Source: Paracoccus yibinensis
GTDB taxonomy: Bacteria; Pseudomonadota; Alphaproteobacteria; Rhodobacterales; Rhodobacteraceae
Direction of reading: 5' to 3'
Length of the DNA stretch: 64,000 bases
NCBI RefSeq assembly: GCF_030846195.1
Contig: NZ_JAVCWH010000004.1
Location: 1 to 64,000 of the forward strand
Part shown: one piece after another, positions 1 to 64,000 of the stretch
How positions within the stretch are numbered: the stretch's first letter is position 1
How the letters are laid out: every line of letters begins with the position of its first letter
The notes under the pieces: model-generated
Told to the model about the DNA's origin: nothing
Seen by the model: the letters and a program-made list of their open reading frames with translations, nothing else
Database searches by the model: none
Program-made: the position numbers and the translations under genes

Positions 1-358
1 CAGCGCCCGTGCTGTCCTCGTCAACATAGGGACTGTCCAGATCACCCGTTGCACCCGCACGGGCGCCATAGGCGGATGCCGTGCTGCCCGAGGCATAGGA
101 GCTGGCCTCGTGACCGCCCCAGCCTTCGGAACACCAGCTTTCGGCACGTTCGTCGAGATTCACGCTGCCCTCGTCATCCAGGATGTCCATGGGGGTCTCA
201 TATTCGCCGCCGGTCACCCCACTCACGATCACCAAGTAGCCGCGCGAAAGCCTTTCGGCATAGGTGCAGCGGTCCTCGTCGGGAAAGAAGAAGTCGCTGA
301 GACTGTCCCAGAAACCCTTGCGATCACCCTGACACCGGTCCTGAAGCGCCTTGCTGCA
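1..358 (-). pseudogene. Fragment of a general-stress-type protein, 5' end broken, 3' end outside window
   Basis: A minus-strand frame runs off the left edge. It reads a credible acidic protein with the blocks FWDSLSDFFFPDEDR, YAERLSRGYLVIVSG and VNLDERAESWCSEGW. This layout (acidic FxPDED block, YAEGLxRG-like block, then LDERxxxWxSEGW) is known from YsnF/17M-like stress proteins often seen in Rhodobacterales; the family call is from memory of these motifs. The frame is closed upstream by an in-frame TGA at 359-361 and has no plausible start codon before the conserved part. The continuation above the stop keeps a Gly/Ala-rich stretch (ALIGVVAGAG), so a point mutation or frameshift in a once longer gene is likely. 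The plus-strand frame over the same bases (110-517) looks like a shadow. Confidence 0.5.
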
Positions 359-600
359 TCATCTCTGGTCACCCGCGCCTGCGACGACGCCGATGAGCGC
401 CTTATGCGCACTGCGCTGACCAGCTCTGGCCGCAATCTGCGCACAAAGCTGGCGGACGTGCCAGACTGCGTGGAGGAGGCCACGGGCTTGACCAAGACCG
501 AGATTCGCGAACTTTAGTGGCAATGCGCCGTGTCCGGCAGCATCTGGATCGACACTGACCCTGCCCGGATCTCTACCGGGGTGATCAACAGGAAGGTATC

Positions 601-849
601 TTGCAGACAGTCGTCCTGAAGAAAGTCAAGACGGGAGTGAGCGTCGCGTTTTCCTGTCAGCCCTGGTATGTTGCTGATCTTCAGCCGACAGCAGCACGAT
701 CCCGGGTGACCATGGTCAGCGACAAAGGCCTCAAGCACCGCCTCTATGTCGCAGACAAGCCGCAGGTGCTTGCGAGGACGCTGGCATCCGCTCTCAGGAA
801 CCATAAGGCGAGTGACAGCGGCTCGCAAAAAAGCAAATGTCCAGTTTGA
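601..849 (+). CDS. Small hypothetical protein (82 aa), paralogue of the next ORF
   Basis: I do not recognise this protein. It starts with TTG, preceded by AGGAAGG four bases upstream. It aligns without gaps to the ORF at 914-1120: both begin with a hydrophobic V(V/I)L strand, then T-x-VS---F---PW, a central V-MV block and a hydrophobic C-terminal segment. No signal peptide or membrane helix is visible. The similarity to its neighbour is the main argument that it is real, because an opposite-strand frame (514-828) is open over the same bases. It sits beside the broken stress-protein fragment. Confidence 0.4.
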   Translation: MQTVVLKKVKTGVSVAFSCQPWYVADLQPTAARSRVTMVSDKGLKHRLYVADKPQVLARTLASALRNHKASDSGSQKSKCPV

Positions 850-913
850 ACAGTGGTAATCCCCCTTTTGCGAATTATCTATTGTCGCCGGGCCTCAAAA
901 TTCTAACGCTGCC

Positions 914-1120
914 ATGATCATGAAGCGCGTCATCCTCACTGACTCTCAGACCAAAGTTTCTCGGCTTTTCGAGAGCCCGCCATGGCGGCTTGGTCGAATT
1001 AAAGAGACAAAGGACAGCAACATCTTTGAGGTCCGCATGGTCCACGAAGACGGCAAGATACTTGTCATCAACGTCAATGCCGATCGCATGTCGCTTACAA
1101 ACAGGTTCAAGAGCTGGTGA
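914..1120 (+). CDS. Small hypothetical protein (68 aa)
   Basis: The product is small, mixed basic/acidic and predicted soluble, with no recognised domain. Two Met codons (914 and 920) could start it; neither has a clear Shine-Dalgarno sequence. It shares the pattern VIL....TKVS..F..PPW......V.MV..DGK...INV with the ORF at 601-849, which points to an old tandem duplication. Base composition is lower in GC than the operon downstream. It ends about 250 bp before the convergent tctA. Function is unknown. Confidence 0.4.
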   Translation: MIMKRVILTDSQTKVSRLFESPPWRLGRIKETKDSNIFEVRMVHEDGKILVINVNADRMSLTNRFKSW

Positions 1121-1191
1121 TCACCTATACGCTGCAGAATGCAGTTCGTTAGAGAGGAATTCTATCTGCTAGGCCTAATTGCATGTCACGA

Positions 1192-1227
1192 AAGGGGATG
1201 GATTAACGGTCACTCCATTCGCTTTCC
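1192..1227 (+). repeat. 36-bp imperfect direct repeat, left copy
   Basis: This begins AAGGGGATGG and matches 12002-12037 at 28 of 36 positions in the same orientation, without gaps. The copies bracket the whole tartrate module. The look (GGGGATGG followed by CACTCC) suggests an insertion-sequence end, but no transposase is attached. Confidence 0.45.
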
Positions 1228-1304
1228 GAGTATTGTCAAACGGCAGGGATGCGGACCTACCGGTCATTTGCTGAGTGGGCGTTGCAAGCGATAGCTCTTT
1301 ATCG

Positions 1305-1352
1305 CCATCGGCACACCTGCATCAGTCTGCTTGCACCCAGGTGTGCCGATGG
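1305..1352. terminator. 15-bp perfect inverted repeat downstream of tctA
   Basis: CCATCGGCACACCTG at 1305-1319 is the exact reverse complement of 1338-1352, with an 18-nt loop. It lies 21 bp past the tctA stop, so it could end or stabilise the operon transcript. There is no T-run on the far side, so intrinsic termination is uncertain. Confidence 0.45.
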
Positions 1353-1373
1353 GGCCGCTGTACTGCGGTTTTC

Positions 1374-2882
1374 TCAGGCATCGCTTTCGGTAAAAACTTC
1401 CTCCCGACGCTTGCGGATCTGGGGCAGGAAGACCAGCACCAGAATCGCCAGCGACAGCAGCAGCAGCGTTGCGCTGATCGGACGAGTCAAGAACGTGGTA
1501 GGGTCGCCCTTCGACAGGATCATGGCGCGGCGCAGGTTCTCCTCCAGCAGCGGGCCAAGGACAAAGCCCAGCAGCAGGGGCGCGGGCTCGCAGCGAAGCT
1601 TGGACAGGACATAGCCAAGCAGGCCGAAAAACGCGACCGCAAACAGGTCGTAGGGGTTCGAGTTGACCGAATAGACCCCAATCGAACACATCGCCATGAT
1701 GATCGGGAACAGCACGTAATAGGGCACGGTCAGCAGCTTCACCCACAGCCCGATCAAGGGCAGGTTCAGCACCACCAGCATCAGGTTGCCGATCCACATC
1801 GACGCGATGATGCCCCAGAACAGCGCGGGCTGTTCGGTCACGACATTCGGCCCCGGCACGATCCCCTGGATGATCATCGCCCCGATCATCAGCGCCATCA
1901 CCGGGTTCGCCGGGATGCCCAGCGTCAGCAGCGGGATGAAGCTGGTCTGCGCCCCCGCGTTGTTGGCCGATTCGGGACCGGCGACGCCGGCCAGGGCGCC
2001 CTTGCCGAATTCGCCGGGGTTCTTCGACAGCTTCTTTTCCACCGTATAGCTGGCGAAGGAGGCCAGGATCGCCCCGCCGCCGGGCAGGATCCCCAGGACC
2101 GACCCGATGCCGGTGCCGCGCAGGACGGGGCCGACCATCTGGCGGAATTCCTCGCGGTTGGGGAACAGGCGGGTGATGTTCTTGGTCATCACTTGGCGGT
2201 CGTGTTCGTCTTCCAGGTTGCGCAGGATCTCGGCGATGCCGAAGACGCCCACGGCCACGGCCACGAAGTTCAGCCCGTCCGCGAACTGGTTCATGCCCAT
2301 CGTGAAACGCGGCGCGCCGGTATAGACGTCGGTGCCGACCATGCCCAGCAGCAGGCCCAGCACCACCATGGCAAGCGCCTTCAGCACCGATCCATGGGCA
2401 AGCGCCACCGACATCACCAGGCCCATGACCATCAGGCTGAAATATTCGGCCGCCCCGAATTTCAGCGCGATGGTCGTCAGGGGCGGCGCGAAGATCGCCA
2501 CCAGGAAGGTCGCTACGCTGCCCGCGAAGAATGACCCCAAGGCGGCAGTGGCAAGTGCCGTTCCGGCCCGCCCGCGCTTGGCCATCTGATAACCATCAAT
2601 GGCCGTCACGGCGGAGGAGCTTTCGCCCGGCATGTTGATCAGGATCGCCGTGGTCGATCCGCCGTATTGCGCCCCGTAATAGATCCCCGCCAGCATGATC
2701 AGCGACGAGACGGGTTCCAGCTGGAAGGTGATGGGCAGCAGCATGGCGATGGTTGCCGTGGCGCCGATGCCCGGCAGCACGCCGATCAGCGTGCCCAAAA
2801 GCACGCCGATCAAACAGAAGGCTAGGTTCGCCAGCGACGAGGCGACACTGAAGCCAAGCGCAAGGTTGGATAACAGGTCCAT
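1374..2882 (-). CDS. tctA: Tripartite tricarboxylate transporter, large membrane subunit TctA
   Basis: TctA (502 aa) is the large permease of a TTT-family uptake system that works with a small membrane subunit (TctB) and a periplasmic binding protein (TctC). It is highly hydrophobic throughout, with about twelve membrane segments, and carries the family block GIYYGAQYGGSTTAILINMP near residues 66-85. The start at 2882 gives the usual length of about 500 aa; the frame is open for 20 more codons upstream, but that extension overlaps tctB. It follows tctB by 10 bp and is the last gene of the tartrate operon. The substrate is inferred to be tartrate or a related C4 hydroxy-acid from context. TTT systems also take citrate and aromatic acids, so specificity is not proven. 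Confidence 0.93.
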   Translation of the reverse strand: MDLLSNLALGFSVASSLANLAFCLIGVLLGTLIGVLPGIGATATIAMLLPITFQLEPVSSLIMLAGIYYGAQYGGSTTAILINMPGESSSAVTAIDGYQMAKRGRAGTALATAALGSFFAGSVATFLVAIFAPPLTTIALKFGAAEYFSLMVMGLVMSVALAHGSVLKALAMVVLGLLLGMVGTDVYTGAPRFTMGMNQFADGLNFVAVAVGVFGIAEILRNLEDEHDRQVMTKNITRLFPNREEFRQMVGPVLRGTGIGSVLGILPGGGAILASFASYTVEKKLSKNPGEFGKGALAGVAGPESANNAGAQTSFIPLLTLGIPANPVMALMIGAMIIQGIVPGPNVVTEQPALFWGIIASMWIGNLMLVVLNLPLIGLWVKLLTVPYYVLFPIIMAMCSIGVYSVNSNPYDLFAVAFFGLLGYVLSKLRCEPAPLLLGFVLGPLLEENLRRAMILSKGDPTTFLTRPISATLLLLSLAILVLVFLPQIRKRREEVFTESDA

Positions 2883-2892
2883 ATGTGCCCCC

Positions 2893-3357
2893 TCAGACCG
2901 GCAGCCAGGGGCCGAAGCGCCGGAACGGCAGCCCCAGGCCATAAGAGAAGATCAATGTCGACATGATGGTGACGATGATTGCCAGGATCAGCGCGGGTAG
3001 CGGTCGCATCCGCACCGATGCCTGGCTGGCTATCAGCGTGGTGATGAAGAGGGCGGGCACGAAGCCCAGGCCGCGCACCGTCAGGCCGAAGAAGATCGGC
3101 GCAGGCAGGATGAACAGGATGCCCCTCCAGGCGATGCGCCCGAAGGGCTCGTCATCGGCGCGCCCGAAGGCCTTGAACAGGATCACCGCGCCCAGGATGA
3201 ACAGCAGACCCGACAGGACCATCGGAAAATAACCCGGCCCCATCCGCAGCGATGTGCCGATTTCCATTTGCAGGGCCTGCCAGCCGAAGAAGCCCCCCAA
3301 GGTCATGAAGAACAGGCCTGCAGCAATATCAGTTTGGTCTTTTGGTTTCGTGGACAT
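2893..3357 (-). CDS. tctB: Tripartite tricarboxylate transporter, small membrane subunit TctB
   Basis: TctB-family protein of 154 aa with about four membrane segments (GLFFMTLGGFFGW, MVLSGLLFILGAVILF, a central pair, and a C-terminal helix), the normal size for this subunit. The chosen start (Met before STKPKDQTD) gives a short polar N-terminus and then the first helix; six more codons upstream are open. It lies between tctC and tctA on the same strand, as in most TTT operons, and should form the membrane complex with TctA. A strong hairpin sits in the 62-bp gap between tctC and this gene. Confidence 0.9.
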   Translation of the reverse strand: MSTKPKDQTDIAAGLFFMTLGGFFGWQALQMEIGTSLRMGPGYFPMVLSGLLFILGAVILFKAFGRADDEPFGRIAWRGILFILPAPIFFGLTVRGLGFVPALFITTLIASQASVRMRPLPALILAIIVTIMSTLIFSYGLGLPFRRFGPWLPV

Positions 3358-3387
3358 GGTGCCTCCCCGCCGCATGCCGCCAACAAA

Positions 3388-3411
3388 CCCGCCGCCTCGA
3401 TGGGCGGCGGG
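3388..3411 (-). promoter_or_regulatory. GC-rich stem-loop between tctC and tctB
   Basis: CCCGCCGCC at 3388-3396 pairs perfectly with 3403-3411 around a 6-nt loop. On the minus strand it follows tctC and precedes tctB. Such hairpins often protect the 3' end of binding-protein messages or attenuate read-through, giving more TctC than TctA/TctB. That role is inference. Confidence 0.5.
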
Positions 3412-3419
3412 CGCATGGA

Positions 3420-4394
3420 TCAGTTCGCCGGAGCGTCTGCCAGCAGCTTGGACCAGCGTTCGATCTCGGAGGTGAAGCGCTCGTCCATGGCCGCAGGGGT
3501 GGCCAGATCGGCCGCGACCGGAGTGGTGCCCAGCGTCGCGAGACGGTCAATCACATCAGGATCGGCAAGGGCCTTCTGCAGAGCTTCGGACAACCGGTTG
3601 CGCACATCGTCAGGCGTGCCAGCCGGTGCCCAGATGGCGTGCCATGCCGAGAGGTTGAAGCCTTCGAGGCCACTTTCGGCCAGGGTCGGCGTGTCCGGCA
3701 GCAGGGCGATCCGCTCCGGCGTGGTCACCGCATAAGGCTTGATCTCACCTGCCTTGATCTGATTGGCCGTGTTGGTCGTCTGGTCGCACATCAGGTCGAT
3801 CTGTCCGCCCAGCAGATCGGTCATGGCCGGGCCGGTGCCCTTGTAGGGAACAACGGTGAACTCGATCCCGGTCGCCTCGCTCAACTGCCGTCCACACAGA
3901 TCGGACACCGAGCCGACACCCGCCGTCCCAAAGGTCGCGCCGGTTCCCTCGCCCTTGAGCCAGTCTAGAAGACCGGCCACATCGGCCGCCTCCAGATCCT
4001 TGCGGCTGACAAGGGTCATCGGCACGTCCGTCACCAGGCCGACCGAGGAAAAGGCTGTGTTGGTGTCGTAAGGGAGGTTGGGATAAAGCGCGCCGAAAGT
4101 CGACACGCCCACATGGTAGAGCAGCAGCGTATAGCCATCGGGCTCGGCCTTGGCGACGCGTGCCGCGCCCAGCGATCCCCCTGCACCGCCCATGTTCTCG
4201 ATCAGCACCTGCTGGCCGAACTCGGCGCTCATCTTGTCGGCAATCAGCCGGGCAACCGTGTCGCTCGGCCCACCGGCCGCCGCGGGCACGACAATGGTGA
4301 TGTTCTGGCTCGGATAGTCCTGCGCCATGGCCGCACCGGCCATAAAGGGCAGGATGCCCAAAACCACTTTCGTTGTAACCTTGAACGTCCTCAT
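3420..4394 (-). CDS. tctC: Tripartite tricarboxylate transporter substrate-binding protein TctC
   Basis: Periplasmic solute receptor of the Bug/TctC family, 324 aa. A signal peptide runs to the AMA-Q junction near residue 24 (basic MRTFKVTTK, hydrophobic core). The mature N-terminus has the family pattern YPSQNITIVVPAAAGGPSDT, and VVPYKGTGPAMTDLLGGQID appears later. The ATG at 4394 is preceded by GGAGGAGAG; an in-frame TTG immediately upstream is an alternative. It is 43 bp downstream of eno and first of the three transporter genes, so import is co-expressed with catabolism. Ligand inferred as tartrate, not shown. Confidence 0.92.
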   Translation of the reverse strand: MRTFKVTTKVVLGILPFMAGAAMAQDYPSQNITIVVPAAAGGPSDTVARLIADKMSAEFGQQVLIENMGGAGGSLGAARVAKAEPDGYTLLLYHVGVSTFGALYPNLPYDTNTAFSSVGLVTDVPMTLVSRKDLEAADVAGLLDWLKGEGTGATFGTAGVGSVSDLCGRQLSEATGIEFTVVPYKGTGPAMTDLLGGQIDLMCDQTTNTANQIKAGEIKPYAVTTPERIALLPDTPTLAESGLEGFNLSAWHAIWAPAGTPDDVRNRLSEALQKALADPDVIDRLATLGTTPVAADLATPAAMDERFTSEIERWSKLLADAPAN

Positions 4395-4437
4395 CAATCT
4401 CTCCTCCGTGTTGATGTGGAATGGTGTCTTGCCGCGA

Positions 4438-7135
<2,698 letters not shown>

Positions 7136-7139
<4 letters not shown>

Positions 7140-8383
7140 GGGATAAGAACCGCCCTGAAGTCGTTGACATTGGTCAGGGTCGGCCCGGTCTTCACCAGAT
7201 CGCCGATCCTGTCGAACAGGCTGTAGCTGTCATGCGCGGCCAGCACGGCACGCGGATCAAGTCCGGCAGCACGGGCGCGGGCCAGCGTATCGGGAGTAAT
7301 GATCGCCCCCGCCGCATCTTCACTGCCGTCAATGCCGTCGGTGTCACCTGACAGAGCATGGATGCCTGGCAGGCCGTCCAAAGCGACCGCGAGCGCAAGC
7401 AGGAACTCGGTGTTCCGCCCGCCTTTGCCCGGCTTGGACGCGCCGATGGACACGGTGGTCTCGCCTCCAGACAGCAGCACCGCCGGACCTGTGACTGGAA
7501 GACCATGCAGGGCGGCGCTGCGGGCGATGCCCGCCATGACCTGACCGGCGGCAGCGGCCTCACCCTCGATGGCATCGCCCAGGATCAGGGGCGTCACACC
7601 CGCCGCCTTTGCAATCTCCGCAGCCGCTTGGAGCGCCAAAAGCGGCGTGGAGATCATACGATAGTCTGCCTCAAACGCTGGCAAGGGCTCGGGCGCTTCC
7701 AGCAACAAGCGCCGTGCGGCCTCGGGCAAATCAGGACCAAGCATTTGAGCCACATCGGACAGATCTGCGTCGGCCTCGGGGTCATGGACCGTCGGTCCCG
7801 AAGCAATGGCCAAGGGGTCGTCGCCGGGCACATCGGAAATCGCCAGTGTCACCAGTTTCGCCGGTGCTGCCGCCAAGGCCAGTCGCCCGCCCTTGATGGC
7901 GGACAACCTGCGCCGCACCCGGTTCATCATCGAGATCGGCGCCCCGGAGGCCAGGAGCAGCTTGTTGACCTGCATCTTGTCTGCCAGCGTGAGGCCCGGT
8001 GCCGGCGCCGTCATCAGCGCCGAGCCGCCACCCGAGATCAGCGCCAACACCAGATCGTCGGGACCAAGCCCCCGCACCGCCGCAAGGATCCGTTGCGCGG
8101 CATCTGCCCCCGCCTGGTCGGGGACAGGATGGGAGGCCTCGATGACCTCAATGTTCCGCGTTGGAACCGCGTGGCCGTAGCGGGTGACAACCACGCCGGT
8201 CACATCAGACCATTCCGCCTCGACCGCGCGGGCCATGGCGGCGGCGGACTTGCCCGCCCCCACCACGACGACCCGGCCACGGGGACGTTCAGGGAGATGG
8301 CGCGCGACCGTCTTCGCCGGATCGGCGCTGTCTACCGCAGCGCCGAACAGGCGCTTGAGCAGCTCTTGGGGGTCGTGCGCCAT
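7136..8383 (-). CDS. ttuD: Glycerate 2-kinase / TtuD (MOFRL family)
   Basis: A 415-aa protein of the DUF4147-MOFRL family. The N-terminal half carries a Gly-rich nucleotide-site-like segment RVVVVGAGKSAAAMARA near residues 36-52 and LALISGGGSALMTAP. The C-terminal MOFRL domain shows LSGDTDGIDGSEDAAGA and SYSLFDRIGDLVKTGPT. The family was first called hydroxypyruvate reductase in tartrate operons and later members were shown to be ATP-dependent glycerate 2-kinases. The kinase reading fits best, because the next genes are eno and pyruvate kinase, which consume 2-phosphoglycerate. It lies 8 bp after ttuC and overlaps ttuE. Confidence 0.92.
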
Positions 8384-8391
8384 CGTCAGCC

Positions 8392-9504
8392 TCAGATGTT
8401 GGCGCCGCGGATCGCGTTGCAGACCGCGTCCGTGACTTGCTGGGTATTGGCCGTGCCACCCACATCCGGGGTCATGACGCCATCGGCGCAGACCTGCTCG
8501 ACCGCGGTCATCAGGCGCTTGGCGGCGTCAGCCTCGCCCAGGTGCTCCAGCATCTGCGCGGCGGTCCAGAAGGTCGCGACCGGGTTGGCGATGCCCTTTC
8601 CGGTGATGTCGAAGGCAGACCCATGGATCGGCTCGAACATCGAGGGGAAGCGGCGCTCGGGGTCGATGTTGCCGGTAGGCGCGACGCCCAGGGAGCCTGC
8701 CAATGCGCCTGCCAGGTCCGACAGGATGTCGGCGTGCAGGTTGGTGGCAACGATTGTGTCAAGGCTCTGCGGGTTCTTGACCATGCGCACGGTCATGGCA
8801 TCGACCAGCATCTTGTCCCAGGTGACGTCCGGAAAATCTTTCGACACCTCGGCTGCAATCTCGTCCCACATCACCATGCCATGGCGCTGCGCATTGGACT
8901 TGGTCACGACCGTCAGCAGCTTACGTGGCCGCGACTGCGCCAGCGTGAAGGCATAGCGCATGATCCGGGTGACGCCGACGCGGGTGAAGATCGCGACCTC
9001 AGTGCCGACCTCTTCGGGGAAGCCCTTGTGGGCGCGGCCGCCATGACCGGAATACTCGCCCTCCGAGTTTTCGCGCACGATCACCCAGTCCAGGTCGCCG
9101 GGTCCGACATCCGCCAGCGGTGACTGGATGCCCGGCAGGATCTTCGTGGGCCGAACATTGGCATACTGGTCGAAGCCCTGGCAGATCGGCAGGCGCAGAC
9201 CCCACAGGGTGATATGATCGGGCACATCAGGAGCACCCACGGCGCCGAAGAAGATGGCATCAAAAGCCTTCAGTTGCTCGGGTCCGTCCTCTGGCATCAG
9301 CGCGCCGGTCTTCTTGTAGCGGTCCGAGCCCCAGTCGAAATGGGTGACATCGAAGGCGAACTTGCCGTCACGCTTGGCCAGGGCTTCCAGAGCCTGCAGG
9401 CCTGCGGCGATCACTTCCGGGCCGATCCCGTCTGCAGGAATGGCGGCGATGCGGTAGGTGCGGGTGTCAGCGGACATGTTGGAGGCTTTCTGTGCAATGG
9501 TCAT
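8392..9504 (-). CDS. ttuC: Tartrate dehydrogenase/decarboxylase (TtuC)
   Basis: Member of the isocitrate/isopropylmalate dehydrogenase superfamily, 370 aa. Known TtuC-type enzymes are NAD- and divalent-metal-dependent and act on tartrate isomers and D-malate; with meso-tartrate they release D-glycerate. Visible features: the RENSEGEYSGHGG active-site loop, the catalytic-lysine region VDAMTVRMVKNPQ, and the metal-binding NLHADILSDLAGALAGSLG signature. The start at 9504 has AAGG about 10 bp upstream; an internal Met at 9477 (MSADTRTYR) is an alternative without a clear ribosome site. It is 3 bp from ttuB and 8 bp from ttuD. D-malate dehydrogenase is the main alternative, but the glycerate kinase neighbour favours tartrate. 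Confidence 0.93.
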   Translation of the reverse strand: MTIAQKASNMSADTRTYRIAAIPADGIGPEVIAAGLQALEALAKRDGKFAFDVTHFDWGSDRYKKTGALMPEDGPEQLKAFDAIFFGAVGAPDVPDHITLWGLRLPICQGFDQYANVRPTKILPGIQSPLADVGPGDLDWVIVRENSEGEYSGHGGRAHKGFPEEVGTEVAIFTRVGVTRIMRYAFTLAQSRPRKLLTVVTKSNAQRHGMVMWDEIAAEVSKDFPDVTWDKMLVDAMTVRMVKNPQSLDTIVATNLHADILSDLAGALAGSLGVAPTGNIDPERRFPSMFEPIHGSAFDITGKGIANPVATFWTAAQMLEHLGEADAAKRLMTAVEQVCADGVMTPDVGGTANTQQVTDAVCNAIRGANI

Positions 9505-9507
9505 GGC

Positions 9508-10821
9508 TCAGCCTTTTTGAATGGCGGTGGAGGTAGGAGCAGGAACGTCTTTGCGTGCCGTGCCTGCAATGATCAGGGTGACGATGGCCGACAGGACGAG
9601 AAGGCTGGCGACGAAGTAGAGGCCCCACTCGAAGCTTCCCGTGCTTTCCTTGATCAGGCCGATAGCATAGGGACCCACAAACCCACCGAGGTTCCCAAGC
9701 GAGTTGATCGTGGCAATGCCGGTTGCGGCAGCCGATCCCGACAGGAACATGGTGGGCATAGACCACAGTGGCGGCTTGGCGGCACTGACGCCGGCATTCA
9801 CCAGCACCAGAGCCAGCACGACCGCGACCAGAGACACAGCAAAGCCTGCAAAGAACAACCCGAGGCCAGCAGCCAGGCAGGCGAGCGTCACATGCCAGGT
9901 GCGTTCGCCGGTGCGGTCGGAGTGGCGCGACCAGGTATACATGGCGATGACGGCGAAGATCGGCGGGATGGCGTTGACAAGGCCGGTCTGGAACGAGGTC
10001 AGGCCAAGTGCATTCAGCATCTGCGGTGCCCAGATCCCCAGCGTGTAGAGGCCAGCGGACGTCCCGAAGTAGACCAGCGACAGCGCCAGCACACGGGGGT
10101 CGGTCATGCCCTTCAGGATCGAGTGGCTGGCCCCGGCCTTGTCCTTGGCCGCACGTTCGGCATTCATGGTGCCGGACAGCCATTCGCGCTCCTCAGGCTC
10201 CAGCCATTTGGCCTTTTCCGGGCGATCAGTCATGTAGAACAGGACGACGACACCAAGAATAAGTGCGGGGATTGCCTCCAGCACGAACATCCACTGCCAG
10301 CCGTGCCAGCCCGCAAGACCGTCCATCTCAAGCAGCGCGCCCGAGATTGGCGAACCGAGCGCAACTGAGATTGGCGCGGCAGCCATGAAGAGTGCTGTTA
10401 CCTGGGCGCGGCTCTTCGCCGGGAACCAGTAGCTGAGATAAAGGATGATCCCCGGGAAGAACCCGGCCTCAGCGGCGCCCAGCAGAAAGCGCAGAATATA
10501 GAAGCTGGTCGGCCCTTGGACGAAAGCCATGGCCCCCGAGATCAGCCCCCAGGTGATCATCACCCGTGCGATCCACAGTCGAGCACCAAACTTTTCCAAG
10601 GCCAGGTTCGAGGGCACTTCGAACAGGAAGTAGCCGATGAAGAACAGGCCCGCCCCGAAGCCGAAGATCGAGGGCGACAGGCCCACGTCCTCGTTCATGT
10701 GGATGGCGGCAAAGCCTACATTCACGCGATCAAGGAACGCGATGAAGTAGAGCAGCATGATGAAGGGAATAATACGCCATGAGATTTTTCTCATGACGCG
10801 CTTTTCGAGCGCATCGCTCAT
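9508..10821 (-). CDS. ttuB: MFS transporter, tartrate type (TtuB)
   Basis: Major facilitator of the anion:cation symporter family (437 aa, about twelve membrane helices). The N-terminus has the block RIIPFIMLLYFIAFLDRVNVG, followed by the FLFEVPSNLALEKFGAR loop typical of phthalate/tartrate permeases. The start at 10821 has a strong GGGAGGATCAC site just upstream; the frame is open 18 codons further but without a site. It is the first gene of the operon, divergent from the LysR gene. The same operon also encodes a TTT importer, so the cell may use two uptake routes with different affinity or different isomers. Confidence 0.9.
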   Translation of the reverse strand: MSDALEKRVMRKISWRIIPFIMLLYFIAFLDRVNVGFAAIHMNEDVGLSPSIFGFGAGLFFIGYFLFEVPSNLALEKFGARLWIARVMITWGLISGAMAFVQGPTSFYILRFLLGAAEAGFFPGIILYLSYWFPAKSRAQVTALFMAAAPISVALGSPISGALLEMDGLAGWHGWQWMFVLEAIPALILGVVVLFYMTDRPEKAKWLEPEEREWLSGTMNAERAAKDKAGASHSILKGMTDPRVLALSLVYFGTSAGLYTLGIWAPQMLNALGLTSFQTGLVNAIPPIFAVIAMYTWSRHSDRTGERTWHVTLACLAAGLGLFFAGFAVSLVAVVLALVLVNAGVSAAKPPLWSMPTMFLSGSAAATGIATINSLGNLGGFVGPYAIGLIKESTGSFEWGLYFVASLLVLSAIVTLIIAGTARKDVPAPTSTAIQKG

Positions 10822-10963
10822 GTGATCCTCCCGGATATGGAAAGCGCTCTCCTCAGCGCTTCTCGAAAATACCAAACCGGCCGGTCTTCCCTCAATCGTT
10901 CAAGAACTGTATACTGAAATGATATAATCTGGTGGCATCACGTGGACATAACTCGGTGGTATC
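10822..10963. promoter_or_regulatory. Divergent ttuB/ttuA control region with a 17-bp direct repeat
   Basis: The 142-bp gap separates the operon from its LysR gene. A TATAAT hexamer lies at 10923-10928 facing ttuA, with no good -35 box. Two copies of an ATAA-(N3)-GGTGG-(N)-ATCA motif lie at 10924-10940 and 10948-10964. They match at 13 of 17 positions, are offset by 24 bp, and the second reaches the ttuA start codon. LysR regulators normally bind and autoregulate in such gaps; that these repeats are the binding site is inference. Confidence 0.5.
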
Positions 10964-11881
10964 ATGGATTTGAAGCAGTTGCGTTGCGCCGTTGCAGTGG
11001 CCGACGAGATGCATTTCGGCCGTGCAGCTGCCCGATTGGAGATGATGCCCGCCGCTTTAGGGCGTTCTGTCAGACAGCTTGAAGACGGCTTGGGTGTGCA
11101 GATCTTCGAGCGCACCACGCGTTCAGTGATCATCACCTCCGAAGGATTGCGGGTTCTAAAAGAGGCCCGTGTCCTACTGGACCAAGCGGACGCTGCAGAG
11201 ACCCGTTGGCGCAAGCTGGGCCGGAAGGCCGGTCAGGTGCTGCGGCTTGGTGCCATCGACACGGCCGCCAGTGTGCTGGTGCCGCGGCTTCTACAAGCCG
11301 TCCATGCTGTTCATCCAGACCTGCGCATCCAACTGATCGAAGAACGGTCGATCAAGCTCATCCCCCGGCTTCTGGCTGGCCGTCTCGACCTTGCCCTTGT
11401 CAGGCCGGGGTTGAAGCCATTTCATCGGCGTTTGCGCGGACATTTGCTGCTGCACGAAAGCCCGGTCGCGGTCCTGCCGCCCGATCATGCCTTGTCCGGT
11501 CGGGAGAGCGTCAAAATACAAGATTTGGCAGACACTCCGCTGATCGTCCCAGACCGGCAGTCGCGCCCGCACAGCTATGACCTGGTCCTAGCGCTATTTG
11601 AGCAGGAAGGTATCGAACCGCACATTATCCAGAACGCCGATGAAAAGCAGACCATGCTGAACATGGTGGCTGCAGGAATAGGGGCCGCGATTGTGCCGCG
11701 GTGGTGGTCTGGGCTTGTGCCGCGTGGGGCGCATGTCTGTGCCTTGGACATAAGCCAAGACAATTTCCGTGCTAAGCTGCCACTACATGTCGTCTGGCCT
11801 CGCGACGTACGCGATCCCTCGCGCGATGCCGTGGTCGAGGTCTTACTGTCGATCACTGACGAACTTTCGGCCTTGGCCTGA
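10964..11881 (+). CDS. ttuA: LysR-family regulator of the tartrate operon (TtuA)
   Basis: A 305-aa LysR-type regulator. The N-terminal winged helix-turn-helix (MDLKQLRCAVAVADEMHFGRAAARL...LEDGLGVQIFERTTR) covers about residues 1-60, and the effector-binding domain with two Rossmann-like lobes fills the rest (LRLGAIDTAASVLVPRLLQAV, and MLNMVAAGIGAAIVPRWW near the end). It is transcribed away from ttuB, the classic LysR layout, and should sense tartrate or a pathway intermediate and control the operon and itself. Length is normal. The start codon lies inside the second direct repeat. Confidence 0.92.
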   Translation: MDLKQLRCAVAVADEMHFGRAAARLEMMPAALGRSVRQLEDGLGVQIFERTTRSVIITSEGLRVLKEARVLLDQADAAETRWRKLGRKAGQVLRLGAIDTAASVLVPRLLQAVHAVHPDLRIQLIEERSIKLIPRLLAGRLDLALVRPGLKPFHRRLRGHLLLHESPVAVLPPDHALSGRESVKIQDLADTPLIVPDRQSRPHSYDLVLALFEQEGIEPHIIQNADEKQTMLNMVAAGIGAAIVPRWWSGLVPRGAHVCALDISQDNFRAKLPLHVVWPRDVRDPSRDAVVEVLLSITDELSALA

Positions 11882-12001
11882 TCAGGGTTCATCGCGCTAT
11901 GCCGCGAAGAACTTCATTACTTGGTGGATCACGCACCAGATGCTTCACTGTCGATAGTCAGGAGAGAATAAAGAAAACGGAGGCTTCCAAAAGGCGTACG
12001 C

Positions 12002-12037
12002 AAGGGGATGGTTCAGCGGACACTCCCTCAGCTCTCC
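12002..12037 (+). repeat. 36-bp imperfect direct repeat, right copy
   Basis: Matches 1192-1227 at 28 of 36 positions, same orientation. It lies in the 295-bp gap between ttuA and the DUF2332 gene; nothing else is recognised in that gap apart from a short AAAACGGAG motif at 11974-11988. The spacing of the two copies is 10.8 kb, just enclosing the tartrate genes. Confidence 0.45.
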
Positions 12038-12176
12038 TTGAGGCGATGCCAACTGTCAGCTATGCGGACAAAGCGGTTATCGATGGCTACTACTTTCTCG
12101 CTTACGATGCAGATTGTTAGCCATGCACATGAAGGCCAAGATCACGCAATCGGTTCTGAAAGGACAATAGCCCCTC

Positions 12177-13256
12177 ATGGCTCAGAAGGTTCGCGATGCT
12201 TTCATGGTGCAGGGTCGTGCCTGCGAGCAGCTTGGATCACCTTTCATGGCTCGACTGATGCCGCTCATCGGGGAGAGGCTTACCAAGGAGAATGCGGTTG
12301 GCGCCCGATGCCTGGATTGGGAGGGCGAGCCTGGCCCATCGGGAAACTCGGTGCCACTTCGCCTTGCCGGGGCACTGCATGGCCTTGTCCTGGACGGCAG
12401 CACACCTACGCTTGCTGGAGTGTATCCGCCTAACGTCACCACAGACGATATGCTATGGGCAGAGGTGGAACGAACCATCCGCGTTCATGAAACCCGCATC
12501 CTCGACTGGCTTGGCCGCGCACCACAGACCAACGAGGTGCGGCGGGCCGCAGCGATCGTGGCCGGCATCTGGTGGTCTCTGGGGGAAATCGGCAACCGGC
12601 CTCTCGTGCTGTCCGAGCTGGGCGCGAGTGCAGGGTTGAACCTGTCCCTCGACCGCTTCTCTGTCGCCATCGACGGTGTGGCGCATGGGCCTGAGGATGC
12701 AATCGTGCAGCTCGTGCCCGAATGGCGTGGAGCTTTACGCCCGAAACCTCGCCCCCTCAACATCGTGGACCGCCGTGGTGTCGACCTGGCCCCGCTCGAT
12801 GCGGCAGATCCGGACGATGCGCTGCGGCTGCTTGCTTATCTTTGGCCTGATCAGCCAGAGCGCCTGACGCTAACTCGCGCGGCCATTGCAGTCGCGTCCA
12901 CGTTACCTGATGCAGATGATGCGGCGCCCTGGCTTGCTCAGCGCTTGGCCAAGCCACGGCAGGGCATGCTGCATGTATTGTATTCTACTATCGCAGCGCA
13001 GTATTTCCCCAATGCAACGCAAGCAGCAATCGCAGATTACCTTGGTAAGGCCGGCCTCTCGGCGACACCTGACGCGCCGATCTTGCATCTGGCTCTGGAG
13101 GCGGACGCCCGGACGCCCGGTGCAGGCCTGACTGCAACACTGTGGGCCGGCAGTGGCCCAAAGCAGATGCACCTTGGTCGCGTGGACTTTCACGGGCGAT
13201 GGATCGAGTGGTCGCCGAAAGCCGCAGATGCCCCGTGCTACCCGCTCATGGCGTGA
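12177..13256 (+). CDS. DUF2332 family protein
   Basis: A 359-aa soluble protein matching the DUF2332 pattern: an N-terminal helical region (AFMVQGRACEQLGSPFMARL), then an invariant-looking SELGASAGLNLSLDRF segment at about residues 146-161 that resembles the glycine-rich motif I of Rossmann-fold methyltransferases, followed by a mixed C-terminal domain. The family has no firmly assigned function. The gene stands alone between the tartrate module and the esterase. Composition is slightly less GC-rich than its neighbours, and an AAAACGGAG(N2)TTCC motif flanks it on both sides (11974, 13354). The start gives a normal family length. Confidence 0.8.
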   Translation: MAQKVRDAFMVQGRACEQLGSPFMARLMPLIGERLTKENAVGARCLDWEGEPGPSGNSVPLRLAGALHGLVLDGSTPTLAGVYPPNVTTDDMLWAEVERTIRVHETRILDWLGRAPQTNEVRRAAAIVAGIWWSLGEIGNRPLVLSELGASAGLNLSLDRFSVAIDGVAHGPEDAIVQLVPEWRGALRPKPRPLNIVDRRGVDLAPLDAADPDDALRLLAYLWPDQPERLTLTRAAIAVASTLPDADDAAPWLAQRLAKPRQGMLHVLYSTIAAQYFPNATQAAIADYLGKAGLSATPDAPILHLALEADARTPGAGLTATLWAGSGPKQMHLGRVDFHGRWIEWSPKAADAPCYPLMA

Positions 13257-13736
13257 GAGGCTGTTAGGGGCTCAAGCGCCGTGTCGCGGAAGAACTCCAT
13301 CGGCTGAGACGGACGCCAGACCCTCCCTTTCTGCTCTGGAGAGGTAGGTAAAAAAAACGGAGATTTCCTTACCCAGAGCTCCAGGCCATCGTTGCTGTTG
13401 GTGAGCCCGGCAGTTCCGAGTAAATCTACTCAGTAAGGAAAACTAGGGAAGCTTACTTCCTCCTCATGATGACTTTTCTTACTGAAATCGCCCTCGGTCT
13501 TGATGATCGGCTATTCGCGGGTTTCCACCATTGAGCAGAACCTGACATGGCATTCGTGATCAATGGCAGATGCCACATTCAGCAACCAAGAGATCGACGC
13601 GAGGAGCCCAAATACGACGTAAGCTTTGGATTCAGCAAGAGCTCGGACCGTGCCCCGTCCAATCGCTCTCCAGCCCTAAGACGGCTCTTGAACGACGGAG
13701 GGCGATCGCCGGCGGTGCCGGCGATCACGGTCTAAC
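13257..13736. other. Gene-poor gap of 480 bp
   Basis: No convincing gene. The stretch is less GC-rich, includes an A-run followed by CGGAGATTTCC (13351-13368) and related TAAGGAAA segments near 13432, and ends in a hairpin beside the esterase stop. Short open frames here have no ribosome site and no recognisable protein pattern. Confidence 0.6.
13704..13726 (-). terminator. Hairpin after the esterase gene
   Basis: GATCGCCGGC at 13704-13713 pairs perfectly with 13717-13726 around a 3-nt loop, 10 bp beyond the esterase stop. No T-run follows on the minus strand, so it may be a factor-dependent terminator or an RNA 3'-end stabiliser. Confidence 0.5.
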
Positions 13737-14924
13737 TCAGGCAGCTTTTGCAGACTTGAGCGAGGCGTAGAAGGCGCTTTCGAAGTCCATGTAGCCGACG
13801 AAGGAGACGGGATCTCCGAATGGGAGAATCTGTGTCGCCCAGAAGCCTCCGAACCCGTTCGCCCGATCGATCCAGTAAAACAGGTTCGCGAGCCCCGCCC
13901 AGCCCAACGCCCCTGCCGGCCGACCTGTGGGGGCTGCCTCGTCGTTCACCATGAAGCTATAGGACCATGACTTCAAAAGGCCCGGGAAGAACTCGGCGTC
14001 GTTCGACAGGGACGGGATCACCCCCGGCAACATGCCGATCTTCTTCTCGCCAAGGTGGTTCTTCTCGGCCATCACCACCGTCTCGGGCTTCAGGACGCGC
14101 CCGTTCGGCCCCATGCCGTCGTTCAGCCACATGCGGATGAACTTCATGTAGTCGCCGACCGTGCCGTATAGGCCGTGCCCGCCCATGTGGATCTCGGGCC
14201 TATCGGGCAGCTCGAAGTCCATCGGCGTCAGCGAGCCGTCTTCCCCGCGCGCATGCATGCCCGCAAGCCGCTTGCGGAGACTGTCGTTCAACTCGAAGGT
14301 CATGTCTTCAATCCCGAGCGGCTCGAAGATCCGACTCTGGAAGACTTCGCCCAGACGCTTGTCGGTGATCCCCTCGACCACCTGCCCGCACCAGTCGATG
14401 TTGGTGCCGTATTCCCACTTGTCGCCCGGGTCGAACTGCAAGGGCGTCATCAACGAGGCCTTCGATGCGGTGATGACGCTGGGCTGGCCCTTCTCCTGCG
14501 CAAGCCGGTTGTAGGTTTCGGAGAAGAAGTCGTATCCAAAGCCGGCGGTATGGAGCAGCAGGTGCTTCGTCGTGATCGGGCGTTTCGGGTCGCGCAGGAT
14601 CGGCTCGCCGGCGTCGTCGAAGCCGTCGATCACCTTGAGCTTTCCGATATCGGGCGCGTAGTCGCTCGCCGGTGCGTCTAGGTCGAGCTTGCCCTCCTCG
14701 ACAAGCTGCAACGCGGCCGTCGCGGTGATAGCCTTCGTGGTCGAGAAGATCGCGAAGACGTCGTCGGTGGTCATCGCCGTGTCACCGTCGATCCGGCGGA
14801 CACCCGCGGCACCTTCGTAGATGTTCTTCTCGCGGTCCGTGACCATCGCCACGACGCCGGGCACGCGTGGATCGGACGTCACGACACCATTCAGGACGGA
14901 ATCAGCGTTGAATTTGTGGCCCAT
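13737..14924 (-). CDS. Serine hydrolase, beta-lactamase-like esterase (family VIII type)
   Basis: A 395-aa class C beta-lactamase-fold hydrolase. The nucleophile motif SxxK is S61-T-T-K64 in [12 protein letters not shown]. The second motif is Y172-G-T in [11 protein letters not shown], in place of the Y-x-N of true beta-lactamases, and a GWAG segment near the C-terminus resembles the W-x-G of EstB-type esterases. No signal peptide is seen, so it acts in the cytoplasm. It follows the Baeyer-Villiger monooxygenase gene by 78 bp on the same strand and most likely hydrolyses the ester or lactone that enzyme makes. A role in beta-lactam resistance is unlikely. Confidence 0.85.
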
Positions 14925-15002
14925 GGTTTCCTCCCATTCTTTGAAGCCGGTCTTGGGAACGCCCCGTCGCGGGGACAGGGCGGTCTTGTCGTTTGCTGGA
15001 TT

Positions 15003-16676
15003 TCAGGCGTCAGCGGGAACGCCGGCTTTGGTCATCGCGAAGGACGGATAGCCGTTCCGGGCCATCTCGTCGCATTTGTCGCGGTACGTGCCGACCCCGC
15101 CGGTATAGGACAGGACGCGGCGCGGTTTGCCCGGCACGTTGGACCCAGTGTACCACGAGTTCGTCTTCGCGATCAGCGTGGCATTCGCGGTCTCGTCATG
15201 GTGCTTGACCCAGTCGGACTCGCCTTCCTCCGTCGGCTCGATCACGTCGTGGCCGCTCGCCCGCATCGCTCCGATGCACTCCGTGATCCATTCGGTCTGC
15301 TGTTGCAGGCAGGTGGGCATGTTGCAGAGCGCGGCTGAAGGCGCGAGCGGCGCGCCGGTCATGAAGAGGTTGGGGAACCCGAACTTCATCAGCCCCATGG
15401 TGGTGCGGATGTCCTTGCCCCATTCTTCGGCGAGCTTCATGCCATTGCGGCCGGTGATGTCGATCCGCGCAAGCGCCCCCGAGCCGGCATCGAAGCCCAC
15501 CGCCATGATGATCGTGTCCACCTCGTAGACGGTGCCGTCCTCCAACCTGACGCCTTCGGGCACGATCTCGGCGATCGGGTTATCACGGACGCTGACCGCC
15601 TCGACATTGTCGCGCAGGTAGGCCTCGAGGTAGTGTGTCTCGAGCGGAACGCGGTGTGTGCCGAAGCCGTAGTCTCCCTTTTTCGGCACGAGGATGTCGA
15701 TCAGCCTCGGATCCTTCAGGCGGGCCCGCATCTTTTCCCGCACGAATTCGGAGATCTCCTCGCTGACCTCTTCGTCGAAGAACATTTCGGCGAAGGAGGC
15801 CAGCCAGAGCTTCAGCGATCCGTCCGCATGAATCTCCTCCAGCACCTCGCGGCGCAGCTCGGGCGTCAGGTCGGCCCACGTGTTCTCGAAGTCGTGCTCG
15901 AAGCCCGTGAACGTGTGCGGGATATTGGCCTTCAGTTCGTCGAAGCGATCCTTGTACCATGCCGCTTCACCCGGCCCGTATTTGGGGTTCTTCATCGGCA
16001 GTACGTATTGCGGCGTGCGTACGAAGACCGTCAGGTGCTCGACCTCGGGTGCAATGGTCTGGATCACCTGGATGCCGGTCGCCCCGGTGCCGATGACGGC
16101 GACGCGCTTGCCTTCGAGGTCGAGACCGCCCTTTGGGTAGCGCCCGGTGTGGACGATCTTGCCCTTGAAGCTGGCCTGCCCGGGGAAGCGGTCCTCCAGC
16201 GGAGCGGAAAGCATCCCGGTGCAGCCGATCAGGTAGCGCGCGAGGACGGTATCGCCCTTGTCGGTTTCCACGGTCCAGAGGCCGGTCGTCTCGTCGAAGC
16301 TGGCATTTGTGATCGTGGTCGAGAAGGAAATGTCACGGCGGAGGTCAAGCCGGTCGGCGATGTAGTGCATCCAGCGTTCGATCTCGCGCTGGCCGGGGAA
16401 CCGTTCGCTCCAGGTCCAGTCCTTGTAGAGGCTTTCGTCGAAAAGATACTGGTATATGTAGGCTTCGCTGTCGAACTTGGCACCCGGGTAACGGTTCCAG
16501 TACCAGGTGCCGCCGACGTCCTTCGCGGTGTCGCACGCGTGGACCTTGAGGCCCATGTCGCGAAGCTGGTGCAGCTGATAGAGACCCGCGAAACCAGTTC
16601 CGATGACCAATGCATCGAGTTCGGCGGGCACAGGTCTGCGATCCGCCACGGTGGCGGTTTGGTTAGAATCTAGCAT
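15003..16676 (-). CDS. Baeyer-Villiger-type flavin monooxygenase
   Basis: A 557-aa FAD/NADPH monooxygenase of the cyclohexanone/phenylacetone type, which inserts oxygen next to a ketone carbonyl to give an ester or lactone. The FAD site is VIGTGFAGLYQLHQL (GxGxxG at 26-31), then DVGGTWYWNRYPGAKFDSE typical of the class. The Baeyer-Villiger fingerprint FxGxxxHxxxW(P/D) appears at 170-181 as FKGKIVHTGRYP, with Tyr in place of the usual Trp. The NADPH-binding GTGATG is at 196-201. The start at 16676 has GGAGGAAATC directly upstream; 54 more open codons lack support. It lies between an AraC regulator and an esterase on the same strand. Confidence 0.92.
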   Translation of the reverse strand: MLDSNQTATVADRRPVPAELDALVIGTGFAGLYQLHQLRDMGLKVHACDTAKDVGGTWYWNRYPGAKFDSEAYIYQYLFDESLYKDWTWSERFPGQREIERWMHYIADRLDLRRDISFSTTITNASFDETTGLWTVETDKGDTVLARYLIGCTGMLSAPLEDRFPGQASFKGKIVHTGRYPKGGLDLEGKRVAVIGTGATGIQVIQTIAPEVEHLTVFVRTPQYVLPMKNPKYGPGEAAWYKDRFDELKANIPHTFTGFEHDFENTWADLTPELRREVLEEIHADGSLKLWLASFAEMFFDEEVSEEISEFVREKMRARLKDPRLIDILVPKKGDYGFGTHRVPLETHYLEAYLRDNVEAVSVRDNPIAEIVPEGVRLEDGTVYEVDTIIMAVGFDAGSGALARIDITGRNGMKLAEEWGKDIRTTMGLMKFGFPNLFMTGAPLAPSAALCNMPTCLQQQTEWITECIGAMRASGHDVIEPTEEGESDWVKHHDETANATLIAKTNSWYTGSNVPGKPRRVLSYTGGVGTYRDKCDEMARNGYPSFAMTKAGVPADA

Positions 16677-16838
16677 GATTTCCTCCGAGCTGGCCGCAAC
16701 CGCCTCCTGCCGGTCACGGGCTGTGCCGTAGTGTCGACCCAATCGGTCTTCGTCGCGGCACCCGGTCAGCTTGGCAGTGCTGCAGGTCGCCGATCTTGAA
16801 CGAACCGCAACCAATCTTTGTATGTTTCTGTCGCCCAC

Positions 16839-17726
16839 TCAGTGCGCGCGGCGACGGAACTCGCCAGGCGGCATGCCAAACTCCGAGGAAAACATGCGCG
16901 TAAGGTGGGCCTGGTCGCAGAAGCCGCAATCGGACGCGATTGCCTTGATCGGCAGTTCGGTGGTGGCCAGCAGGCGACGGGCCCTTTCGAGCCGGCGAGC
17001 CTTCACGAAGGCATAGGCCGGCATGTTGAAGCTGCGGCGGAATTGCCGGGCGAAGAGGCAGGGAGTCATATTGAGAGCGTCGGCCATCACCTTGAGGTCG
17101 AGCGGCGTTTCAATCTCCGTCTCGATGAACTCAACGATACGCTTTTCCTGCTGAGGGGTCAGGACGCCGGTGCGCTCAGGCTCAAGCTGGCGTACGGAGG
17201 CGTAGCGGCGCAGGAGATGAATGATGAGACCGCGTGCCACGGTGTCGACGTAGAGTGAACCGCCCAAAGCGCGGTTTCGTGCTTCGCCGGCAATCGCATC
17301 AGCCGCACTCGACATGACCGGGTCGTCCACCCGAAGCACATCGTCGAGGGTGACCTCGCTGACCGCGCAATCCATGACCTCGCTCGCCACCTCGGCGACC
17401 ATTTCGCCCGAGAGATAAACGTGGGTCACGTCGATCGGCTCGTGCCAGTTCCAGTAGGCCTGCTGCGCCCGCGTCAAAAGCGAAGCCGCGCCCGGTCCCA
17501 GAGTTTCCTTCTTCCATCGGCCATCGAAACGACGCTGCATCGGGGTCGTGCCGGTCCTGTAGCTCACGAGCATGAAGTCGCGCATCGCGGGTACGACGAC
17601 ATCTTGGCCTTGGTAGTGATAGGATCTTAACGCGACCCTCTTCCAGTTCTGTCCATCGCTGGCCAGAAGCACCTTTCCCGGAACCCACTCCGGCAATTCC
17701 TCAAAGGGAATCAACCCTCCCACCAA
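16839..17726 (-). CDS. AraC-family transcriptional regulator
   Basis: A 295-aa regulator with a C-terminal AraC double helix-turn-helix (about residues 195-295): LKVMADALNMTPCLFARQFRR, RRLLATTELPIKAIASDCGF and DQAHLTRMFSSEFGMPPGEFRRR. The N-terminal 180 residues are a variable sensing domain. It is encoded upstream of the Baeyer-Villiger monooxygenase on the same strand with a 162-bp gap, so it probably activates the monooxygenase-esterase pair in response to the ketone substrate; this is inference from position. Length and domain order are normal. Confidence 0.9.
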   Translation of the reverse strand: MVGGLIPFEELPEWVPGKVLLASDGQNWKRVALRSYHYQGQDVVVPAMRDFMLVSYRTGTTPMQRRFDGRWKKETLGPGAASLLTRAQQAYWNWHEPIDVTHVYLSGEMVAEVASEVMDCAVSEVTLDDVLRVDDPVMSSAADAIAGEARNRALGGSLYVDTVARGLIIHLLRRYASVRQLEPERTGVLTPQQEKRIVEFIETEIETPLDLKVMADALNMTPCLFARQFRRSFNMPAYAFVKARRLERARRLLATTELPIKAIASDCGFCDQAHLTRMFSSEFGMPPGEFRRRAH

Positions 17727-18041
17727 GCCGATCCTCCATCTCGACAGTCGTTGGGTTCAAAGTTCTGAGTCGAAAAGCCGATGAAGTCCCTCGGCGGCTA
17801 CCAATGGCGTTCATATCCTCTCACTCTAGCAAGCGAGATGATTCACCGCTATTCTACTTTCCGCTCAGTTTAAGAAGCGAGGTAAGCATGCAGAGCGCTC
17901 GCGATTGTAAGACCTCACTACGCCTGAGCGAAAGCTATTCACACCTTCACTGACCTGGAAAAGTCGCGTGTTTTGCGGGCTGCTAGTTACGCGTGAAGCC
18001 AAGAAGCAAACGGCGGCTTCGTCCGCATAGCGACACATATT
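17727..18041. other. Gene-poor gap of 315 bp before a transposase remnant
   Basis: No gene recognised. It is lower in GC than both sides. It probably holds the promoter of the AraC gene near 17740 and debris from the ISL3-type insertion on the right. No clear terminal inverted repeat could be assigned. Confidence 0.5.
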
Positions 18042-18563
18042 CTAGACCCGCGGCTCACCGCTTCGAGTCCTTTCCCGATAGCGTCCGAAAGGGATCCCGA
18101 TGACGGTCGGCGGCTCGGCAGTATCTTGAGCACGGTTCTTCAGCTGCCTAAGCACCGTGTCATCACTGACCCCAAGGCCCAAGCGGTGCAAGAGCCGCTC
18201 GGCAGGCCGCCCGCCGGTCGCGTGCCCAAGATGGCTGACAATTTCCCCGACACGCGAAGTGCGCCGCGCAAAAGGACGCGCAATCGAGCCGATCTGGTCC
18301 GAGAAAGTCCGGCGCGGGCAGGCGGGTGCCAAACATCGCCAACGGCAAACCCAGAGGGTTACCGTAACCCCGTCACCATGGGCGGGATAATCCTGCAGCC
18401 GCCTACGCCGCCAGCCGTGACGACGTCGCGATTGCAATCCACAGTCTGGGCAGATGCCGTTTGGTGTCAGACTGCCGGATACAGTCCACCCGCCGGAATC
18501 GCGCCGCTCAACGCTTTGAACGGAAACATCGCTACCGGGCGACCAGTGCTTCCTTGAAATCAT
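18042..18563 (-). pseudogene. Truncated ISL3-family transposase
   Basis: A 173-aa product with the N-terminal zinc-binding region of ISL3 transposases (CPDCGLQSRRRHGWRRRRLQDYPAHG, then CRWRCLAPACPRRTFSDQ) and the start of the next domain (SDDTVLRQLKNRA...PPTVIGI). Intact members are more than twice as long; the catalytic DDE part is missing and the last 20 residues (after VIGI) look foreign. The 5' end is intact, with AGGAGGG before the GTG/ATG start. The remnant separates the ketone cassette from the PQQ cluster and marks past insertion or deletion. Confidence 0.8.
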
Positions 18564-18649
18564 CACTATCCCTCCTGAATCTTCCCGTTCTCAGGATAGT
18601 GCGCCACACAGATTGAGGCAGAGCCCGGCCATGGCCGGTCGCCCGACGT

Positions 18650-20890
18650 TCAGATGTTCAGAAACTTATAGGCCACCCGCGCCAGCGTTTCGGGGGTGAT
18701 GGGCTTGTAAAGCAATTCGACGGATTGCCGCGCCGCCTGCTGGGCCAGCGCCACGGATCGTTCCGCCGTCATCAGGCATTTCGCCGGCCGGCCCGGCAAC
18801 AGCGGTTCCATCGCGGCCAGACAGGCCAGCCCGTCCATCCCCGCGCCCAGCCGGTAATCGACAAGGCACAGATCGGGTTCGACCCCGGTATCCCGCAACA
18901 GCGCCAGCGCATCCTCGCCCGAGGGCACGTCCAGCACGTTGATGCCCCATTGTTCCAGCAATTGCGACAGGGCCAGCGTGACCTCGGCATCGTTCTCGAC
19001 GATCAGCGCGGTCATGTCGATGATCTCGTCGGGCGCTGCGGGGGCGGGGGCGCTGCGGTGCAGCCGGTGATCGCCCTGCCGGGTCGAGGCCAGCTCGACC
19101 GAAAAGGTCGAGCCACAGCCCGGCGCCGATCGCAGGTCCAGCCGGTGGCCCAGCAGCGATGCGGCGCGTTCGACGATGGCCAGCCCCAGCCCCAGCCCCT
19201 CGGCGGCGCTGGCCTTGGCATCCAGACGTTTGAATTCCTTGAAGATATCCTGCTGGTCGCCGGCGGCGATGCCGCGCCCGGTATCGCGCACCTGGATCAG
19301 CTGGCGGTCGGGCCGGCGGCGGGCGGTGACCAGAACCCGGCCCCGATCGGTATAGCGGATCGCATTCGAGATCAGGTTCGCCAGAATCCGCCGCAGATAG
19401 ATGCGGTCGGACACCACCGTCGCATGGGCCGGGCGGATGATCAGCTCGATCCCCTTTGCCTCGGCGACCGGGGTGAATTCGTCGCGCAACTGGTCGAACA
19501 GTGGCCGCAGCGAGATCGGCTCGATCGTCAGCGCCGCCTGACCGACCTCGAGCCGCGAGATATCCAGCAGGGCGCCCAGCAGGCCGCTGACCGAATCGAG
19601 CGAGCGCTGCACGTTTTCCAGCTTGGCCCGCTGCTGCGGCGGGGCCACGTCCTCGATCAGCGACCCGACATAGAGCGTGGCCGCCGACAGCGGCTGCATC
19701 AGGTCATGGCCCACCGCCGCGACGAAACGGATGCGGGACGCATTGGCCCGTTCGGCGCTGGCCAGCGCGTCTTGCAGTTCCAGCGTGCGTTCGATGACCC
19801 GCGCTTCCAGCGTTTCATTGGCGCGGCGGATGGCCAGCATCGTATTGCGTTCTTCGGTGATGTCGTCGATCGACATCACGAAGCCACCATCGGGAATTTC
19901 CTGCGCATAGATGGCCAGCGCGCGGCCGCCGCCATCGCGGGTCACCTCGACCTTGAAACTGTCCTTGCGGCGGACCGAGCGCACCCAGTCGACCAGCCGG
20001 TTGACCCCCTGATGGGTCGGGAATGACAGTTGCGCGCGCAAGTGATGCAACAGGTCATCGACCAGCAGACCGGCGCGCAGCCGGGCACGCGGGATCGCCA
20101 GCATCTCGCCCAGACGGGCATTCCAGCCGATCAGCCGCAGCCGCGCGTCAAAGATGCACACCCCCAGCGGCACATGGTCCAGCGTTGCCTGCAACACGGC
20201 GGTCTGGTCATCCAGCAGCCGTCCGCGCTCGGCCCGCTCGCTGAGGATCAGGTCGGTCACGTCGGTTTGCAGGATCGCGGTGCTGCCGTCGCTGGTGCGC
20301 TGTTCGGACACCTGCACCCAGCGGCCGTCGGCCATGCCCTGGGTCAGGATGAAATGGCGTTCGCTGTGGCGCTTCTTGCGCATCTCGATCCAGCCGTCGC
20401 GCGTCATGCCCGGCGGGATGACGAGATGGCGCGAACTGGCGACGAGGTGCAGATAGTCGTCAAAGCCAAGACCCGGCCGCAGCCGGTCGACGATATCGGG
20501 CAGCAGCGCGTTGAAACGGGCATTGCACAGGATCAGCCGGTCCTGCGGATCGAACAGGGCAAAGCCTTCCTGAATGGTTTCGATCGCCGCCGACAGGTTC
20601 TGCCGCGCCAGTTCCTTTTCGCGGAATGCATCGGCCAGTTGCGCATTCGACGCGTTCAGCAGGTCGAGCGCGCGTTCCAGATCGCGGGTGCGGGCGCGGA
20701 CCTCGTCCTCCAGCACGGCGGCGCGTTGAAACTGGGCATAGCCGGCGCCGCTGTCCTCGGGCAGGTCCTCGACATGGCGGATCAGCGCCTGGGTGATGCG
20801 CACCAGCTTTTCATGGCGCCGATCCGGGCTGTCGCCGGGCGCCATCATCCGTTCGACATCGGTCGGCAGATCCGTGCGCGCGCCGGTCAT
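18650..20890 (-). CDS. Soluble hybrid histidine kinase, NahK/ErcS-like
   Basis: A 746-aa kinase without membrane helices. Order: a coiled-coil-like N-terminus (about 50-100), PAS-type domain (about 100-215), second PAS (about 230-345), linker helix, HisKA with FVAAVGHDLMQPL (phospho-acceptor H395), HATPase with the LISNAIRYTDRG N-box, and a receiver domain (626-746) with acceptor D678 in LCLVDYRLGAG. This matches NahK/ErcS' hybrid kinases that control ethanol oxidation and NO responses in Pseudomonas. Its start overlaps the stop of the FIST gene (ATGA), so the sensor pair is co-translated. Phosphate is expected to pass to the LuxR-type regulator two genes upstream. Confidence 0.9.
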   Translation of the reverse strand: MTGARTDLPTDVERMMAPGDSPDRRHEKLVRITQALIRHVEDLPEDSGAGYAQFQRAAVLEDEVRARTRDLERALDLLNASNAQLADAFREKELARQNLSAAIETIQEGFALFDPQDRLILCNARFNALLPDIVDRLRPGLGFDDYLHLVASSRHLVIPPGMTRDGWIEMRKKRHSERHFILTQGMADGRWVQVSEQRTSDGSTAILQTDVTDLILSERAERGRLLDDQTAVLQATLDHVPLGVCIFDARLRLIGWNARLGEMLAIPRARLRAGLLVDDLLHHLRAQLSFPTHQGVNRLVDWVRSVRRKDSFKVEVTRDGGGRALAIYAQEIPDGGFVMSIDDITEERNTMLAIRRANETLEARVIERTLELQDALASAERANASRIRFVAAVGHDLMQPLSAATLYVGSLIEDVAPPQQRAKLENVQRSLDSVSGLLGALLDISRLEVGQAALTIEPISLRPLFDQLRDEFTPVAEAKGIELIIRPAHATVVSDRIYLRRILANLISNAIRYTDRGRVLVTARRRPDRQLIQVRDTGRGIAAGDQQDIFKEFKRLDAKASAAEGLGLGLAIVERAASLLGHRLDLRSAPGCGSTFSVELASTRQGDHRLHRSAPAPAAPDEIIDMTALIVENDAEVTLALSQLLEQWGINVLDVPSGEDALALLRDTGVEPDLCLVDYRLGAGMDGLACLAAMEPLLPGRPAKCLMTAERSVALAQQAARQSVELLYKPITPETLARVAYKFLNI

Positions 20891-22074
20891 GGGGTGCCGT
20901 CCGGCCCGTAAAAGGCGATCCCGGTCAGCGTCTGGTTGACATGCATAGTGCCGATCTGTTCGCCATAGGTGGAAAAGCCCGTGACGCGGTTTTCGGCCAG
21001 GATGCGGCTGACCTCGGTCGTCTGCTGCATGCTTTCGGCAGCGATCCGGCGAAAGATACAGTCAAAGCCCAGCACCATCCGGGGCGTGCGGTCGCGCCGC
21101 AGATCACGCATGACGCCGCCCAGATGCGCGGCCAGATCGCTCTCGGCCGACAGGGTCAGGACCATGCCCTCGGCCACGGCGCCAAAGAAGACCAGCGAAT
21201 CTTCCGGCCCGACATGGCGGATGGCGCGGACATGGTGGCGACCGCCGGCGCGGACCAGAACCGGGCGGGTGGCGAAGATTTCGGGCCCGAGGCTGTCGAC
21301 CGGGCGGTCCAGCAGCCGCGCATATTCGCGCGCCGCCGGTTCGTCATTGATGCGCAGCACGGCGCGGTTGACCGGATCGGCGCTGGTCACCACCATCTGG
21401 GTGCGCGACGGGCAGGTCGCGTCAAAGGAAAACACCCGGAACGGCGCCCGCGCACGCAGCAGGCAAAGGACCGCCGCGCGGGTGCGGATCTTGCCATCGG
21501 CAAAGACATGGGTGCGCACCAGCTGGCGGTCGTCGCCGGCCGATCCGCCCACCGTCGGCATCGGCCCCAGCCCACCGGCCAGTGCGGCGATCAGCTGTTC
21601 TTCATGGCCCGACAGCCCGTCAACCATCAGGATCGCCAGCTCATGCGCGAAATCCCCGCGGCGGCGGTGCAGCGCCTGCCGCGCACGGCGCAGCCGGGCG
21701 ATGACGTCGCGGCTGTCGACCGCATCGACCGGGTCGATCAGCACGGTTTCGGCGGCAAAGCCGGCGGCGGGAAAGCCGACCGCGACCAGATGCCCGTCGG
21801 CATAGCCGGTTTCGCAGATTTCGCCTGCCGTGGTGCAGCCGGCGATTTCGCTGCGCGGGAAGGTCTCGGTCGCGCGGGCCAGGATCGCGTCCATGTCAGC
21901 GGCGCGGGCGGCAAACAGGATGATCAGCGCAAAGGGGCCGGGCCCAAGCGCGGCGGCCAGCCGCGCCACCGGGTCGGGATCATCCATCGGCACGGATGCG
22001 CGGCACGGGGCCAGCACGTCTTTCGCGCCCTCGCTGCCGGGGGGTGGCGGGTTAAGTGTTTCCTCCGGCATCAT
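20887..22074 (-). CDS. FIST-domain sensor protein (NosP-like)
   Basis: A 395-aa cytoplasmic protein with a FIST N domain (FALIILFAARAADMDAILARA, then EIAGCTTAGEI and a GGLGPMPTVGGSAGDD block) and a FIST C domain (MVLGFDCIFRRIAAES, ending NRVTGFSTYGEQIG). In Pseudomonas aeruginosa, NosP is a FIST protein that binds heme and NO and regulates the adjacent kinase NahK; the same gene pair is seen here, so a gas-sensing input is plausible. The heme ligand cannot be identified from this sequence alone. The start (22074 or 22071) lies inside the end of the response-regulator gene, implying coupling. A ligand-binding FIST without heme is the alternative. Confidence 0.85.
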   Translation of the reverse strand: MMPEETLNPPPPGSEGAKDVLAPCRASVPMDDPDPVARLAAALGPGPFALIILFAARAADMDAILARATETFPRSEIAGCTTAGEICETGYADGHLVAVGFPAAGFAAETVLIDPVDAVDSRDVIARLRRARQALHRRRGDFAHELAILMVDGLSGHEEQLIAALAGGLGPMPTVGGSAGDDRQLVRTHVFADGKIRTRAAVLCLLRARAPFRVFSFDATCPSRTQMVVTSADPVNRAVLRINDEPAAREYARLLDRPVDSLGPEIFATRPVLVRAGGRHHVRAIRHVGPEDSLVFFGAVAEGMVLTLSAESDLAAHLGGVMRDLRRDRTPRMVLGFDCIFRRIAAESMQQTTEVSRILAENRVTGFSTYGEQIGTMHVNQTLTGIAFYGPDGTP

Positions 22075-22765
22075 TCAACAGCCCCGTCATCTTCGCGTCC
22101 CGCGCCATCAGCACCGCCTGCGTTCGCGAGGTGACGCCCATCTTGCGCATGATCGCGGTGACATGCGCCTTGACGGTTGTTTCCGCTATGGCGAGCTCAT
22201 GCGCAATCTGCTTGTTCATCTTGCCCTCGCAGATCAGGTCAAGAATCCGCGCCTGCTGATTGGTCAGTTGCGACAGCCGGCGGATCGCGGTGTCGCGCCC
22301 GGATGGCGGCATCGCGTCCAGTTCTTCGTCAGTGGGCAGGTCGGGGGCATAGATTTCCCCCGCCGCCAGCGCCTGAAAGGCGGCCTTGAACACCTCGCGG
22401 CGGGAATGTTTCGGCACGAAGCCCGCGGCCCCGGCGGCCAGCGACGCCCGCACGACCCGCGTTTCATTGACCGATGTGACAAGCAGGATCGGCGTCTGCG
22501 GCGCGATCCGGCGCAGCGTGATCAATCCTTCCAGCCCGTCGACATCGGGCAGGTTCAGGTCCAGCAGCACGACATCGAAACTGCCGCCATCGGTCAGCAT
22601 CCCGGCCGCCTGCGTCAGGTTCTCGGCATGCAGGACGGTTTCGATCCCCGACACCGATTGCAGCGTCATGGCCAGCGCGTCACCGAACAGCGGGTGATCC
22701 TCGATGATCAGCGCGGTGCGAAAGGCGGCATCGGCCTCGGGTGTCGGAATTGCGCTGGTCGCCAT
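22052..22765 (-). CDS. LuxR/NarL-type response regulator, ErbR/AgmR-like
   Basis: A 237-aa response regulator: receiver domain (about 17-135) with acidic pocket IIEDH and acceptor D69 in VVLLDLNLPDVDG, then a LuxR-type helix-turn-helix (about 165-225) with LTNQQARILDLICEGKMNKQ and TVKAHVTAIMRKMGV. ErbR/AgmR/ExaE regulators of this layout activate quinoprotein alcohol dehydrogenase genes in Pseudomonas. It is the first gene of the RR-FIST-kinase operon and is followed by overlapping FIST. A GGTCG dyad copy (22839-22847) in its upstream gap suggests autoregulation. Confidence 0.92.
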   Translation of the reverse strand: MATSAIPTPEADAAFRTALIIEDHPLFGDALAMTLQSVSGIETVLHAENLTQAAGMLTDGGSFDVVLLDLNLPDVDGLEGLITLRRIAPQTPILLVTSVNETRVVRASLAAGAAGFVPKHSRREVFKAAFQALAAGEIYAPDLPTDEELDAMPPSGRDTAIRRLSQLTNQQARILDLICEGKMNKQIAHELAIAETTVKAHVTAIMRKMGVTSRTQAVLMARDAKMTGLLNDAGGNT

Positions 22766-22838
22766 GGCAGGCCCTTTGGGTTGGAGGGATGGGTGACGTT
22801 TTGTCTAGGTTGTGTCGTGCGCTGCGCCGAGCCGTAAA

Positions 22839-22847
22839 TTGGTCGAA
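22839..22847 (-). promoter_or_regulatory. CGACCA-type operator candidate upstream of the response regulator
   Basis: Plus-strand TTGGTCGAA; on the minus strand it reads TTCGACCAA, 74 bp before the response-regulator start. It carries the half site shared with the four other sites in this cluster. Both this site and the one upstream of the dehydrogenase are followed on the minus strand by TACGGC. Confidence 0.45.
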
Positions 22848-22932
22848 CATGCGGCCTCGGGATGGGGCGCGATGACGAAAGGGACGCGAACCGCCGGCCC
22901 GCGCCCCTGACGATGCCACTGGCAAGCGCCTG

Positions 22933-24699
22933 TCAGTTGGCCGCCAGCTGCTTGGGCAGCTTGAAGGTCCAGACGGTGCCGCCCTGGTTCAGATAGTTGA
23001 CCTTCTTGGCGACCTCGCCGCCCCACAGCGGCACGGCGCCGCCCCAGCCCGAGACGATCGAGACATATTGCTCGCCATCCTGTTCCCAGGTGATCGGCTG
23101 GCCGACGATGCCCGACCCGGTCTGGAACGACCACAGGATTTCGCCCGTGGCGTCATCCAGCGCCATGAAGTCACCCTCGGGGTTGCCCATGAAGACCAGG
23201 CCGCCGGCGGTGGTCATCACGCCGCCCCACAGGGGTGCGTCGTTCTTGTATTCCCATTTCACTTCGCCGGTATTGGGGTCGATCGCCTTCAGGCTGCCGA
23301 TATGGTCGTCGAAGATCGGCTTGATGGTAAAGCCCGCGCCCAGATAGGCCGCGCCCTTCTTGAAGCTGATCGGTTCGTTCCAGATGTCCATGCCCCATTC
23401 GTTCGAGGGCACATAGAACAGTTCGGTCGACTGGCTATAGGCCATCGGCATCCAGTTCTTGCCGCCGAGGAAGGACGGCACCGCAAAGACCTGCTGGCCC
23501 TTGCCGCCTTCGGCGGCCTCATTGGCGGCGCCGGGGCGGTTGTCTTCGTTATAGATCGGCCGGCCCGTGTCATCGATGCCGGATGCCCAGCTGATGTTCT
23601 GAACAAAGGGCCAGGCGTTGACATAGGCGCCATCCTGACGGTTCAGGACATAGAAATAGCCGTTCCGGTCGGCGGTGGCGAAACGCTGGTTGCCGTCCTT
23701 GTCGACAAAGGGCACGACCTCGTTCACGCCGTCGAAATCCCAGCCTTCGCGCGGGGTGGACTGGAAATGCCACTTGATCTCGCCAGTGGCGGGGTCGATC
23801 CCCAGACGCGACGCGGCATAGAGGTTGTCGCCCTTGTTGCCTTCAACGGGTTCGCCGGCGCCGCGCAGGTGGCTGTTCCAGGGCGACGGGTTGCCGGTGC
23901 CAAAGACCAGCGTGTTGGTGTCCTTGTCATAGGACCCGCCCAGCCAGGTCGCCCCGCCGCCGGTCTTCCACATGTCGCCCGGCCAGGTGGCGTTCAATTC
24001 GCCGGTCATGGTGCTTTCCGCGCCGTTCAGCGTGCCCATGTGCCCTTCGATCACCGGGCGCGTCCAGACGGTTTCGCCGGTTTCGGCATCGCGGGCCTGA
24101 ACCTCGCCGACGACGCCGAATTCACCGCCGGAATTGCCGGTGATCACCAGCCCGTTCACGATCAGCGGTGCGGCGGTATAGGAATAGCCTTCCTTGTAAT
24201 CGGCGATCTTCTTGTTCCATTTCACGTCGCCGGTCTTCAGGTCCAGCGCGACGATCCGCGCGTCCAGCGTGCCGAAATAGAAATTGTCGCCAAAGATCGC
24301 GCCGCCGCGATTGACCACGTCACAGCAGGGCAGGATCCCTTCGGGCAGGCGGGCGTCATATTGCCAGACTTCCTTGCCGGTCTTCAGGTCGACCGCATAG
24401 ACGCGGGAATAGGACCCGGTGACATACATCATCCCGTCATGGATCAGCGGCTGGCTTTCCTGGCCGCGCTGCTTTTCGCCGCCAAAGGAAAAGGCCCAGG
24501 CGGGCACGAGGTTCTGGACATTGTCCTTGTTCAGGGTGGTCAGCGGGCTGAAACGCTGAAGGTCGCGGCCCATGCCGTTGGTCAGCACGTCGCCCGTCGA
24601 TGCCTGGTCATTGGCCAGGTCTTCCTCGGTGACGGCGGCGCCGGCCGCCGTGGCGATGCCGGTCATTGCCAGGACCGTCGCCAGCACGAATCTGTTCAT
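22933..24699 (-). CDS. PQQ-dependent alcohol dehydrogenase with lanthanide signature (ExaF/PedH-like)
   Basis: Periplasmic type I quinoprotein alcohol dehydrogenase, 588 aa, oxidising primary alcohols with PQQ and passing electrons to a cytochrome c. A signal peptide covers residues 1-21. Eight-bladed propeller features are present: the vicinal cysteines C125-C126, E193 in GGEFG, N270 in GTGNPSPWN, and the catalytic region WDFDG at 320-324 with D321. D323, two residues after the catalytic Asp, is the extra acid that marks lanthanide-dependent enzymes; calcium enzymes have Ala or Ser there. No heme domain is fused. The start at 24699 has GGAGGAGAG upstream. Substrate range is not predictable; ethanol and other short or aromatic alcohols are likely. 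Confidence 0.93.
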
Positions 24700-24797
24700 G
24701 TTCTCTCCTCCGCTTGGTGTCGGCCTCTCTTTGTGCCGAACCGGCCCGAGGCGTCTGGCGGTGAGTATGCGGATCGCCCCGCCGCGCCGTATATTGT

Positions 24798-24812
24798 CCA
24801 TTGGTCGAATGG
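24798..24812 (-). promoter_or_regulatory. Operator candidate upstream of the alcohol dehydrogenase
   Basis: CCATTGGTCGAATGG is a 5-bp perfect inverted repeat around GGTCG, about 100 bp upstream of the dehydrogenase start. It shares TTGGTCGAA with the site before the response regulator. Confidence 0.5.
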
Positions 24813-24837
24813 GTCGGCGTGGTGGGGGCGGGCGGCG

Positions 24838-25383
24838 TCAGAACAGGTTCTGATAGCGCCATTCATCCGCGTCGGGCGTGACCGCGCGGGGGTCGTAATC
24901 GGCGGCCTGCAGATCGCGCGCCGTTGTCAGGCCCTGCTGCGCCGCGCCGTCGATCATGCGCCGGCCGGCCTCGGGATCGCGCGCGACGCCGTGGCCGCGC
25001 AGCAGGTCCAGCCCCCGGTTCAGCATCCCGACCGGATCGCCGGCATCGGCCGCGCGGCGATCCCATTCGGCGGCGCGGGCCGAATCCTGCGGCCCGCCCA
25101 GCCCGTTTTCATCCATCTGCCCCATCCAGGTCATCGCCCCGGTCCAGCCATCATCGGCGCAGCGTTCGAACAGGGTCCGGGCCGGGCCGTGGCGGCCGCT
25201 TTTGGTGATGTAATAGCCGGCGGCGCAATTCGTCATCGTGGTTTGCCCGCGTTCGATGTCGCGCATGACGCGCTGCCAGGTCATCTCGTCGGGGTTCAGG
25301 TCGCCAAGCTGATCGGCGTCCTGCGCGGCGGCGGGCAGCGCGCAAAGGGCCGCAAGCGCAGCCCCGCAGATGATCCGAATCAT
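24838..25383 (-). CDS. Secreted Sel1-repeat-type protein
   Basis: A 181-aa exported protein. The signal peptide (MIRIICGAALAALCALPAAAQ) is cleaved near residue 20. The mature part has helical repeats of the Sel1/TPR kind: GPARTLFERCADDG, GLGGPQDSARAAEWDRRAADAG and GHGVARDPEAGRRMIDGAAQQG, each with the A-x-x-x-[WF/M]-x-x-x-A-A spacing. Two cysteines (C53 and C75) could form a disulfide. It is transcribed toward the dehydrogenase gene and divergently from a binding-protein gene, sharing the operator-like site at 25446. A periplasmic adaptor role with the dehydrogenase is a guess. The start is supported by GGAGGATGGGAA. Confidence 0.8.
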   Translation of the reverse strand: MIRIICGAALAALCALPAAAQDADQLGDLNPDEMTWQRVMRDIERGQTTMTNCAAGYYITKSGRHGPARTLFERCADDGWTGAMTWMGQMDENGLGGPQDSARAAEWDRRAADAGDPVGMLNRGLDLLRGHGVARDPEAGRRMIDGAAQQGLTTARDLQAADYDPRAVTPDADEWRYQNLF

Positions 25384-25445
25384 TTCCCATCCTCCGCCGG
25401 TTGCCAGACGGCTGAAGATAGCACCGCGCCCCGCGGTCCGGGCTT

Positions 25446-25457
25446 GGACCATGGTCG
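25446..25457. promoter_or_regulatory. Operator candidate in the divergent Sel1/binding-protein gap
   Basis: GGACCATGGTCG, containing the palindrome GACCATGGTC, lies about 62 bp from the Sel1 start and 52 bp from the binding-protein start. It could serve both divergent promoters. Confidence 0.5.
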
Positions 25458-25509
25458 TATTTTCGCGGCCGGCCAATTTTCCCAGACTTCGGCGAAAGGG
25501 GGACTTTGC

Positions 25510-26685
25510 ATGTTTCGATGGCTGTCCGCGCCGCTTGCCTGCATTGCCGTCGCAGGCAACGCGGCGAGTGCCGAACAGGTGCGCATCGACCTGATCGAGC
25601 GGCAGGTGACGCCGCCGCCGATCCTGTCGAACCTGATCGCGCCGCCGCCCGATCTGGGCGTGGCCGGCGCCCGTGTCGCGCTGTCCGATATCGCCACGAC
25701 GGGCCGCTTTCTGGGCCATGAATACCGGCTGAACGAAACCATCGTCGCGCCGGATGACGATTTTCTGGCGGCGGCACGCGCCGCCCTGGCGGATGGGGCG
25801 CGGCTGATGGTGGTCAAGGCGCCGCCGGCCGATCTGCTGGCGCTGGCCGATCTGCCCGATGCCGCCGGTGCGGTGATCTTCAACACCGCGGCCCCCGATG
25901 ACAGCCTGCGCGGGGATGATTGCCGCGCGAATGTCCTGCACACAACGCCCAGCCTGTCGATGCGGGCCGATGCGCTGTCGCAATTCGCGTTGAAAAAGCA
26001 ATGGACCGATCTGGCGATGGTCCATGGACCGAACCCCGAAGACGCCGCCTTTGCCGATGCGATCCGCGCCTCGCTGACGAAATTCGGGATCGGGCTGAAG
26101 GGCGAGGCGGACTGGAAATTCGATGCCGACATGCGCCGTGTCGCCTCGGCCGAGGTGCCGCTGTTCACCCAGGACCTGCCCGAACATGACATGCTGATCG
26201 TGGCCGATGAACGCGGCGATTTCGGCCGCTATATCGCCTATAACACCTGGCAGGCGCGGCCCCTTGCCGGGTCCGAAGGGATCATGCCGCGCGGCTGGTC
26301 GCCGGTGGTCGAAAACTGGGGCGCGGCGCAGTTGCAAGGCCGGTTCCGGGACGCCGCGCATCGCGACATGCTGGTGCAGGATTTCGGCGCCTGGGCCGCC
26401 GTCGCCGCGATTGGCGAGGCCGTGACCCGCGCCGGGACCGCCGATCCTGGCGCCTTGCGCGACTATATCCTGTCGGATCAGTTCCGGCTGGCCGGGTTCC
26501 TCGGCACGCCCCTGTCGTTCCGCGGATGGGACGGCCAGATGCGCCAGCCGATCCCGCTGGTCACGGAACGCGCCGTCGTCAATGTCGCGCCGCTGGAAGG
26601 TTTCCTGCACCAGCGGTCCGAACTCGACACGCTGGGCACCGACCTGCCCAGCACCACCTGCACCAAATTCGGAGTTGCCCGATGA
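25510..26685 (+). CDS. PQQ-cluster ABC-type substrate-binding protein
   Basis: A 391-aa periplasmic protein with a signal peptide (MFRWLSAPLACIAVAGNAASA) and the look of the branched-chain-type binding proteins that accompany PQQ alcohol dehydrogenases (I recall such a family beside these enzymes). Visible blocks: DLGVAGARVALSDIATTGRF, VVKAPPADLLALADL, and a distal RGWDGQMRQPIPLV. No ABC permease or ATPase lies nearby, so it may not work in import; sensing or dehydrogenase maturation is possible. It overlaps the following beta-propeller gene by ATGA, which fixes them as one unit. Confidence 0.8.
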   Translation: MFRWLSAPLACIAVAGNAASAEQVRIDLIERQVTPPPILSNLIAPPPDLGVAGARVALSDIATTGRFLGHEYRLNETIVAPDDDFLAAARAALADGARLMVVKAPPADLLALADLPDAAGAVIFNTAAPDDSLRGDDCRANVLHTTPSLSMRADALSQFALKKQWTDLAMVHGPNPEDAAFADAIRASLTKFGIGLKGEADWKFDADMRRVASAEVPLFTQDLPEHDMLIVADERGDFGRYIAYNTWQARPLAGSEGIMPRGWSPVVENWGAAQLQGRFRDAAHRDMLVQDFGAWAAVAAIGEAVTRAGTADPGALRDYILSDQFRLAGFLGTPLSFRGWDGQMRQPIPLVTERAVVNVAPLEGFLHQRSELDTLGTDLPSTTCTKFGVAR

Positions 26686-27668
26686 CGCCCCGCCGCTGCC
26701 TGCTTGCGCTGTCCACGTCGCTGACGCTGGCCCTGACCCTGGCCGGCCCGGCCCTTGCCGATGAAATCTGGGTCACCAATGAACTGGACGACACGATCAG
26801 CGTCATCGATGTCGACACGCTGGCGGTCACCGCGACCTATCCGACCGGCCAGCGCCCGCGCGGCGTCACCTTTTCGCGCGATTTCAGCAGGCTCTATATC
26901 TGCGCGTCGGATTCGAATGCGGTGCAGGTGATGGATCCGGAAACCGGCGAGATCCTGCATGATCTGCCATCGGGCGCCGATCCCGAACAATTCGTCATCT
27001 CGCCCGATGACCGGCTGCTTTACATCGCGAATGAAGACGACGCGATCACCACCGTCGTCGATACCGAAAGCCGCAAGGTCGTCGCCCAGATCGATGTCGG
27101 GATCGAACCCGAAGGGATGGGGATATCCCCCGATGGCAAGATCCAGATCACCACGTCCGAGACGACGAACATGGCGCATTGGATCGACACCGAAACCCAG
27201 CAGATCATCGCCAATACGCTGGTCGATTCGCGGCCGCGCCACGCGGAATTCAGCCCCGATGGCAAGGAATTATGGGTCAGCGCCGAGGTCGGCGGCACGG
27301 TCAGCATCTTTGATGTCGCGACCCAGGCCGAACTGGCCAAGATCAGCTTTGCACTGCCGAATATCCGCCCCGAAAAGCTGCAGCCCGTGGGGATGCGCTT
27401 TTCGCCCGACGGGGCGCGGGTCTTTGTCGCGCTGGGGCCGGCCGACCATATCGCGGTGGTCGATGTCGCGACGCGCGCGGTGACGGATTACATCCTCGTC
27501 GGGCGCCGGGTCTGGCATCTGGCGTTTTCGCCCGACAACACGAAACTGTTCACGACCAATGGCGTATCGGGCGATGTTACGGTGATCGACGTCGCTTCGC
27601 TGACCCCGGTCAAGACGATCAAGGTGGGGCGTTTTCCCTGGGGCGCCTCGGCCCGGCCGACCGACTGA
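26682..27668 (+). CDS. YVTN-type beta-propeller protein associated with PQQ catabolism
   Basis: A 328-aa exported protein (signal peptide ending PALADEIWV). The mature part is built of about seven repeats of the type DTISVIDVDTLAVTATYPTG, RPRGVTFSRDFSRLYI and HLAFSPDNTKLFTTNG, giving a seven-bladed propeller. Proteins of this kind are regular partners of quinoprotein alcohol dehydrogenases with the binding protein encoded just upstream. No PQQ ligands are apparent, so it is probably not an enzyme in its own right. The start overlaps the upstream stop (ATGA). It ends about 90 bp before the cytochrome gene, with an operator-like dyad in between. Confidence 0.85.
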   Translation: MTPRRCLLALSTSLTLALTLAGPALADEIWVTNELDDTISVIDVDTLAVTATYPTGQRPRGVTFSRDFSRLYICASDSNAVQVMDPETGEILHDLPSGADPEQFVISPDDRLLYIANEDDAITTVVDTESRKVVAQIDVGIEPEGMGISPDGKIQITTSETTNMAHWIDTETQQIIANTLVDSRPRHAEFSPDGKELWVSAEVGGTVSIFDVATQAELAKISFALPNIRPEKLQPVGMRFSPDGARVFVALGPADHIAVVDVATRAVTDYILVGRRVWHLAFSPDNTKLFTTNGVSGDVTVIDVASLTPVKTIKVGRFPWGASARPTD

Positions 27669-27677
27669 AAAGTCGCA

Positions 27678-27691
27678 TCGACCAAGGTCGA
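27678..27691 (+). promoter_or_regulatory. Operator candidate upstream of cytochrome c-550
   Basis: TCGACCAAGGTCGA is a perfect 6-bp inverted repeat with a 2-nt spacer, the best of the five copies in the cluster. It lies 65 bp upstream of the cytochrome c start. Confidence 0.55.
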
Positions 27692-27756
27692 ATTGCCGCG
27701 CATGCAGCACGGATCGACACTGAACCACGCCGCGAACGGGACAGGAGGAACCGCCC

Positions 27757-28446
27757 ATGACGACCAAGTTTCACAAATCCCTGCTGGCCGCCATCGCCGC
27801 CGGGTGCATCGCCGTGCCGGTTCAGATCATGGCCCATGGCGATGTCGCGCCGCAGCCGATAAACACCGATGCGCTGCCCGAGGTGGGCGAGGAATGGCTG
27901 ACCGAAAACCCCTATCGGGCCGAGGCGGCGGGCGACGAGGTCTGGCTGACCGCGGTGAAAATCGGCGATTCCGGCTATAACCAGAACTGCGCGCGCTGCC
28001 ATGGCCTTGGCGCCGTGTCGGGCGGGCTGGCGCCCGACCTGCGTTTCCTTGAGGCCGAGGAATATGGCGATGAATGGTTCATCGAACGGTTCCGCCACGG
28101 CTATACTCAGGATGGCACGACCAAGATGCCGGCCTTTGGCGATGTGCTGGGCCAAAAGGCCGCTTGGGCGATCCGCACCTATATCGAAACCCGCCCCGAA
28201 GATGGCGCGCTGGACGCGGCCTCGGACCGGCTGCATGAAATTCGGGACCTTCTGACCAAGGGCGAAGGCGATCCGGCCGCCCTGAAGACCGAGTTGACGG
28301 AAATCGCAACGGGCGTGGTCACCGCATCGGGCGCCCCGGTCGCCGACAGCGCCGTGTCGCGCGCCGCTGCCGCGCTGACCGATGATCCGGCATCCGGGAA
28401 ACATGCCGCCGAATTGCTGACGATCGGGCTTTCCGCATCGAACTGA
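27757..28446 (+). CDS. Cytochrome c-550, PedF-like
   Basis: A 229-aa periplasmic mono-heme cytochrome c. A signal peptide ends near AHG (residue 28). The heme site is C78-A-R-C81-H82 and the likely axial Met is M124 in TTKMPAFG; the remaining C-terminal region is helical and Ala-rich. Cytochromes of this type take electrons from PQQ alcohol dehydrogenases (ExaB/PedF). The start has AGGAGG 8 bp upstream. It begins a two-gene unit with the following binding protein, 8 bp away. Its own operator-like dyad suggests it is controlled with the dehydrogenase. Confidence 0.9.
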   Translation: MTTKFHKSLLAAIAAGCIAVPVQIMAHGDVAPQPINTDALPEVGEEWLTENPYRAEAAGDEVWLTAVKIGDSGYNQNCARCHGLGAVSGGLAPDLRFLEAEEYGDEWFIERFRHGYTQDGTTKMPAFGDVLGQKAAWAIRTYIETRPEDGALDAASDRLHEIRDLLTKGEGDPAALKTELTEIATGVVTASGAPVADSAVSRAAAALTDDPASGKHAAELLTIGLSASN

Positions 28447-28454
28447 GGGATGTG

Positions 28455-29351
28455 ATGGGATCAGGTTTTCCGATTGCGGGCGCGGCCCTGCTGGTCTTTC
28501 TGGCCGGGGCCGCGCCCGGTTTTGCATCCTGCGCCGGCGTGGCGCCCGATCAGCGCCAGCAGAACAGCTTTCCGCAGGATATCGGCCGCACGCTGGACCG
28601 GATCACCGACGAGGGCTGGATTGAGATCGCGGTCTATGAAGATTTCCCGCCCTGGTCCTATCTGGCCAATGGCCAGCCGGCCGGGATCGATGTCGATCTG
28701 GCGCGGCTGATCGGCGGCGATCTGGGCGTCGAGACCCGGATCCGCATGGTCCAGGCGGGCGAGACGCTGGACCAGGACCTGCTGAACTATGTCTACAAGG
28801 GCGCGGCGGTGGGCGGGCATGTGTCGAACCTGTTCCTGCATGCGCCCTATGACGTGGATTATGCCTGCCGTTTCGATCAGGTCGTCTTCACCGGCATCTA
28901 TGCCGAGGAACATCTGGCGATCGCCTATGCACGCGCCGAATACCCCGAAAAGCCGCCTGTTCCGGCCTTTTTCCGTTACGACACGGTGGGGGTCGAAAAC
29001 GATTCCATCTCGGATTTCTTCCTGACCGGGCTGGTCGGGGCGGCGGGCGACAAGGTGCATCGCTATCCCAATGTCGCGCAGGCGATGGCGGCCCTGGTGG
29101 CGGGGGACGTGATGGCGGTGATGGGCCCGCGCGCCCAGCTGGAAGCCGGCGCGACGGACGCCATCGGCATCCATGAGCCGCCCTTTCTGGGGCTGGAACG
29201 GTCGAAATGGACGCTGGGGCTGGCCCTGTCGACCCAGCACCGGCCGCTGGGCTATGCGGTGGATGACATCATCGGCGCGGCCATTGCCGACGGGCGGATG
29301 GAACGGATCTTTGCCGATCATGGCGTGACCTATCTGCCGGCGGTGCGCTGA
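28455..29351 (+). CDS. Quinoprotein dehydrogenase-associated substrate-binding protein (XoxJ-like)
   Basis: A 298-aa family-3-type periplasmic binding protein. The signal peptide ends near GFASC; the mature N-terminus has two cysteines. Family blocks: GWIEIAVYEDFPPWSYLANG, QPAGIDVDLARLIGGDLG and the C-terminal MERIFADHGVTYLP. Proteins of this class (MxaJ, XoxJ) accompany methanol and other PQQ dehydrogenases and are thought to help assemble or activate the enzyme rather than feed a transporter. It is 8 bp after the cytochrome gene. A GTG at 28452 is an alternative start. It converges on the apbE gene, with 28 bp between the stops. Confidence 0.82.
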   Translation: MGSGFPIAGAALLVFLAGAAPGFASCAGVAPDQRQQNSFPQDIGRTLDRITDEGWIEIAVYEDFPPWSYLANGQPAGIDVDLARLIGGDLGVETRIRMVQAGETLDQDLLNYVYKGAAVGGHVSNLFLHAPYDVDYACRFDQVVFTGIYAEEHLAIAYARAEYPEKPPVPAFFRYDTVGVENDSISDFFLTGLVGAAGDKVHRYPNVAQAMAALVAGDVMAVMGPRAQLEAGATDAIGIHEPPFLGLERSKWTLGLALSTQHRPLGYAVDDIIGAAIADGRMERIFADHGVTYLPAVR

Positions 29352-29379
29352 AACGGGGGCAGGCCGGGGGCGGGGCGCG

Positions 29380-30264
29380 TCAGAGCGTCGTCAGGTTGCC
29401 ATCGAAATCGACCAGCCGCACCGGGCCGGTGTCCAGCCGCCGGGCGGCGGCGGCGATGGCCGGGCGATCCATCAGCACAAAGGCCGTCGATGCCGCATCG
29501 GCCAGCGCGGCTGTTCCTGCCTCGACCGACACCGTGGACCAGCGCGGGCGCTGGCCTGCCGGGCCGATGATATGGCTCTGCCCGCCCGGAAAGACCAGCG
29601 CGCCGGGCGATGATGTCGCGATGGCCCGCCCCGCGCGCAGCGTCAGCCGCCCCAGAACCCCGGCGTCGGGATCGGCCAGTTCCAGCGCGAAATCGCCGCC
29701 AATGGCGCGGGTTTCGCCCAGATCGACCAGAATATCGCCAAGGCCGCGGTCCGCCAGCAGCGCGGCGGCGCGGTCGGTCGCGATCCCCTGGGCGATGCCG
29801 TTCAGCGTCACGGCCTGACCCTGCGCCAGCCGCAGGTCGCGCCCGTCGCGCACCAGCCCGCCAAGCGGCGTCAGGGGCCCGGGCGCCGCGCCACCGGCCA
29901 GCGCCTGCCACAGGACCTGGACCCCGGGGTCAAAGACGCCGCCGGTCGCGCCATGCACCCGCCGGGCCAGCGTCACGGCATCCAGCAGATCATCCGACGC
30001 GGTGACGCGGCCGTTGCGGTTCAGGCGCGTCACCTCGGAATCGCGGAACAGCGAAAACACCGCCTCGATGCGCCCGATCATGGCGCGCAGATCGGCCAGC
30101 ACCCTGTCCGGCGCGGCGCCGCCCCGGATCACGATGCGCGCATCCGCGCCCAGCGCCTGGCCGCGCCATTCGGCCGCCGCCGCCTTCGCCGCCACCGTCG
30201 CCGCCGCCGGGCCGGCGACCAGCGCCCCGGCGGTGATCGTCAGAAAGCGCCTGCGCCCGATCAT
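29380..30264 (-). CDS. apbE: FAD:protein FMN transferase (ApbE)
   Basis: ApbE attaches FMN covalently to a Ser/Thr of periplasmic flavoproteins using FAD. The 294-aa protein has a twin-arginine-like N-terminus (MIGRRRFLTITAGALVAG) and family blocks DPGVQVLWQALAG, LNGIAQGIATDRAAALL, ILVDLGETRAIGG, AIATSSPGALVFPGG and ADAASTAFVLM. The start overlaps the stop of the NosR-like gene (ATGA); that protein has a flavinylation motif and is the obvious substrate. The start at 30264 was preferred over an extended frame because of this coupling and the signal sequence. Confidence 0.92.
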   Translation of the reverse strand: MIGRRRFLTITAGALVAGPAAATVAAKAAAAEWRGQALGADARIVIRGGAAPDRVLADLRAMIGRIEAVFSLFRDSEVTRLNRNGRVTASDDLLDAVTLARRVHGATGGVFDPGVQVLWQALAGGAAPGPLTPLGGLVRDGRDLRLAQGQAVTLNGIAQGIATDRAAALLADRGLGDILVDLGETRAIGGDFALELADPDAGVLGRLTLRAGRAIATSSPGALVFPGGQSHIIGPAGQRPRWSTVSVEAGTAALADAASTAFVLMDRPAIAAAARRLDTGPVRLVDFDGNLTTL

Positions 30265-32315
30265 GCCGCCATCCTCCGGCCGCGCGCCTTCAGGATCAAG
30301 GGCACGCACTGGCCCGGGTCGTCATGGATCTTGACGCAGTCAAGGCACTGGAAACATTCGGAATAGCGGATTTCGCCCTTGGGCGCGATGGCGTCATATT
30401 TGCAGCGCACGCGGCACAGCTGGCAGGGGCTGCCGCAGGCCGCGCGGCGCGGGATCCAGCGGCGCAGGCGCAGCACCCCGCCGATCCGCATCAGGGCGCC
30501 AAGCGGGCAGATCGACCGGCAGAACCCCTTGAACCAGACCATCGACACCGCCAGCCAGCCGCCCGCCCACAGCACATAGGGCCAGGGGCGGTCGAAATGC
30601 ATGGTGATGGCGGTCTTGAACGGCTCGATCTCGGCCACGGTTTCGGCGTGGTCGGGGGCGATAAAGGCGACCGCGATCAGACCGGCCAGCGCCACCGGCC
30701 CGGTCCACAGCAAGGCACGGCCGAGGCTGCGCGGCGGTTCCCATTCCGGCAGCCCCAGCCGCCGCCCGGCGTGATGGGCGAATTCCTGCATCGCCCCAAA
30801 GGGGCACAGCCAGCCGCAGAACAGCCCGCGCCCCCACAGGACGAAACCAATGATCGCCGCCGCCCAGACCATCAGCGAGAACGGATCATAGAGCAGCACC
30901 GCCAGCCCGCCGCCCTGCGTCACCCCGCGGATCACCGCAAGCGGCGTGACGATCGACAATTGCCCCTGACCCCAGAACCCGACAAAGCCGATCACGGCCG
31001 CCAGGATTGTCAGCCGGATGGCGGTGAAACGCCGCTGCCGCGCCAGCCAGCTTTGCCGCATCAGCGCGGCGCCCAGCCCCAGCAGCCCCGCCGCCAGCAG
31101 GATCAGGTCCAGCCGCCGGTTGCGCAGCGCATCGACCCAGGGCGCGGTCTGCACCGGCGCGGCGGCCGCCAGAAAGAAGCGTTCCGGCAGGCCCATGGCC
31201 AGATCGAAATCGCGGATGCCGGTTTCGGGTTGGAACATGCCATGTTCGCGCTGCGCATGCAGCACCAGCGACCAGTCGCGGCTCGGGTCAAAGCCCAGTC
31301 GCCGGTCCAGCCGCACCACCATGATCGTCGCATCCTGCAACGCATCAGGCAGGTCCGGGTGCAGCTCGGCCAGGATATCGGCATCGCGCAGTGCCAGCGG
31401 CAGCCCGTCCTGCACCGCGCCGATCCGGTCGGGGGCGGTATTGCGGATGAAATCGGGGCCGACCAGCCCGTGCCGCCCGGCCTCGATCAGCAGGATCATC
31501 TCATCATCCGGGGCCAGCGTGGTCAGCCGCCGGACCTCGGCCAGGGTGGCGGGGGCAAGGACGGCGGCGGCAATCGCCGGCGGGCCGATATCGACGGCGA
31601 ACAGGTCCAGATAGGCGCCGTCCGGGTCGGCCGCGGCATCCGGGTCGTCATCGGCCCATTGCGTGCCGGCAAAGGCGGCATCGGCATCGGCATTGCTGAC
31701 CAGCAGGTGCCGCGCCAGCCCCTGCGCCAGCATCGCATTCCAGTCCAGCGCTTCGGCGTGATCGGGATCGGGGCGCGGCGGGGGGCCGGCGCTGATCCCC
31801 TTCATCTTTTCGCGCGCCACGGCTAGGGCGGAGGCGAGGATCGATTCATGCGCGATCCGGACGCTGGCCGTGGCCTTGGTGACGCCGTCGAGGTAGACCA
31901 GATCGCCCCCCGCCTGATCGCCATAGGGGCTGCCGACGACCAGCGCCTGATTGATCGAATGGCCGCGATATTGCGACAGGAACTGGCGCAGCGGTGCCTC
32001 GCCCAGACCGGACACGAAGATCGGCTCGTTATGGGCCAGCAGCCGCACGTCGATGAACGTGCCCTCAAGATCCAGCAGCACCAGCATGTTGATCGGCTGT
32101 CCGGAAAAGCCGGGCAGGGGCGCCAGCGGGCCGGTTTCAAACACATAGCCCGCATCGCCGCCGCCCGAATTCGTCAGCCCCCAGACGCCCTTGTCGTTCA
32201 ACGGCTCGCCCAGCGCATAGGGCGCCGCGATCATGTCGCCAAGCGCCGCGCGCGTCAGCGGTTCGGCGTGCAGGGGGGCGGCCCAGAACAGGATCAGCAA
32301 CATCAGCCAGCGCAT
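30261..32315 (-). CDS. NosR-like membrane flavin/iron-sulfur protein
   Basis: A 684-aa polytopic protein in the NosR/NirI family. Order: signal sequence (1-17), periplasmic FMN-binding domain with the flavinylation motif TKATAS at 146-151 (attachment expected on T149), a long periplasmic region, about six membrane helices, two CxxxCP motifs (CGWLCPFG, CRSICPLG) in the membrane part, and a C-terminal pair of 4Fe-4S clusters (CGSPCQLCRVRCKYD, CFQCLDC). NosR serves N2O reductase maturation, but no nos gene is present; here it sits in the PQQ cluster with apbE. It may carry electrons between the quinone pool, periplasm and cytoplasm. An operator-like site lies 36 bp upstream. Confidence 0.88.
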   Translation of the reverse strand: MRWLMLLILFWAAPLHAEPLTRAALGDMIAAPYALGEPLNDKGVWGLTNSGGGDAGYVFETGPLAPLPGFSGQPINMLVLLDLEGTFIDVRLLAHNEPIFVSGLGEAPLRQFLSQYRGHSINQALVVGSPYGDQAGGDLVYLDGVTKATASVRIAHESILASALAVAREKMKGISAGPPPRPDPDHAEALDWNAMLAQGLARHLLVSNADADAAFAGTQWADDDPDAAADPDGAYLDLFAVDIGPPAIAAAVLAPATLAEVRRLTTLAPDDEMILLIEAGRHGLVGPDFIRNTAPDRIGAVQDGLPLALRDADILAELHPDLPDALQDATIMVVRLDRRLGFDPSRDWSLVLHAQREHGMFQPETGIRDFDLAMGLPERFFLAAAAPVQTAPWVDALRNRRLDLILLAAGLLGLGAALMRQSWLARQRRFTAIRLTILAAVIGFVGFWGQGQLSIVTPLAVIRGVTQGGGLAVLLYDPFSLMVWAAAIIGFVLWGRGLFCGWLCPFGAMQEFAHHAGRRLGLPEWEPPRSLGRALLWTGPVALAGLIAVAFIAPDHAETVAEIEPFKTAITMHFDRPWPYVLWAGGWLAVSMVWFKGFCRSICPLGALMRIGGVLRLRRWIPRRAACGSPCQLCRVRCKYDAIAPKGEIRYSECFQCLDCVKIHDDPGQCVPLILKARGRRMAA

Positions 32316-32351
32316 GGGGGCAGACTAGCGCCGCCGCGCCGCTCATAAATG

Positions 32352-32363
32352 CGACCAAAGTCG
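32352..32363 (-). promoter_or_regulatory. Operator candidate upstream of the NosR-like gene
   Basis: CGACCAAAGTCG (4-bp inverted repeat with a 4-nt spacer) lies 36 bp upstream of the NosR-like start, in the 200-bp divergent gap. It is the weakest dyad of the five but keeps CGACCA. Confidence 0.4.
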
Positions 32364-32515
32364 ACCGCGTGCCGGTCGGGGCGCGGTCCGGCGGCCGCGA
32401 CCGCTAGCCCCGCATCAGCATCGCGCGAAAGCCGGACCAAGGGCCAAAAGCCCGTGGCCAGAAAGGGTTGCGCGCGCGGGAAGGCGTGAATGCTGTGCAT
32501 AGGGATGGTGTTGTC

Positions 32516-33817
32516 GTGAACGAGTCGCAGTCAGATTTCTGGATTCTACCGCCCGGCAGGGTTGATGCCGAACCGGGGCAGGGCGCGCGCCCGGTTTCCG
32601 GCCCCCTGCCGATGGTGGCGGCTGCGCCGCAGACCCGGTTCGCGGTGACGCGGATCGACGCTGTCACCCCGCTCGACGATCAGCTTGGCATCGACCCGAA
32701 GCGCGGCTGGCCGGCGGCGCTCGACCCGTTTTTCGCGTCGGATCGCGGGCGGCATTGCTATGTGTTGCTCGATGCGGCCGAGGGTGACGGGCTGACCGAG
32801 CTGCTGGACGGCTCCGGGCTGGACCATGTCTGTCTGTATCAAGGCGCCGCCCTGTATGAGCTGGGCGAGGTCGCGCCCTGGCTGGTGCGGCTGGAGCCCG
32901 GCAGCAGCTTTGCCCGGATGCTGCTGACGCGCGGGCGGTCGCCGGCCAGCATGTGGGGGCGGTTTGGTGGCCTGTATCTGCGGACCGATGCCGGGCTGGG
33001 CGATCTGCGGGCCCATCTGCGGCGGCGGCTGCGGGTGCAGGACGCATCGGGCAAGGCCTATTATCTGCGCTTCTGGGACAGGCGGCTGATCGCGGAACTG
33101 GCGCGGTTGCAGGGCGATTCTGCCGATATCCTGCGGGCGCTGTTCGATGGCCGCGATCTGCGCATCGACGCGCTGGCCCGCGATCTGGGCGAGGGCAATT
33201 TCGCCATCATAGCACGCCGGAATGGCGGGGATGCCGGCATGGCGGCGCCGGCAGCAGCGGCCACCGCCAGCCGCGCGGATCTGACGCTGCCGGCGGTGCT
33301 GCGCGCGGTGCGGGCATCGGCGCAGACGACCTGTGTGCAGGTGGTCACCGACGGGCTGATGCGGTCGATCCCGCGGCATCTGCGGATGCTGGATGTCCGG
33401 CGCGCCGAGGTCGAACGGCTGGTCGTGCAGGTCGCGGCCGATGCGCGCGGCTTTGGCGTCACTGGGCGGGCAGCGATCGGCAAGCTGGCCGCCGCATCGG
33501 CCTTTCTGGGCTATCGGATGCTGTATGATCCGCGGCTGGCACGGCTTTGCGCGCCCTGGCTGCCGGTGCGCGCGCCGCTGTCGGATCTCGCGTCGGTCAC
33601 CCGGATGATCGAGGGTATCGCCGAATGGCGTAACAAGCAGGGGCTGGTCGGCGATCTGGCGCAACAACTGGCTGCCATCGGCCAGACCGGGCCGGACCCG
33701 GCGCGCAGCGACGGCGGGGCGCAGGGGATTATGGCCGACTGTCGCGTAGCCCTTAACAGGCCGCTTCTTTGGTTGCCGCCCGTAATGCAAGAGGCTTGTG
33801 ACCTTGTTAGCGTGTGA
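32516..33817 (+). CDS. DUF4123-domain protein (orphan type VI secretion adaptor?)
   Basis: About 433 aa. The DUF4123 region covers roughly residues 70-200: HCYVLLDAAEGDGLTELL, HVCLYQGAALYELGEVAPWLV, MWGRFGGLYLRTDAGLGDL and AYYLRFWDRRLIAEL. DUF4123 proteins are adaptors that load effectors onto VgrG in type VI secretion. No vgrG, effector or other T6SS gene is present here. The GTG start at 32516 (AGGGA 10 bp upstream) is uncertain. The last 25-30 residues are encoded by less GC-rich DNA and look unrelated, so the 3' end may have been replaced when the adjacent IS110-type element arrived. The C-terminal third is unassigned. Confidence 0.7.
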   Translation: MNESQSDFWILPPGRVDAEPGQGARPVSGPLPMVAAAPQTRFAVTRIDAVTPLDDQLGIDPKRGWPAALDPFFASDRGRHCYVLLDAAEGDGLTELLDGSGLDHVCLYQGAALYELGEVAPWLVRLEPGSSFARMLLTRGRSPASMWGRFGGLYLRTDAGLGDLRAHLRRRLRVQDASGKAYYLRFWDRRLIAELARLQGDSADILRALFDGRDLRIDALARDLGEGNFAIIARRNGGDAGMAAPAAAATASRADLTLPAVLRAVRASAQTTCVQVVTDGLMRSIPRHLRMLDVRRAEVERLVVQVAADARGFGVTGRAAIGKLAAASAFLGYRMLYDPRLARLCAPWLPVRAPLSDLASVTRMIEGIAEWRNKQGLVGDLAQQLAAIGQTGPDPARSDGGAQGIMADCRVALNRPLLWLPPVMQEACDLVSV

Positions 33818-34038
33818 TCGAGTGCGGTCTTCTTTCAGGCCTCATTGTGCGGCGCTTTGAGAAGCCGCAGGCCGGTATGGTGATCAGCGGGGCGGGTTCC
33901 AATCTGAAATGCGGGCTTTGCGCACGCAGCAGCCTTCTGGTTTCCCCGGCCCGGATCTTTTCGATCATGCGCCCATTCAGGTCGTCGGCTTCTCACACCC
34001 CCTTAGCTCCGCCGCTGACTGCGTGTTGCCCGCTGAGG
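33818..34038. other. Non-coding flank downstream of the IS110-type transposase
   Basis: No gene recognised. It lies on the 3' side of the transposase, where IS1111-group elements carry their non-coding end and bridge RNA; the true element end may be near 33720-33740, where composition changes inside the DUF4123 gene. No terminal repeats could be fixed. Confidence 0.4.
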
Positions 34039-35067
34039 TTACGCCACGGCAGCCAGCGTCGGATCCTTGAAGTCCTCATTCCGGGTCAGCATCGCCCAGA
34101 TTTGTCGAGCCATCTTGTTGGCCAGCGCAATCGCTACCAGCATTTTCGGCTTGCGGTCCAGCATCCGGGCCAACCACGAGCCCGCCACGATCTTTCGTCG
34201 TCCCAGCCAGCCCAGCCGCGACATGGCTCCGATGATCAGGAGCCGCCGAATATCGGCTTGTCCAGCTTTCGAGACGCGGCCCAGGCGATCCCTTCCGCCC
34301 GAGGAATGTTGCCGCGGCACCAACCCGAGCCATGCCGCAAAGTCGCGCCCGCGCCTGAACTGTGCCATGTCGGGGCCGAACGCCTCGAGGGCCAGAGCTG
34401 TCAGCGGGCCGACACCGGGCATGGTGCGCAGTCGCCGCGCTGTCTCCGAACGGGCGGCGAGGTCCTTCAGTTTCTGGTCTCGCGCGGTGATCCGCGCCGT
34501 CTTTTCCGCAATTTGAGTTAGCAGTTCCTCACATTCCTCACGCAGCAACCCGGGAAGACCGTTGCGGTCATCTGCCACAAGGGCTTGCATGCGCCCAAGC
34601 GCACCAAGGCCGATGGGAAAAACATGACCATGTTCATAGAGCAGGCTGCGCAGGGCATTCACATCTTCGGTCCGCTGCCGGACCAACCGCTCGCGTCCGC
34701 GAAACAGGGCAGCCCGCGCCTGCTGATCCTCCGATTTCGGCACCACAAAGCGCATCTCTGGCTGACGCGCGGCTATGACGATCGCTTCCGCATCGTTCGC
34801 ATCATTCTTTTGCCGCTTGACGAATGGCCGAACATACTGCGGTGCGATCAGCTTCGTTTCATGGCCGAGCGCCTCCATCTCCCGCGCCCAGTAGCTGGCG
34901 CTGCCGCAGGCCTCGAACACCACCAGGCAGGCCGGATGCTGCGCCATGAACGCGCGGAACTGATCCCGCGTCAGCTTCTTGCGGAACTTCACATCCCCTA
35001 CCATCGAAGCGCCGTGGAGTTGGAAAACACGCTTTGCCAGGTCAACCCCGATCATCGTATCCTTCAT
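34039..35067 (-). mobile_element. IS110/IS1111-family transposase
   Basis: A 342-aa intact transposase. The N-terminal RuvC-like DEDD domain shows GVDLAKRVFQLHG (first Asp), VVFEACGSASYW (Glu) and NDANDAEAI (Asp pair). The C-terminal serine-containing transposase_20-type domain shows MPGVGPLTALALEAFG and FAAWLGLVPRQHSSGG...LGRVSKAGQADIRRLLI. The start at 35067 has GGAGAGG upstream. Only about 60 bp separate it from the ABC ATPase gene, so the 5' end of the element is short, as in the IS1111 group. The frame is unbroken, so the element may be active. It lies at the border of accessory and core regions. Confidence 0.9.
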
Positions 35068-35127
35068 CTTGCCGTCCTCTCCGTTGCGTGGCGTTGAACA
35101 CCACGACCTTGGCACACTGCGATGCCG

Positions 35128-36686
<1,559 letters not shown>

Positions 36687-36690
<4 letters not shown>

Positions 36691-37495
36691 CGCAGCACCC
36701 GCATCCGGGGATCCAGGGCGTCCCGCAACCCGTCGCCCAGCAGGTTCAGGCCCAGAACCGTCAGCACGATGCACAGTCCGGGAATGACGGCCACATGCGG
36801 GGCCAGCGTCACCATGGTCTGCGCCTCGGCCAGCATCCGGCCCCAGCTTGGCGTGGGGGGCTGCGCGCCAAGGCCCGCATAGGACAGCCCGGCTTCGGCC
36901 AAAATCCCCAGGCTGAACTGGATCGTGGCCTGCACGATTAGCAGGCTGGCGATGTTGGGCAGGACATGTTGCAGGCTGATCAATGCCCGGCCCTTGCCCG
37001 CCACCTGCGCCGCGCGGATGTAATCCAGCGTCCAGATGGGCAGCGCCGCGCCCCGCGCGACGCGGGCAAAGACCGGGATGTTGAAGATGCCGATGGCGAT
37101 GATCGCATTCACTGCCGACGGGCCGAAGACCGCCGTGATCAGGATCGCGATCACCAGGGATGGAAAGGCAAAGACCAGGTCGTTGCCGCGCATCACCAGA
37201 TCGTCCGGCCAGCGATCCCGATGCGCCGCCGCCAGCAATCCAAGGGGCACCCCCAGGCCCATGCCGATGGCGACCGCCACAAGCGCCACGACCACCGAGG
37301 TCTGCGCCCCTCGCATCGCCATCGACAGGATGTCCCGGCCCAGATGGTCGGTGCCGAACCAATGCGCGGGCGATGGCGGCAGCAGCTTTTCGGCAATGGC
37401 AAGCCGGGCGATGTCATGGGGCGTCCAGAAGGCCGACAGCACCGCCGCCGCCAGCGCCAGTCCCGCCAGCAAGGCGCCAAGGATCAGCCCCGCCC

Positions 37496-37499
<4 letters not shown>
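36687..37499 (-). CDS. Peptide-type ABC transporter permease (DppC-like)
   Basis: A 270-aa inner-membrane permease. It has an N-terminal helix, then the OppC/DppC motif HWFGTDHLGRDILSMAMRGA, about five more helices, and the cytoplasmic EAA-like loop YIRAAQVAGKGRALISLQHV that contacts the ATPase. It overlaps the DppB-like gene upstream and the ATPase downstream by 4 bp each, a tightly coupled operon. Length is normal for a family member with a short N-terminus. Confidence 0.92.
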
Positions 37500-38437
<938 letters not shown>

Positions 38438-38476
38438 GGCGGCCTTGCTAACCCGCCCTGCCGGGCCGGTAAAGCG

Positions 38477-39259
38477 TCAGCCCGCCTCGCCGCGCGGATA
38501 CCAGTTGGCAATGACAACCTCGCTTCCCGCGTCCGATGCCCCGACCAGGCGGGCGAATTCCTGAACGTCGCTGCCCCGGTGGTGATAGGGAAAGACCGTT
38601 ACAGGCTGGAAGTCGGCGACCGCGTCGGCCGCCTGCTGGACAGTCATCGTATAGGGCAGGTTCATCGGCAGGAAGGCGACATCGATGTTGTCCAGGGCGC
38701 GCATCTCGGGCGTGTCCTCGGTGTCGCCGGCGATATAGAACCGCTTGCCGCCGATGGTCAGGACATAGCCGTTGTCGCGCCCCTGGGGGTGATACTGCTG
38801 CCTGTCGGGGCTGGTGTTATAGGCAGGCACGGCCTCGATCCCGATGCCCATGGCCTGGGCCTGGTCGCCGTTGGCCATGGCCGTGGCGCGGGACTGCATG
38901 TCGGCTGGCAGCATCGCGTGGACCGCCGGATTGGCGATGATGGCGACGGCGGGCAGGGCCTGCAGGGTCGGCAGGTCGTAGTGGTCGCCATGTTCATGCG
39001 TGATCAGGATCAGCGAGGGCTGCGGCATCCCGGCATACAGATCCGCGCCGCCGACCGGATCGACATAGATGACGCCGCCCGGCGTCTCGACCACCATCGA
39101 GGCGTGATCGACCGGGTGGAACACGACCTGCCCGCCTTCGACCGGATAGGCGAAAGAGGTCGGCGCGGCGGCGGTCTGGGCAAGGGTGATGCGGGGCATG
39201 AGGGGAACGCTTGCTGCGGCAAGACCCAGCATCAGGCTGGCGCGGCGGCTGAGGATCAT
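38477..39259 (-). CDS. Tat-exported metallo-beta-lactamase-fold hydrolase
   Basis: A 260-aa protein with a twin-arginine signal (LSRRASLMLGLAAASVPL) ending about residue 28. The metal site motif is T-H88-E-H90-G-D92-H93 within residues 87-93, with later ligands likely in YIAGDTEDTPE and the FPYHH segment at 223-227. The fold is the UlaG-like branch of the metallo-beta-lactamase superfamily; substrate unknown. The start at 39259 has GGAGAAT upstream. It lies 39 bp before the ABC permease operon on the same strand and is probably co-transcribed with it. Divergent from saccharopine dehydrogenase. Confidence 0.88.
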   Translation of the reverse strand: MILSRRASLMLGLAAASVPLMPRITLAQTAAAPTSFAYPVEGGQVVFHPVDHASMVVETPGGVIYVDPVGGADLYAGMPQPSLILITHEHGDHYDLPTLQALPAVAIIANPAVHAMLPADMQSRATAMANGDQAQAMGIGIEAVPAYNTSPDRQQYHPQGRDNGYVLTIGGKRFYIAGDTEDTPEMRALDNIDVAFLPMNLPYTMTVQQAADAVADFQPVTVFPYHHRGSDVQEFARLVGASDAGSEVVIANWYPRGEAG

Positions 39260-39376
39260 GACGATTCTCCGAGACAAGGGTGATGGGAACGGGGTGGAAC
39301 ACGGATGGTGCAGGCGGGGTTCCCCTTGCCCCGTGTCGCACGTTATGACGACCGGGCGGCAGGACAGGGGAAAACG

Positions 39377-40441
39377 ATGACGCATCTGTGGCTGCGGGCC
39401 GAAAGCCGCCCGAACGAGGATCGGACAGGCATCACCCCGGACGGCGTGGCGGCGCTGATCGCCAAGGGCTTCACCGTCACGGTCGAGGACAGCCCCCGTC
39501 GGGTGTTTCCGACCGACGCCTATGCCCGCGCGGGCGCTGCCATCGCGCCGCAGGGAAGTTGGCCCACCGCGCCCGGCGACGCCATCGTCTTCGGCCTCAA
39601 GGAACTGCCCGAGGACGGAATACCCCTGCGCCACCGTCACATCATGTTCGGCCATGCCTTCAAGGGCCAGCCCGCGGGACAGGTGCTGCTGCGCCGGTTC
39701 CGGGACGGGGGCGGAACGCTTTATGACCTGGAATACCTGACGGACGACACGGGCAGCCGCCTGGCCGCCTTCGGTTACTGGGCGGGGTATGCTGGGGCAG
39801 CCGTCAGCCTGAAGGCCTGGGCGGCACAGCAGGGCGGGGGCATCTGCGCCCCGATCCATGCCTATGCCGACAAGGACCTGTTGCTGGACGAACTGCGCGC
39901 GCAACTGGACGCCACGGGACGCCCGCGCCCGCAGTCCCTGGTGATCGGCGCAAAGGGCCGCGTCGGCACGGGGGCGGCGGATCTGCTGGTGGCCCTGGGG
40001 GTGCCCGTCACCCGGTGGGACATGGCGGAAACCGCGCATGGCGGCCCCTTTCCCGAAGTGCTGGCCCATGACTTGTTCATCAACGCGATCCTGGCCCAGC
40101 CCGGCGCGCCGGTCTTCGTCCCCGCAAGCGCGGTGGCGCCCGGGCGGCGGCTGACGGTGATCGGCGACGTCGCCTGCGATCCGACCAGCGACTTTTCCCC
40201 GATCAAGGTCTATGACCGCACGACAAGCTGGGACCGGCCCGTGCTGCGGGTGGCCGAACACCCGCCGCTGGACGTGATGGCCATCGACAACCTGCCCTCC
40301 ATGCTGCCGCGCGAAAGTTCCGAGGATTACGCCGCGCAGCTGCTGCCGGTGTTGATGCAGCTTGACCGGATCGACGAAGGACCCTGGGGCAGGGCCGGGG
40401 CATTGTTCCGGGACCATCGGAACCGCCTGACACAGACGTGA
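39377..40441 (+). CDS. Saccharopine dehydrogenase (NAD+, L-lysine-forming type)
   Basis: A 354-aa protein of the fungal Lys1/alanine-dehydrogenase-like family that interconverts saccharopine with lysine and 2-oxoglutarate. N-terminal block MTHLWLRAESRPNEDRTGITP, the FGHAFKGQPAG and DDTGSRLAAFGYWAGYAG segments, a Rossmann glycine-rich region SLVIGAKGRVGTGAADLL, and the C-terminal AIDNLPSMLPRESSEDYA signature. The start at 39377 has AGGGG 7 bp upstream. Such genes are common in Rhodobacteraceae and may serve lysine breakdown. It stands alone, followed by a PQQ sugar dehydrogenase 70 bp downstream. Confidence 0.9.
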   Translation: MTHLWLRAESRPNEDRTGITPDGVAALIAKGFTVTVEDSPRRVFPTDAYARAGAAIAPQGSWPTAPGDAIVFGLKELPEDGIPLRHRHIMFGHAFKGQPAGQVLLRRFRDGGGTLYDLEYLTDDTGSRLAAFGYWAGYAGAAVSLKAWAAQQGGGICAPIHAYADKDLLLDELRAQLDATGRPRPQSLVIGAKGRVGTGAADLLVALGVPVTRWDMAETAHGGPFPEVLAHDLFINAILAQPGAPVFVPASAVAPGRRLTVIGDVACDPTSDFSPIKVYDRTTSWDRPVLRVAEHPPLDVMAIDNLPSMLPRESSEDYAAQLLPVLMQLDRIDEGPWGRAGALFRDHRNRLTQT

Positions 40442-40511
40442 TGCCCTGGGGCGGAACGTGGGCAGGGGCCGCGTGTTGGACGGGCATCCCTGTCATCTGC
40501 ACGAGGACCGC

Positions 40512-41711
40512 ATGTTCATCCGCCTGACGACTTTCGCCGCTTCGGCAAGCCTGCTGGCCACGGGCGCGCTTGCCCAGGATTTCAACGCCGCGCCGCCGAA
40601 TGCCCCTGATCAGCAGCCCGCCTTCGAGAACCAGACCCGCGCCCCGGTGCTGCCGGGCGACATGGCGCTGAACCAGACCGTCATCGCGGACGGGCTGGAT
40701 CATCCCTGGGGCTTGGCCGAACTGCCGGACGGAACCTGGCTGGTGACGGAACGCGCGGGAAACCTGCGGCTGGTTGGCGCGGAGGGAACGCTGTCCGACC
40801 CGATCGGCGGATTGCCCGAGCTTGACACCCGCGACCAGGGCGGGCTTCTGGACGTGACCGTGGCCGATGACTTCGCCGACACGCGCCGCGTCTGGATCAG
40901 CTTTGCCCAGCCGCGCGAAGACGGCAAGACCGCCACCGCCGTCGCGACCGGCACTCTGTCGGCCGACAACAGCACCCTGGAAGGGACCGAGGTCATCTGG
41001 CAGCAGCAGCCCGCCTGGGATTCGACCAAACATTACGGATCGGTCCTGATCCATGACGGGCAGGGCGGGCTGTTCGTCACCACCGGCGAACGCTCGGTCC
41101 CCGATGCGCGCGTTTATGCGCAGAACGTGACCACGACGCTGGGCAAGGTGGTCCGCATCGACCCCGAAACCGGCGAGCCGATGGGCGATCCCGGCGTGGC
41201 CGAGGCGCTGCCCGAGATCTGGTCCTGGGGCCACCGCAACATCCAGGGCGCGGCGCTTGACGACCGGGGCAGGCTGTGGACCATCGAGCATGGCCCGAAA
41301 GGCGGGGACGAGTTGAACCTTCCCCAGGCGGGCCGCAACTATGGCTGGCCGCGCGTGACCTATGGCGTGGAATACAGCGGCGATCCGGTCGGGCAGGGCG
41401 TCACCCAGATGGAGGGCACCGAGCAGCCGGTCTATTACTGGGACCCGGTGATCGCGCCCGGCCAGATGACCTTCTATGACGGCGAGATGTTCCCCGAATG
41501 GCAGGGCGACCTGCTGATCGGTGGCCTGAAATCGAACGACCTCGTGCGCCTGGAACTGGATGGCGACCGGGTGAGTGGCGAAGCGCGCCACCTGCAGGGC
41601 ATCGGCCGCGTCCGCGAAGTCGAGGTCGCCAGCGACGGCGCGATCATGCTGCTGACCGATGAAGACAACGGACGCCTGATCCGCGTCACCCCTGCGCAGA
41701 GCGACAGCTAG
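40512..41711 (+). CDS. PQQ-dependent aldose sugar dehydrogenase (YliI/Asd-like)
   Basis: A 399-aa periplasmic protein of the soluble glucose dehydrogenase family, with a signal peptide ending GALAQ (residue 22). Propeller and active-site blocks: LDHPWGLAELPDGTWLVTER, DQGGLLDVTVADDF, HYGSVLIHDGQGGLFVTTGE, IWSWGHRNIQGAALDDRGRL and the calcium/PQQ region EHGPKGGDELN...GRNYGWP. It oxidises aldose sugars to lactones and needs PQQ, so it shares its cofactor with the alcohol dehydrogenase in the left half. The start at 40512 has GAGGACC upstream. Converges on the DUF3775 gene. Confidence 0.9.
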   Translation: MFIRLTTFAASASLLATGALAQDFNAAPPNAPDQQPAFENQTRAPVLPGDMALNQTVIADGLDHPWGLAELPDGTWLVTERAGNLRLVGAEGTLSDPIGGLPELDTRDQGGLLDVTVADDFADTRRVWISFAQPREDGKTATAVATGTLSADNSTLEGTEVIWQQQPAWDSTKHYGSVLIHDGQGGLFVTTGERSVPDARVYAQNVTTTLGKVVRIDPETGEPMGDPGVAEALPEIWSWGHRNIQGAALDDRGRLWTIEHGPKGGDELNLPQAGRNYGWPRVTYGVEYSGDPVGQGVTQMEGTEQPVYYWDPVIAPGQMTFYDGEMFPEWQGDLLIGGLKSNDLVRLELDGDRVSGEARHLQGIGRVREVEVASDGAIMLLTDEDNGRLIRVTPAQSDS

Positions 41712-41720
41712 ACCGCCCCC

Positions 41721-42092
41721 TCAGACGGGCCGCGTCACGTCGTCCTCGGCATCCCCGGGCGAGATGCCGAGCGCTTCCAGGCCCGATTCCAAAAGGTCGG
41801 CCAGACGCGGCTCGCCCATCAGGTAGTCCTGGGTGGGCGTCGTCCGTTCGATCCGGGCGGTCTCGATGGCTTCCTCAAGCTCCTCGGGTTCAAAGCTTTC
41901 CCGCCCGATCCACATGACGGCCACCAGCGAGGCCTGCTCATCCTCGTTCAGGTTGGCGATGAAGTCGCGCAGTTCGGATTGCACCCCGTGCTGCGCCCTG
42001 CTGCCCGAATGTGCCCAGGGGTTTACGCCGCTGTCATATTCGCGGGCGCGGATGATGATATGGGCAATCTTGTCGGGACTGATTTGCAGCAT
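41721..42092 (-). CDS. DUF3775 family protein
   Basis: A small acidic cytoplasmic protein (123 aa) that fits DUF3775: N-terminal MLQISPDKIAHIIIRAREYD, a central LRDFIANLNEDEQASLVAVMWIGR and an acidic C-terminus. Its function is not known. It is transcribed after mutL (49 bp gap) at the end of the long minus-strand core run. Confidence 0.85.
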   Translation of the reverse strand: MLQISPDKIAHIIIRAREYDSGVNPWAHSGSRAQHGVQSELRDFIANLNEDEQASLVAVMWIGRESFEPEELEEAIETARIERTTPTQDYLMGEPRLADLLESGLEALGISPGDAEDDVTRPV

Positions 42093-42141
42093 GGCGACGC
42101 TCCGTTGACTGCGGCGACTGTCGCGCCGTTCCGGTCAACGG

Positions 42142-43962
42142 TCAATCCTTGCGGCCGAACAGCCGCTCGATATCTGTCAGGCGCAGCTTGACCCAAGTGG
42201 GGCGGCCATGGTTGCACTGGCCGGATTTGGGCGTCCGCTCCATTTCGCGCAGCAGGGCGTTCATTTCGTCCGCCGTCATGCGCCGTCCCGACCGAACCGA
42301 TCCATGGCAGGCCATCGAGGACAGCACGGCGTCAAGCCGCCCGCGCAGCCGGTCGGAGGCGCCCTGATCGGCCAGATCGTCCAGGATGTCGCGGATCAGC
42401 GCGCGGGCGTCCAGCCGGGTCAGCATGGCAGGGGTTTCCCGCACCGCGACCGCACCCCCGCCGAAGGGTTCGATGACCAGCCCCAGACCGGCAAGATCGC
42501 CTGCGATGGACAGGATGCGCGCGGCCTCGTCCTCGGGCAGTTCCACGATCTCCGGGATCAGCAGGGCTTGGCGGGCGACCCCCGCCGCGGCGGCCTGGGC
42601 CTTCAGCCGTTCATAGACCAGCCGTTCATGCGCGGCGTGCTGATCAACGATGACCAGCCCGTCTTCGGTCTGCGCGATGATATAGTTTTCGTGGATCTGC
42701 GCCCGTGCGGCACCCAGGGGGGCGTCGGCGGGTGCCACGGTTTCCTCCTCGGCGCGGCCCGAGGGAGCCTCGGCGAAACCCATCGTGGGGGCTTGCAGAT
42801 CCAGGCTGGCGCGGATCGCCGTGGCCGATGGGCGGTAATCCATATGATAGGCGCGCGGGGCGGTAGGGGCAGTGGTGGCGGCGGGTTCGGCCTGGAAGGC
42901 CGCCAGTGTCGCGTCGCCCACCGTGGACGAGGCACGATGCCCCGCATTCGCCAGCCCATGCCGCAGCGCGCTGACCACCAGCCCGCGCGCGCCCTGCGGG
43001 TCGCGGAAACGCACCTCGGCCTTGGCGGGGTGGACGTTCACATCGACAAGCTGGGGATCGCAGGACAGATACAAGACCGCCGCCGGATGCCGCCCCGAGG
43101 CCAGCACATCCATATAGCCCGCCCGCAGCGCCCCGGTCAGCAGCTTGTCCCGCACGGGCCTGCCGTTCACATAGACATGCTGCGCCACCGCCGCCCCGCG
43201 CGAATAGGTGGGCAGTGCCGCAAGGCCCGAAAGCCGCAGCCCGTCGCGTTCGGCATCAAGGGGAATGGCGTTGTCGATGAAATCCCGGCCCATGACGCGC
43301 GACAGGCGGATTGTCAGGGCATCGAACAATTCGCCCTGTTCGGCATCGGCGCGAAAGATCTCCTTGCCGTCGGCGTTCAGGGTGAAGCCCACGAAGGGTT
43401 CGGCCATGGCCAGGCGGCGGACGCATTCGGCCACGGCCAACGTCTCGGCCCGCTCGCCGCGCAGGAATTTCAGCCGCGCGGGAGTGGCGAAGAACAGATC
43501 GCGCAGTTCGACGACCGTGCCGGGATTGGCGGCGGCGGGACGCACCGGCGCGGCGCGCCCGCCTTCCACCGCGATCACGGCGCCGTCCCCGCCCCGCATC
43601 CGCGAGGTGATCGTCAGCCGCCCGACTGCTCCCAGGGAAGGCAGCGCCTCTCCCCGGAATCCGAAGCTGCGGATCGCCAGCAGGTCGGTGCCGTCGATCT
43701 TGCTGGTCGCGTGGCGCGACATGGCCAGGGGCAGGTCTTCGGGCGCCATGCCGCAGCCGTCGTCGCAAACCCGGATCAGCCGCTTGCCGCCGTCCTGGAT
43801 GGCGATGTCGATGCGGCTGGCCCCCGCATCCAGCGCGTTTTCCACCAGCTCCTTGACCGCCGAGGCAGGCCGTTCGACCACCTCGCCCGCCGCGATGCGG
43901 TTGGCGATTGCCTCGTCCAGTTGGCGAATGACGGGCCGGATATGGGGGGCATGGCTGTTCAT
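42142..43962 (-). CDS. mutL: DNA mismatch repair protein MutL
   Basis: MutL couples mismatch recognition by MutS to strand removal. The 606-aa protein has the GHKL ATPase N-terminus ([38 protein letters not shown]) and a C-terminal dimerisation/endonuclease domain with [12 protein letters not shown] from residue 440, ACHGSVRSG near 551 and QCNHGRPT near 582. These three blocks mark the nicking type of MutL, expected in bacteria without MutH. It follows the M16 peptidase genes by 42 bp. Confidence 0.97.
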
Positions 43963-44004
43963 GCCCCCAAATCTAGCAGCCGCTATCCCACCTCGCCAGC
44001 GATT

Positions 44005-45330
44005 CTAATTGGTGGGGGCGGGATCCGTTCCCTCGATGCCTTCCGGGCGCCCGACCAGCACAAAGCGCAGGTCGTCGGCGTCCAGCAGGCGGCTGGCGAC
44101 GCGTTTGACGTCATCCGCCGTCACCGCCTCGACCTTTTCATTGCGGGTGTTCACATAGTCGATGGGAAAGCCGATCAGCTGCATCCCGGCCAGGATGCCC
44201 GCGATGCTGCCGTTGCCGTCGAAGCGAAGCGGATATTCGCCCGTCAGATAGGTCTTGGCATCCGTCAGTTCCTGGTCGGTCACGCCGCCTTCGGCCATGC
44301 GGTCCCATTCCTGGCGGATCAGATCGACGGCCTGGCCGGTCGTGGCGTTCGACCCCGCCATGCCGCCCTGCCAGGTCTGGCCATAGATGCCGGTGGCCAG
44401 CGTCGTGCCGACGCCATAGGTCAGGCCGCGCTTTTCGCGGATTTCCTCCATCAGGCGGGAACTGAAGCCGCCGCCACCCAGGATGTGATTGGCGACATAG
44501 GCCGCGAAGTAATCGGGATCGTCGATCGGAAGGCCCGGACCGGCAAAGCTGACGACCGTCTGCGGGCTGTCCCAGTCGATGACCGTGACGCCGCCCGTCA
44601 GTTGCAGGTCCGCCGGTTCCGGCAGCGGCGCGGTGCCCTGTTCCGGCAGGCCTCCCAGCACGGTGTCCACAAGCTGGCCCAGTTCTTCGGGCGTGATATC
44701 ACCGGCCGCGCCGACCACCACGCGGTCGCGGGCCAGCACGCGGTTCTTGGCCGCGACCAGATCCTGCCGCGTCAGGGCCGCCACGGATTCCATGGTGCCG
44801 CTGATCGAGGTGGCATAGGGATGATCGCCCCAAGCCTGGCGCGCCATTTCCTTGGCGGCGATGGATTGCGGATCGGTCGCCTCGGACCGGATGATCGACT
44901 GGACCTGCGCGCGGACGCGTTCGATGGCGGCGTCGTCGAAGCGGGGCTGGGTCAGCGCCTCGGCCAGCAGGGCCGCGGCTTCGTCGCGGTTCTCGCTCAG
45001 GGCGCGCATCCCCACGGTCAGCGCGTCGTCGCCCACGTCAAAGGAAAACTGCGCCCCCAGGCCCTCGACCGCCTGGGCGAAGGCCACCGAATCGCGGTTG
45101 CCCGCGCCTTCCTCCAGCGTGGCGGTCATCAGGTTGATGGCGCCGCGCTTTCCTTCAGCGTCCAGGCTGGCGCCGCCCTTGAAGTTGAATTCGACCGCGA
45201 CAAAGGGAATGCTGTCGTCCTGGACCAGCCAGGCCTTGATCCCGCCGGGCGAGGTGACCTCCTGGATGTCGATGGCATGGGCAGGAACCGCCAAGACGGC
45301 GAAGAATAAGGCGATGGCAGCGCGGATCAT
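44005..45330 (-). CDS. M16 peptidase family protein, inactive subunit
   Basis: A 441-aa exported protein (signal peptide ending VPAHA) with the two M16 domains but no HxxEH zinc motif: the matching region reads INLMTATLEEGAG. It keeps the C-terminal-domain substrate-binding features (EEIREKRGLTYGVGTT). In this family such proteins pair with an active partner; the gene overlaps the active peptidase gene upstream by ATGA. Together they should form a periplasmic heterodimeric protease. Length is normal. Confidence 0.92.
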   Translation of the reverse strand: MIRAAIALFFAVLAVPAHAIDIQEVTSPGGIKAWLVQDDSIPFVAVEFNFKGGASLDAEGKRGAINLMTATLEEGAGNRDSVAFAQAVEGLGAQFSFDVGDDALTVGMRALSENRDEAAALLAEALTQPRFDDAAIERVRAQVQSIIRSEATDPQSIAAKEMARQAWGDHPYATSISGTMESVAALTRQDLVAAKNRVLARDRVVVGAAGDITPEELGQLVDTVLGGLPEQGTAPLPEPADLQLTGGVTVIDWDSPQTVVSFAGPGLPIDDPDYFAAYVANHILGGGGFSSRLMEEIREKRGLTYGVGTTLATGIYGQTWQGGMAGSNATTGQAVDLIRQEWDRMAEGGVTDQELTDAKTYLTGEYPLRFDGNGSIAGILAGMQLIGFPIDYVNTRNEKVEAVTADDVKRVASRLLDADDLRFVLVGRPEGIEGTDPAPTN

Positions 45331-46748
45331 CCTTGCACCTCGGGGCTGGGGGTGTCGGTCGGGGCGGGGGCTTCAGGTGCGGCGGCAGGCGTCGTCGTCT
45401 GCGCCGGTTCGGCCGGCAGCAGCCAGCCGGTGACGCTGGCCTCGCTGTCCAGAACCTCGCGCGCAACGGTCATCACGTCCTCGGCCGTGACGGCCGCCAG
45501 GATGTCGGGCCAGTCGTTCACGTCCTGGACCGACAGCCCGGTCGCCAGTCCCTGTCCATAGTCATAGGCCCGGCCATGTGCCGAATCGAGTTCGTAGACC
45601 CGCGCGGCCTCGATCTGCGTCTTCACGCGTTCCAGATCGGCGGGGTCGGGACCGGTTTCCAGGAAGCGGGCCAGAACCTTGTCCAGTTCCGCCTCGGCTT
45701 CCTCGGGGGTCATGCCGTCTGCGGGAACAAGAGAGATGCCGAAGCTAGTCGGATCCACGGAAAAGCCGTCATAGCCCGCGTTCACCCACAGCGCCTTGCC
45801 CTTCATGGCCAGTTCGCGGCCCAGGATGGACGTCTGCATCGACCCGCCCAGCAGTTCCGCCAGAACGGTCAGCGCGGCGGCGTCCGCCTGGTCGCCGGGA
45901 TTGCGTTCGGGCGCCAGATAGCTGCGCGTCATCACCGGCTGGGGCACGCGGGGGTCGGTCATCTCCATCCGGCGGGGGGCACTGTGATCGGGTTCCTGCG
46001 GGCGGATGCGCGGTTCGGCCTCGCCCTTGGCGGGGATCGGGCCATAGTATTTCTCGGCCAGTTCGCGGGCGCGTTCCGGGGTCACGTCGCCCGCCAGGAT
46101 CAGGATCGCCTCGTTCGGGGAATAGTGGTTGTCATACCATTCCAGCGCATCCTCGCGCGTCAGCCCCTCCATCTCGGTGCGCCAGCCGATCACGGGGCGG
46201 CCATATGGGTGGTTGTAGTAAAGCGTGGCGTTGCGTTCCTCGGCGAACAGCGATGCGGGGTCGCTGTCCACGCGCTGCGCCCGCTCCTCCAGCACGACCT
46301 GGCGTTCGGCCTGCCAGTCATCCTCGCCGATGCGCAAGTTGGCCATGCGGTCGGCCTCCATCTCCATCACCAGGGGCAGGCGATCGGACGCGATGCGCTG
46401 GAAATAGGCGGTGTAGTCATAGCTGGTGAAGGCATTGTCCATGCCGCCATTGGCGGTCACGGTCTTGGACAGCTCGCCCGGTTCCAGCTTTTCGGTGCCC
46501 TTGAACATCAGGTGTTCCAGGTAATGCGCAATGCCCGATTTGCCGGGCGGCTCGTCAGCCGATCCGATCCGGTACCAGACCATCTGGACCACGACTGGGG
46601 AGCGGTGATCCTCGATCACCACGGTTTCCAGGCCGTTCGGAAGGGTGAAATGGGTGATGCCGTTGTCTTCAGGGGCGGCCGTTTCGGCCAGGACGGGCAT
46701 CGCGCCCAGGGTCAGGGCCAGCAGCGCGGGCAGGGTCGGTCGAAGCAT
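45327..46748 (-). CDS. M16 zinc peptidase, active subunit (pitrilysin-like)
   Basis: A 473-aa periplasmic metallopeptidase. The signal peptide ends near VLAE. The inverted zinc motif is H75-Y-L-E78-H79 in SGIAHYLEHLMFKGT, with a distal Glu in the NATLYYNHPYGRPVIGW region. A Pro/Ala/Thr-rich tail of about 35 residues ends the protein. The start at 46748 has GGAGG about 10 bp upstream; a longer frame overruns the intergenic gap. It is coupled by ATGA to the inactive-subunit gene. Confidence 0.93.
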   Translation of the reverse strand: MLRPTLPALLALTLGAMPVLAETAAPEDNGITHFTLPNGLETVVIEDHRSPVVVQMVWYRIGSADEPPGKSGIAHYLEHLMFKGTEKLEPGELSKTVTANGGMDNAFTSYDYTAYFQRIASDRLPLVMEMEADRMANLRIGEDDWQAERQVVLEERAQRVDSDPASLFAEERNATLYYNHPYGRPVIGWRTEMEGLTREDALEWYDNHYSPNEAILILAGDVTPERARELAEKYYGPIPAKGEAEPRIRPQEPDHSAPRRMEMTDPRVPQPVMTRSYLAPERNPGDQADAAALTVLAELLGGSMQTSILGRELAMKGKALWVNAGYDGFSVDPTSFGISLVPADGMTPEEAEAELDKVLARFLETGPDPADLERVKTQIEAARVYELDSAHGRAYDYGQGLATGLSVQDVNDWPDILAAVTAEDVMTVAREVLDSEASVTGWLLPAEPAQTTTPAAAPEAPAPTDTPSPEVQG

Positions 46749-46815
46749 GGGGGCGAAACCTCCTTGGTCGAGGCAAATCTGGCCCGACAGGGGGGATTGC
46801 GCAACCTGCCTGACG

Positions 46816-48030
46816 CTAATGTGTGGCGACAGTGATGGGCAGGGACAGGGGGCCATGCGCCTGAAGGCCGGACTTCCAGGCGACGGGACCATCGATGCGG
46901 ATGCTTCGCGTGCGGTCCAGAAGGGCCGTGAACAGCACCTCCATGTTCAGCCGCGCCAGGTTGTTGCCCAGGCAGACATGGGGACCGGCGCCGAAGGCAA
47001 GGTGCAGGTTCGGCCTGCGCCCGACATCGAAGCGGTCCGCATCAGGAAAGGCGCCGGGGTCGCGGTTGGCGCTGGCGTAAAGCAATCCGAAGGTCGTTCC
47101 CCTGGGCCAGTCCTGCCCGCAGATCGTCAGATCCTCGGCCGCGTGGCGATGGAAGAAGATCAACGGCGGGGCAAAGCGGAACATTTCCTGCACGGCCAGG
47201 GGCATCAGGCCGGCATCGGCGCGCAGCCGGGCCATCTGGTCGGGATGGGCCAGCAGCGCATGAAGCCCGCTGCCCATCACGTCGATGGTCGAACCGTGCC
47301 CGGCATGCAGGATCTGCATGACCGTCGCGATCAGTTCGTCATGGGTCAGAAGCCCCGCATCCTCGGCCCCGATCATCGCCGACATCAGGTCGTCGCGGGG
47401 CCGGGCCTTGCGCGCGGCATGAAGGTCTTGCAGCACGTCGTGGAACAGGCGCACGGCGTCCTCGGCCCGCGCCTTGCGGTCGGGGGTGCGGCGGCTCACG
47501 TCGAAATAGCTGACGGTTTCCTCGGACCACTGCGTCATCTGCGGGGCAAGTGCGGGATCGGTGCCGATCAGATGGCCGATCACCTGGCCGGGCAGATGGG
47601 CGGCCAGATCCGCGATGAAGTCGAAGCGGCCCCGCGGGATCAGGCGATCAAGCGCCTTGTCCACCCATTGCGCGACGAAGGGACGCAAGCTGTCCAGCCG
47701 CGTCCTGGTGAAGAACGGAAACACCGCACGCCGCAGCCGGTCATGATCCGGCCCGTCCAGTTCCAGCATCGAGGTCTGCACGAAGCGTTCGTGGAACGGC
47801 ATGTCGTGGAAATTCTCGGCCACCTGCATCTGCCGCCTTGCCTCGGGCGGAAGAAAGGCGGTGCCCCGCACCATCCGGCGGTCCGATGCGATGGCGCGCA
47901 CGTCCTCGAAACGGGACGCCAGGCGAAAGCCCTGCCAGTCGGGCAGGCCAGGCGTCGCACGCAGGCGGGCATACTGCGGCCAGGGATCTTCGCCGAAACC
48001 CGGCTGCGCCGGATCGAAATCCGCCGTCAT
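46816..48030 (-). CDS. Cytochrome P450
   Basis: A 404-aa soluble bacterial P450. The heme-thiolate loop is FGAGPHVCLG with ligand C353; the ExxR pair is E282-R285 in QEMFR. The I-helix oxygen-activation motif, usually AGxET, is A243-G-H-G-S-T248, so the conserved acid is Gly and the Thr is shifted or replaced by Ser. This may mean altered oxygen chemistry or peroxide use. It overlaps the DUF3035 lipoprotein gene by ATGA and lies between it and the M16 pair. No ferredoxin or reductase is encoded nearby; substrate unknown. Confidence 0.92.
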   Translation of the reverse strand: MTADFDPAQPGFGEDPWPQYARLRATPGLPDWQGFRLASRFEDVRAIASDRRMVRGTAFLPPEARRQMQVAENFHDMPFHERFVQTSMLELDGPDHDRLRRAVFPFFTRTRLDSLRPFVAQWVDKALDRLIPRGRFDFIADLAAHLPGQVIGHLIGTDPALAPQMTQWSEETVSYFDVSRRTPDRKARAEDAVRLFHDVLQDLHAARKARPRDDLMSAMIGAEDAGLLTHDELIATVMQILHAGHGSTIDVMGSGLHALLAHPDQMARLRADAGLMPLAVQEMFRFAPPLIFFHRHAAEDLTICGQDWPRGTTFGLLYASANRDPGAFPDADRFDVGRRPNLHLAFGAGPHVCLGNNLARLNMEVLFTALLDRTRSIRIDGPVAWKSGLQAHGPLSLPITVATH

Positions 48031-48545
48031 TCCTCGGCAGGCGCGGGGGATGTCTGGGTGATGGCGCCAGCCCGCTGCCAGCGCTGCTGTTCGGCCTGCG
48101 AATCAAGCGCCAGCGGACGATAGGCGCGCTGATAGACGGTGGTGCCGAACAGCGCCTCCAGCGGGCGGCGCTTGTTGCGGGACCGCCATTCGGCGTCCGC
48201 TTCCGCCAGCTTTTCGCGAATCGCGGGATCGGTGCCGCGGCGCGTGGCATGGGCGACAAGGGCGCCGTCCGCCGCGGCGATGCCTTGGTCGGACAGGCGC
48301 GCCGGATTGCCGCCCAAGGCCGCGACCGCATCCGCGTTGGGGTTCGGATCGGTGATGTTGGCCCCGCCCGGCGTGGGGGCGGGCAGCAGCGCCAGGTCGG
48401 GCGGCATGGACAGGGGACGCGTGGGCAGGATGGCGAATTCGTCCGGGCTGTTCTGGCCGGTTTCGATATTCATCAGCTGGTTGCTGCCGCAGGCCGAAAG
48501 CCCCATGACGGCCGCTGCCGCGATGCCCCTGACGAAAGCCTGCAT
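48027..48545 (-). CDS. DUF3035 lipoprotein (BamF-type)
   Basis: A 172-aa lipoprotein. The lipobox is LSAC near residue 18 (AAAVMGLSACGSN). The mature part is polar and Pro/Ala-rich with FAILPTRPLSMPPDLALLP, a DUF3035 hallmark. I recall this alphaproteobacterial family being linked to the outer-membrane beta-barrel assembly machine as BamF; treat that name as likely, not proven. The start at 48545 was chosen because it gives the signal peptide directly. It lies 31 bp after lspA, whose product processes lipoproteins. Confidence 0.85.
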   Translation of the reverse strand: MQAFVRGIAAAAVMGLSACGSNQLMNIETGQNSPDEFAILPTRPLSMPPDLALLPAPTPGGANITDPNPNADAVAALGGNPARLSDQGIAAADGALVAHATRRGTDPAIREKLAEADAEWRSRNKRRPLEALFGTTVYQRAYRPLALDSQAEQQRWQRAGAITQTSPAPAEE

Positions 48546-48576
48546 AAACCTGTCCCTTCGTTTCTTGCGCCCCGTT

Positions 48577-49221
48577 CTAGCCGGATTTGCCCGTCCCGTC
48601 ACGGGGATTGTCGGCAGTTCTGGCACGCGGCTTGCGAACGGGTTTTTCCGGTTCCTTCTTCTGCGGCACCAGGACCAGCCCGATGGCACCCGCGAAGATG
48701 GCGATGTCGGCCACGTTGAAGCTGTAGGGGTTCTGCCATCCGGGCAGCGACATGTTCAGGAAATCCGCCACTGCACCGTATAGCAGGCGATCGATCACGT
48801 TGCCCACCGCGCCGCCGATCAGCAGCCCCGCCGCAACGCGGGCAAAGCGCCCGGCATCGGCGCGCCAGATCCAGATCCAGACCCAGGCCACGATGGCCAG
48901 CGCAACCGCGATCAGGAGCCATTTCGTGACATCCGTGTCCGAGGCCATCAGCCCGAAATTGATGCCTTGGTTCCAGGCCATGCGCAGGTTCAGCCAAGGC
49001 GGCATCACGTCGATTTCGCGCACGCGGTCCAGTTGCATCACATGGACCACCCAGTACTTCAGCGCCTGGTCCATCACGAAGATGAACGCGGCCACCCAGG
49101 CCACCAGACGCATGTCCGTGCGGGCAGGGGGCGCAGGCTTTTTGGGCGCGCGCGGACGCCGCGCCTTGGGCGCCGGTGCGGCCCCGGGGGCCGGCGGATC
49201 GAGGGGCAGTTCCTGCTGCAT
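48577..49221 (-). CDS. lspA: Lipoprotein signal peptidase (signal peptidase II)
   Basis: LspA cleaves the signal peptide of prolipoproteins in the inner membrane. Four membrane helices are visible, with [10 protein letters not shown] and the catalytic Asp pair D144 ([10 protein letters not shown]) and D153 (AVADFLNM). The 214-aa protein has a Pro/Ala/Lys-rich N-terminal extension of about 36 residues; a Met at residue 37 (MRLVAWV) would give the usual length of about 178 aa. The longer start overlaps the purH stop by one base, which favours it. A Lys/Arg-rich C-terminal tail is also present. Confidence 0.95.
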
Positions 49222-50810
49222 CAGTGCCGGAAATGCCGCTGGCTGGTGAAGACCATGGCCAGGCCAAGGCGGTTAGCGGCCGCGATCACCTCGTCGTCGC
49301 GCATGGACCCGCCGGGCTGGATGACGGCGCAGGCGCCGGCTTCCGCCAGGGCCTCGATCCCGTCGGCGAAGGGGAAGAAGGCGTCGGATGCCACCACCGC
49401 GCCGATGGTCAGGGGTTGGGCAAGGCCAAGCGCCTCGGCCATGTCCTCGGACTTGCGGCGACCGATGCGGGTGCTGTCCACGCGGCTCATCTGGCCCGCG
49501 CCGATGCCGACGGTCGCCATATCCTTCGCATAGACGATGGCGTTCGATTTCACGTGCTTGGCGACGGTCCACGCGAACAGCATGTCGCGCAGTTCGGCGT
49601 CATCCGGCTGGCGGTCGCTGACGACCTTCAGGTCCGGCAGGCCTACATGGCCGTTGTCGCGGCCCTGTACCAGAAAGCCGCCCGCGACCTGGCGGAAGGA
49701 CAGCCCGCCCGCTTGCGGATCGGGCAACCCGCCGGTGGTCAGCAGGCGGAGGTTCTTCTTGGCGGCGAAGATGCGTTTCGCGTCCTCGTCCGCAGCCGGG
49801 GCGATCACGACCTCGGTGAAGATCCTGGCGATCTCCTCGGCGGTGGGGCCGTCGAGTACCTGGTTCAGCGCGATGATGCCGCCAAAGGCCGAGGTGCGGT
49901 CGCAGTCGAAGGCCCGCTTGTAGGCCTCAAGGGCGGTCGCGCCCCGTGCCACGCCGCAAGGGTTGGCGTGCTTGATGATCGCGCAGGCCGGGCCTTCGGC
50001 CGGGTCGAATTCGGCGACCAGTTCGAAGGCCGCGTCGGTGTCGTTGATGTTGTTGTAGGACAGTTCCTTGCCCTGCCACTGCTTCGCGGTGGCGACGCCG
50101 GGGCGGTTTTCCCCGGTGACATAGAAGGCCGCGGACTGGTGCGGGTTCTCGCCATAGCGAAGCGGCTGGGCCAAGGTGCCCGCAAAGGCGCGGCGGCGGG
50201 GCGTTTCCTCACCGATGGCGCTGGCCAGCCATGTGGAAACAGCGGCGTCATAGGCGGCGGTGCGGGCATAGGCAATCTGCGCCTGCCGCTGGCGGAAGGC
50301 CAGCGTGGTGCGGTCGTCGTTGGCGTCCAGTTCCGCCAGCAGTGCGTCATAATCCTGCACGTCCACGATCACGGTGACAAAGCCGTGGTTCTTGGCCGCG
50401 GCGCGGATCATCGCCGGACCGCCGATGTCGATGTTCTCGATGCAGTCGTCGTAGCCTGCGCCCTTTGCCACCGTTTCCTCGAAGGGATAAAGGTTCACGA
50501 CCAGCAGGTCGATGGGGCCGATGCCGTGGGCCTCCATCGCGGCCAGATGTTCGGCATTGTCGCGCAGCGCCAGCAACCCACCATGGACCGCGGGATGCAG
50601 CGTCTTGACGCGGCCGTCCATCATCTCGGGGAAGCCGGTCACGTCCGCCACGTCGATCACCGTCAGCCCCGCCTCGCGCAGCGACTTTGCGCTGCCGCCG
50701 GTGGACAAGATTTCGATCCCCCGCGCGTCCAGCTTGCGGGCGAAGTCGATCAGCCCGGTCTTGTCGGAAACGGAAATCAGCGCGCGTCGGATCGGCACGG
50801 GACGGGACAT
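49221..50810 (-). CDS. purH: Bifunctional AICAR formyltransferase/IMP cyclohydrolase
   Basis: Performs the last two steps of IMP synthesis. The 529-aa protein has the N-terminal IMP cyclohydrolase domain ([45 protein letters not shown]) and the C-terminal AICARFT domain ([63 protein letters not shown]). The start at 50810 begins exactly at the domain; upstream open sequence is intergenic. It heads the minus-strand run purH-lspA-DUF3035-P450-M16-M16-mutL-DUF3775. Confidence 0.97.
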
Positions 50811-50898
50811 GGGGGCCTCGCATCTGGTTTGCGGTGCATTAGCCCCATGCGGGCCAAAGGTCCAGTGTCGCTGCCGGGGGCGCTTCGCCCCCCGGTCC

Positions 50899-50959
50899 CC
50901 CCGAGGATATTTGCACCAGGGTGAAGGAATGTCTTCATTCTGGCCCAAGTATCCCGGGG
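50899..50959. repeat. Rhodobacterial-type intergenic palindromic repeat
   Basis: Two opposed copies of a GAGGATATTTG-like element form an imperfect palindrome: CCCCGAGGATATTTGCACCA (50899-) faces TGGCCCAAGTATCCCGGGG (-50959). The arms are about 27 bp, separated by 6 bp. It lies between rsmB and purH and could end the rsmB transcript. I recall such units as common between genes in Paracoccus and Rhodobacter. Confidence 0.6.
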
Positions 50960-50998
50960 TGAATTGGCCGCAGGCCAAGAGGGGCAGCGCCCCTTGTC

Positions 50999-52267
50999 CT
51001 ACCCCGCCTTGCGCAGCCGGGCCATGAAGAAGCCGTCCATCCCGCCCCGGTTCGGCCAGTGGTCGGGCCGCGTACGCAACCCGCCTTCCGGGGTAATCCA
51101 GTCCGGTTCGGTTCCAGGCAGATCGGGCGTCTCGACCGCCAGCCCCGGATGCCGGGCCAGGGTGGCGGCGACCTGCGCCTCGCCCTCGTCCGGCAGCAGC
51201 GAGCAGACGGCATAGACCAGCCGTCCGCCCGGCGCGATCAGCGACAGCGCGTGGTCGATCAGCCGCGCCTGAAGATCGACAAGGGCGGGAATTCCCGATC
51301 CGTCGCGCAGGAAGGGCAGGTCAGGGTGGCGACGAATGGTGCCGGTGGCGGAACAGGGCGCATCCAGCAGGACCGCGTCCAGGGGCGCATCGGGCCGCCA
51401 GTCAAGCGCATCCGCCGCGACAAGATCGGCCGACAGCGCGCAGCGGTTCAGGTTCTCGGCCACGCGCTTCAGGCGGGCGGGGCTGATGTCCACCGCCGTC
51501 ACTTGCGCCCCCGCTGCGGCCAGTTGCAGCGTCTTGCCGCCTGGCGCGGCGCACAGATCCGCGATGCGTTCGCCCGGTTGCGGGTCCAGCAGGCGCACCG
51601 GCAGGGCGGCGGCGGCATCCTGCACCCACCAGTCGCCCGTGGCAAAACCCGGCAGGGCAGAGACCTGCGCCGGTCCGTGAATGCGCAGGGATCCGGTGGG
51701 CAGCGGTTCGGCCCCCTCGACCGCGACGCCGGGCTTTGGCGTCAGATCCAGCGGCGCGCCGGCCTGGTGGGCGGCCTCGATGGCGCGCGCGGCTTCCTCT
51801 CCATAGGCGGCGGCGACGGGATCGCGCAGCCAGCCGGGCATCGGCTGCGGCGGCAGGTCCGCCCAGCCCCCATGCGCCGCTACCTTGCGCAGCACGGCGT
51901 TGACCATGCCTGCCGCGGCCTGGCCCTTCTGGCCCAGCCCGCGCGTCAGGGTGACGGCCGCGTCGACGACCCCGTGGGCCGCACCCTCCAGCTCCAGCAG
52001 TTCGACCGTGGCCAGGCGCAGGATGTCGGCGACCTGCGGGCTGGGCTTGCGGCTGACATAAGCTGCAATGACCGCATCGGCGCGGGACTGGTGGCGCAGC
52101 ACCTCGGTCGCGAGGCACGCGGCGCGGGCTTGGTCGGGCGGCGCCAGGGCCTTCAGCGCGCCCGCCTGATCCGACAGGGACAGCCCGTCCCGCACCCCGG
52201 CCAGCAGGCGCAATGCGCCCGACCGTGCCATATCCATGCCCCGCTTTGCCAAATCGCTTTCCTTCAC
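50999..52267 (-). CDS. rsmB: 16S rRNA m5C967 methyltransferase (RsmB)
   Basis: A 422-aa SAM-dependent RNA cytosine methyltransferase. The N-terminal NusB-like RNA-binding domain covers about residues 1-140. The methyltransferase domain has [19 protein letters not shown] (SAM motif I), [16 protein letters not shown] (release cysteine) and [12 protein letters not shown] (catalytic cysteine). It modifies C967 of 16S rRNA in the classic case; related paralogues exist in alphaproteobacteria, so the exact site is inferred. Divergent from the SDHAF4-like gene. Confidence 0.93.
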
Positions 52268-52324
52268 CTAAATCTTGTTGGAAGACTGACCCCGACCCCT
52301 TACCCCCGGATGGGAGATCTTTCC

Positions 52325-52516
52325 ATGAGCGAACAGCCTCCGATGGACCGCGCCGACCTGCCGCCCGCCGCGCAACGCGCCTTGGCCGAGGCCGCCGAGC
52401 GCCGCAAGGCCGCCGCAGAGGCCCAGCCCCTGCCCAAGGAATACGGCGGCCGCGACGGTCCCGAACCCGTGCGCTATGGCGATTACGAAAAGAACGGCCT
52501 CGCGGTGGATTTCTGA
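52325..52516 (+). CDS. DUF1674 / SDHAF4-like succinate dehydrogenase assembly factor
   Basis: A 63-aa protein ending with the family motif PKEYGGRDGPEPVRYGDYEKN followed by GLAVDF. This conserved C-terminus defines DUF1674, related to mitochondrial SDHAF4, which helps mature the flavinylated succinate dehydrogenase subunit. The N-terminal half is an Ala-rich helix. GGGAG lies 8 bp before the start. Its stop is directly followed by the amidase start (TGAATG), so both are translated from one message. Confidence 0.88.
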   Translation: MSEQPPMDRADLPPAAQRALAEAAERRKAAAEAQPLPKEYGGRDGPEPVRYGDYEKNGLAVDF

Positions 52517-53851
52517 ATGGACTGGCTGCGCGCGCCCGCCGCCCAGCAGGGCCGTGCGATCATGGCGGGTCTTCTGGATCCCATCGACCAGTCCGAAGCC
52601 TATCTGGCCGCGATCAAGGCCCATCCCGACGCCCGGCGCATCTATGCCCGCGTGACGGATGTGCGCGCCCGGTCCGAATCGGTCGCCGCCCATGACCGCG
52701 CCAAGCTGGAATTGCGGCGCGGGCTTCTGGACGGCGTGGCGATCAGCTGGAAGGACAATATCGACAGCGGCGGCACCGTGACCGAGGCCGGGTCGAAGCT
52801 GCTGGAGGGCCGCGTGCCCCGCAAGGACGCCATCGTGCTGGCCCGCGCATCGCGGCAGGGCACGATCTGCCTGGGCAAGACCCATATGACGGAACTGGCC
52901 TTTTCCGGCCTGGGGCTGAACCCGAACACCGCGACGCCGCCCAATGCGCTGGATCCCGACCTTGCGCCGGGGGGATCGTCGTCCGGGGCTGCGGTGTCCG
53001 TGGCGCTGGGGCTGGCGGCGGCGGCGATCGGGTCCGATACCGGTGGATCGCTGCGCGTGCCGGCGGCTTGGAACAATCTGGTGGGCTTCAAGCCCAGCCA
53101 TGATTCGCTGCCCGAAAAGGGCGTCGTGCCTCTGTGCCGCAAGTTCGACATCGTCGGCCCCATCGCCCGCACGGTCGAGGATTGCGCCGAACTGTTCGCG
53201 CTGATGTGCGGGACCAGGGCGGCCGACCTGCGGGGCGCCGATGTCGCGGGGCGGCGGCTGATGGTTCTGGACGGTGTGCCCTTCGCCGATGCCGAGGAAG
53301 GCCCCGTCGCCGCCTTCGAGGATGCGGTGGACCGTCTGGCCCGCGCGGGCGCGCAGATCCAGCGCGTGTCGAGCGATTGGGTCGCCAAGGCCATGCCCCT
53401 GTCGGCGGCGTTGTTTGCGCCCGAAGCCTATGGCATCTGGCGCGCGCAGATCGAGGATGCGCCGGAACTGATGTGGAAGCCGATCCTGGACCGGTTCCGC
53501 AGCGGTGCGGGCGTCAGCGCCTCGGATTACGTCGCGGCCTGGGAAAGCCTGGTCCGCATCCGCCGCAAGTGGATCAAGGAAGTGGCGTCGGCCCATGACG
53601 CGATCCTGCTGCCCACCGTGCCGATCCTGCCGCCGAACACGGCACGGCTTATGGAAGACGAGGCCGAGTTCGTGCGCGCCAACCTTCTGACCCTGCGCAA
53701 CACCCGCATCGGCAACCTTTTGGGCCTGCCGGTCTGCACCCTGCCGACCGGTCATCCCGCCTGCGGGATATCGGTCATGGGCCATGCGGGCCGGGATGGA
53801 CATCTGCTGCATGTGGCAGCGGGGGTCGAGGCCGCCTTGGCCGTGGCCTGA
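52517..53851 (+). CDS. Amidase (amidase-signature family)
   Basis: A 444-aa amidase-signature hydrolase with the Ser-cisSer-Lys triad: Lys near residue 78 in ISWKDNIDSGG, and the Gly/Ser-rich block PGGSSSGAAVSVALGLAAAA followed by GSDTGGSLRVPA. C-terminal HDAILLPTVPILPP and RIGNLLGLPVCTLPTG are typical. It is related to GatA but stands apart from gatBC, so an aryl- or aliphatic-amide hydrolase is likelier. It follows the DUF1674 gene without a gap. Confidence 0.92.
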   Translation: MDWLRAPAAQQGRAIMAGLLDPIDQSEAYLAAIKAHPDARRIYARVTDVRARSESVAAHDRAKLELRRGLLDGVAISWKDNIDSGGTVTEAGSKLLEGRVPRKDAIVLARASRQGTICLGKTHMTELAFSGLGLNPNTATPPNALDPDLAPGGSSSGAAVSVALGLAAAAIGSDTGGSLRVPAAWNNLVGFKPSHDSLPEKGVVPLCRKFDIVGPIARTVEDCAELFALMCGTRAADLRGADVAGRRLMVLDGVPFADAEEGPVAAFEDAVDRLARAGAQIQRVSSDWVAKAMPLSAALFAPEAYGIWRAQIEDAPELMWKPILDRFRSGAGVSASDYVAAWESLVRIRRKWIKEVASAHDAILLPTVPILPPNTARLMEDEAEFVRANLLTLRNTRIGNLLGLPVCTLPTGHPACGISVMGHAGRDGHLLHVAAGVEAALAVA

Positions 53852-53904
53852 CCCGGGCGGGCAGGGGCCGCCTGCACCCCTTTCCCGGCCCGGGGCCAGT
53901 TCAA

Positions 53905-53930
53905 CCCCAAGGATATTTTGCCACGGCGAG
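53905..53930 (+). repeat. Third copy of the intergenic repeat unit
   Basis: CCCCAAGGATATTTTGCCAC and the next few bases match the left arm at 50899-50926 with small changes. It lies in the 167-bp gap between the amidase and aminotransferase genes and is a single half, not a palindrome. Confidence 0.45.
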
Positions 53931-54018
53931 GGGGCCGGCTTTCGCTGGACGCAAGGGCGCGATCACGCTAATGTTTTCCGGTGATAAACGGGGCCGAAGA
54001 CCCTGGAAGCGAGGCAGA

Positions 54019-55227
54019 ATGGCGATACCCGAGCGGTTCTCGAACCTGCCGGACTATGCGTTTCCGCGTTTGCGGGCGCTGTTGTCCGGCATCGAGCCGG
54101 GTTTGAAGCACGGCGAATCCCCGACGGTCCTGACCATCGGAGAGCCGCGCCATGCCATGCCCGATTTCGTGGCCGGGATAATGGCCGCGAATATCGAGGG
54201 ATTCGCGAAATATCCGCCAAACGAGGGCGTGCCCGGCCTGTTGTCGGCCATCGGCGACTGGCTGGGCGGCCGTTACGGCCTGGACGTGGCGCCCGACCGG
54301 ATCATGGCGCTGAACGGCACGCGCGAAGGGCTGTTCAACGCGGCCCTGGCATTGTGCCCGGAACGAAAGAACGGCCAGCGGCCGGCGATCCTGATCCCGA
54401 ATCCCTTCTATCAGGTCTATGCGGTCGCAGCCGCCGCCGTTCAGGCCGAACCCGTCTTCGTCCCCGCCACGCCCGAGACCGGAAACCTGCCCGACTATGC
54501 CGCGCTTGCGCCTGAAGTGCTGGACCGCACGGCCATCGCCTATCTGTGCTCGCCCGCCAATCCGCAGGGGGCGATTGCCGACCGGGATTACCTGGAACAA
54601 CTGATCGCGCTTGCCGACCGGCACGATTTCCTGGTCTTCGCCGACGAATGCTATTCCGAGATCTGGCGCGACGCCCCGCCTCCCGGTGCCCTGGCCGTGG
54701 CGACCGACATGGGTCTGGCCGACCGGGTGGTGATCTTCAATTCGCTGTCCAAACGGTCGAACCTGCCGGGGCTGCGGTCGGGCTTTGTCGCCGGAAGCAC
54801 GGCCAATATCACCCAGATCCGCCGCCTTCGCGCCTATGCGGGCGCGCCCCTGTCGCTGCCCACCCAGGCCGTCAGCGAGGCCGCCTGGCGGGACGAGGCG
54901 CATGTCGCGGTCAGCCGCGACCTTTACCGGCAGAAATACGAGATCGCCGACCGGGTGCTGGGCAACGTGCCGGGATACCGCCCCATCCAGGGCGGGTTCT
55001 TCCTGTGGCTGCCGGTCGCGGACGGCGAGGACGCGGCCAAGACCCTGTGGGCGCAGGCGGGGATCCAGGTGCTGCCAGGCGCCTATCTGTCGCGCGAGGT
55101 TGACGGGCACAATCCCGGCAAGGGCTTCATCCGGGTGGCCCTGGTCGCGGATGCGGAACAAACGGAACCGGCGCTGCAACGGCTGCGTGCGGTGCTGTAT
55201 GATGGAATGACGGACGGGGAAGGCTAG
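54019..55227 (+). CDS. Class I/II aminotransferase (DapC-like)
   Basis: A 402-aa PLP-dependent aminotransferase, fold type I. The PLP lysine lies in [17 protein letters not shown]; other blocks are [38 protein letters not shown] and [12 protein letters not shown]. Sequence style matches N-succinyldiaminopimelate aminotransferases (DapC) of lysine/peptidoglycan synthesis, but class I/II specificity cannot be read safely. The start at 54019 has GAGG 5 bp upstream; 16 more open codons lie before it. It is 5 bp upstream of ftsK. Confidence 0.9.
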
Positions 55228-55232
55228 GGACC

Positions 55233-57803
55233 ATGGCAAGCTGGCAGGCAAAACACCGCGATCCGCTGTTCGATCAGTCCACGCAGGCGGCGCTTGAACG
55301 GCGCGGCAAGGAACTGCTGGGCGCGGGCCTGGTCACCGTCGGCATCCTGATCGCCGTGATGCTGGCAAGCTGGTCGCCCGAGGATCCCAGCTTCCTGTCG
55401 GCCACCGACGAACCTGCGCAGAACATGCTGGGCAGCTTTGGCGCCTATGTCGCCTCGCCTCTGATGATGATCGCGGGCCATGGGTCCTGGATGCTTGTCA
55501 TCGCGGCGCTGGTCTGGGGGCTGCGCTTCATGCTGCACCGGGGCGAAGAACGCTTCATGCGTGCGCTGTTCACCCCCATCGCTGCGGCGCTTGCCTCGGT
55601 CTATTGCAGCACGCTGGTGCCGGGCGAGTCCTGGGAACAGACCTATGGCCTGGGCGGGCATTTCGGCGACATGATCATGGGCGCGATGCTGAACCTTCTG
55701 CCGGTCAAGGCGCAGATCGGGATCCGTCTGGCGGGGCTGGTCGTCGCGCTGGGAACGCTGGCGATGGCGGCCTTCGTCCTGGGCTTCGAGCGGAGGGAAC
55801 TGCGCGTCTTCTGGCACCGCTTCGTGGTCGGGCTGCTGACGGCCTTTGATCTGGCGATGCGCGGCATCGGGCGGGGTGCCGCCGCATCGGCGGGGCTGAA
55901 GGGCCGCCTGGCCGCACGGCGCGAGGCCAGGGCCGGCGAACCGGCCCCGCGCGCGCCCGTCGTGGCCCGGCGCAAGCCGGCAGCCCCCGTCTTCGAGCTT
56001 GAGGAAGACCTGCCCGAACCCGAACTGATCGAGCGTGACGCCGACTATGACGGCGACGCCCCTTCCGCCGAGGAGGTCCAGGGCCGCATCAGCGACGCGA
56101 TCCGCACCCGGTCGGGCAAGCCTTCGGTCCTGGCAGCCGTGGCCGCCCGCCTGTCGCGCGAAAATGCCCGCGAGCTTCCCGAGGAGCCCGCTGCCGAGAC
56201 AGTCCCCGCCACCGTGCCGTCGCTGAAGAAGCCGGCCCCGCGGCGGCCCGCGGCGCCTTTGGCCGAACCGGACCTGCCGTTCGAGGAGGTGCTGAACACC
56301 TATGAACGCCCGCCGCTGGCGCTGCTGACCATGCCGTCGGCTAGCGATCAGCAGACCGTGTCCGAGGAGGTGTTGATGGACAACGCCCGGATGCTTGAGG
56401 CGGTGCTGGACGATTACGGCGTCAAGGGCCAGATCACCGAGGTCCGCCCTGGCCCTGTCGTGACGCTTTATGAACTGGAACCCGCGCCGGGCCTGAAGGC
56501 ATCCCGCGTGATCGGATTGTCCGACGACATCGCCCGGTCCATGTCTGCCCTGTCGGCGCGCGTCAGCACCGTGCCGGGCCGCACCGTCATCGGCATCGAA
56601 CTGCCCAATGCCCGCCGCGAAAAGGTGCTGCTGCGCGAGATCCTGGCCTCCCGCGCCTTTGGCGACGGCACGCAGCCGCTGCCCTTGGCGCTTGGCAAGG
56701 ACATCGGCGGCGATCCGGTCGTGGCGAACCTGGCCAAGATGCCCCACCTGCTGATCGCCGGGACCACGGGGTCGGGCAAGTCGGTGGCGATCAACACCAT
56801 GATCCTGTCGCTGCTGTATAAACTGACACCGGACGAATGCCGGCTGATCATGATCGACCCCAAGATGCTGGAACTGTCGGTCTATGACGGCATCCCGCAT
56901 CTGCTGTCCCCGGTCGTGACCGATCCGAAAAAGGCCGTCGTCGCGCTGAAATGGGTCGTCAGCGAGATGGAGGAGCGTTACCGCAAGATGTCCAAGATGG
57001 GCGTCAGGAACATCGAGGGCTATAACGGCCGCGTCCGCGAGGCGCTGTCCCGGAACGAGATGTTCAAGCGCACCGTCCAGACCGGCTTCGATGAGGACAC
57101 CGGCGAGCCGATCTTCGAGACCGAGGAGTTCAAGCCCGAGACCTTCCCCTATATCGTCGTCATCGTCGATGAGATGGCCGACCTGATGATGGTCGCGGGG
57201 AAGGAGATCGAGGCCTGCATCCAGCGTCTGGCGCAGATGGCCCGCGCCTCGGGCATCCACCTCATCATGGCGACGCAGCGCCCGTCCGTGGACGTTATCA
57301 CCGGCACGATCAAGGCGAACTTCCCGACCCGGATTTCCTTCCAGGTCACGTCCAAGATCGACTCGCGCACCATCCTGGGCGAACAGGGGGCCGAGCAGCT
57401 GCTGGGCCAGGGCGACATGCTGTATATGGGCAACGGCGCCCGCATCACCCGCATCCACGGGCCGTTCGTGTCCGACGAAGAGGTCGAGGAGGTCGTGACG
57501 CACCTGAAATCCTTCGGCCCGCCGTCCTACAAGTCGGGCGTGGTCGAGGGCCCCGAGGACGAGGTGGCCTCGGATATCGACGCGGTGCTGGGCCTGGGCG
57601 GCGACGGCGGGGACGATGCGCTTTATGACCAGGCGGTGATGATCGTCGCCAAGGATCGCAAGTGTTCGACCAGCTATATCCAGCGCAAGCTCGCCATCGG
57701 CTACAACAAGGCCGCGCGGCTGGTCGAGCAGATGGAGGAGCAGGGGGTGGTGTCGGCGGCGAACCATGTCGGCAAGCGTGAGGTTTTGGTGCCGGAGGTG
57801 TAG
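55233..57803 (+). CDS. ftsK: DNA translocase FtsK
   Basis: FtsK anchors in the division septum and pumps chromosome ends toward dif. The 856-aa protein has four or five N-terminal membrane helices (about 28-200), a Pro/Ala/Glu-rich linker (about 210-370), the RecA-like motor with Walker A GTTGSGKS near residue 510 and Walker [13 protein letters not shown], and the C-terminal gamma winged helix ([20 protein letters not shown]). GGAAGG-type sequence precedes the ATG. The linker is short, as in alphaproteobacterial members. Confidence 0.96.
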
Positions 57804-57806
57804 CTT

Positions 57807-58535
57807 TCAGGACAATTTCTTCTCGGGGAAGGGAAATAAGTAGATTGCTTCCTTAACCAGATTGGGAAAGTTTTGACCCGCTGCATGACCCTTGGCGATG
57901 AAATTCAAGCGCGCTGCATAAACTGGGTTGTTGTCGCCCTGTAGTCTTTTCCTGCCAGTAAAGTGCCGGAGGGTGGCGTCGTAAGTTTGTCGGCCAAAAT
58001 GATGAATTTCGGCTAAGAGACATTCAGGCATTTCATGAGAACGAAGATAGCTAACAGACTGCAAAATATCGTCGGGAGTAAAGATGTGTCTGGCTGGCTG
58101 GTGAATTTTTGCCATGCGCGTTGGGCTATATGATGGTTGGCGTTGAAGCTTAGCCGTAGCTACTAGAAAGTTCTCGCATATCGTCCTTGCTTGATAATAG
58201 GCTGCGTCAGGGTGAATGCCCGTGAGCCATTCGTTCTGTCTGCCCGTAAGGCCCCGCATCCGATAGGTGCGAAAATGCGCATGAAGCTGGCGTTCAAGAG
58301 TGATAGGATCTGCATCCTCTATTAAAACATCGAAGCGAAGGCGTTCTACTCCAAAAGTCCGGCAGTATTCTGAAAACCTGACACGTAGGTTTTCTGAACG
58401 ACCATATTTGGCGTTTTGCGAGTTGACCTTGATGCAGCGGTCGCGTCGAGACAGATCCTTGTCGTTTACCGATATTAGTTCTTCGCCCAGCAGACGAACA
58501 AAATAGATCCCGGAACTGATGGAAATTTGTGGCAA
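57807..58535 (-). CDS. AT-rich GIY-YIG-like protein of unknown function
   Basis: A 242-aa basic protein. Residues 9-15 (GIYFVRL) and 43-57 (KYGRSENLRVRFSEY) look like the GIY and following Arg/Tyr motifs of GIY-YIG nuclease-fold proteins, with an Glu/EW segment around 81-103. The C-terminal half is unassigned. It starts with TTG; support for the start is weak. GC is roughly 46%, far below both neighbours, so recent transfer is likely. It sits tail-to-tail 3 bp past ftsK, where many relatives have lolA. No partner gene (methylase, phage, toxin) is beside it. Confidence 0.65.
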   Translation of the reverse strand: MPQISISSGIYFVRLLGEELISVNDKDLSRRDRCIKVNSQNAKYGRSENLRVRFSEYCRTFGVERLRFDVLIEDADPITLERQLHAHFRTYRMRGLTGRQNEWLTGIHPDAAYYQARTICENFLVATAKLQRQPSYSPTRMAKIHQPARHIFTPDDILQSVSYLRSHEMPECLLAEIHHFGRQTYDATLRHFTGRKRLQGDNNPVYAARLNFIAKGHAAGQNFPNLVKEAIYLFPFPEKKLS

Positions 58536-58626
58536 AGATCCGATACCTTATCGTAGCTGGTTTCAGCTATCTTGCGGTAGCTTGCCTTCGCTGGCAACCG
58601 CCTGCCACAGCCGCTATACCCACCCC

Positions 58627-59292
58627 ATGACCTTCTGGACCCTCCACCTCCTGAACACGCGCCACGCCCTGACGCCTGTCCTGGCCGAGATCCGGCAGGC
58701 CAGCCGGGATGCCGTGGCGCGGGTCTCGGATCATGTCGACCTGCCCGACTTCGATCTGGTCGTGCGGGCGCAGTCCGACCGCTCTGCCGATGGCGCGGTC
58801 CAGGGTCATTGTCCCGCGCCCGGCGTGGTCGAGATCGCGGTGACGCCCGACCGCTTCGACCCCGCGCATTTCACCCGCGCGCTGGTCCGGCAGATGGCGC
58901 ATCTGGTCCGCTGGGAAGGGCCGGGCTATGGCAAGTCGCTGGGCGAGGCCCTGGTCAGCGAGGGGGTGGCGGGGCATTTCGTCCTCCAAGTGCTGGGTGG
59001 GCAGGCCGATGCGCTGGACAGCGTCAGGCCGGCGCAAGGCACCCTGCGGCAGGCGATGAACGAATGGGCGCGGCGGGATTACGACCATCCCCGCTGGTTT
59101 GGCGGCAAGGGCGACCTGCGCAAGGGGACGGGCAACAGCCTGGGCCATCGGCTGATCGCCGAGCATCTGGCGCAGGCAACCGGGGATACGGCCGCGTCGC
59201 TGGTGACCGCCCCTGCCGAGCCGTTCCGCCAGATCCTGCGCCGGATCGCGGCTGCCGAAGGCCAGGCCGAGGCGGAACCCTCAGAAGGCTGA
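58627..59292 (+). CDS. DUF2268-like protein with degenerate zinc motif
   Basis: A 221-aa protein resembling DUF2268 (putative Zn-dependent proteases): FTRALVRQMAHLVRWEGPGY followed by SLGEALVSEGVAGHF. In the family the first block holds HExxH; here it is RQMAH, so the first His and the Glu are missing and zinc hydrolysis is doubtful. No signal peptide. The start at 58627 was chosen at the Met before TFWTLHLLNTRH; an upstream extension reads AT-rich transferred DNA. It overlaps the rhomboid gene tail-to-tail by 12 bp. Confidence 0.75.
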   Translation: MTFWTLHLLNTRHALTPVLAEIRQASRDAVARVSDHVDLPDFDLVVRAQSDRSADGAVQGHCPAPGVVEIAVTPDRFDPAHFTRALVRQMAHLVRWEGPGYGKSLGEALVSEGVAGHFVLQVLGGQADALDSVRPAQGTLRQAMNEWARRDYDHPRWFGGKGDLRKGTGNSLGHRLIAEHLAQATGDTAASLVTAPAEPFRQILRRIAAAEGQAEAEPSEG

Positions 59293-59946
59293 CGGGCGCG
59301 GGCTGCGGCCCATGGCCATCCAGCCGCCCATGGCCAGCCCGGCCAGGGCGCCGCCCAGATGCGCTTCCCAGGCGATCGACGGCATCAGCACGGTCAGCGC
59401 CACGTTCAGCACCACCATCACGGCCACGCCGCGCCAAAGCTGGCCCAGCGGGCGGCGGAGGCGCCAGCCGGTCACGGCGGCATAGCCCACCAATGCGCCC
59501 GCCAGTCCGAAGATCGCGCCGGATGCGCCGATCATCGGCCCGCCGTCGGGGGCCATCAGCGCAAACAGCAGCGCCGCCGCAACCTGGCTTACGGCATAGA
59601 CCACGGCCATGCGCCGCGGGCCGATCAGCCGGTTCAGTTCCCGCGCAAGCGCCACAAGCGACAGCATGTTCATGGTCAGGTGCAGCAGCCCGGCATGAAG
59701 GAAGCCATAGGTGACGAAGACCGACACGACATGGCCGGGAAAAACCCCGTGCCCCGCCCACAGGATCGGCGACCAGAAGCCGCCGAAGATCACCAGGGCC
59801 TGCCCCACGATGGGATAGCCCAGAAAATCCGCCAGAATGGTCATCCCCTGGATCGCGCAGCACAGCACGATCACGGCCTTGACCCACCAGGGCAGCCGGG
59901 GAAGCGACGAGTCCCGAAGGGCGGGATGATCAGTCTGGGCCACCAT
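59281..59946 (-). CDS. Rhomboid-family intramembrane serine protease
   Basis: A 221-aa protein with six membrane helices. The catalytic Ser is S142 in MIGASGAIFG and the partner His is H196 in WEAHLGGALAG; H84 and the HLTMNM segment (89-94) match the family's oxyanion region. It overlaps the Trm112-like gene by one base (TGATG), so the run Trm112-rhomboid is coupled. Substrate unknown. Confidence 0.92.
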   Translation of the reverse strand: MVAQTDHPALRDSSLPRLPWWVKAVIVLCCAIQGMTILADFLGYPIVGQALVIFGGFWSPILWAGHGVFPGHVVSVFVTYGFLHAGLLHLTMNMLSLVALARELNRLIGPRRMAVVYAVSQVAAALLFALMAPDGGPMIGASGAIFGLAGALVGYAAVTGWRLRRPLGQLWRGVAVMVVLNVALTVLMPSIAWEAHLGGALAGLAMGGWMAMGRSPRPSAF

Positions 59947-60137
59947 CAGTCAGCCTTGATCTGGCGGGCCTCGGACACCAGCATGATCGGGATTCCCGCA
60001 CGGATCGGGAATGCCAGTCCGGCCGCCCTGGACACCAGTTCCTGCCGCGCCGCGTCATAGGACAGGGTCGCGTGCGTCACCGGGCAGACAAGCGCCTCGA
60101 TCATGTGGCGGTCGAAGGGGGGCGGGGTCTGGCTCAT
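59946..60137 (-). CDS. Trm112-family protein (YcaR-like)
   Basis: A 63-aa protein. [17 protein letters not shown] and [13 protein letters not shown] are the Trm112 signature. In bacteria the role is unclear; in eukaryotes Trm112 activates methyltransferases. It overlaps the LON-domain gene by ATGA upstream and rhomboid by one base downstream. Confidence 0.9.
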
Positions 60138-60760
60138 TGCAGTCGTTCCTCGTTGTCGCCGCCGTGCAGGGCGAATTCGATCAGCCCTTGCAGCAATTCG
60201 CGCCGGTCGGCCAGGGACGGGCTTTCCAGAAGCGCCTGCTTGTCGCCGGGTGAAAAGGGCAGGGCCATCGCCAGGGAGTTGATCAGCGCCTCGTCCGGGG
60301 CCTCGGCGGCGGCATCCCAGTCGGTCGAAAGCTCGTGCGCCTCCATGTAGCGGCGCAGCAGGGGGAACAGCACGTCGCGATCCAGGGATGGATCACCCTC
60401 GGACCCTTTCAGGTCGCGGCCGAAGGACGTCCAGTCCACCTCGGCCATCAGATAGGGGGTGAAACCCTCCTGCACCTCGGTCAGGCGGAACCGCGACACG
60501 GCCAGAAGCGAGATCATCTGCCGCCCGTCGTCGGTTTCGGAAAAGGCCACCACCCTGCCCGCGCAGCCGATCGCGGCCAGGCCTTCCCCCTCGGGCTGGA
60601 TCAGGCCGATCAGGCGATGATCGGTCTTCAGCGCGTCGTCCAGCATCTGCAGATAGCGCGGTTCGAACACATGCAGCGGGATCCGCGCCCGCGGCATCAG
60701 CACGGCCCCCGACAGGGGGAACAGCGGGATGCGCGCGGGCAGATCGAAGCGGAACCGCAT
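60134..60760 (-). CDS. LON substrate-binding-domain protein
   Basis: A 208-aa protein that is the N-terminal substrate-recognition domain of Lon protease without the ATPase or protease: [42 protein letters not shown] and [10 protein letters not shown]. Function of the stand-alone form is not established. The run thioredoxin-LON-Trm112 is common in Rhodobacterales. It begins 4 bp past the thioredoxin stop. Confidence 0.92.
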
Positions 60761-60764
60761 CGGA

Positions 60765-61679
60765 TCAGGCGAAGATCATCGACGACAGGCGGCGGCGGCC
60801 CTTTTGAACCAGCGGATCGTTGGGCTTGAGGCTGTCGAAGATGGTGAACAGCTGCGCCTTGGCCGCGCCTTCGTTCCAGTCGCGGTCGCGGCGGAAGCTG
60901 TCCAGAAGGATGTCGATGGCTTCCTCGACCCGGCCTGCGGCGTGCAGGGCCTGCGCGTATTCCAGGCGCGCCGGCTGGTCGTCGGGGTCGGCATCCACGC
61001 GGGCCTGCAGGGCATCCAGGGGACCGGCCTTGGCGGCCTGGCGCGCCAGGTGCAACTGGGCGCGCGCGGCCTCGACCGGGGCGCTGGTCGCGGCAGGGGC
61101 CGGGATCGCGTCAAGCGCGGCCTGCGCGGCGTCAAGATCGCCTGCGGCCAGATGCGCGCGGACCACGCCGGCCCAGGCGTCGGCGCTGGCCGGATCTTCC
61201 TCGGCAATGGCGGCAAAGGTTTCGGCGGCGTCGGTGAAGGCGCCCTCGGCCAGCATCTGCTCGGCCGCGGCAAGCGCCTCGGCCAGGCCGCCGTCATCGC
61301 CCGACAGCGCCGCCAGCTTGTCCACGAACTGCTTGATCTGGCTTTGCGGGATCGCGCCCTGGAAGGCATCGACCGGCTGGCCCTGGAAGAAGGCATAAAC
61401 GGTGGGGATCGACTGCACGCGCAGCTGCGCGGCGATCATCTGGTTTTCGTCCACGTTCACCTTGGCCATGCGGACGCGGCCCTTGTGGCGCGCGACCTCG
61501 GCCTCGAGCTGGGGTCCAAGGGTCTTGCAGGGGCCGCACCAGGGCGCCCAGAAGTCCACGATCACAGGCACCTGCATCGAGGCCTGCACGACCTCGGCCA
61601 TGAAATTCGCCTCGGTCACGTCCTTGATGAAGTCGGTGGGCTTGGGTGCGTCGGTGGCCCCGTCGAACAGCATGGTCAT
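60765..61679 (-). CDS. Thioredoxin with TPR-like extension (CnoX/YbbN-like)
   Basis: A 304-aa cytoplasmic protein. The thioredoxin domain (about 15-125) has the active site W47-C-G-P-C51 and cis-Pro in SIPT (P92). The remaining 180 residues are Ala-rich helical repeats of the TPR type seen in CnoX/YbbN. Those proteins protect and hand substrates to chaperones; here the WCGPC site is intact, so redox activity is likely. The start at 61679 has CAGGA upstream. First gene of the thioredoxin-LON-Trm112-rhomboid run. Confidence 0.92.
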   Translation of the reverse strand: MTMLFDGATDAPKPTDFIKDVTEANFMAEVVQASMQVPVIVDFWAPWCGPCKTLGPQLEAEVARHKGRVRMAKVNVDENQMIAAQLRVQSIPTVYAFFQGQPVDAFQGAIPQSQIKQFVDKLAALSGDDGGLAEALAAAEQMLAEGAFTDAAETFAAIAEEDPASADAWAGVVRAHLAAGDLDAAQAALDAIPAPAATSAPVEAARAQLHLARQAAKAGPLDALQARVDADPDDQPARLEYAQALHAAGRVEEAIDILLDSFRRDRDWNEGAAKAQLFTIFDSLKPNDPLVQKGRRRLSSMIFA

Positions 61680-61889
61680 GGATTTTCCTGATCCGTCGAT
61701 TCCGTGTTTGGGCCAATATGGGCGTTCATCCGGTTGAACAAAAGGGCGGATCATGCGTTCGCCCCGAAAGCGCAGCTGCCCGCGCCCGCCCCAGGGGGGT
61801 GCCCGGGCCTGTCCGGCCTGCCTGTCCACGGGAACTCTTGCCGGCCGCCCGCCGCTGCGCGGGACAGATGCAACAGGAGGGATTCGGAC

Positions 61890-63398
61890 ATGACCGAGAC
61901 CGACACCGACGCCGCAACAGCGCGGCCCCTGCCGCCCTTCGGGCTGGCGCTGCTGCCGATCGTGCTGACGCTGGGCCTGCTGGCGATCCAGCTTTTCTGG
62001 TACGGCGACTTCACGCCCCATATCCCGCTGATCCTGGGGCTTGCGATCACCAGTCTGCTGGGGGTGCTGCGCGGGCAGGGGTGGATGGACATCCGCGCGG
62101 GCATCTTTCACGTCATCCATGTGTCGATGCCGTCGCTGTCGGTACTGATCGTGGTGGGAATGATCATCGGCGTCTGGATCGCGTCGGGCACGGTGCCCAC
62201 GCTGATCTGGTACGGGCTGACGATGCTGAACCCGCAGATCTTCCTGGTGGCGGCCATGGTGCTGTGTTCGGTCGTGTCGCTGTCCCTGGGCACAAGCTGG
62301 GGCACCGTGGGCACCGTCGGCGTCGCCCTGATGGGGATCGGGGCGGGGTTCGGCATCCCGCCCTACTGGACCGCGGGGGCGGTCGTGTCGGGGGCGTTCT
62401 TCGGGGACAAGATCTCTCCGCTGTCGGACACCACGAACCTTGCCCCGGCGGTGACGGGGGTGAACATCTTCGACCACATCAAGAACATGCTGCCCACGAC
62501 CGTGCCTGCGATGCTGATCGCCCTGGCGCTCTATTGGCTGGCCGGCAGCTTCCTGATTTCCCCGGCCGAGACAAGCTTTGCCCGGATCGAGGCGATCACC
62601 ACCACCCTGGACGCCCAGTTCCGCCTGGGGCTGCTGCCGCTGCTGCCCGCCCTGGTGGTCGTGGGGCTGGCCGTCACCCGCCAGCCGCCGCTGCCTTCGC
62701 TGTTCGCGGGCGTCCTGCTGGGCGGGCTGATCGCGATCCTGTGGCAGGGGGCGGGGGTGCATGACGTCTTCACCTATGCCCAGTCCGGCTACAGCATCGA
62801 AACCGGCATCGCCGACATCGACAACCTTCTGAACGCGGGCGGCATCCAGTCGATGATGTGGACGATCTCGCTGATGCTGATCGCCCTGGGCTTCGGCGGT
62901 GCCCTGGAACGCACCGGCTGCCTGGAGTCGATCATCCAGGCAATCATCGGCCGCGTCAAAAGCTTCGCAGCCGTGCAAAGCAGCGCCATCGGCACCGCCT
63001 TCGCCACCAATGTCGTCGCGGGCGATCCCTATATCTCGATCGCGCTGCCGGGGCGGATGTATGCGCCGCTGTATCGCGGCATGGGCTATTCCACGCTGAA
63101 CCTGTCCCGCGCGGTCGAGGAGGGGGGCACGCTGATGTCACCGCTGATCCCTTGGAACGCCGGGGGCGCCTTTGTCATCACCGCCCTGTCGCTGGGCATC
63201 ATGGACGGCAACCTGACGAACCTGTTGTATATCCCGTTGGCCTTCGCCTGCTGGACGGCGCCGCTGATCGGCATTTTCTATGCCGTCACGGGCCTCTTCT
63301 CGCCGCGCGCCACGACAAGCGAGCGCCGCGACTGGGACCACCAGAACGAGGATGTCATGGACCTGGGCGATCACGCCCTGGCAGAAGCTTCGAAATAA
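61890..63398 (+). CDS. Na+/H+ antiporter of the NhaC family
   Basis: A 502-aa polytopic inner-membrane protein (about twelve helices). Family blocks: SVVSLSLGTSWGTVGTVGVA, GAVVSGAFFGDKISPLSDTTNLAP and EEGGTLMSPLIPWNAGGAF. It exchanges sodium for protons or malate-type coupling as in Bacillus NhaC relatives; exact ions are not readable. AGGAGG lies 9 bp before the ATG. It is divergent from the thioredoxin gene and tail-to-tail with xthA (3 bp). Confidence 0.92.
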   Translation: MTETDTDAATARPLPPFGLALLPIVLTLGLLAIQLFWYGDFTPHIPLILGLAITSLLGVLRGQGWMDIRAGIFHVIHVSMPSLSVLIVVGMIIGVWIASGTVPTLIWYGLTMLNPQIFLVAAMVLCSVVSLSLGTSWGTVGTVGVALMGIGAGFGIPPYWTAGAVVSGAFFGDKISPLSDTTNLAPAVTGVNIFDHIKNMLPTTVPAMLIALALYWLAGSFLISPAETSFARIEAITTTLDAQFRLGLLPLLPALVVVGLAVTRQPPLPSLFAGVLLGGLIAILWQGAGVHDVFTYAQSGYSIETGIADIDNLLNAGGIQSMMWTISLMLIALGFGGALERTGCLESIIQAIIGRVKSFAAVQSSAIGTAFATNVVAGDPYISIALPGRMYAPLYRGMGYSTLNLSRAVEEGGTLMSPLIPWNAGGAFVITALSLGIMDGNLTNLLYIPLAFACWTAPLIGIFYAVTGLFSPRATTSERRDWDHQNEDVMDLGDHALAEASK

Positions 63399-63401
63399 GG
63401 T

Positions 63402-64000
63402 CTAGAGATCGAAGCTGGCCAGCACCGGCACATGATCGCTGGGCTGGTCCCATCCCCGGCAGGGGCGCAGGATGCGGCTGGCGTGACCGGCATTGGCGAT
63501 GTCCCGGCTGGCCCAGATATGATCCAGCCTGCGCCCCTTGTCGGCGGCGTCCCAGTCCTTGGCGCGATAGCTCCACCAGGAATAAAGCAGGCCTGACGGG
63601 ATGTCCTGGCGCGTCACGTCCACCCAATTGCCCGCGTCCTGGGCGGACAGCAGGTGATCGACCTCGATGGGGGTGTGGCTCACGATCTTCAGCATCTGCT
63701 TGTGGGACCACACGTCGTCTTCGCGGGGCGCGATGTTCAGGTCGCCGACCAGGATCGACTTTTGCGGGTTGTCGGCGTGGAAGACGTCGCGCATCTCGGC
63801 CACGAAATCCAGCTTTTGGCCGAACTTCTCGTTCACTGTGCGGTCGGGGATGTCGCCGCCTGCGGGCACATACATGTTGTGGATCGTCACGCCGTTTTCC
63901 AGCCGCGCCGAGACATGGCGGGCATGGCCCAGGCTGGCATAGTCGCGGTCGCCCGCATCTTCCAGCGGCAGGCGCGACAGGATCGCCACGCCGTTGTAAC
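63402..64000 (-). CDS. xthA: Exodeoxyribonuclease III, C-terminal part (runs off right edge)
   Basis: Endonuclease/exonuclease/phosphatase-fold AP endonuclease. The visible 199 codons include YNGVAILSR at the edge, VGDLNIAPREDDVW (metal/catalytic), SWWSYR and the C-terminal GRRLDHIWASR and QPSDHVPVLASF with the catalytic Asp-His. The N-terminus lies beyond the window. It repairs abasic sites and 3' blocks. Confidence 0.93.
   Translation of the reverse strand, partial: YNGVAILSRLPLEDAGDRDYASLGHARHVSARLENGVTIHNMYVPAGGDIPDRTVNEKFGQKLDFVAEMRDVFHADNPQKSILVGDLNIAPREDDVWSHKQMLKIVSHTPIEVDHLLSAQDAGNWVDVTRQDIPSGLLYSWWSYRAKDWDAADKGRRLDHIWASRDIANAGHASRILRPCRGWDQPSDHVPVLASFDL

Follow-up and report, generated by a model that had tools for sequence, protein, structure and literature searches.

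The window, a 64,000-nucleotide stretch of Paracoccus yibinensis DNA, carries a PQQ-dependent alcohol oxidation cluster together with a LuxR/NarL-type response regulator (RR1), a FIST protein, a hybrid histidine kinase and a NosR-like/ApbE gene pair, which are listed with their predicted promoter elements in Table 1. The boxes described below and the regulator lie on one 15-kb segment that shares 99.86% identity with P. beibuensis, as compared with 82% for the pqqB region. The best NCBIfam match of RR1 is ErdR, at 161 bits against a cut-off of 390, too low for an ErdR/CrbR equivalog, and the kinase also falls below the cut-off of a NahK/ErcS-family C-terminal model (340 versus 400 bits). The gene at 30261..32315 misses the NosR model cut-off and is, as far as its sequence goes, NosR-like only; its product contains DGVTKAT (31869-31889), resembling an ApbE flavinylation motif. 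We revised the start of the alcohol dehydrogenase (ADH) from 24801 to 24699 on the basis of its signal peptide and orthologs, an ATG and adjacent cysteines being present there. The site at 24798 therefore lies upstream of ADH, though the ORF listed from 24801 overlaps it.

Table 1. Genes, predicted boxes and -10-like hexamers considered in this work (window coordinates unless a contig is given)
Feature	Position	Strand	Basis
Hybrid histidine kinase, NahK/ErcS-like	18650..20890	-	NCBIfam NahK/ErcS' 389 bits, below cut-off 1500
NosP-like FIST protein	20887..22074	-	FIST domains; NCBIfam NosP 344 bits, below cut-off 450
RR1, LuxR/NarL-type response regulator	22052..22765	-	Response_reg and GerE domains
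Half-site element TTCGACCAATTTACGGCTCGG, upstream of response regulator	22827..22847	-	full-box score -2.4
PQQ-dependent alcohol dehydrogenase (ADH)	22933..24699	-	TIGR03075, 767 bits, above cut-off
-10-like hexamer CATACT, ADH	24764..24769	-	position profile; kept in alignment
Type II box CATTCGACCAATGGACAATA, upstream of ADH	24792..24811	-	matrix rank 3, score 12.9
Sel1-like protein, 5' of ADH, same strand	24838..25383	-	Sel1 26.7 bits, below cut-off 30.7
-10-like hexamer TATCTT, Sel1	25415..25420	-	position profile
Type I box GCTTGGACCATGGTCGTATT, shared gap of the divergent Sel1/SBP pair	25442..25461	+	matrix rank 2, score 24.5
-10-like hexamer CAGACT, SBP	25483..25488	+	position profile
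SBP, ABC substrate-binding protein of PQQ-ADH systems	25510..26685	+	TIGR03863, 469.5 bits, above cut-off
PQQ-associated beta-propeller protein	26682..27668	+	TIGR03866, 510 bits, above cut-off
Type I box GCATCGACCAAGGTCGAATT, upstream of PedF	27675..27694	+	matrix rank 1, score 25.6
-10-like hexamer GACACT, PedF	27716..27721	+	41 bases after PedF box start
Cytochrome c-550 PedF	27757..28446	+	TIGR04494, 193 bits, above cut-off
SBP_bac_3 / MoxJ-like protein, 3' of PedF	28452..29351	+	SBP_bac_3 domain; 'MoxJ-like' is our label
ApbE-family protein	29380..30309	-	PF02424, 110 bits
NosR-like membrane flavoprotein/ferredoxin	30261..32315	-	Fer4_5; NCBIfam NosR 434 bits, below cut-off 1000
-10-like hexamer TAGTCT, NosR-like gene	32322..32327	-	position profile
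Type I box CGGTCGACTTTGGTCGCATT, upstream of NosR-like gene	32348..32367	-	matrix rank 4, score 11.3
RR3, paralogous response regulator	C61:7330-7962

The first-pass annotation had described one CGACCA/GGTCG dyad at five promoter sites of this cluster. The words are present at all five positions, but they take three forms rather than one: a type I box, AATWCGACCAWGGTCGWATT, in the gaps of Sel1/SBP, PedF and the NosR-like gene; a type II box, TTCGACCAATGGACAA, in the ADH gap; and a half-site only in the response regulator promoter. Sites were scored with a symmetric 20-bp matrix built solely from relatives (27 training 20-mers from 12 loci, L034-L045, with L032 and L033 excluded as near-identical to the window), its 20-mers being hand-picked from best-match lists rather than chosen blind and at least two sites entering in both orientations. 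By this matrix the top four sites of the window are 27675, 25442, 24792 and 32348, all of them in the named gaps. The element at 22839 ranks 108th in the window as a full box, and consists of one intact half-site and a degenerate, widely spaced second half.

Genome-wide, 50 of the 56 sites with at most two mismatches to a 16-bp pattern were listed and ranked, and among these 50 the PedF box was top, the Sel1/SBP box second and the NosR-like box approximately 21st (16-mer score 12.9), the matrix score of the last (11.3) being equalled by sites at chance level in other parts of the genome. The third of the 50, C54:294736 (16-mer score 21.3), falls inside an ORF of 537 aa and was excluded. All but two of the 15 matches whose context was checked overlap long ORFs (ORF overlap, not annotation); retained from these 15 were the pqqA site at C54:36515 and, after revision of a gene start, C54:29076. 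For the type II form, 24798 is the sole match to TTCGACCAATGGACAA with no more than one mismatch in the 4.33-Mb genome.

The palindromic core itself is matched in full (10/10, CGACC-N2-GGTCG) only at 27678 in the window, and at 9/10 at 25446 and 32352; however, 11 of the 14 cores in the window matching at least 9/10 fall outside the five gaps, and the bare core is therefore not special. The window contains 103 copies of CGACCA, five of these in the 668 bp of gaps where about one would be expected, and six of TCGACCAA, three of them in gaps. A looser dyad (up to three mismatches) is common everywhere (534 observed versus 345 expected), and the 16-bp pattern with at most two mismatches shows no genome-wide enrichment over its backward-read control (56 versus 52). 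Counts of the bare core were thus rejected as a discriminator, separating gaps from coding DNA too poorly, and what distinguishes the sites is a 20-bp palindrome with AT-rich flanks plus conservation. The first-pass annotation had named equal frequency in coding DNA as a refuting result: the bare words are indeed common there, but the full 20-bp box is not. Across 50 simulated windows the best matrix score was 18.1 and the mean of the maxima 11.5, so that on score alone the third and fourth sites could be reached by chance; their support is conservation.

That conservation was assessed out of sample in 23 loci outside Paracoccus at a score of at least 12 (L193, L194 and L203, which are Paracoccus, and regions shorter than 150 bases being dropped). 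Sites were found at 20 of 22 SBP, 19 of 21 PedF, 15 of 16 NosR-like and 12 of 18 ADH promoters, that is at 66 of 77 target promoters. These correspond to 51 physically separate sites, spread over 21 of the 23 loci. Upstream of operon-internal genes in the same test there were none (0/88). For comparison, 200 permuted matrices recovered at most 4 of the 77 target promoters, and Markov shuffles at most one per gene class. Presence of the box in promoters of related clusters, which had been set as a check on the original proposal, is thereby borne out. The type II box is identical in all eight orthologous clusters that have the ADH here (six non-redundant), with 13 of 13 fixed positions kept, and this invariant block sits in otherwise poorly alignable DNA. 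In distant loci the same matrix performed poorly (SBP 9/49, ADH 0/15, PedF 10/15), also matching MOXJ (4/15) and FIST (2/8); the NosR-like promoters of G045 and G085 lack the box, and in L046, a cluster of the XoxF-type paralog, no site exceeds 8.2.

The regulator's own promoter had been thought to share the dyad. It carries only the half-site, and outside Paracoccus a full dyad was seen in just 2 of 14 response regulator promoters. An element related to this half-site is found in L034, L035 and L168-L172, and half-sites scoring at least 10 occur in 14 of 32 response regulator promoters versus 3.75% of shuffles, in a test that includes loci that also fed the matrix.

A position profile over 113 segments revealed a -10-like hexamer at a fixed offset from the box, and the box is therefore predicted to lie at about -53 to -34, with its centre near -43. 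Kept at the same promoters in many related bacteria, the short dyad is very probably where an activator common to these genes binds. RR1 is the favoured candidate: all 15 cluster-bearing genomes have an RR1-like protein (E at most 1e-50), as do 23 of the 86 genomes without the cluster (Fisher p 5e-8, kinship ignored). Furthermore, the helix-turn-helix (HTH) stretch IAETTVKAHV of RR1 recurs unchanged in the response regulator adjoining SBP in seven Pseudomonas loci, where related dyads stand at the same genes, the overall identity of RR1 to the Pseudomonas regulators being about 35%.

Our best explanation, which we hold to be likely, is that the boxes are class-II activator boxes of RR1 as the cluster's ErbR/AgmR-type response regulator, with NosR/ApbE included and a probable extension to pqqA. 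A phosphorylated RR1 dimer would bind the 20-bp dyad, or its variant at ADH, adjoin a poor -35 region and recruit sigma-70 polymerase, activating the Sel1-ADH, SBP-beta-propeller, PedF-MoxJ-like and NosR-like-ApbE units; the half-site at its own promoter may confer weak autoregulation, and the phosphorylation of RR1 would depend on the NahK/ErcS-like kinase together with the NosP/FIST protein. Computation gave the sites, the conservation that they show at the same promoters, the fixed spacing to the -10-like hexamer and the co-occurrence of RR1 with the cluster. RR1 binding, activation as opposed to repression, phosphorylation and the signal are what we infer. Against this explanation, the agmR and ercS promoters are not among the P. 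aeruginosa ErdR targets obtained by AIDmut-Seq, as far as the available part of that report goes (PMC9927353).

A rather unlikely alternative is that a paralog, above all RR2, or else RR3, is the main reader of the boxes, or that all three read them jointly. RR2 adjoins pqqBCDE (G000:C54:41313-42020), is followed by FIST and kinase genes, and might be FlhR of P. denitrificans; it was found in 81 of 101 genomes, and the HTH stretches of RR1, RR2 and RR3 are closely similar. Upstreams of pqqB were scanned in 81 of 83 genomes (leaving out G015, weak, and G031, in pieces), and a pqqA box scoring at least 8 is present in 55 of the 81 irrespective of RR1 class, scoring at least 12 in 20 of the 47 genomes without a close RR1. 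We therefore rejected a link between the pqqA box and the presence of RR1; a copy of the core does not by itself point to RR1, and the paralogs probably read the predicted box too. Three of the four pqqB-scanned genomes without RR2 also lack the pqqA box (G036, G064 and G078; not G075). On the other hand, G045 and G085 lack RR2 (E at most 1e-60) but keep perfect boxes at the response regulator, ADH and shared SBP/PedF gap, and it is RR1, not RR2, that the cluster encodes and that accompanies and travels with it. The earlier assignment of the site to the ErbR-like regulator in the cluster is thus consistent with the data, but the predicted box is probably not exclusive to RR1, given the pqqA copies without it. 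Likewise, a common regulon that takes in NosR/ApbE finds support in the conserved promoter sites but is not confined to the cluster: it has predicted sites at pqqA and at a GAF/Fis-type regulator gene (82 genomes carry this gene, 30 of which were scanned).

A palindrome by itself names no protein, and the box could belong to an unrelated regulator or be a repressor operator. We regard this as quite improbable in view of its likeness in core and promoter position to the CrbR box, the co-occurrence of RR1 with the cluster, and the fact that the ped clusters of Pseudomonas, whose genes depend on AgmR, carry related dyads. Scarcely credible is recurrence of GC-rich words by chance, which the word counts and the unenriched 16-bp pattern would suit but which is refuted for four sites by the matrix ranking, the controlled conservation in other genera and the invariant ADH block; 22839 could be a chance word, against which stands the recurrence of its half-site.

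With RR1 as the favoured reader, the boxes amount to a concrete predicted DNA target for alphaproteobacterial regulators of the ErbR/AgmR type; we found no earlier one in the literature searched, as far as its available text extends. The conserved promoter sites put the NosR-like/ApbE pair into the alcohol-oxidation regulon; this is very probably a switch of a type already known in bacteria, which in this cluster also covers an electron-transfer gene pair that was not expected. They also raise the question of whether three NosP-linked response regulators per cell, with nearly the same operator, share it or are kept separate. More speculative, and doubtful at present, is the wider idea that an NO-responsive phosphorelay (NosP/FIST, NahK/ErcS-like kinase, RR1) acts in Rhodobacterales and rhizobia through several tuned forms of a single box, governing periplasmic PQQ alcohol oxidation together with a flavin electron conduit of the NosR-like/ApbE kind, the 15-kb unit moving between species with its own switch. 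If true, alcohol oxidation would be coupled both to NO and to an electron shuttle in the membrane.

Among known systems, AgmR/ErbR/PedR1 of Pseudomonas is described in the available text as controlling PQQ-ADH, pedF and pqq genes, with its LuxR-type regulator gene adjoining those of NosP and NahK/PedS1 (PMC12997753). The same regulator-NosP-NahK/ErcS adjacency is seen here, the NosP and NahK scores lying below cut-offs, and ADH, PedF and pqqA are shared targets as predicted sites only. Unlike the cluster in the window, the ped table in the part of that source available lists no NosR-like/ApbE pair and gives no operator (PMC12997753). Within the genus, FlhSR of P. denitrificans is likewise a two-component control of C1/alcohol oxidation genes, but its reported targets, in the text accessible, are formaldehyde and methanol genes (PMC8879981). 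The closest DNA counterpart is the ACTU motif of CrbR/ErdR, for which we rely on the accessible sections of PMC5715377: an imperfect inverted repeat of the same core and register (examples TACTACCATCGTCGAAT and GCCGACCAAGGTCGAA), whose ACC-N2-G(G)TC-type core is present in our matrix counts. In Pseudomonas fluorescens the CrbR box spans -52 to -36 relative to the start of acs, is needed for activation, and loses activity upon four point mutations; the position predicted here is -53 to -34. The ACTU motif, unlike the window boxes, serves acetate-use genes, and the partner kinase is of the SLC5/STAC type (PMC5715377). The window boxes differ from it in their longer AT flanks and in having a second form, the one at ADH. 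Both the reader of the ACTU motif and the proposed reader RR1 are LuxR-type response regulators (PMC5715377).

The five sites stand among regulatory genes for a NahK/ErcS-like kinase, a NosP-like FIST protein and a LuxR-type response regulator (RR1), minus-strand genes for a PQQ-dependent alcohol dehydrogenase (ADH) with Sel1 and for ApbE with a NosR-like protein, and plus-strand genes for an ABC binding protein (SBP), a beta-propeller, PedF and an SBP_bac_3 protein. The NosR-like protein carries a DGVTKAT motif, which we take to resemble the ApbE flavinylation motif, and the ApbE gene adjoins. The first-pass annotation had proposed one CGACCA/GGTCG dyad in every promoter gap of this cluster, as the site of an ErbR-like regulator. 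All five words are present where it placed them; a single CGACC/GGTCG dyad is not shared by all, its core being complete at 27678 (10/10), matched at 9/10 at 25446 and 32352, and missing at 22839 and 24798. Its caution that GC-rich words may recur by chance was right, since such words abound in coding DNA (CGACCA occurs 103 times in the window), and the sites stand out through their 20-bp palindrome with AT-rich flanks rather than through the plain core.

Coordinates of boxes and associated features in the window and elsewhere in the same genome (G000; C, contigs; L, loci)
Feature	Position	Box	Matrix score	Remark
Response regulator (RR1) site	22839	half-site	-2.4	
ADH site	24792	second form, TTCGACCNNNGGACAA	12.9	
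Sel1/SBP site	25442	type I	24.5	
PedF site	27675	type I	25.6	
NosR-like site	32348	type I	11.3	
DGVTKAT of NosR-like protein	31869-31889 (minus)			
15-kb segment	18626-33756			
GAF/HTH_8 (Fis-type) regulator gene near pqq	C54:28070-29093 (L066 68-1094)	AATTCGACCAAGGGCTAATT	22.1	box 57-76 bases before start
pqqA box	C54:36515			about 255 bases upstream of pqqB
Weak box just upstream of RR2	L066 13209-13228	ACCGCGACTTTTGTCGCAGA	11.4	
RR-FIST-kinase set	C61 (L065 3895-7986)			regulator 51% identical to RR1
RR-FIST-kinase set beside pqq	C54 (L066 13314-16499)			regulator 42% identical to RR1

A symmetric matrix built from 27 entries in 12 relatives (L034-L045) gave its four highest window scores to the PedF, Sel1/SBP, ADH and NosR-like sites, in that order. 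Fifty simulated windows reached at most 18.1, below the PedF and Sel1/SBP sites; the scores of the ADH and NosR-like sites are within chance reach, and their case rests on conservation. Among 50 genome matches listed for a 16-bp pattern, 27677 came first, 25444 second and the NosR site about 21st.

Conservation was scored in 23 loci outside the genus, from other Rhodobacterales, rhizobia and related MAGs (L184-L209 minus three Paracoccus), as a Paracoccus matrix score of at least 12 within 300 bases upstream of a gene. Such sites were found before SBP (20/22), PedF (19/21), the NosR-like gene (15/16) and ADH (12/18), less frequently before Sel1 (6/17) and the response regulator (2/14), and at none of the operon-internal genes of the same loci (beta-propeller 0/23, MoxJ-like 0/21, ApbE 0/18, FIST 0/14, kinase 0/12). 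As divergent pairs count one site twice, these are 51 distinct physical sites, in 21 of the 23 loci. In 200 palindrome-preserving column permutations at most 4 matches were obtained in 77 regions, against 66 observed, and we consider it highly improbable that the sites merely reflect chance recurrence. In more distant loci (L210-L259) the matrix succeeds at PedF (10/15), does poorly at SBP (9/49), finds nothing at ADH (0/15) or the response regulator (0/13), and also matches MoxJ-like (4/15) and FIST (2/8) genes. Dyads of a related kind occur in seven Pseudomonas loci: four have CTCCCTTGGTAGTAG in the pedF gap and three have TACTACCTTGGTACTGCC before SBP, each the sole match of at least 12/14 positions in its locus; the same scan found no dyad in three Azospirillum loci.

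The ADH site belongs to a second form of the box, TTCGACCNNNGGACAA, identical at 13/13 fixed positions in the window and loci L032-L038, that is, in 8/8 clusters where ADH has this position (6 without the near-identical L032 and L033). It lies 81-110 bases upstream of the real ADH start as an invariant block within poorly alignable DNA, and with at most one mismatch occurs once genome-wide, at ADH in the window (5 in the backward-read control). This form is also seen upstream of PedF in L037 and of PedF paralogs in L174 and L175, while in L043 and L045 type I sites replace it at ADH. At response regulator promoters a half-site scoring at least 10 occurs in 14/32, versus 3.75% of shuffles, and is absent from the other 18/32. 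In loci L034, L035 and L168-L172 the half-site is followed by a TTTACAGGTCGG-like sequence, and the window copy of this element has two mismatches.

Boxes also lie outside the cluster. At pqqA they score at least 8 in 55 and at least 12 in 39 of 81 genomes (reversed-sequence control, 2 and 0); the stronger boxes occur in 13/16 genomes with a close RR1, 6/18 with only a more distant relative and 20/47 with neither. The GAF/Fis-type regulator gene has a box of at least 12 in 16/30 genomes scanned, including that of the window. Genomes G085 (locus L043) and G045 (locus L045) possess the PQQ-ADH cluster and gave no pqqB match at E<=0.001; they perhaps rely on outside PQQ or have a diverged pathway.

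RR1 is favoured as the reader of the boxes by being encoded within the cluster. All 15 of 15 genomes with the cluster have an RR1-like protein (E<=1e-50), versus 23/86 without the cluster, and G097 keeps this protein, though on a different contig from the cluster. RR2, the paralog beside pqqBCDE, had no match at E<=1e-60 in G045 and G085, which have 10/10 cores at the response regulator, ADH and the shared SBP/PedF gap, and no core at the NosR-like gene. With the two further sets, this genome has three NosP-linked paralogous sets in one cell; given these sets and the pqqA and GAF/Fis boxes, the core is probably read by a regulator family rather than by RR1 exclusively, and cross-talk among the paralogous regulators is likely. 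The weak box before RR2 is possibly autoregulatory.

The 15-kb segment of this 4.33-Mb genome is 99.86% identical in DNA to a P. beibuensis contig and 98.97% to Paracoccus sp. R12_2, whereas the pqqB region reaches only about 82% (P. beibuensis), which indicates that boxes and regulator travelled together. These identities point to a recent horizontal transfer of the entire cluster, regulator included. P. aestuarii carries a relative on a 296-kb plasmid (79% covered, 77.6% identity).

In a profile of 113 box-to-gene segments, some of which are not independent, the closest resemblance to TATAAT falls 41 bases past the box start (1.84 matches versus 0.6-0.9 at offsets 20-36), and A+T is 0.81 at offset 42. 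With this hexamer placed at -12 to -7, the box occupies about -53 to -34. This layout matches that of a class-II activator, and the sites here would activate transcription. The P. fluorescens CrbR box, with the same core, is described at -52 to -36, and four point mutations in it abolished acs promoter activity (PMC5715377).

The box here is of the ACTU/CrbR kind, and the regulon is similar to the one controlled in Pseudomonas by AgmR/ErbR, described as an activator of ped and pqq genes (PMC12997753). With 161 bits, below the cut-off of 390, RR1 does not count as an ErdR equivalog; it is a candidate ortholog of AgmR. For P. aeruginosa ErdR, AIDmut-Seq gave 15 target promoters, of which gel shift confirmed 13, and agmR and ercS are not among the targets (PMC9927353), which argues that family members have distinct target sets. 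Among the open-access titles and abstract openings searched, and in the papers cited here, we found neither a published AgmR/ErbR box nor a published NosR/ApbE link. What is new is a second form of the site, at ADH, together with the predicted membership of NosR-like/ApbE in the regulon.
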